A DNA stretch of 23,867 nt. Source: an uncultured Gemmatimonadota bacterium (lineage in GTDB: Bacteria; Gemmatimonadota; Gemmatimonadetes; Gemmatimonadales; GWC2-71-9). The notes under the pieces are model-generated. The model had not been told where the DNA came from, searched no databases, and saw only the letters and a program-made list of their open reading frames with translations. This document shows positions 1 to 23,867 of the stretch, in pieces; position 1 is the stretch's first letter, and the number at the start of each line of letters is the position of its first letter. Both the position numbers and the translations under genes were made by a program. The DNA lies in the NCBI GenBank assembly GCA_946479825.1, contig CAMLHU010000004.1, forward strand, positions 1 through 23,867, given 5' to 3'.

Positions 1-1792
1 ACAGCGGCGGCGTGTAGATCAGCACGCAGACGCTGGCCTTGCTACCGCGCCCCACGCGGCCGCGCAGCTGGTGCAGCTGCGCCAGGCCGAAGCGCTCGGC
101 ATGCTCGATGACCATCACCGTCGCGTTCGGCACGTCGATGCCGACCTCGATGACGGTCGTGGACACGAGCACCTGGACCCGCCCCGCCCGGAACTCGCGC
201 ATCACGCCGTCGCGCTCCTCGGGCTTGAGCCGCCCGTGCACCAGCCCCACCGTCAGGTCGGGCCAGCGCGCCTGCAGCGACTCGGCCATGGTCGTGGCGG
301 CGCGGAGATCGGTCTTCTCCGATTCGGCGATCACGGGGAGGACCACGTAGGCCTGGCGCCCCGACGCGCACTGGTCGTGCACGAAGGCGAGGACCTTCTC
401 GCGCCCGGCCGCCGTTCGCACCGCGGTCCGGATCTCTCCCCGTCCCGGCGGCCGCTCGCGGAGGACCGAGACGTCGAGGTCGCCGTACATCGTGAGCGCC
501 AGCGACCGCGGGATCGGCGTCGCGCTCAGCAGCAGGACGTCGGGCGCCGCGCCCTTGCCGATGAGCGCGGCGCGCTGGTCCACCCCGAACCGGTGCTGCT
601 CGTCGATCACCACGAGGCCCAGGTTCCGGAAGCTCACGTTCTCCTGCAGCAGCGCGTGGGTGCCGATGACGATCGTGGCCCGCCCGTCGGCGAGGCGGGC
701 CCTGACCCGGGCCTTCTCCGGGGCCGACTGACGGCCCAGCAGGAGCTCAGGCGCCAGGCCGAGGGGTGCGAGCAGGGTGGTGAGCGTCTGGGCGTGCTGC
801 TCGGCCAGGAGCTCGGTCGGCGCCATCAGCGCCGACTGGAACCCGTTCTCCGCCGCGAGCAGCATCGCGAAGAGCGCGACGACGGTCTTGCCGGTGCCGA
901 CGTCGCCCATCAGGAGGCGGTGCATCCGGGTCGGCGCCGTCATGTCGGCGACGACGGCCTTGACTGCGTCCTTCTGGCCGGCGGTAAGCTCGAACGGCAG
1001 GGTCTCGCGGAGCCGGGTGGTGAGGGTCCGCCTCGGGACGAAGCTGATCCCGGCGCGCGATCGCTTGGCCAGCGCGCGGGCCCGGGCCAGGGTGAGCTGC
1101 AGGTCGAAGAGCTCGTCGAAGGCGAGCCGCCGCCGGCCCTGCTCCGCCTCCTCCACCGTGGCGGGCTGGTGGACCGCGCGGAGCGCGTCGCGGAGCGCGG
1201 GCAGGCCGAGGTTCCGGGCCCACTCCGCCGGCAACGGATCGTCGGCCAGGGCCACCAGTTCGTCGAGGTGCCGCGCGACGAGCCCGCGGATCACCTTGTG
1301 GCTCAACCCCTCCGTGGCCGGATAGATCGGCAACACCCGCCCGGCCCACGGAGTCTCCACCGCGCCGGGCTCATCGGCCTCCGGCTCGGCGAGCACCAGG
1401 AACTCGCGCGGGGCCATCTGGCGTCCGTGATAGAAGCGGACCGGGCCGGTGACCAGCAGCGTCTGGCCCTCGTGGATGGTGCGGTCAAGGAACGGCTGGC
1501 CTGGCCAGGCGCACTCGAGGAGCCCCGACTCGTCGCGGAGCACCGCGCGGAACACGCGGAGCCGACGGGTCGGGACGATCCGCTTGGCCACCACGCGCCC
1601 GACGCAGGAGCACTCCATCCCCACCCGCGCGGCGGCGAGCGGCGTCACGGTCGAAGCGTCGAGATAGCGGTGCGGAAGGTGCCAGAGGAGGTCCTGCGCG
1701 GTCTCGATGCCGAGCCGCTCGAGCAGCTCGGCGCGCCGCTCACCGACGCCCTTCAGGAACTTGACCGGGGTCTCGAGACGGAGCGGCGGCAT
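1..1792 (-). CDS. recG: ATP-dependent DNA helicase RecG, C-terminus cut off by the window edge
   Basis: RecG is a superfamily 2 DNA translocase that regresses stalled replication forks and processes branched recombination intermediates in the cytoplasm. Reading from the ATG at 1792 gives 597 codons before the window ends; the family is usually about 680-700 residues, so roughly the last 90-100 are missing. The N-terminus has the RecG wedge lead-in (FLKGVGERRAELL, residues 12-24). The helicase core shows Walker A GDVGTGKT (296-303), the DEQH box (397-400), LLSATPIPRSLALTMYGDLD (421-440), LVHGRLKPEER (517-527) and the RecG-typical stretch from STTVIEVGIDVPNATV through HAERFGLAQLHQLRGRVGRG (544-583). 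It starts 9 nt after the ftsY stop, so it is probably the distal gene of the same transcript. No frameshift is seen. Identification is secure. Confidence 0.96.
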   Translation of the reverse strand, partial: MPPLRLETPVKFLKGVGERRAELLERLGIETAQDLLWHLPHRYLDASTVTPLAAARVGMECSCVGRVVAKRIVPTRRLRVFRAVLRDESGLLECAWPGQPFLDRTIHEGQTLLVTGPVRFYHGRQMAPREFLVLAEPEADEPGAVETPWAGRVLPIYPATEGLSHKVIRGLVARHLDELVALADDPLPAEWARNLGLPALRDALRAVHQPATVEEAEQGRRRLAFDELFDLQLTLARARALAKRSRAGISFVPRRTLTTRLRETLPFELTAGQKDAVKAVVADMTAPTRMHRLLMGDVGTGKTVVALFAMLLAAENGFQSALMAPTELLAEQHAQTLTTLLAPLGLAPELLLGRQSAPEKARVRARLADGRATIVIGTHALLQENVSFRNLGLVVIDEQHRFGVDQRAALIGKGAAPDVLLLSATPIPRSLALTMYGDLDVSVLRERPPGRGEIRTAVRTAAGREKVLAFVHDQCASGRQAYVVLPVIAESEKTDLRAATTMAESLQARWPDLTVGLVHGRLKPEERDGVMREFRAGRVQVLVSTTVIEVGIDVPNATVMVIEHAERFGLAQLHQLRGRVGRGSKASVCVLIYTPPL

Positions 1793-1801
1793 CGGCGGGG
1801 G

Positions 1802-2731
1802 TCAGGCCTCTCCCAGCAGCCGCCTCGCGAACCACCGCGGGTCGAACGGCGCCAGGTCGTCCACGCCTTCGCCGGTGCCGAGGAAGCGGATCGGGAGGCC
1901 GAGTTCCCGGCGCAGCGCCACGACGGCGCCGCCCCGCGCCGTCCCGTCGAGCTTGGTGATGACGAGGCCGGTCGGGGTGAGCACCTGCGAGAACTGCCGT
2001 CCCTGCTGGATCGCGTTCTGTCCCACCGTGCCGTCGAGCACCAGGAAGGTCTCGTGCGGGGCGCCCGCGCTCTGGCGGCCGACCACGCGCACGACCTTGC
2101 GGAGCTCTTCCATCAGCCCTTCCTGCGTATGCAGCCGGCCCGCGGTGTCGATCAGCACCGTGTCGGCCCCCCGGGCGACCGCCGCCTGGACCGCGTCGAA
2201 GGCCACGGCCGCGGGGTCGCCGCCGGCCGCCCCCGACACGCAGGGGAGCCCGAGCCGCTCGGCCCAGGTCTCGAGCTGCGCGATGGCGCCGGCGCGATAG
2301 GTGTCGGCGGCGCCGAGGAGGACGTTGCGCCCCTCGCGCCGGAGCCGCGCCGCGAGCTTGGCCACCGTGGTGGTCTTCCCCACCCCGTACACGCCGGCGA
2401 TGAGCACCACCGTCGGCGCCGGCGGCGTCGCCCGGGCGACGGCGCCGGGGTCGCCGGGCGCCTGCAGCAGCTCGACCAGCCGATCCTCGAGCGCGCGGCG
2501 GAGGTCGTCCTCGGTCTTGAGCGCGCCGGAGCGCACCCCCTGCTCCAGCGCGGCCACGAGGTCGAGCGTGGCGGGCACGCCGAAGTCGGCCTCGAGGAGC
2601 AGCTGCTCCATCGCCTCGAGGTCGGCGGCGTTGAGGCCGCGGATGAGCGCCCCCACGTCGGTGGTGGCGAGCCGCTTGAGCCGGGCCCAGAGCCCGGGCC
2701 GGGCGTCGGTCGAAAGTCGTCCGAGCGTCAT
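1802..2731 (-). CDS. ftsY: Signal recognition particle receptor FtsY (NG domain only)
   Basis: SRP-receptor GTPase that docks Ffh-ribosome complexes at the inner membrane for co-translational insertion of membrane proteins. The ATG at 2731 gives 309 residues; the reading frame stays open upstream, but that stretch lies inside the preceding gene. Residues 1-95 form the helical N domain and 105-309 the GTPase: G1 loop GVYGVGKTTT (113-122), DTYRAGAIAQLETW (143-156), DTAGR (195-199), LDGTVGQNA (232-240), TKLDGTARGG (259-268), and a C-terminal GTGEGVDDLAPFD stretch. There is no long acidic A domain as in E. coli. The G1 loop usually reads GVNGxGKT; here Asn is replaced by Tyr, and the usual DTFRAAA and DATTGQNA also vary. 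The gene begins 4 nt after the vWA-like gene ends and stops 9 nt before recG, which suggests co-transcription. The family call is secure; how far the G1 change affects function is unknown. Confidence 0.95.
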   Translation of the reverse strand: MTLGRLSTDARPGLWARLKRLATTDVGALIRGLNAADLEAMEQLLLEADFGVPATLDLVAALEQGVRSGALKTEDDLRRALEDRLVELLQAPGDPGAVARATPPAPTVVLIAGVYGVGKTTTVAKLAARLRREGRNVLLGAADTYRAGAIAQLETWAERLGLPCVSGAAGGDPAAVAFDAVQAAVARGADTVLIDTAGRLHTQEGLMEELRKVVRVVGRQSAGAPHETFLVLDGTVGQNAIQQGRQFSQVLTPTGLVITKLDGTARGGAVVALRRELGLPIRFLGTGEGVDDLAPFDPRWFARRLLGEA

Positions 2732-2735
2732 GACC

Positions 2736-4499
2736 TTACCTGAGACCGCGGCGCCGCCGGAGCGTCCACTCCGCCGCCAGCGCCACGATGATGAGTCCGA
2801 AGATCCAGAGCCGGTCGCGCGCGGCCTGGCGCGCCACCGCCCGCCCCGCGGCAGGTCCGTCGTGGGTGGTGACCACCGGCGCCCGAGGGATCCACTCGCG
2901 CGACCACGGCTCGACGGCGGCGGTGCCGCCGGCGCCGTCCGCCAGCCGGTAACGATACACCCCCACAGGCAGCCACGCCTCGGCCCGCCCGGCGCCGTCG
3001 AAGTGCAGCGTGTCGGTGCGGGCGAACGAGTCGGCGGTCCAGCGGACCGGCGTGGCGACGGCGGGGCCGGCGCCGATCCACTCGAAGACGAGCGGCGTCC
3101 CGCGCGGCACGACCGCCTCCCGCGGACGCGCCGGCGCCCGCCCTTCACCGCCGCCCAACGCCCAGGCGACCGCCGCCGCCACCATCGTCCGGTAGGCCTG
3201 TTCGCCGGCACCCCCGGCGAAGGCCCAGCGCCAGAAGCCGTCGGCCGCGACGGTCACTTCGCGACGGCCACCGGCCTCGCGCCCGACGATCACCGGGCGC
3301 GGAGCGCCGTGCCGGGCCAGGCTGGCCTCGAGCCCGACCCAGGCCGCCCCGCGCGCCTCGACCGGCGCCACCTCGAAGAGCGGCGGGAAGGAGTCGAGGG
3401 GCGCGCCGATCCAGGCCCCTTCGATCGGCGACGCGCCGGGATCGGCGGGGTACCAGTCGCCCGGAAGCATCGCCGCGCCGCCCTCGCCGCTCGGCCAGCG
3501 CCACACGCCGCGCGCCCGCGTGGGCAAGAATCCCGGCCCGGGATCGCCCTTCAGCACCACGAGATCCGCCCGCGACACGGCGGCGCGCACCTCGGCCACC
3601 GGCGCGGGGTGCGGGCCGTCCATCGTCCACCAGCGATCGCCGAGCCGGACGAAGCCGCGCACGGGGAGGTCGGAGACCTCGCGCAGGGTCCGGTACAGCT
3701 GGCGGCTGTCCCAGTCGCCGGGCGCGGCGACGAGGGTCACGCCCGGCGTCTCGGCCACGCGGACCAGCGCCCACCGCGCGTCGTCGCGTGGCTCGGCGTC
3801 GCCCGGGCCCGTCACGGTCGCGCGGAGGAGGTGGTCTCCCGGCCCGAGCGCGCGGGCCGGCACCGTGAAGTCCACGGTCGCGACCGCCGCGGCGCCGAAC
3901 TTCACGGTCCGCGTGCCGAGCGGTCGCGGACCGGTGAGGGCCACGACCGCGGAGTCGCCGGCCCCGCCGAAGCGCCCGACCTCCACCGTTACCGCCACGG
4001 TGTCGGTGAGCATCGCGCGGTCCGCCGCGGTCACCGACGTCACGGCGAAGTCCCCGACCGCGCGCCGGGGGAACACCCGGAAGCGCGCGGCGGCCACGAG
4101 GTCGGGCGGCAGGTCGGCCGCGTCGTCGAGCTCGCCGTCGGTCACGACGATCACCGGGCGCTCCCCCGCCGCGGCGGCGCGGAGCGCGGGCGCGAGCCGC
4201 GAGGCCCCGCGGCCGGTGAGGGTGTCGCCCGACCGCTCGTCGCCGAACGTGCGGACCAGGCCCCACACGCGGGCCGAATCGGCCGCCTCGAGGCTCAGCG
4301 AACCGTCGAGCAGCACGAGCGGACGCCCGCGGAAGGGGCGCACCCCGCAGGAGAGGTCGAGGACGAGGATGGCGAGCAGGAAGAAGGCGGTGGCGCGGGC
4401 GAGCACCAGCGGCCACGCGGCGGGGCCCAGTCGCTCGCGCCGGAGGTAGGCCCACGCGGCGGCGGCGAGCGCCGCGGCGGCGAGGAGGGCCGGGATCAC
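2736..4499 (-). CDS. Membrane protein with a vWA-like metal-site motif, function unknown
   Basis: I do not recognise a named gene. The GTG at 4499 gives 587 residues and overlaps the upstream stop as GTGA; the longer open frame upstream is covered by the HisA-like gene. Two hydrophobic segments lie at about 3-19 and 29-47, followed by LVLLDGSLSL (61-70), which matches the vWA metal-ion site pattern DxSxS at D65-S69, and IVVTDGEL (117-124), which matches the TDG strand. Residues about 150-230 look like a beta-sandwich (CARDB/Ig type). About 235-350 look alpha/beta, possibly a GATase-like Rossmann fold. A C-terminal hydrophobic helix (about 564-580) is followed by an Arg-rich tail. This plan resembles large Bat-like vWA membrane proteins with most of the protein in the periplasm. 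The putative vWA domain is very short (about 80 residues before the sandwich), so it may be degenerate. Its placement between the HisA-like gene and ftsY suggests co-expression, not function. Confidence 0.75.
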   Translation of the reverse strand: MIPALLAAAALAAAAWAYLRRERLGPAAWPLVLARATAFFLLAILVLDLSCGVRPFRGRPLVLLDGSLSLEAADSARVWGLVRTFGDERSGDTLTGRGASRLAPALRAAAAGERPVIVVTDGELDDAADLPPDLVAAARFRVFPRRAVGDFAVTSVTAADRAMLTDTVAVTVEVGRFGGAGDSAVVALTGPRPLGTRTVKFGAAAVATVDFTVPARALGPGDHLLRATVTGPGDAEPRDDARWALVRVAETPGVTLVAAPGDWDSRQLYRTLREVSDLPVRGFVRLGDRWWTMDGPHPAPVAEVRAAVSRADLVVLKGDPGPGFLPTRARGVWRWPSGEGGAAMLPGDWYPADPGASPIEGAWIGAPLDSFPPLFEVAPVEARGAAWVGLEASLARHGAPRPVIVGREAGGRREVTVAADGFWRWAFAGGAGEQAYRTMVAAAVAWALGGGEGRAPARPREAVVPRGTPLVFEWIGAGPAVATPVRWTADSFARTDTLHFDGAGRAEAWLPVGVYRYRLADGAGGTAAVEPWSREWIPRAPVVTTHDGPAAGRAVARQAARDRLWIFGLIIVALAAEWTLRRRRGLR

Positions 4500-5209
4500 C
4501 CGCCGGCCGCGACCCGGAGCGCTTCGGCCAGGGTGAAGCGTCCCTCGATCAGCGCGTAGTCCACGATGAGCCCGGCGAGGCCGGCGTCGCGGGCGAGGGC
4601 GACGTCGGTGAGCGCGGCGGTGCCGCCGTTGACGATGACGCCCAGCCCTTCGCGCTGGAGCGCACTGGCGGTCTCGACGTCGAGCCCGTTGAAGGTGCCG
4701 TGGCGCGCGATGTCGCGGTACACCATCGTCCGGACCCCGACGCTCGAGGCCCGCCGGGCCAGGTCGGCCGCGCGGATGGTGGAGAGGTGCGACCACCCGC
4801 GCAGCGACACGAACCCGTCGCGCCCGTCCACGCCGAGCGCGACGCGGTAGGCGCCGAGGACGTCGAGCGCGGCGTCGATGTGGGTCGGGTCGCCCTCGAG
4901 CGGGTCCACCACCACGCGGGTCACCTCGAGGTCGCGCACCGCCTCGCACGCCTCGCGGGTGCGGATCCCCCCGCGCAGCTGCAGCCGCACGTACGACCCC
5001 ACCCGGGTGACGATCCGGCCGACCGCGGCGGCGTTCTCGCCGTCGCCGAAGGCGCGGTCAAGATCCACCAGGTGGAGCCACGTGGCGCCCTGCCACACCA
5101 GCCGCTCGGCCCGGGCCACCGGATCGGGGTCCACGCGCTCGCCCTCCACCCGCGGGCCCGAGCCCACGACGCGGCCGTTCCGGATCTCGATCGAAGGGAA
5201 GATGTCCAC
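4496..5209 (-). CDS. HisA/HisF-related TIM-barrel protein, divergent
   Basis: A 237-residue (beta/alpha)8 barrel of the HisA/HisF family. Canonical HisA isomerises ProFAR in histidine synthesis. Family marks are PSIEIRNG (5-12, normally PAIDLKDG), LHLVDLDRA (45-53), LRGGIRT (78-84, normally VGGGIR), GVDGRDG (126-132, holding the second catalytic Asp at D128), RGW (137-139), YRDIARHGTFNG (164-175), VNGGT (193-197) and IEGRFTLAEAL (221-231). Several key positions differ: the first catalytic Asp is Glu (E8), the usual IGT phosphate motif reads VVDP (100-103), and the usual VGKALY reads VDYALI (216-221). No other his gene is nearby. The start at 5209 lies 28 nt after the M23 gene, and the gene ends in a GTGA overlap with the next one. 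It may be a repurposed barrel or a genuine but divergent HisA; I leave the gene symbol empty. Fold assignment is strong, reaction uncertain. Confidence 0.85.
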   Translation of the reverse strand: MDIFPSIEIRNGRVVGSGPRVEGERVDPDPVARAERLVWQGATWLHLVDLDRAFGDGENAAAVGRIVTRVGSYVRLQLRGGIRTREACEAVRDLEVTRVVVDPLEGDPTHIDAALDVLGAYRVALGVDGRDGFVSLRGWSHLSTIRAADLARRASSVGVRTMVYRDIARHGTFNGLDVETASALQREGLGVIVNGGTAALTDVALARDAGLAGLIVDYALIEGRFTLAEALRVAAGG

Positions 5210-5237
5210 GGCGGGAGGGGCGGGCGGGGCCCGCCGA

Positions 5238-6488
5238 TCAGCGCTGGGCGGCGACGAGCGTGGCGCTCGTGCCGGGAGGGGCGAGGAGGGCGGCCAGGGA
5301 GTCGCGTTCGGCGTTGAAGGCCGCGCGGTCGCGCGCGGGGATCGGCTCGCCGGTGCCGAGGTCCATCCGGCGCGGGTCGCGGGCGACGCCGTTCACCCGG
5401 AACTCGTAGTGCAGGTGCGGGCCGGTGGCGAGGCCGGTCTGGCCCACGTAGCCGATGGTCTGTCCCTGCACCACCCGCACCCCCGGGTGGATGCCCGACG
5501 CGAAGCCGCGCAGGTGTCCGTACCGGGTGGTGATGCCGTTGGCGTGGCGCAGCTCGATCAGGTTGCCGTAGCCGCCGTAGCGTCCGGCCCGCGTCACCAC
5601 GCCGTTGCCGGCGGCGCGCACGGGGGTGCCGATGTCGGCGGCGAAGTCGGTCCCCTCGTGGCGGCGCCAGGTGCCGAGGATCGGGTGGAACCGGGCGCGG
5701 CTGAAGCTCGAGGAGACCCGCCGGAACTGGAGCGGCGCCATCAGGAACGCCCGGCGGAGCGACCGTCCCTGCTCGTCGAAGTACCCGGTGCCGCCGTCGG
5801 GGCGGTCGAAGTGGTACGCGGCGAGGTGCTGGCCATCCACCACCAGGTCGGCGGCGAGCACGCGCCCGAACCGGACCTCGCCGTCGGGGGCGACCAGCCG
5901 CTCGAGCACCACGGTGTAGTGGTCGCCGGGGCGGAGGTCGCGGGTGAAGTCCACCTGCCACTGGTACACGTCGGCCAGGTCCCACGCGAGCCGCACCCGC
6001 TCGCCGGCGTCGAGGACCGAGTCGGCCACGTTGGCGTCGAGCGCCGCGTAGAGCGAGTTGTCGATGGCCCCGTCCACCCGCACCCGCTCCGGGCGCCAGT
6101 CGATCGGCGTGGCCGAGGCGTACCAGCCGCTGTCGCCGCGGGCGAGCGAGAGGTCGCGGCTCGCGTCGGTGCGGAACAGCACCCGGCTGGGCGCGGAGTC
6201 GGCGGGGGTCCGGCGGAAGGTGAAGGCGGTGCCGGGGCGGAGGCGGCGGAGGTCGAGGGTGAGTTCCTGCCCGACGCGGGTGAAGGAGAGCCCGCTCACG
6301 CCGTTCCGGGCGAAGAGCGCGGAGAGGGTCTCGCCCGGATGGAGGGTGTCCGTGGTGGTGATCCACGGCGATTCGACCACGAGCGGCGCCGCGGCGGGCA
6401 GGCGATGCCACGGCCAGCGGCCGCTCAACGCCAGGGCGAGCGCGGCCACGACCACCACCGCCGGGAGCGCCGCCGCGAGCCGCCGCAT
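5238..6488 (-). CDS. M23 family metallopeptidase, predicted peptidoglycan endopeptidase
   Basis: A 416-residue exported or membrane-anchored zinc endopeptidase of the M23 (lysostaphin/MepM) family, which cleaves peptide bonds in peptidoglycan. Residues about 6-22 form a signal anchor. A region at about 46-92 (TLHPGETLSALFARNG) resembles the OapA/LysM-like N-domain of MepM-type enzymes. The catalytic domain, about 255-375, has the zinc motif HEGTD (H277, D281), GNGVV (294-298), YGHLRGF (323-329, catalytic H325) and GPHLHYEF (356-363, H358 and zinc ligand H360). All expected catalytic residues are present, so it should be active rather than an EnvC/NlpD-like activator. Its start overlaps the ftsZ stop as TGATG, implying translational coupling and a role linked to division, for instance septal wall remodelling. 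The family is secure; substrate and role are inferred. Confidence 0.93.
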   Translation of the reverse strand: MRRLAAALPAVVVVAALALALSGRWPWHRLPAAAPLVVESPWITTTDTLHPGETLSALFARNGVSGLSFTRVGQELTLDLRRLRPGTAFTFRRTPADSAPSRVLFRTDASRDLSLARGDSGWYASATPIDWRPERVRVDGAIDNSLYAALDANVADSVLDAGERVRLAWDLADVYQWQVDFTRDLRPGDHYTVVLERLVAPDGEVRFGRVLAADLVVDGQHLAAYHFDRPDGGTGYFDEQGRSLRRAFLMAPLQFRRVSSSFSRARFHPILGTWRRHEGTDFAADIGTPVRAAGNGVVTRAGRYGGYGNLIELRHANGITTRYGHLRGFASGIHPGVRVVQGQTIGYVGQTGLATGPHLHYEFRVNGVARDPRRMDLGTGEPIPARDRAAFNAERDSLAALLAPPGTSATLVAAQR

Positions 6489-7684
6489 CAGTCCATCTGC
6501 CGCCGGATGAACGTCGGGATGTCCATGTCGTCGCTGCCGGCCGTCGGACGACGCGGGTCGGGCTTCCGCGCCGCCGCGGCGTCGTCCGGCTGGGGCGCGG
6601 CCCCGGTGGACGGGCGCGGCTTGGCCACCGGCGGGGCCGGCGGCGGCGCGGGCGCGCGCTTGACCGGGAAATTGAGCACCCCGGCGCCGCCGGACGGGGC
6701 CCGGAGGCCCGGTTCGCCGGTCACCTGGCGGTCGAAGCCGGTCGCGATGACGGTGACGCGCACCTCGCCGTCCATCGCCGGGTCGGCGGCGTGGCCGAAG
6801 ATGATCTCGGCCTCGTCGCCCACGGCGTCGTGGATGATCTCGGCGATCCGGGTGACCTCCTCGAGCGTCACGTCGCCGCCGCCGGTGATGTTGAGCAGCA
6901 CCCCCGACGCGCCCTGAATCGAGATGTCGTCGAGCAGCGGGCTCGAGATGGCCTGCTGCGCCGCCTCCATCGCCCGGTGCTCCCCCCGCCCCACGCCGGT
7001 GCCCATCAGCGCCGCGCCGCCGTTCTGCATGATGGTGCGCACGTCGGCGAAGTCCACGTTGATGAGGCCGGTGTTGGCCACCAGCGACGAGATGCCCTGG
7101 GTGGCGTGGAGCAGCACTTCGTCGGCCTTCTTGAGCGCCTGCTGGAACGGGATCTGCTTGCCGACCACCGCGAGCAGCTTCTCGTTGGGCACGACGATCA
7201 TCGTGTCCACGTTCTTGCGCATCTCGGCGATGCCCATCTCGGCCTGCCGGATCCGCTTGCGGCCCTCGAACAGGAACGGCTTGGTCACGATCCCGACGGT
7301 GAGGGCGCCGATGTCGCGCGCCAGCTGGGCGATGATCGGCGCGGCGCCGGTGCCGGTGCCGCCGCCCATGCCGCAGGTCACGAAGACCATGTCGGCGCCC
7401 TGCAGCACCTGCAGGACCTCGTCGCGGCTCTCCTCGATGGCCTGCCGGCCGATCTCAGGGCGGGCGCCGGCGCCGAGGCCGCGGGTGAGCTTCTTGCCGA
7501 TCTGGACCTTGACGTCCGACCGGGACCCGGCGAGCGCCTGCGCGTCGGTGTTGACCGACACGAACTGGACGCCCCGGAGGCCTTCCTCGATCATCCGGTT
7601 GACGGCGTTGCCGCCGCCGCCCCCGACGCCGAGGACCTTCATGTTCGCGTTCTGCGCGACCGGTTCCTCGAGCTCGAAATTCAT
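6488..7684 (-). CDS. ftsZ: Cell division GTPase FtsZ
   Basis: Bacterial tubulin homologue that assembles into the cytokinetic ring and organises septal wall synthesis. The 398-residue product has the GTP-binding lead GVGGGGGNAVNRMI (19-32), the tubulin signature GGGTGTG (107-113), and the T7 loop NVDFADVRTIM with NxDxxD, which completes the GTPase site of the neighbouring subunit. After the globular core (to about residue 315) comes a Pro/Ala-rich linker and then the C-terminal peptide DIPTFIRRQMD, the tail that binds FtsA. Length is typical. A good Shine-Dalgarno GGAGG (plus-strand cctcc, 7694-7698) lies 9 nt before the ATG, one of the few clear ribosome sites here and consistent with high FtsZ demand. 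The gene sits 22 nt after ftsA, and its stop overlaps the M23 peptidase start. Confidence 0.99.
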   Translation of the reverse strand: MNFELEEPVAQNANMKVLGVGGGGGNAVNRMIEEGLRGVQFVSVNTDAQALAGSRSDVKVQIGKKLTRGLGAGARPEIGRQAIEESRDEVLQVLQGADMVFVTCGMGGGTGTGAAPIIAQLARDIGALTVGIVTKPFLFEGRKRIRQAEMGIAEMRKNVDTMIVVPNEKLLAVVGKQIPFQQALKKADEVLLHATQGISSLVANTGLINVDFADVRTIMQNGGAALMGTGVGRGEHRAMEAAQQAISSPLLDDISIQGASGVLLNITGGGDVTLEEVTRIAEIIHDAVGDEAEIIFGHAADPAMDGEVRVTVIATGFDRQVTGEPGLRAPSGGAGVLNFPVKRAPAPPPAPPVAKPRPSTGAAPQPDDAAAARKPDPRRPTAGSDDMDIPTFIRRQMD

Positions 7685-7706
7685 CTCTCGTCCCCTCCGG
7701 GTCTGC

Positions 7707-8963
7707 TCAGAAGAAGTCCTGCAGCCACTTCTTGACCGGGGCCAGAATCTTCTCGACCGAGGCGTTGCCGCGCCGGCCGCCCATGCCGAACACGTTGCCC
7801 AGGGCCATCTCCCGCGCCCCGTAGAGCACGAGCCCCGCCGGCACCGCCATCCGCGGCGAGTCCACGCTGTCGGCGAGCCCGCTCAGGCCCTGCCCCGGCC
7901 GCCCGACCCGCACCGGCACCGCGCAGACCTCGCGCGCCAGCTCGATGATCCCGGGCGCCTGCGCCCCGCCCCCGGTCAGAATGATGCCCGCGGGGAGGCG
8001 CTGCTGGAAGCCCGCCCGGGTCACCTCGTCCCAGGCGTACTCCAGCACCTCCTGCATCCGCATCTGCATGATGTGGGTCAGCACCCGCCGCGACGCGCTC
8101 CGCGGCCCCTGCCCCGGCGTGCTCGGCAGCTCCACCACGTCGGTCTCCGGGACCAGCTGCTCGTACACCGCCCCGGCGCGCTCCTTGAGCCGCTCGGCGT
8201 CCTGCTGCGTCACCTGGAGGCCGTGGACGATGTCGCTGGTGACGTGCCCGCCGGCGCAAAGGTGCGACCCGGTGTGGCGGATCTTGCCGTTCTGGAAGAT
8301 CGCGACGTTGGTGCTCCCGCCGCCCAGCTCCACCAGCGCGCAGCCGAGCTCGAGCTCGTCGGGGGTGAGGACCGCGAGCGAGGCCGCCAGCGGCTCGAGC
8401 ACGAACTCCTCGACCCGGAACCCGGCCCGCTCCACGCACCGCCGCAGGTTCTGCGGCACGCTCGCGAGCACGGTGACGAGGTACACCTCGGCCTCGAGCC
8501 GCGACCCGGTCATCCCGATCGGGTCGTTGATCCCGGGCTGCTCGTCCACGATGTATTCCTGCGGGATGGCGTGCAGCAGCTCGTGGTCGCGCCCGAACGA
8601 GACGTTGCTCGCCACGTCGTTGACCCGGGCCACGTCGCCGGTGCGGATCTCGCTGCCCGTCACCGACACGAGCCCCTTGGTGGTCCGCCCGCGGACGTGC
8701 TCGCCCGCCACGCCGCAGTACACCGAGCCGACCTCGACCCCGGCCATCCGCTGCGCGTCGCGCATCGCCTTGGCGATGGCGCGGGTGGTCTCCTCGATCT
8801 CGCGCACCACGCCGCGGCGCACGCCGTTGCTCCGCTCCATGCCGACGCCCAGGATCTTGGCCCCGGGCTGGCGGGCGTCGCCGGTCATCTCGGCCACCAC
8901 CGCGGTCACCTTGGTGGAGCCGAGGTCGAGCGCGGCCACGAGCCGTTGCGGTGCAGTGCTCAC
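7707..8963 (-). CDS. ftsA: Cell division protein FtsA
   Basis: Actin-family protein that anchors FtsZ filaments to the inner membrane and recruits later divisome proteins. It has 418 residues from a GTG start at 8963 that overlaps the ftsQ stop as GTGA. Seen are the phosphate-1 motif LDLGSTKV (12-19), the FtsA-specific SHS2/1C region (about 85-165), the phosphate-2 region VELGGGSTNV (211-220), the adenosine motif LTGGGAQAPG (329-338), and a C-terminal amphipathic helix ending KKWLQDFF, the membrane-targeting sequence. The phosphate-2 motif normally reads VDIGGGTTD; here Glu (E212) replaces the Asp and Asn (N219) replaces the second Asp. This could weaken or alter ATP handling, or simply be a lineage variant. 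Its place directly before ftsZ is the standard dcw order. Identification is secure. Confidence 0.98.
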   Translation of the reverse strand: MSTAPQRLVAALDLGSTKVTAVVAEMTGDARQPGAKILGVGMERSNGVRRGVVREIEETTRAIAKAMRDAQRMAGVEVGSVYCGVAGEHVRGRTTKGLVSVTGSEIRTGDVARVNDVASNVSFGRDHELLHAIPQEYIVDEQPGINDPIGMTGSRLEAEVYLVTVLASVPQNLRRCVERAGFRVEEFVLEPLAASLAVLTPDELELGCALVELGGGSTNVAIFQNGKIRHTGSHLCAGGHVTSDIVHGLQVTQQDAERLKERAGAVYEQLVPETDVVELPSTPGQGPRSASRRVLTHIMQMRMQEVLEYAWDEVTRAGFQQRLPAGIILTGGGAQAPGIIELAREVCAVPVRVGRPGQGLSGLADSVDSPRMAVPAGLVLYGAREMALGNVFGMGGRRGNASVEKILAPVKKWLQDFF

Positions 8964-9649
8964 GCCGATCCCCCTCGCACGATCACCTGGCCGGCGAACC
9001 GGCCGTCGAGTTCCCTGTAGTCCCGCCCGCGCCGGGCCAGGTCCTGCGCCACCGCGGTCAGCGCCCGGATGGTCTCCACCGAGGCGTCGCGCCGGAGCCA
9101 GTACCGCCGGCTCCCCACGTCGAGCGCCACGTCGTCGCCGGCGCCGCGGGCCGCGCTGGTCACCTGCTCGAAGAGCCCCGGGTCGGCCTCACGCACCCGC
9201 AAGAGCACCGCTCCCACCACCGAGTCGGGCCGCGCCGTCACCGGCAGGTCGGGCGCCGCCACGGTCGGGTCGAACGGGAGGATCCGGCCCGCCGCGTCCA
9301 TCGGCACGAGCCCGGCCCGCCCCGGCGCCAGCGCCACCGGCACCGCCTCCACCAGCTCCACCCGCAGCGTCCCCGGCAGCCGCCGATGCACCTCGGCGCT
9401 CACGACCCCCGGGATCCGGGCGGCCCGCCGCTCGATGGGGGCCAGGTCGTCGAACACGTTGTACCGCACCGGCACCGCGAGCGCCCGGAGCACGTCCGCC
9501 GGCGCCAGCGACACGAGCCCCACCAGCTCCACCCGACGCACCCGGAAGAAGTCGAGCTTCCGGAGCAGCCGCGGCGCCCCGAACCACGCGGCCGTGGCCA
9601 GCACGATCGCGTAGATCGCGAGCCAGCCGGGCTTCAGGAAGCGCGCCAC
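8960..9649 (-). CDS. ftsQ: Cell division protein FtsQ/DivIB
   Basis: Bitopic divisome protein that, with FtsL and FtsB in model organisms, controls septal peptidoglycan synthesis by FtsW-FtsI. It has 229 residues from a GTG at 9649, which gives a 16-nt overlap with the end of murC. A short cytoplasmic tail (MARFLKPG) precedes one membrane helix (about 9-25). A POTRA-like domain follows (about 34-105, with FFRVRRVELVGLVSLAPADV and the LPGTLRVELVEAVPVA strand), then the beta domain to the C-terminus. Both the order (murC, ftsQ, ftsA) and the domain plan support FtsQ, though the family is poorly conserved in sequence. The stop overlaps the ftsA GTG by 4 nt. No ftsB-like gene is in the window. 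murB, which often lies between murC and ftsQ, is not there. Confidence 0.92.
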   Translation of the reverse strand: MARFLKPGWLAIYAIVLATAAWFGAPRLLRKLDFFRVRRVELVGLVSLAPADVLRALAVPVRYNVFDDLAPIERRAARIPGVVSAEVHRRLPGTLRVELVEAVPVALAPGRAGLVPMDAAGRILPFDPTVAAPDLPVTARPDSVVGAVLLRVREADPGLFEQVTSAARGAGDDVALDVGSRRYWLRRDASVETIRALTAVAQDLARRGRDYRELDGRFAGQVIVRGGSA

Positions 9650-11004
9650 GCCGCCACCAGGTCCCGCCCCACGCGGGTGATGTCGCCCGCGCCGAGCGTG
9701 AGCACCACGTCGCCGCTCCGGGCCGCCGCCGCGACCGCCTCGGGGACGGTCTCGCGCTCCGGCGCGAAGGCCACCGTCCCGCCGCTCTGCGCCACGGCGT
9801 CGGCCACCCGCCGCCCGCTCACCCCCGCGATCGGCCGCTCACGCGCGGCGTAGATCTCGGTCACGATCGCGAGGTCCGCCGCCGCCAGCGCCCGGCCCAT
9901 CGCCTCGGCGTGGCGCTCGGTACGCGAGTACAGGTGCGGCTGGAACACCGCCACCAGGCGCCGCCCCGGGAACGCCTGCCGCGCCGCCTGCAGCGTCGCC
10001 GCGAGCTCCGAGGGGTGGTGCGCGTAGTCGTCCACGAAGGTGACCCCGCGCGCCTCGCCCAGCCGTTCGAACCGCCGCCCCGCCCCGGTGAACCGCCCGA
10101 GCGCCTCGAGCGCCGGCTCGACCGGCGCCCCGAGCGCCGCCACCACGCCGAGCGCGGCGGTCGCGTTGCGGATGTTGTGGAGCCCCGGGACCTGCAGCCG
10201 GAGCAGCACCGTCCGCCCGTCGGGCAACCGGATGCGGGCGACCGACCCCGCCGGTCCCGCGTCCACCGTCACGATCCGCACGTCGGCGTCGCCCTGCCCG
10301 AACCGCCACACCGGCACCTTGAGCCGGGCCGCCACCCGCGCCGCCCCCGGGTCGTCGGTCCCGAGCAGCGCCCGCTCCGCCCGGTCGGCGAAGGTCACGA
10401 ACGCCGCTTCCAGCGCCTCGAGCGAGCCGTAGCACTCGAGATGGTCGGCCTCGACGTTGTTGACCACCGCGATGGCGGGACGGAGCGCCAGGAAGGCCTG
10501 GTCGTATTCGTCCGCCTCGACCACGAAGAGCCGGTCGCAGGCGAGCAGCGCGTTGCCGCCCCAGGCCGCCACCCGTCCCCCCGCGACCCCGGTCGGGTCG
10601 AGCCCCGCCGCCGCCAGCGCCTCGGTGACCATCACGGTCGTGGTGGTCTTGCCGTGCGTCCCGCTCACCCCCACCACCCGGCCACCGGCCACCAGTTCGG
10701 CGAGCGCCTGCTTGCGAGGGACCACCGGGACGCCGAGCGCCCGGGCACGTACCAGTTCAGGATGATCGGTCGGGATCGCGGCGGTGACCACCACCGCGCG
10801 GGCGCCGGTCACGTGAGCGGGATCGTGGCCCGCGGTCACCGTGGCACCGAGCGCCGCTACGTCAGCGGCACCGCCTGGATCGGCATCGCACCCCGTCACC
10901 GGCACACCCCGCCGCCGGGCGATCAACGCCAGCGCACTCATGCCGGCTCCGCCGATGCCCATGAAGTGCACCGGGCGGGTATCCTCGGGTGAGAACAGAT
11001 CCAT
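9634..11004 (-). CDS. murC: UDP-N-acetylmuramate-L-alanine ligase MurC
   Basis: Cytoplasmic ATP-dependent ligase that adds the first residue, L-Ala, to UDP-MurNAc. The 456 residues show the N-terminal Rossmann motif HFMGIGGAGMSALA (13-26), the Mur-ligase P-loop GTHGKTTTT (115-123; the His is typical of MurC), EADEYD in the central domain, and VDDYAHHPSE, a MurC hallmark, in the C-terminal part. Length is normal. The ATG at 11004 has no obvious Shine-Dalgarno; the 47-nt gap upstream is richer in A and T than its surroundings and holds a weak promoter-like pair, so expression could be partly independent of the upstream genes, perhaps from a short leader. The 3' end overlaps ftsQ by 16 nt. MurC is not fused to MurB or Ddl here. 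Confidence 0.98.
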   Translation of the reverse strand: MDLFSPEDTRPVHFMGIGGAGMSALALIARRRGVPVTGCDADPGGAADVAALGATVTAGHDPAHVTGARAVVVTAAIPTDHPELVRARALGVPVVPRKQALAELVAGGRVVGVSGTHGKTTTTVMVTEALAAAGLDPTGVAGGRVAAWGGNALLACDRLFVVEADEYDQAFLALRPAIAVVNNVEADHLECYGSLEALEAAFVTFADRAERALLGTDDPGAARVAARLKVPVWRFGQGDADVRIVTVDAGPAGSVARIRLPDGRTVLLRLQVPGLHNIRNATAALGVVAALGAPVEPALEALGRFTGAGRRFERLGEARGVTFVDDYAHHPSELAATLQAARQAFPGRRLVAVFQPHLYSRTERHAEAMGRALAAADLAIVTEIYAARERPIAGVSGRRVADAVAQSGGTVAFAPERETVPEAVAAAARSGDVVLTLGAGDITRVGRDLVAAWRAS

Positions 11005-11017
11005 TGGTTGGACGGCT

Positions 11018-11045
11018 AATCTAAGGTCTTTTCAGCAGTTGCGAA
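11018..11045 (-). promoter_or_regulatory. Possible weak promoter upstream of murC
   Basis: The gap between murG and murC (11005-11051) is noticeably richer in A and T than its surroundings. On the minus strand it holds TAGATT (plus 11018-11023, four of six matches to TATAAT) and, 16 nt upstream, TTCGCA (plus 11040-11045, four of six to TTGACA). A start near 11011 would leave a leader of only a few bases before the murC ATG, which would fit the missing Shine-Dalgarno. This is a weak match and could be chance. Confidence 0.28.
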
Positions 11046-11051
11046 AGAGCG

Positions 11052-12161
11052 TCAAGCGTGAAGAAGCGTCAAACAATGCGACACAATCTCGGCTGCGGCG
11101 TTCGGTCGGCCCCGGTCGAGGGCGCGGTCGGCCATCGCCCGACGGCGCGGCTCGTCTCCCAGCAATTCGGCGACGAGACGGCCGAGTGAATCGGCGCTGA
11201 GTTCCCGCTGGGGCAGGTGCCGGGCGGCTCCGGCCGCCTCCAGGGCCACCGCGTTGGCGGTCTGGTGGTCGTCCGCGGCCGTGGGGAGCGGCACGATGAT
11301 GGACGGGATCCCCCACGCGCAGAGCTCGGCGCCGGTCATCATCCCGCCCCGGGCCACGGCGAGGTCCGCCACCGCGTACGCGTCGGCGATCGGATCGAGG
11401 AAGTCGAACACCTGCACCGCCGGTGGCCGGTGATAGTGCCGGTAACGCTCGTAGGTCCCGCGGCCGGTGGCCCAGAGCACGGTGACCCCCGCCGCGCGCC
11501 CGGCGTCGATCCACCCTGCCACCGCGTCGTTGATCGGCACCGCCCCCTGGCTGGCCCCGGTGACGAGCAGGACCCGCTCGGACCCGGTGAGGCCGAAGCG
11601 CTTGAGCGCCGCCGCCCGACGCGAGCGATCGGGTGGGGCGATCGGGTTACCCGTATCGAAGATCCTGGTGTTGGGGCCGGGAGTGAGGCGCGCCCGGGCC
11701 TCCGGGAGCCCCAGGTAGATGTGGTCCACCTGCCCGGCGAGCCGCCGGGTGGCGAGCCCCGGCCAGGCGTTCTGCTCCTGGATGGCGGTGGGGATCCCGC
11801 GCCGCGCCGCCCACCAGACCGCGGGGCCGGACGCGTACCCGCCGGTCCCGATCACCAGCGCGGGCCGGCGCTCGGCGAAGATCCGCCGCAGCATCAGGAG
11901 CGACCGCGCGGCGTGCCACGGCAGCTTGACGTTGCGCCAGACCCGCTGGCGGAAGAGCGGCTGGATCGGGAGGAGGTGATACGGGAAATCCCGCTGCGGC
12001 AGCAGCCAGCGCTCCACCCCGCGCTCGGCGCCGACCAGCACCGGCTGGAGGTCGGGCCGCGCCGTACGCAGCGCCGTCGCGATGGCCAAAGCCGGCATCA
12101 GGTGCCCGCCGGTGCCGCCGCCGGCGATGAGGATGGTGGTGGGTCGCGGGTCGTGGGTCAT
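11052..12161 (-). CDS. murG: UDP-GlcNAc-undecaprenyl-PP-MurNAc-pentapeptide transferase MurG
   Basis: Membrane-associated GT-B glycosyltransferase (family GT28) that adds GlcNAc to lipid I, making lipid II. From the ATG at 12161 it has 369 residues: GGGTGGH (14-20), GTGGYASGP (105-113), QEQNAWPG (128-135), TGASQGA (201-207, usually GGSQGA), GGMMTGAEL (272-280, with the conserved E279) and DDHQTANA (297-304). The start is unusual: the ATG and the first eight or so residues (MTHDPRPTT) are encoded by heptamer repeats, the core beginning at ILIAGGG, and no Shine-Dalgarno is visible. The frame remains open back to a GTG at 12248, which would add a 29-residue, repeat-encoded tail; I chose 12161 because family members begin close to the glycine loop. 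It is the only gene of the cluster with real intergenic gaps on both sides (132 and 47 nt). Confidence 0.96.
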   Translation of the reverse strand: MTHDPRPTTILIAGGGTGGHLMPALAIATALRTARPDLQPVLVGAERGVERWLLPQRDFPYHLLPIQPLFRQRVWRNVKLPWHAARSLLMLRRIFAERRPALVIGTGGYASGPAVWWAARRGIPTAIQEQNAWPGLATRRLAGQVDHIYLGLPEARARLTPGPNTRIFDTGNPIAPPDRSRRAAALKRFGLTGSERVLLVTGASQGAVPINDAVAGWIDAGRAAGVTVLWATGRGTYERYRHYHRPPAVQVFDFLDPIADAYAVADLAVARGGMMTGAELCAWGIPSIIVPLPTAADDHQTANAVALEAAGAARHLPQRELSADSLGRLVAELLGDEPRRRAMADRALDRGRPNAAAEIVSHCLTLLHA

Positions 12162-12215
12162 GCGTCGCGGGTCATGGGTCGTGGGTCGTGGGTCGTGGGT
12201 CGGTGGTCGTGGGTC
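12139..12215. repeat. Tandem heptamer array A (GTGGGTC, 11 units)
   Basis: Eleven contiguous 7-bp units occupy exactly 77 bp. Read on the plus strand the consensus is GTGGGTC; six units are exact (12139, 12153, 12181, 12188, 12195 and 12209) and the variants are GCGGGTC twice, ATGCGTC, ATGGGTC and GGTGGTC. The phase is kept throughout with no insertions. The three units at 12139-12159 lie inside murG, and the ATGCGTC unit with the base after 12159 provides the murG start codon. On the plus strand the GGG runs recur every 7 nt, giving a G-quadruplex-type motif. The array directly follows (on the minus strand) a second, unrelated heptamer array. Confidence 0.95.
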
Positions 12216-12240
12216 TCGGATCTCCCCGCGCCCCCGCGCA

Positions 12241-12303
12241 CCGCTCACCGTTTACCGCTCACCGTTTACCGTTCACCGTTTACCGTTCACCGTTTACCGT
12301 CTA
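12241..12303. repeat. Tandem heptamer array B (CCGTTTA/CCGTTCA, 9 units)
   Basis: Nine contiguous 7-bp units occupy exactly 63 bp on the plus strand. They alternate between CCGYTCA (CCGCTCA or CCGTTCA) and CCGTTTA, so a 14-bp higher-order period is visible; the last unit is CCGTCTA. The sequence is unrelated to array A, which begins 25 bp away. The ftsW stop codon TAA (plus tta at 12294-12296) lies inside the array, and the last two units encode the final residues of FtsW. The array is much less GC-rich than its surroundings. Tandem heptanucleotides of this type are known as STRR elements in filamentous cyanobacteria; whether these are related in mechanism is not known. Confidence 0.95.
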
Positions 12304-13448
12304 TCCCCCACCCGCACCTTCCCCCGCTGCCGGCCCACGCTGAGCAGGATGCCGGTGGCGAGCAGCGTGATGAGCAGGCTCGAGCGCCCGTAGGACATGA
12401 ACGGCAGCGTGAGGCCGGTGGTCGGCATCAGGCCCAGGGTCACCGCCATGTGCAGGAAGGCGGTGATCCCGACCAGGCTCGTCACCCCGACCGCCAGCAG
12501 CTGACCGAACGCGTCAGGGGCGGTCCGCGCGATGCGGAGCCCGAGCCAGACGAAGAGCCCGAACAGCAGCACCACCACGCACACCCCCACGAACCCCCAC
12601 TCCTCGCCGATGGTGCTGAAGAGGAAGTCGGAGTAGGCGTACGGCAGGTAGCCCAGCTTCTGCTGCCCCTCGCCGAACCCGACGCCCAAGAGCCGGCCCG
12701 ACCCGACGCCGACCAGCGACTGGGTGATCTGGAAGCTCGCCTGGCTCGACGCTTCGCCGGGGTTGAGGAAGGTCATGAGTCGGGCGGCGCGGTACTGGGT
12801 GTCCACGATCTTGTGCCACACCAGCACCATCCCGCCCATCCCGAGCACCAGGAAGTGCCCGATCTTGGCCCCGGCCGAGAACAGGACCACCCCGCCCAGG
12901 AACGCGACCAGCGTCGCCATCGAGAGGTTGGGCTCGAGGAAGATCAGCAGCGAGATGAACCCGACCACGAGCACGACCGGCAGCACGCCCTTCTTGAACT
13001 CGCGGATCTGCTCGCCCTTCTTGGCCACGAGCATCGCGGTCCAGACCACCACGGCGAGCCGGGCGAGCTCGGAGGGCTGGAAGTTGATCGGGCCGACGTC
13101 CACCCAGCGGCGCGCCCCGTTGAGCGACGGCGCGATGCGGTGGGTGAACGGGAGCAGCGGGATGAGGAGCGCCAACGCCGTGACGCCGAGCAGTGGCCAC
13201 GCCAGCTGGCGCCACTTGTGGTAGTCCATCCGCGCCGCGATCAGGAGGAGGATCCCCCCCGCCACCGCCCCGGTGAGCTGCCGGAACGCGAACGACAGGC
13301 CGACGTTGACCCCGGCGCGGTTGGTGATGAGGCTGGCGGCGCCGTAGCTCGACGCGATGCCGAAGACCACCAGCGTGGCGGTGACGACGGCGAGGAGCCG
13401 GGTCTCCCACCGCAGCTCGCCGGGGTGCCGGACGACCGGCTCGCTCAC
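12294..13448 (-). CDS. ftsW: Septal peptidoglycan glycosyltransferase FtsW (SEDS family)
   Basis: Polytopic SEDS-family enzyme that polymerises lipid II at the septum together with FtsI. The 384 residues start at a GTG (13448) overlapping the murD stop as GTGA. About ten hydrophobic segments are seen. SEDS motifs: NGARRWVDVGPINFQPSEL (110-128), LEPNLSMATL (171-180; many FtsW proteins have PDxGT here), LPYAYSDFLFSTIGEEWG (268-285, with the catalytic Asp at D274) and MPTTGLTLPFMSYGRSSLL (341-359). Length fits the family. The C-terminal residues RVGDRR and the TAA stop lie in and next to a heptamer tandem array, so the present C-terminus may have been set by repeat expansion. The longer open frame upstream of 13448 is in murD and is not used. 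Identification is secure. Confidence 0.97.
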   Translation of the reverse strand: MSEPVVRHPGELRWETRLLAVVTATLVVFGIASSYGAASLITNRAGVNVGLSFAFRQLTGAVAGGILLLIAARMDYHKWRQLAWPLLGVTALALLIPLLPFTHRIAPSLNGARRWVDVGPINFQPSELARLAVVVWTAMLVAKKGEQIREFKKGVLPVVLVVGFISLLIFLEPNLSMATLVAFLGGVVLFSAGAKIGHFLVLGMGGMVLVWHKIVDTQYRAARLMTFLNPGEASSQASFQITQSLVGVGSGRLLGVGFGEGQQKLGYLPYAYSDFLFSTIGEEWGFVGVCVVVLLFGLFVWLGLRIARTAPDAFGQLLAVGVTSLVGITAFLHMAVTLGLMPTTGLTLPFMSYGRSSLLITLLATGILLSVGRQRGKVRVGDRR

Positions 13449-14794
13449 ATCGCCTCCACGGCGGCCCGGAACTGCGCCCCGCGGTCCTCGTAGTTGCGGA
13501 ACATGTCGTAGCTCGAGCAGGCCGGGGAGAGCAGCACCGCGTCGCCCGGCCGGGTGAGCTCGCGCGCCTGGCCCAGCACGTCGGCGAAGTCGCCGCCGCG
13601 CACCACGCGCACCCGGTCCTTGAGGTCGGCCTCGACCAGGGCGGCCGATTCGCCGTACGCGATCACCGCGCGGCACCGGCCGCCGAACCCGTCCGCCAGG
13701 CGGGTGTAGGGCTCGCCCTTGTGGCGCCCGCCGAGCAGGAGCACGAACGGCCGCGTCATTCCGCGGACCGCCACGTCGGTCGAGGCGACGTTGGTCGCCT
13801 TGGAGTCGTTGATCCAGAGCACCCCGCCGACCTCGCGCACCGGTTCCATCCGGTGCGGCAGCGCGCGGAAGCTCCGGAGCCCCTCGGCGATCCGCCGCAG
13901 GTCGCCGCCCGCCTGCACCGCCGCGAGCACCGCCGCCAGCGCGTTGGCCACGTTGTGGTCGCCCAGCAGCGGGAGCTCGTCGCGCCGGAGCACCGGCACG
14001 TCCGCCAGCATCAGGCGCCCGCCGGCCCGGTCGTACCACGCGTCGGCCCGCCCCGTGAGCGAGAACCGAAGGTGGGTCCCCGCCACGCCGGCGGTCATCC
14101 GCACCACCTCGGCGTCGTCGGCGTTGGACACCCACACCGACCCGGGGCCCGCGTTCCGGAACATCCGGGCCTTGTCGCCATAGTAGTCCTCGAGCCGCGC
14201 GTAGCGGTCGAGGTGGTCCGGCGCCAGGTTGGTGAGCATCCCCACCGTGGGCCGGACGTGCGGCATGTCGTGGAGCTGGAAACTCGAGAGCTCCACCGCG
14301 AGCCACTCCGGCGCCGGCGACTCGAGCGCCACCTCGCACACCGCGCGGCCGATGTTGCCGGCGGTGCCGGCGCGCTTGCCGATCGCCGCGAGGAGGTGCC
14401 CGGTGAGCGCGGTGGTGGTGGTCTTGCCGTTGGTGCCGGTGATGCAGACGGTCCGCGTCCCGCGAAGCTCGAGGAGCCCCACGTCCGCCTCGGCGATCAC
14501 CGGCACGCCGGCGCGGCCGGCGGCCTGGAGCGGCGGCGCGTCGGGGGGCACGCCGGGCGAGACCACCACGGCCTGCGCCCGGGCGATCCGCCCGAGGTCG
14601 TGCCGGCCGGTCTCCACGTCGGCGCCCTCGCCCCGGAGGGCCTCCAGCTCGCGCTCCCCCGCCCCGGCGCCGGCGTCGCTGGCGTACACCGGCACGCCGC
14701 GGCGCCGGAGCAGGCGCGTCGCCGCGACGCCGCTCCGGCCGAGCCCCACCACCGCCACCTCGCGGCCGTCACGCCGCCACTGGTCGAGGATCAT
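13445..14794 (-). CDS. murD: UDP-N-acetylmuramoyl-L-alanine-D-glutamate ligase MurD
   Basis: Cytoplasmic Mur ligase that adds D-Glu to UDP-MurNAc-L-Ala. From the ATG at 14794 it has 449 residues: a Rossmann-like N-domain (VAVVGLGRSGVAA, 13-25), the P-loop GTNGKTTTT (120-128), GNIGRAV, LSSFQLHDM, NLAPDHLDRY, and the MurD-typical NDSKATN and LLLGGRHKG in the C-terminal half, followed by LLSPACSSYDMFRNYEDRG, where the SPACASxDxF motif of MurD is clear. The start overlaps the mraY stop as ATGA; the much longer open frame upstream is mraY/murF sequence read out of frame. The stop overlaps the ftsW GTG. Everything expected is intact. Confidence 0.98.
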   Translation of the reverse strand: MILDQWRRDGREVAVVGLGRSGVAATRLLRRRGVPVYASDAGAGAGERELEALRGEGADVETGRHDLGRIARAQAVVVSPGVPPDAPPLQAAGRAGVPVIAEADVGLLELRGTRTVCITGTNGKTTTTALTGHLLAAIGKRAGTAGNIGRAVCEVALESPAPEWLAVELSSFQLHDMPHVRPTVGMLTNLAPDHLDRYARLEDYYGDKARMFRNAGPGSVWVSNADDAEVVRMTAGVAGTHLRFSLTGRADAWYDRAGGRLMLADVPVLRRDELPLLGDHNVANALAAVLAAVQAGGDLRRIAEGLRSFRALPHRMEPVREVGGVLWINDSKATNVASTDVAVRGMTRPFVLLLGGRHKGEPYTRLADGFGGRCRAVIAYGESAALVEADLKDRVRVVRGGDFADVLGQARELTRPGDAVLLSPACSSYDMFRNYEDRGAQFRAAVEAM

Positions 14795-15918
14795 CGGACC
14801 TTGAGCGTGCCGAGGGCCACCAGCGCGCAGACGATGCCGAGGATCCAGAACCGGGTCACCACGGTCGTCTCCTGCCAGCCGAGCTTCTCGAAATGGTGGT
14901 GCAGCGGCGCCATCCGGAACACCCGGTGCGCGTCGGCGTACTCCTTCCCCCGCGTGCGCTTGAACCACTTGTAGGTCGAGGTCTGGATCATCACCGAGAC
15001 GGTCTCGGCCACGAACACCCCGCCGACGATGACGAGGAGGAACTCCGACTTGAGCAGGATGGCGACGGTGCCGAACGCCCCGCCGATGGCGAGGCTGCCG
15101 GTGTCGCCCATGAAGACCTGGGCGGGATGGGCGTTGAACCAGAGGAAGCCGAGCGACGCGCCCATCAGCGCGCCGCAGAACACGGCGAGCTCGCCCGAGC
15201 CGGGCAGGTAGAAGAGGTTGAGGTACTGGGTGGCGTCCACGCGGCCGAGGATGTAGGCGAACAGCGCGAAGGCCCCCGCCGCGATGGCCGTGAGCCCGGT
15301 GGCGAGGCCGTCGAGGCCGTCGGTCAGGTTGACGGCGTTGGAGAAGCCGGTCACCACGCCGGTCACGAAGACCACGTAGATCGCCGGCGCGAACACCACC
15401 ACCACGTACTTGAAGAACGGCAGCGTGGTGCCGGAGGCCGGGATGGTGTCCGGCGGGACGGCGGGCCAGACCAGGAGCGTCACGCCGAGGGCGAGCCCGA
15501 AGGTCACCTGGCCGGCAAGCTTCCACTTGGCCACGAGCCCGCGCGACTTCCCCTGGACGATCTTGAGCCAGTCGTCGAGGAAGCCGATCGCGCCCATCCA
15601 GAGCGTTGCCCCGATCGCGACCAGCACGAAGCGGTTGGTGACCGGGGCCCAGAGCAGCGTGGGGACGACGGTCGAGAGCAGGATGATGATCCCGCCCATC
15701 GTGGGGGTGCCGCGCTTCCCCTGGTGCGACGCCGGCCCCTCGGCCCGGATCACCTGGCCGACCTTCCGCGCCCGGAGCCGGCGGACGATCGCCGGCCCGA
15801 CGAGGAACGCCATCACCAGCGCCGTCACCGTCGCCCCCGCCGCCCGGAAGCTCAGGTAATTGAACAGGTTGAACAGGATGTACTTGCTGCCGAGGGGGGC
15901 GAGCAGGTGGTAGAACAT
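14791..15918 (-). CDS. mraY: Phospho-MurNAc-pentapeptide transferase MraY
   Basis: Integral inner-membrane enzyme that moves phospho-MurNAc-pentapeptide from UDP to undecaprenyl phosphate, making lipid I. The 375 residues contain about ten membrane helices and the family motifs GKRGTPTMGG (67-76), GFLDDWLK (112-119; the two Asp are the magnesium-site residues), NAVNLTDGLDGLATG (194-208), GDTGSLA (271-277) and APLHHHFEKLGW (337-348). Length is slightly above E. coli MraY (360). The ATG at 15918 lies 6 nt after murF, with GAGGG overlapping the murF end as a close-spaced ribosome site. The 3' end overlaps murD by ATGA. A secure call. Confidence 0.99.
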   Translation of the reverse strand: MFYHLLAPLGSKYILFNLFNYLSFRAAGATVTALVMAFLVGPAIVRRLRARKVGQVIRAEGPASHQGKRGTPTMGGIIILLSTVVPTLLWAPVTNRFVLVAIGATLWMGAIGFLDDWLKIVQGKSRGLVAKWKLAGQVTFGLALGVTLLVWPAVPPDTIPASGTTLPFFKYVVVVFAPAIYVVFVTGVVTGFSNAVNLTDGLDGLATGLTAIAAGAFALFAYILGRVDATQYLNLFYLPGSGELAVFCGALMGASLGFLWFNAHPAQVFMGDTGSLAIGGAFGTVAILLKSEFLLVIVGGVFVAETVSVMIQTSTYKWFKRTRGKEYADAHRVFRMAPLHHHFEKLGWQETTVVTRFWILGIVCALVALGTLKVR

Positions 15919-15924
15919 CGGCCC

Positions 15925-17250
15925 TCAGTGCGTCGCGGTCGCGGTGATGCCGAGATACGGAAGTATACGTTCCAGCGCGGCGCCGCGGGACGCCTTGAGC
16001 ACCACCAGCTCGTCGCCGCGGAGGCGCGGGGCCAGCAGCGGCCCGAGGGCCGGCGCGTCGGGCGCGGTGAGGAGGGCGTCGCCCAGCGCCGCGCGGTGCG
16101 GCTCGAGCGCGGGCACGAACTCCCCGACCGCCGCGAGGAGGTCCGGCCGGAGCGCCGCCAGCTCGTCGGCCACCTCGCGATGATAGCGGTCGGCCTCGGG
16201 GCCCAGCTCCTTCATCGTCCCCGCCACGAAGACCAGCCGCCGGCCGCCGCGCATCGCCCGCGCGGTCGCGATGGCGGCGCGGAACGACGCCGGGTTGGCG
16301 TTGTAGCTGTCGTTGAGCACGGTGAGGGCGCCGTGGGTCAGCACCTCCCCCCGCCCTCCCGGCACGGTCACCCGGGCGAGCGCCCCGGCCATCGCCGCCG
16401 GGTCCAGCCCGAGCTCGCGCCCGAGGATCCAGACCAGCATCGCGTTCGCCGCCTGGTGCGCCCCCCGGAGCGGCAGCCGGACCGGCACGCCGTCGGCCTC
16501 GAAACTCGGGCACCCCTCGGCGTCCACCGTCGTGGCCGGGATCGTCCCCACGATCACCCGCCGGGCCAGGCGGCGGGCCCCCTCCGGCAGCGCCGGCGGC
16601 GTCGGACCCACCACCGCGAGCGGCACCCCGTCGGCCAGCGACAGCTTCTCGGCCAGGATCCCCTCGATCGAGCCGAACCCGTCGAGGTGCGAGGCGTCCA
16701 CGTTGGTGATGATGACCGCCGTGGGCTCGATGATCTGACGCGCGCGGGCCAACTCACCCAGTTCGCTGGCGCCGGCCTCGATGACCAGCGCCTCGACGTC
16801 GTCCGGCGCGCCGAGGATGGTCTGCGGGATCCCGACCAGGTTGTTCAGGTTGAGCGCGGTCGCGTGGACGCGGTACCGGGTCCGGAGCACCGCGGCGAGC
16901 ATCTCCTTGGTGCTGGTCTTGCCGTTGCTCCCGGTGATGGCGAGGACCGGGCCCGGCACCAGCCGCCGTCGCTCACGCGCGAGCGCGCCGTAGGCGGCGA
17001 GGGTGTCGTCCACCTCGAGCAGCGCAAGGCCCGACACCGCCCTGGTGCCGCGCCGGACCACGGCCGCCACCGCCCCGGCCTCCCGCGCGGCCTCGAGGTA
17101 GTCGTGGCCGTCGAACCGCTCGCCCTGGAGCGCCACGAAGAGCGCGCCGGGCCGGAGCGTCCGGGTGTCGGTCGAGACCGCGGTGAAGCGTGCGCCCGCC
17201 ACCCGGCAGCCGAGGGCCCGCGCGACGGCGGCCGCGTCGAGGCCGCTCAT
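15925..17250 (-). CDS. murF: UDP-MurNAc-tripeptide-D-Ala-D-Ala ligase MurF
   Basis: Cytoplasmic Mur ligase that adds the D-Ala-D-Ala dipeptide and completes the UDP-MurNAc-pentapeptide. The 441 residues show the N-domain STDTR (26-30) and GERFDGHDY (43-51), the P-loop TGSNGKTSTKE (106-116; the Ser-Thr form is typical of MurF), NLNNLVGIPQT, NVDASHLDGFGS, and the MurF hallmark NDSYNANPASF, then AGTMKELG and LKASRG near the end. The start overlaps the murE stop as ATGA. The ligase that makes D-Ala-D-Ala (Ddl) is not in this cluster and must lie elsewhere. A secure call. Confidence 0.98.
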   Translation of the reverse strand: MSGLDAAAVARALGCRVAGARFTAVSTDTRTLRPGALFVALQGERFDGHDYLEAAREAGAVAAVVRRGTRAVSGLALLEVDDTLAAYGALARERRRLVPGPVLAITGSNGKTSTKEMLAAVLRTRYRVHATALNLNNLVGIPQTILGAPDDVEALVIEAGASELGELARARQIIEPTAVIITNVDASHLDGFGSIEGILAEKLSLADGVPLAVVGPTPPALPEGARRLARRVIVGTIPATTVDAEGCPSFEADGVPVRLPLRGAHQAANAMLVWILGRELGLDPAAMAGALARVTVPGGRGEVLTHGALTVLNDSYNANPASFRAAIATARAMRGGRRLVFVAGTMKELGPEADRYHREVADELAALRPDLLAAVGEFVPALEPHRAALGDALLTAPDAPALGPLLAPRLRGDELVVLKASRGAALERILPYLGITATATH

Positions 17251-18719
17251 CGGCGCCCCACCGCCGCGGCGACGATCTCCCGCTCGTCGAAGTGCACCTT
17301 CTCCTTGCCGTAGATCTGGTAGGTCTCGTGCCCCTTCCCGGCGAGCAGGATGGTGTCGCCAGGATGGGCGAGCGCCACGGCGGCGTGGATCGCCTCCTCG
17401 CGGTCGAGGATGGTCACGACCTTCCCCTCCGGCGCCCCCGCGGTGCCCTGGCGGATGTCGTCGATGATCCGCTCGGGGTCTTCGGTGCGCGGGTTGTCGG
17501 TGGTCAGGATCACGAGGTCGCCCAGTTCGACCGCCACCCGGCCCATCTCGGGGCGCTTGCCGCGGTCGCGGTCGCCGCCGCAGCCGAAGAGGACCACCAG
17601 GCGCCCCGGGGTCACCTGGCGCAGCGTGCCGAGGACCCGCTCGTAGGCGTCGGGGGTGTGCATGTAGTCGCGCAGGACCACGAAGTCGCTGCGGTGGAGG
17701 ATCTCCATCCGTCCCGGGACCTGCGGCACGGTCGCGAGCCGCTCCACCACTTCGGCGAACGGGCGCCCGATGGCGAGCGCGGCCCCCGCCGCGCCAAGCG
17801 CGTTGGCGACGTTGAACTCGCCGATGAGCGGCAGCGCCACCGGCGCCCGCCCCCAGCGCCCGGACAGCGTGAACGTGGTGCCGCCGGCCTCGATCCGGAC
17901 GTCGTCGGCGCGGAGGTCGGCGTCAGGGTGCAGGCCGAAGGTGATGCGGCGCGACGGCGGGACCGGCGGCATCGCGAGCCAGGCGTCGTCGTCGCGGTTC
18001 ACCACCTCGACGCCGTCCGGCGCGAGCAGCGCCGACAGCCGGAGCTTGGCCGCCAGGTAGGCCTCCATCGTCCGGTGATAGTCGAGATGCTCGCGGGTGA
18101 GGTTGGTGAAGACCCCGGCGCGGAACGCCAGTCCGTCGAGCCGCCCCTGGTCGAGGCTGTGCGACGACGTCTCCATCGCCACCGTGCGGACGCCGCGCGC
18201 GGCGAGCGCCGCGAAGGTCGCCTGCAGGTCCACCGGCCCCGGCGTGGTGAGCGACCCCGCGGTGGACGGGACCGCCTCGCCCGCGCCGTCGAACGCGCCC
18301 AGCGTCCCGATGCTCCCGGCCGATCCGTCGGCGTTGCAGAGGTGGCGGACGATCCCGGTGGTGGTGGTCTTGCCGTTGGTGCCGGTGACCCCGACCAGCG
18401 TCATCGCGGCGGCGGGATCGCCGTACCACGCCCGCGCGAGCGCGATGGCGGCGAGGCGCCCGTCCGTCACCACCACTTCGGGGACCGCAACGCCGCTCGG
18501 CCGCTCCACCACCACCGCCGCCGCCCCGCGCGCCACGGCGTCGGCTACGTAGGCGTGGCCGTCGGCCTGGCTGCCGCGCACGGCGACGTAGAGCGCCCCC
18601 GGCGTCACCCGACGGCTGTCCACCGTCACGCCGTTGAGGCCGGCGCCTGCGGCGGGTGGGGTCCGGAGGAGGCCGGCGCGCTCAAGCGCGGGCAGGAGGT
18701 CGGCAAGGGGACGGGTCAT
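17247..18719 (-). CDS. murE: UDP-MurNAc-tripeptide synthetase MurE, meso-diaminopimelate type
   Basis: Cytoplasmic Mur ligase adding the third residue of the stem peptide. The 490 residues show VDSRRV (33-38), the P-loop GTNGKTTTT (113-121), TSSHSL (184-189), the metal/AMP region TREHLDYH (208-215) with the likely carbamylated Lys K225, and DNPR (408-411). DNPR is the signature that selects meso-diaminopimelate over L-lysine, so the wall should be of the DAP type. One oddity: the C-domain motif usually DYAHTPD reads DYMHTPD (351-357). The start overlaps the ftsI stop and the end overlaps murF, both as ATGA. Function is secure; the Ala-to-Met change has unknown effect. Confidence 0.98.
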   Translation of the reverse strand: MTRPLADLLPALERAGLLRTPPAAGAGLNGVTVDSRRVTPGALYVAVRGSQADGHAYVADAVARGAAAVVVERPSGVAVPEVVVTDGRLAAIALARAWYGDPAAAMTLVGVTGTNGKTTTTGIVRHLCNADGSAGSIGTLGAFDGAGEAVPSTAGSLTTPGPVDLQATFAALAARGVRTVAMETSSHSLDQGRLDGLAFRAGVFTNLTREHLDYHRTMEAYLAAKLRLSALLAPDGVEVVNRDDDAWLAMPPVPPSRRITFGLHPDADLRADDVRIEAGGTTFTLSGRWGRAPVALPLIGEFNVANALGAAGAALAIGRPFAEVVERLATVPQVPGRMEILHRSDFVVLRDYMHTPDAYERVLGTLRQVTPGRLVVLFGCGGDRDRGKRPEMGRVAVELGDLVILTTDNPRTEDPERIIDDIRQGTAGAPEGKVVTILDREEAIHAAVALAHPGDTILLAGKGHETYQIYGKEKVHFDEREIVAAAVGRR

Positions 18720-20677
18720 TGGGTCCAGACGGTGACGGTGGCGCCGCGGGGAACCTGGACCCCGGCAGACGGATCGGTGCGGGTCACGGTGCCAAAGCCG
18801 CGCAGGTCCACGTGGAAGCCGCGCCGGTGGAGCGCGAGCGCCGCCGCGCGGACGGAGTTCCCGGCCACGGCGGGGACCACCACCCGCACCGCGCTGTCGG
18901 GCACGGGCGCCGGCGGCCAGTCCACCACGACCTCGCTGGCCGCGGGAGCGTCCGGCGTGGCCACGGGGGCCGGGGTCGTGTCGGCCGTCGCGGCGGCCAG
19001 CCGGCCGCGGTCGATCGCCACCCGGCGGCTCGCGAGCGCCTGCTCCAGCATCGCGCGGGTCACCGGGGCCGCGGTGGCGCCGCCGAAGTCGCCCTTGGGG
19101 GCGTCGAGCTTCACGATGACCACGAGCTGCGGGTCGTCCGCCGGGAAGAGCGCCGCGAAGCTCGCGACGTACTCCCCCTGCACGTACACCCCGTTCTCGA
19201 AGTGCTTGGCCGTGCCGGTCTTGCCGATGAGCTGATAGTTGGCGAGCTGCGCCTTCTCGCCGGTGCCGCCCTCGGCCACCGCCCCGCGCATGAACTCGCG
19301 GAGCCGGGCCGCCACCGCCGGCGTCACCGCGCGCCGCACCGGTTCAGGCCGGTGGCGGTAGAGCACCCTGCCGTCGGGGGCCCGGATCTCGCGCACCAGG
19401 GTGGGCGTGAGGAGCAGCCCGTCGTCGGCGATGGCCCCGTAGGCCGCGGCCAGCTGCAGCGGGGTCACGCCCATTTCGTAGCCCATCGCGTGGCTCGGCC
19501 GCGAGAGCGAGGTCCACTGGTCGGGCCGGGTCAGCCGCCCGCGCGACTCCGCCGGGAACTCGATCCCGGTCGGGCTCCCGAAGCCGAACGCGCGCAGCAT
19601 GTCGTACTGCTGGTCGTCGGTGAGCCGCTCGGAGAACTGCGCCATCGCGATGTTGCTCGAGACGCCGATCGCCTCGGCCAGGGTCACCGGGCCGTGCATC
19701 GCGTGCACGTCGTCGATCGCGCGGGTGTGGCCCCGGGTGTCGATCGGCATCAGCCAGTGGCCGTCGTGCCCGTTGACGGTGGCGGTGCTGTCCACCAGCC
19801 CGTCGGTCAGGAGCGCCGCGGCGGTGAACAGCTTGGCGGTGGAGCCGGGCTCGAACGGGTCGGTGATGGTGGTGGGCCGGACCCCGGCGTCGCCCGAGGC
19901 CGACGCCTGCCGCGACGCGAGCGCCAGCACCTCGCCGGTCCGGGGGTCGAGGAACACCACGTCGCCCCCCTCGGCGTGCATCGCCGCGATCGCCTCGGCG
20001 AGCCCCTGCTCCGCGATGTCCTGCAGCTCCGCGTCGAGCGTCAGGACCACGTCGTTCCCCGCCACCGGGGCCCGCACCTGTCGCGAGGGAGAGTCGTAGG
20101 TGCGGCCCTGGCGGTCCTTGAGCACCACCGCCTCGCCCGGCGAGCCGCGGAGCAGCGAATCGAGCACCAGCTCGAGCCCCGACGCGCCGCGCCCGCTGTC
20201 GGCCGAGAGCGAGCCGATGATCGGCCGGGCCAGCCCGCGCCCCGGGTAGAAGCGAGCGTAGTCGCGGTCGAGGTGCACGCCGCGGATGGACCGGATCGGG
20301 TCCACCTGGGCCGCGCTGAAGGGGCCGTAGTAATAGATCCAGCGCCGGGGACCGCGGAGGTCGCTCCGGACCCGCCCGGCCGGGAGGCCGAGGGACTTGG
20401 CCAGCGTGCGGACCGCGGCGTCGCGGTCCGTGAGCTCGTTCGGCGCCACGCCGACGTGGTAGTACTCCTGCGTCACCGCGAGCGGCACGCCGTTGCGGTC
20501 GCGGATGGTGCCGCGCCGCGCGGGGAGCACCAGGTGCTCGGTGCGGTCGCGGGCCGCCTCGGCGGCGTAGTCCGCCCCGCGCCAGAGCTGGAGGTACCCC
20601 GCCCGTCCCACCACCGCCGCCAGCGCGAGCACGAAGCCCGCCTGGACCACGCCGAGCCGGACCTGGGTCCGCGCCAT
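18716..20677 (-). CDS. ftsI: Septal transpeptidase FtsI (PBP2x/PBP3-like) with C-terminal PASTA domain
   Basis: Class B penicillin-binding protein that cross-links septal peptidoglycan, partner of FtsW. The 653 residues start with a short cytoplasmic tail and a membrane anchor (about 9-30), then the dimerisation/pedestal domain (RRGTIRDRNG, 54-63). The transpeptidase domain has the catalytic Ser in STAK (279-282), SSN (340-342) and KTGT (486-489), all intact. A Pro/Ala-rich linker (about 560-597) leads to a single PASTA-like domain (about 598-653, ending VPRGATVTVWTQ). A C-terminal PASTA is best known from PBP2x of Gram-positives, and here sits in a bacterium otherwise reading as diderm. The start overlaps ftsL as TGATG. 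Family secure; the PASTA call rests on pattern. Confidence 0.97.
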   Translation of the reverse strand: MARTQVRLGVVQAGFVLALAAVVGRAGYLQLWRGADYAAEAARDRTEHLVLPARRGTIRDRNGVPLAVTQEYYHVGVAPNELTDRDAAVRTLAKSLGLPAGRVRSDLRGPRRWIYYYGPFSAAQVDPIRSIRGVHLDRDYARFYPGRGLARPIIGSLSADSGRGASGLELVLDSLLRGSPGEAVVLKDRQGRTYDSPSRQVRAPVAGNDVVLTLDAELQDIAEQGLAEAIAAMHAEGGDVVFLDPRTGEVLALASRQASASGDAGVRPTTITDPFEPGSTAKLFTAAALLTDGLVDSTATVNGHDGHWLMPIDTRGHTRAIDDVHAMHGPVTLAEAIGVSSNIAMAQFSERLTDDQQYDMLRAFGFGSPTGIEFPAESRGRLTRPDQWTSLSRPSHAMGYEMGVTPLQLAAAYGAIADDGLLLTPTLVREIRAPDGRVLYRHRPEPVRRAVTPAVAARLREFMRGAVAEGGTGEKAQLANYQLIGKTGTAKHFENGVYVQGEYVASFAALFPADDPQLVVIVKLDAPKGDFGGATAAPVTRAMLEQALASRRVAIDRGRLAAATADTTPAPVATPDAPAASEVVVDWPPAPVPDSAVRVVVPAVAGNSVRAAALALHRRGFHVDLRGFGTVTRTDPSAGVQVPRGATVTVWTQ

Positions 20678-20973
20678 CAGCGCGCCGCCGCGCCCGCCGG
20701 CGCGGCCTGGAAGAGGACGAAGTCGCTGTCGGAGGGGAGGTGGAGCCCGAGGGTCGCCTCGACGCGCGGCACCAGCACGCTGCGGCTCGAGGGCCCCCGG
20801 ATCTCGCGCGCGAGGGCGCCGCGCCGGGCCTCGAGGGGCGCGGGGGCCTCGCGCGCCGCGGCCCCCCCGCGGGCGGGCGCGAGCGCCGCCGTCTGGCGCG
20901 CCACCACCACGCCCGCGACGGCCAGGAACACCACCAGCCAGAGCATCACCCAGTGCCGGCCCTTGAAGCTCAT
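20677..20973 (-). CDS. ftsL: FtsL-like cell division protein
   Basis: Small bitopic protein of 98 residues in the ftsL position between rsmH and ftsI. It has a short cytoplasmic start (MSFKGRH), one membrane helix (about 8-25), then an Ala/Arg/Glu-rich periplasmic stretch and the FtsL-like end ATLGLHLPSDSDFVLF (73-88). FtsL forms a coiled coil with FtsB and FtsQ that activates FtsWI. Here residues 30-50 are rich in Pro and Gly, so a continuous coiled coil is not obvious and may be shorter than usual. Sequence similarity in this family is always low; the call rests on size, topology and position. The start at 20973 overlaps the rsmH stop (ATGA), and the stop overlaps the ftsI start (TGATG). 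A longer open frame upstream is rsmH read out of frame. Confidence 0.85.
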   Translation of the reverse strand: MSFKGRHWVMLWLVVFLAVAGVVVARQTAALAPARGGAAAREAPAPLEARRGALAREIRGPSSRSVLVPRVEATLGLHLPSDSDFVLFQAAPAGAAAR

Positions 20974-21878
20974 TCCGCCTTCCGGAAGATCCGCAGCCGG
21001 GCGCTGCGCGCCCGCGGATTGGACGCCACTTCCGTGGCGTCGGCGACGATCGGGTGCCGCGGCTCGAGCCGGCCGAGCGGACGACCGCGGCAGGTGCAGA
21101 CCGGCTGCTCCGGCGGGCACACGCAGGCGCGGGCCCACTCCTGGAACAGGTGCTTCACGATCCGGTCCTCGCCTGAATGATAACTGATCACCGCCAGCCG
21201 TCCGCCGGGGGCGAGCGCCTCGAGGAAGGCGGGCAGCGCGGTCCGGAGGGCGTCGAGCTCGCCGTTCACCGCGATGCGCAGCGCCTGGAACAGCCGGGCG
21301 AAATCCCCCGGGCCCGAGCGGGGCCCGAGCACCGCACGGATCGCGTTCACGAAGTCGTCGCTCACCCGGAACGGCGCCCGCGCGCGGCGCCGCTCGACCT
21401 CGCGGGCGAGCGCCCGCCCCCGCCGCTCGTCGCCGAACTCCCGGAAGATGGCCTCGAGCTCGGCCGGGTCGGTGTCGTTGAGGAGGTCGGCCGCCGAAGG
21501 CCCCTCGCCCGACATCCGCATGTCGAGCTCGGCGCCGGGCCGGAAGGTGAAGCCGCGGGCGTCGGCGTCGAGCTGGCGCGAGGAGACCCCGAGGTCGAGC
21601 AGCACGAAGTCGGGGCGCCACTCCGCGGCCGCCGCCAGCGCCTCGTGGTCCGCGAACGACGCGGCGAGGTAGCGCACTCCGTCCGTCCCGAGCCGCGCCC
21701 GCGCGATCGTGAGCGCCTCGGGGTCGCGGTCGATCCCCAGGACCTCGGCGCCCGCCGCGCGGAACAGCGCCGCGTGACCGCCGTGGCCCAGGGTCCCGTC
21801 CACGACGCGCCGGGCGCCGCGGGCGGCCTCGGTCACCGGACCGGCCAGCACGGGAACGTGGGAAGGATCGAGGGTCAT
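20970..21878 (-). CDS. rsmH: 16S rRNA (cytosine-1402 N4)-methyltransferase RsmH (MraW)
   Basis: SAM-dependent methyltransferase modifying C1402 of 16S rRNA near the P site; almost always an early gene of the dcw cluster. The 302 residues show HVPVL (7-11), VDGTLGHGGH (26-35), GIDRDPEAL (48-56), LLDLGVSSRQLD (93-104), RGFTFRPGAELDMRM (108-122), FQALRIAVNGEL, ISYHSGEDRIVK (usually ISFHSLEDRIVK), the cysteine-rich CVCPPEQPVCTC and SNPRARSARLR. The ATG at 21878 has no clear Shine-Dalgarno; a terminator-like hairpin ends 12 nt upstream. mraZ, the usual gene before rsmH, is not present; a tRNA gene takes its place. Identification is secure. Confidence 0.98.
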   Translation of the reverse strand: MTLDPSHVPVLAGPVTEAARGARRVVDGTLGHGGHAALFRAAGAEVLGIDRDPEALTIARARLGTDGVRYLAASFADHEALAAAAEWRPDFVLLDLGVSSRQLDADARGFTFRPGAELDMRMSGEGPSAADLLNDTDPAELEAIFREFGDERRGRALAREVERRRARAPFRVSDDFVNAIRAVLGPRSGPGDFARLFQALRIAVNGELDALRTALPAFLEALAPGGRLAVISYHSGEDRIVKHLFQEWARACVCPPEQPVCTCRGRPLGRLEPRHPIVADATEVASNPRARSARLRIFRKAE

Positions 21879-21889
21879 CGGGGATCCCG

Positions 21890-21929
21890 AAAAGCGGACA
21901 CCCCGGGAGCGGGGCTCCCGGGGTGTCCG
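21890..21929 (-). terminator. Strong hairpin plus TTTT between tRNA-Asp and rsmH
   Basis: A perfect 16-bp inverted repeat (21895-21910 with 21914-21929) closes a 3-nt loop. On the minus strand it is followed by TTTT (plus 21890-21893), giving the form of an intrinsic terminator, although the T-run is short. It lies 15 nt after the tRNA 3' end, so its simplest role is ending the tRNA-Asp transcript. Because it also stands 11 nt before the rsmH start codon, with no visible promoter between, it could instead act as an attenuator for the dcw cluster. In the other direction no T-run follows. Confidence 0.75.
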
Positions 21930-21944
21930 AAGTCGTGCAGCGAG

Positions 21945-22019
21945 CGGGGCTGACGGGGCTCGAACCCGCGACCTCCGCAGTGACAGTGCGGCACTCTAAC
22001 CAAGCTGAGCTACAGCCCC
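21945..22019 (-). tRNA. tRNA-Asp, anticodon GTC
   Basis: Folds as a full cloverleaf on the minus strand: acceptor GGGGCTG with CAGCCCC, D-stem GCTC/GAGT (one G-T pair), anticodon stem CCGCA/TGCGG around loop CTGTCAC, variable AGGTC, and T-arm GCGGG-TTCGAGC-CCCGT. The loop gives anticodon GTC, reading Asp codons GAC and GAT. It is 75 nt including the discriminator G; the CCA end is not encoded and must be added by the CCA-adding enzyme. It lies 50 nt downstream of the TPR gene and 66 nt upstream of rsmH. Confidence 0.97.
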
Positions 22020-22034
22020 TGCACGGAGCGCGAG

Positions 22035-22040
22035 AATATA
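22035..22040 (-). promoter_or_regulatory. Likely -10 box of the tRNA-Asp promoter
   Basis: On the minus strand TATATT (plus aatata, 22035-22040) stands in an otherwise very GC-rich gap, 15 nt before the mature tRNA 5' end. It matches five of six positions of TATAAT, and transcription would start near 22028. The -35 region is weak: TTCCCC at 17-nt spacing is the best candidate. Confidence 0.6.
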
Positions 22041-22069
22041 GGCGCGCCCCACGCCAAGGGGAAGTGGCC

Positions 22070-23827
22070 TCACTGGCACTTGAACGCCTTGAGCATCGAC
22101 GTCACGTGGGGCTCGTACTTGTCGATGTACCCCAGGAACGTGACCGACTGCTGGGCGATCTGCGGCTGCGGCGAGCCCTTGCCCACCGTCAGGTCGGCCC
22201 GGGCCTGCACCAGCTTGGCGGCCTCGGTCCTGGCGCCGTTGCAGTCCTTGTTCTTGAGCGTGAGCGAGTCCATCTGCGTCACGCCGATGAACGACGCCAT
22301 CCCGTTCAGGTAGTGCGCCGTGGCCCAGATCTGGCTCGTCGAGTCGATGAGCCCGATCGCCGAGGCGAACAGCATCCCGGCCGTGTCGGCCACGGGGGGC
22401 TTGGCCTGCAGCAGCGGGAGCCCGGCGTTGACCAGCAGGCCGGCCACGTTCTGCCGGGTCTGGGCGTCGGCCCGCGGCTTGATCCGGGCGGCCACCTGGA
22501 CGACGTAGCCGTAGCGGACCTTGGCCCCCGTCAGCGCCTGGATGGTCGCCTGCGGCGTGGTCATGTCGGCGGAGTCGAGCGCCATCATCCGGTCGGTGAA
22601 GGCGGTGACGCTGTCCCACATCTGCTGCCCGGTGTAGAGCGTGAGCAGCTGGCCCAGGAGCGTCGGGTTGCCGGGGTACTTCCGGAGCCCGAGCTGCCCC
22701 CACTTGATCGCGGCCGCCACCAGCGACGCGGTGTCGGTCTGCGCCGCGGCGGTGACGGTGATCCGGACGAAGAAGGTCGAGTCGCCGCGGGTGCTGTCGT
22801 TGGCGTACATCTGCGCCAGCGCCTCCACCGCGCAGCTGTACTTCGCCTGGTAGACGCAGGCGCTGCTCTTGAGGTCCCACATCGTGGCGTCGGTCGAGTC
22901 GAGCGCCAGCCCCTGGTCGGCCACGTCCTCGGCCGCCTCGGGGTGCCCGTACTGCCGGAACACCTTCGAGGCCGTCTCGATGAGCTTCACGTTGGTCGGC
23001 GCCGCCTGGATCATCTCCTGGAACTTCCGGACGATCGCGGTGGTGTCTTCCTTCGCCTGGTAGTACACCGCCAGCTGCGTCATCGCCGGGAGGCTGAGCG
23101 AGTCGGCCTGCACCGCCCGGTCGAGCTCGTTGACCCACGCGGTGTCGGGCGCGTGCTGGGCCTTGAGCGACTGCGCCAGGCAGAAGTGCGCCAGGCCGTT
23201 CTGCGGGTCGGTGCGAAGCGCCTTGCGCGCCAGGTCGCCGGCCTTGGCGGAGTCGGGCTTCGGCTGCTCGAGCTTGTCGATGCAGGCCTTGGCGTCGTCG
23301 TGGGCCTTCACCGCGTTGGAGAACGCGTCGGCCACGTCGTTGCCGAACGACTCGAGGCTCTGGCCCTCGCCCTGCACCCGCCGGACGGTGTTCCCCGCGT
23401 CGTCGCTGAGCCCGGCGAACCGCGCCGTCAGCTTGTAGCGGCCGCCCGCGGCCCGGCTCAGGCTGCTCGTGACCATCGTGCGGGCCTGGAGCGAGGTCGC
23501 GAACGACCGCGCCACCACCGCGTTCACGATCTGGTCGGGGTTCATCCCGTAGGTCGCGAGGGCCTTGTTCATCTCCTCGCGGGAGACCACGTGGAAGTGG
23601 TCGCCGACGACCCGGCCCATCCGCTGCCGGATCGCGTCGCCCAGGTTGATGGACGTGAGGGAATCCGCGGGACGCTCGATCGCCGGGTTGGTGACCAGCA
23701 GCCGCGGGGCGTTCACGACCTGCTGACGAAGCGGGATCTGGGCGGCGAGCGGCGCCGCGAGCCCCGCGGCGGCGATCCCGACCAGCACGGCGCCGAGCCC
23801 CGGAGCGAACTTACGCAGCACGATCAT
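22070..23827 (-). CDS. Exported TPR-repeat protein of unknown function
   Basis: I recognise no named gene. The 585 residues start with a signal peptide (positive MIVLRKF, hydrophobic core about 8-28, cleavage probably near Ala-Ala-Gln at 28-30) without a lipobox. Residues about 40-160 (NLGDAIRQRMGRVVGDHFHVVSREEM and the strand-rich part after it) resemble the small alpha/beta domain found at the N-terminus of TolB/FlgO/CsgG-like exported proteins; this is only a shape match. From about 185 onward come TPR-like helical pairs, such as AGDLARKALRTDPQNGLAHF and the stretch around AEDVADQGLALDSTDATMW. There are six cysteines, an even number, allowing disulfides. A Shine-Dalgarno GGAGG (plus cctcc) lies a few bases before the ATG. 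It ends 50 nt before the tRNA, and no terminator is visible between. It may scaffold an envelope complex; nothing ties it to division except position. Confidence 0.8.
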   Translation of the reverse strand: MIVLRKFAPGLGAVLVGIAAAGLAAPLAAQIPLRQQVVNAPRLLVTNPAIERPADSLTSINLGDAIRQRMGRVVGDHFHVVSREEMNKALATYGMNPDQIVNAVVARSFATSLQARTMVTSSLSRAAGGRYKLTARFAGLSDDAGNTVRRVQGEGQSLESFGNDVADAFSNAVKAHDDAKACIDKLEQPKPDSAKAGDLARKALRTDPQNGLAHFCLAQSLKAQHAPDTAWVNELDRAVQADSLSLPAMTQLAVYYQAKEDTTAIVRKFQEMIQAAPTNVKLIETASKVFRQYGHPEAAEDVADQGLALDSTDATMWDLKSSACVYQAKYSCAVEALAQMYANDSTRGDSTFFVRITVTAAAQTDTASLVAAAIKWGQLGLRKYPGNPTLLGQLLTLYTGQQMWDSVTAFTDRMMALDSADMTTPQATIQALTGAKVRYGYVVQVAARIKPRADAQTRQNVAGLLVNAGLPLLQAKPPVADTAGMLFASAIGLIDSTSQIWATAHYLNGMASFIGVTQMDSLTLKNKDCNGARTEAAKLVQARADLTVGKGSPQPQIAQQSVTFLGYIDKYEPHVTSMLKAFKCQ

Positions 23828-23867
23828 CCTGCCTCCGAAAGTGTCCGTCCCATCCCGGCCCCGGGCC

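Follow-up and report, generated by a model that had tools for sequence, protein, structure and literature searches.

This locus raises the question how two tandem arrays of seven-base units with unlike sequences came to lie side by side between two essential genes, ftsW and murG, and whether they form one element or two. The window, by which we mean the whole stretch of 23,867 nucleotides that was analyzed from an uncultured Gemmatimonadota bacterium, carries a dcw cluster on its minus strand, and its MraY is 78-79% identical to MraY of three Gemmatimonadota MAGs. The open reading frames matched by the HMMs for FtsW (12294-14339, minus strand) and MurG (11052-12248, minus strand) both score slightly below the cut-offs of the models. 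The initial annotation had described the junctions elsewhere in the cluster as compressed to overlapping codons. This is correct for three or four junctions near ftsW-murG, which are 4-nt overlaps, but others are gaps of 6 and 47 nt (sizes based on ORF starts, with the gene between mraY and ftsW taken from the gene call). The sole match to Rfam in the window at the gathering threshold is a minus-strand tRNA gene at 21945-22019. The features of the junction are collected in Table 1.

Table 1. Genes, codons and repeat arrays at the ftsW-murG junction of the window.
Feature	Position	Strand	Evidence and remarks
murG	11052..12161	-	TIGR01133, E 1e-68, 232 bits, under the model's own cut-off of 250
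murG start codon ATG, most likely	12159..12161	-	Gene call, reading frame and N-termini of homologues; lies in a variant unit of array A
Array A	12135..12215	-	TRF; gene-strand unit GACCCAC (plus-strand GGTCGTG); 11.6 units
Spacer, 24 nt	12216..12239	-	Gap between arrays A and B; loop position of an inverted pair
Array B	12240..12300	-	TRF and sequence; gene-strand units TGAACGG/TAAACGG/TGAGCGG; 8.7 units
ftsW stop codon TAA	12294..12296	-	End of the ORF; within array B, in its first unit
ftsW	12294..13448	-	TIGR02614, E 5.8e-95, 318 bits, under the model's own cut-off of 337.5; start from gene call

Both arrays proved to be genuine heptamer repeats. TRF described array A with period 7, 11.6 copies, 79% matches and 0% indels, and array B with period 14, 4.4 copies (corresponding to 8.7 heptamers), 97% matches and 0% indels, the period of 14 bp resulting from the ordered alternation of TTTA and TTCA heptamers. 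Self-matching at lag 7 gave scores of 29 for array A and 27 for array B, well above the best score of 13 and the mean of 9.0 obtained with 100 dinucleotide shuffles of the whole window, and no third segment of the window scored 10 or more. A further period-7 run at 10678-10693, which TRF listed at its lowest score setting, is too short to count with its 16 bp and 2.3 copies. Thus, the existence of the arrays and their strict 7-bp phase, as initially annotated, were confirmed, and only their extents needed correction, since the gap measures 24 instead of 25 bp and array B ends at 12300 instead of 12303. In the sense of the genes, array B is G-rich and adjoins the end of ftsW, and array A is C-rich and continues into murG; on the plus strand, GGG is present in most units of array A and in none of array B. 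The description of the two arrays as unrelated holds at the sequence level, as the best rotation of the array A unit matches the reverse complement of the array B unit at 3/7 positions (aligned by hand).

Frame translation in the sense of the genes revealed stops in all three frames of array B, and in array A an open murG frame with one stop in each of the other two frames. Array A likely encodes the N-terminus of MurG with the first residues MTHDPRP, and further in-frame starts are present upstream of the ATG given in Table 1. Among the 11 MurG homologues with at least 76% identity (P0003-P0013), four have N-termini resembling a translated array A, namely P0006 (MTHDPRP), P0007 (MTHDPRL), P0008 (MTRDPRP) and P0011 (MTLDPRLSTPDSRPP), two are doubtful (P0004 and P0010) and five are without such a sequence. 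The MurG of P0003, which is 98% identical, begins with VSGGENARRPVTIL and the array peptide MTHDPRP is absent. Judging from these protein sequences, array A may be older than the species of the window, and in this case P0003 would have lost it. Phase variation of MurG by changes in unit number was considered and set aside, because it appears unlikely for an essential enzyme and because translation probably starts within the array.

The window has the layout of a G-rich arm after the upstream gene, a spacer and a C-rich arm before the next gene. In an uncontrolled prediction, the fold of this pair looked periodic, but the shuffle control ruled out a hairpin: all 200 shuffles folded better than the pair (z +2.45). 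The two arms come from different families, TGAACGG/TAAACGG and GACCCAC, so that no hairpin forms, and nothing in the window therefore supports a role at the RNA level. A search for intrinsic terminators, defined as a hairpin followed by a T-run, found no site between 11900 and 12600.

The occurrence of heptamer arrays in relatives had been set as a test of the initial annotation, and such arrays were indeed found at gene junctions and at ftsW-murG itself, in 19 of 107 other readable junctions. The survey comprised three sets, with 5 positives among the 23 readable junctions of the first 31 loci, one (locus L165 of genome G409) among 26 of 30 further loci, and 13 among 59 of 60 regions; in unreadable loci, one of the genes was missing. 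G002, which is negative, was read twice and enters the total of 107 once; it forms the only identical pair in the FtsW tree. The 60 regions followed the rank order of a MurG search, skipping genomes that had already been sampled, with the exceptions of G035 (positive) and G365 (negative), which were chosen out of rank. At array-free junctions, the genes overlap or are separated by gaps of up to about 76 nt; L141 and L159, which were counted as array-free, contain 8-bp runs that were seen by eye. The junction element of L165 in G409 is built from the units CCGTTCA/CCGTTTA, as in array B, and has matched arms.

On the FtsW tree, 18 positives could be placed (L324, also positive, was too short), of which 17 fall into a single clade of 23 rows with an SH-aLRT support of 100, the other one being G409. 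In this clade, 17 of 22 assessable rows are array-positive at the junction, whereas L309, L010, L333, L312 and L320 are without an element; L006 ends inside ftsW and was not scored. The window and G409 are part of another clade of 39 rows, and none of its other 37 members has a heptamer array at the junction with the threshold used. In L012 and L007, the dcw cluster contains another heptamer element with matched arms (L012:4526-4630 and L007:4537-4638), which is probably located at murE-murF, about 1.4 kb upstream of mraY.

Adjacent arrays in relatives are mostly arranged as inverted pairs, since 39 of 41 such pairs were reverse complements at 5/7 positions or better; of the 139 arrays in that set, 55 were without a neighbor within 150 bp. 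The matching of arms was perfect in 29 of 35 adjacent pairs of the array-rich clade, compared to 9.8 on average and no more than 21 in any of 2000 shuffles. This sample combined 18 junction loci with 30 loci retrieved by array pattern, was taken with no similarity filter and overlaps the set of 41 pairs. Both arms of an element carry the same unit variants, which differ from element to element within a genome. Of the relatives' elements, only those of L012 and of L165 in G409 were folded against shuffles, and both formed strong hairpins with z-values of -9.9 and -7.0, respectively. G409 contains four inverted pairs, one in the family of array A and three in that of array B, with gaps of 19, 23, 29 and 62 nt, and 31 of its 39 arrays are unpartnered. 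A G-rich array followed by a C-rich array on the plus strand was seen in 27 of 30 two-array elements, and the window pair has the same order.

The loops of junction elements in the array-rich clade resemble those of elements at other loci, with a mean score of 18.9 against 14.4 for shuffled loops and scores of at least 22 in 30% against 3%. Loops with array remnants (5 of 15 at junctions and 5 of 20 elsewhere) were dropped from this comparison, and the likeness was visible before dropping them as well. This sequence likeness hints at a common origin of the clade loops. Matches to loops of other genomes were few and weak. By eye, the loops of L102, L321 and L338 have a semi-conserved quasi-palindromic core around GAAGGGGAGGTCG.

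Arrays with heptamer units are dispersed in many copies in relatives such as G409 and G007. In a sample of 120 loci chosen for holding array patterns, 81 elements were distinguished, 49 with one array, 30 with two and 2 with three. Relative to genes called by a simple codon-model caller seeded on the dcw genes of the window, the gap holding the element was flanked by codirectional genes in 35 cases, by convergent genes in 12 and by divergent genes in 8, and the remaining elements fell within called genes (17) or at the edge of a locus (9). Of the codirectional elements, 21 of 35 start at most 10 nt from the upstream stop codon or overlap it, compared to a mean of 11.5 and a maximum of 19 in 2000 random placements; this start was found in 12 of 14 two-array elements and in 9 of 20 single arrays. 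Intergenic confinement is not strict, because besides the 17 of 81 elements also 10 of 21 arrays in longer stretches of G007 and 4 of 13 in those of G409 lie in called genes.

Each of the two unit families of the window is present in relatives. Three successive CCGTTYA units were found in 12 of 395 genomes sampled from the phylum and in one of another 58, and the backwards control also matched one of the 58 (G404). The GGGTC triple matched 7 of 288 genomes of the order and its backwards control 8 of 288, so that a genome with this pattern says little about the kinship of arrays. For both window unit patterns, the count was 0/16 in the first genomes tried. Both families occur together in G409 (48 and 13 pattern matches) and G365 (34 and 5), these numbers being placements in which one long array is counted several times. 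A heptamer run of the array B type is also present at L391:11348-11368 on a putatively viral contig from a viral collection.

Unit length differs among genomes. The pattern CCGY recurred every 7 bases in 149 and every 8 bases in 95 of the 288 genomes of the order; the backwards controls of these generic patterns also matched many genomes, and therefore the patterns sample only a part of the unit families. Matches to the 7-bp and 8-bp patterns numbered 50 and 0 in G409, 235 and 0 in G239, 3 and 165 in G101, 0 and 111 in G063, and 56 and 56 in G412, which is mixed. Longer stretches agreed with these counts in part and contained 12 arrays with 7-bp and one with 8-bp units in G409, none of 7, nine of 8 and four of 9 bp in G101, 20 of 7 and 13 of 10 bp in G007, and only three of 7 bp in G029. 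No array with a period of 5 to 13 was present in 200 kb sampled from G063, despite its 111 genome-wide 8-bp matches. The difference between G409 and G101 gave P = 2e-5 in Fisher's test, or 5e-4 when only G409 contigs taken by number were used, with arrays treated as independent. The stretches were partly non-blind: 4 of 20 G409 stretches on known array contigs yielded 7 of its 12 arrays, and those of G007 and G029 came from contigs already identified by pattern matches. The 10-bp units of G007 (L251-L263) are of the GGAGGTTGGT and GGGCGGTGGA types and form 13 arrays in 260 kb, in which two adjacent pairs are inverted. G239 (L361-L370) has five arrays with 12-bp and eight with 7-bp units, several of the TCTACCG type. 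The initial annotation had suggested one expansion mechanism acting on 7-bp units regardless of their sequence. The recurrence of varied heptamer sequences at junctions of relatives supports the second half of this suggestion, indicating that something favors short units whatever their sequence. However, a 7-bp rule is too narrow, because unit length varies by genome and is 7, 8, or 7 plus 10 bp.

We regard it as rather probable that the window junction is a mismatched form of a dispersed element made of inverted short-unit arrays, and the pairing of arrays A and B is probably not mere neighborhood. In relatives, such an element comprises two arrays, the first G-rich and the second C-rich and its reverse complement, with a loop of about 16-70 nt between them; its start often coincides with the upstream stop codon, and the pair can form a long hairpin. 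The arrays may grow and shrink by slippage, and the arms may be kept alike by copying across the hairpin, i.e. by template switching. Such arrays would persist mainly where genes stay intact, which is the case just after stop codons. In the lineage of the window, the arms are drawn from two families, TGAACGG for one and GACCCAC for the other, and no hairpin forms. What is left at the junction is one array that provides the stop codon of ftsW and another that likely encodes a dispensable N-terminal tail of MurG. A more far-reaching idea, which we consider unlikely, is that each genome has its own unit length, imposed by a trans-acting factor, perhaps a polymerase or a repair system, that makes and homogenizes inverted arrays of fixed unit length (7 in some genomes, 8 in others, 7 and 10 in another) from any sequence. 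Such a factor would leave its arrays just after stop codons and, in the lineage of the window, would have introduced a second family into one arm.

The main rival to a mismatched element is that two independent single heptamer arrays ended up next to each other at a junction that tolerates them and never were one element, which we judge possible but distinctly less probable. Elements with a single array are frequent (49 of 81), as are unpartnered arrays of both families in G409 (31 of 39), so that A and B may be two adjoining single arrays. The units of the window agree at no more than 3/7 positions and the pair does not fold, and the array-A-like N-termini in 4 of 11 MurGs with at least 76% identity would fit an array A that is older there. 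On the other hand, order, polarity and spacing of the window arrays are those of the inverted elements, with 27 of 30 two-array elements being G-rich and then C-rich, and in G409, which belongs to the same clade of the tree, this very junction is occupied by family B arrays with matched arms. An assembly artefact of the metagenome contig is very improbable, given that other assemblies show comparable arrays at this junction and that array B has an ordered 14-bp alternation.

Selection may also have acted on the hairpin itself, as a stabilizer of the message, an insulator of translation or a partial terminator between ftsW and murG. In relatives, the hairpin may stabilize or separate the ftsW and murG messages, and the element is kept at one junction across a clade while its units change and both arms change together, with paired elements beginning near the stop codon. 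As an explanation of the window, however, a selected regulatory hairpin seems unlikely, because the window pair has neither a hairpin nor a terminator-like site and cannot exert such a function by folding. In addition, five members of the clade are without the element, similar elements are present at many other loci, and matching arms can also be generated by the copying process itself. A mobile element of the REP or MITE type, whose arms happen to be built from short units, would account for the finding that clade loops at different loci are more alike than shuffled loops. Yet the loops of other genomes match little and weakly, and the sequence and number of units vary from copy to copy, which makes this origin more improbable still. 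We thus retain the mismatched element as the preferred reading.

The mismatched pair of the window shows that an essential junction can do without the hairpin. Related genomes have, at the same essential-gene junction, arrays that differ in sequence and have units of 7 or 8 bp, which constitutes a natural experiment. Gemmatimonadota may allow one to ask whether unit length follows particular replication or repair genes, and whether the matching of arms results from copying or from selection on the hairpin.

Short repeats of several kinds are known from other bacteria. The STRR heptamers of filamentous cyanobacteria are tandem heptamers, as are the arrays described here. REP and BIME sequences are dispersed extragenic palindromes, and REPs are small (20-40 bp) and do not form tandem 7-bp arrays; the window pair folds worse than its shuffles and thus lacks the hairpin palindrome of this class. 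Among the entries of one open library on heptamers or tandem repeats in Gemmatimonadetes/Gemmatimonadota, none appears to describe such arrays. TAACTGA heptamers were reported from Beggiatoaceae, cyanobacteria and some Bacteroidetes, and according to the available part of that report they are, like the Gemmatimonadota arrays, dispersed 7-bp direct repeats in mostly intergenic positions (PMC4679880). They differ in that one unit is common to distant lineages and is located mostly upstream of start codons, with one inverted case in the genome studied (PMC4679880). The closest resemblance is with the heptamer repeats of Xanthomonas (GGGAATC) and Nostoc (GGGGA(C/T)T), of which the accessible sections of Rehm et al. 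(2015; PMC4692102) give a description. The same source mentions heptanucleotides of Calothrix and refers to an older survey according to which heptamers are over-represented in many bacterial genomes. Like the arrays described here, the Xanthomonas and Nostoc repeats have 7-bp units, are dispersed and mostly non-coding, and lie near gene ends (PMC4692102). Polymerase slippage was only proposed as the cause of heptamer repeats in the parts of both reports available to us (PMC4692102; PMC4679880). In Xanthomonas, the arrays are mostly found between the same genes in both genomes and vary in length and sequence, and 70 (Xcc) and 75 (Xac) convergent two-array cases are listed, with no known function given in those sections (PMC4692102). 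Inverted complementary pairs are described there as frequent in Xanthomonas and few in Nostoc (PMC4692102). Paired heptamer arrays, which the initial annotation did not know from dcw clusters, are therefore already on record from Xanthomonas, and what distinguishes the window from the cases described in these sections is the mismatch of its arms. The window arrays share the tandem 7-bp units with the Xanthomonas and Nostoc kind; inverted complementarity is lacking in the window pair, with 3/7 matches and no fold, and is present in its relatives. The Xanthomonas and Nostoc units contain G-runs and form G-quadruplexes in vitro, as stated in the available text (PMC4692102). In contrast, the Gemmatimonadota arrays comprise many unit families, several per genome and many without a run of three Gs, some genomes use units of 8 or 10 bp, and the arms in the window are mismatched. 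The elements of Gemmatimonadota are of one kind with the Xanthomonas heptamers, with a multitude of unit families, units of several lengths and arms that vary in concert.
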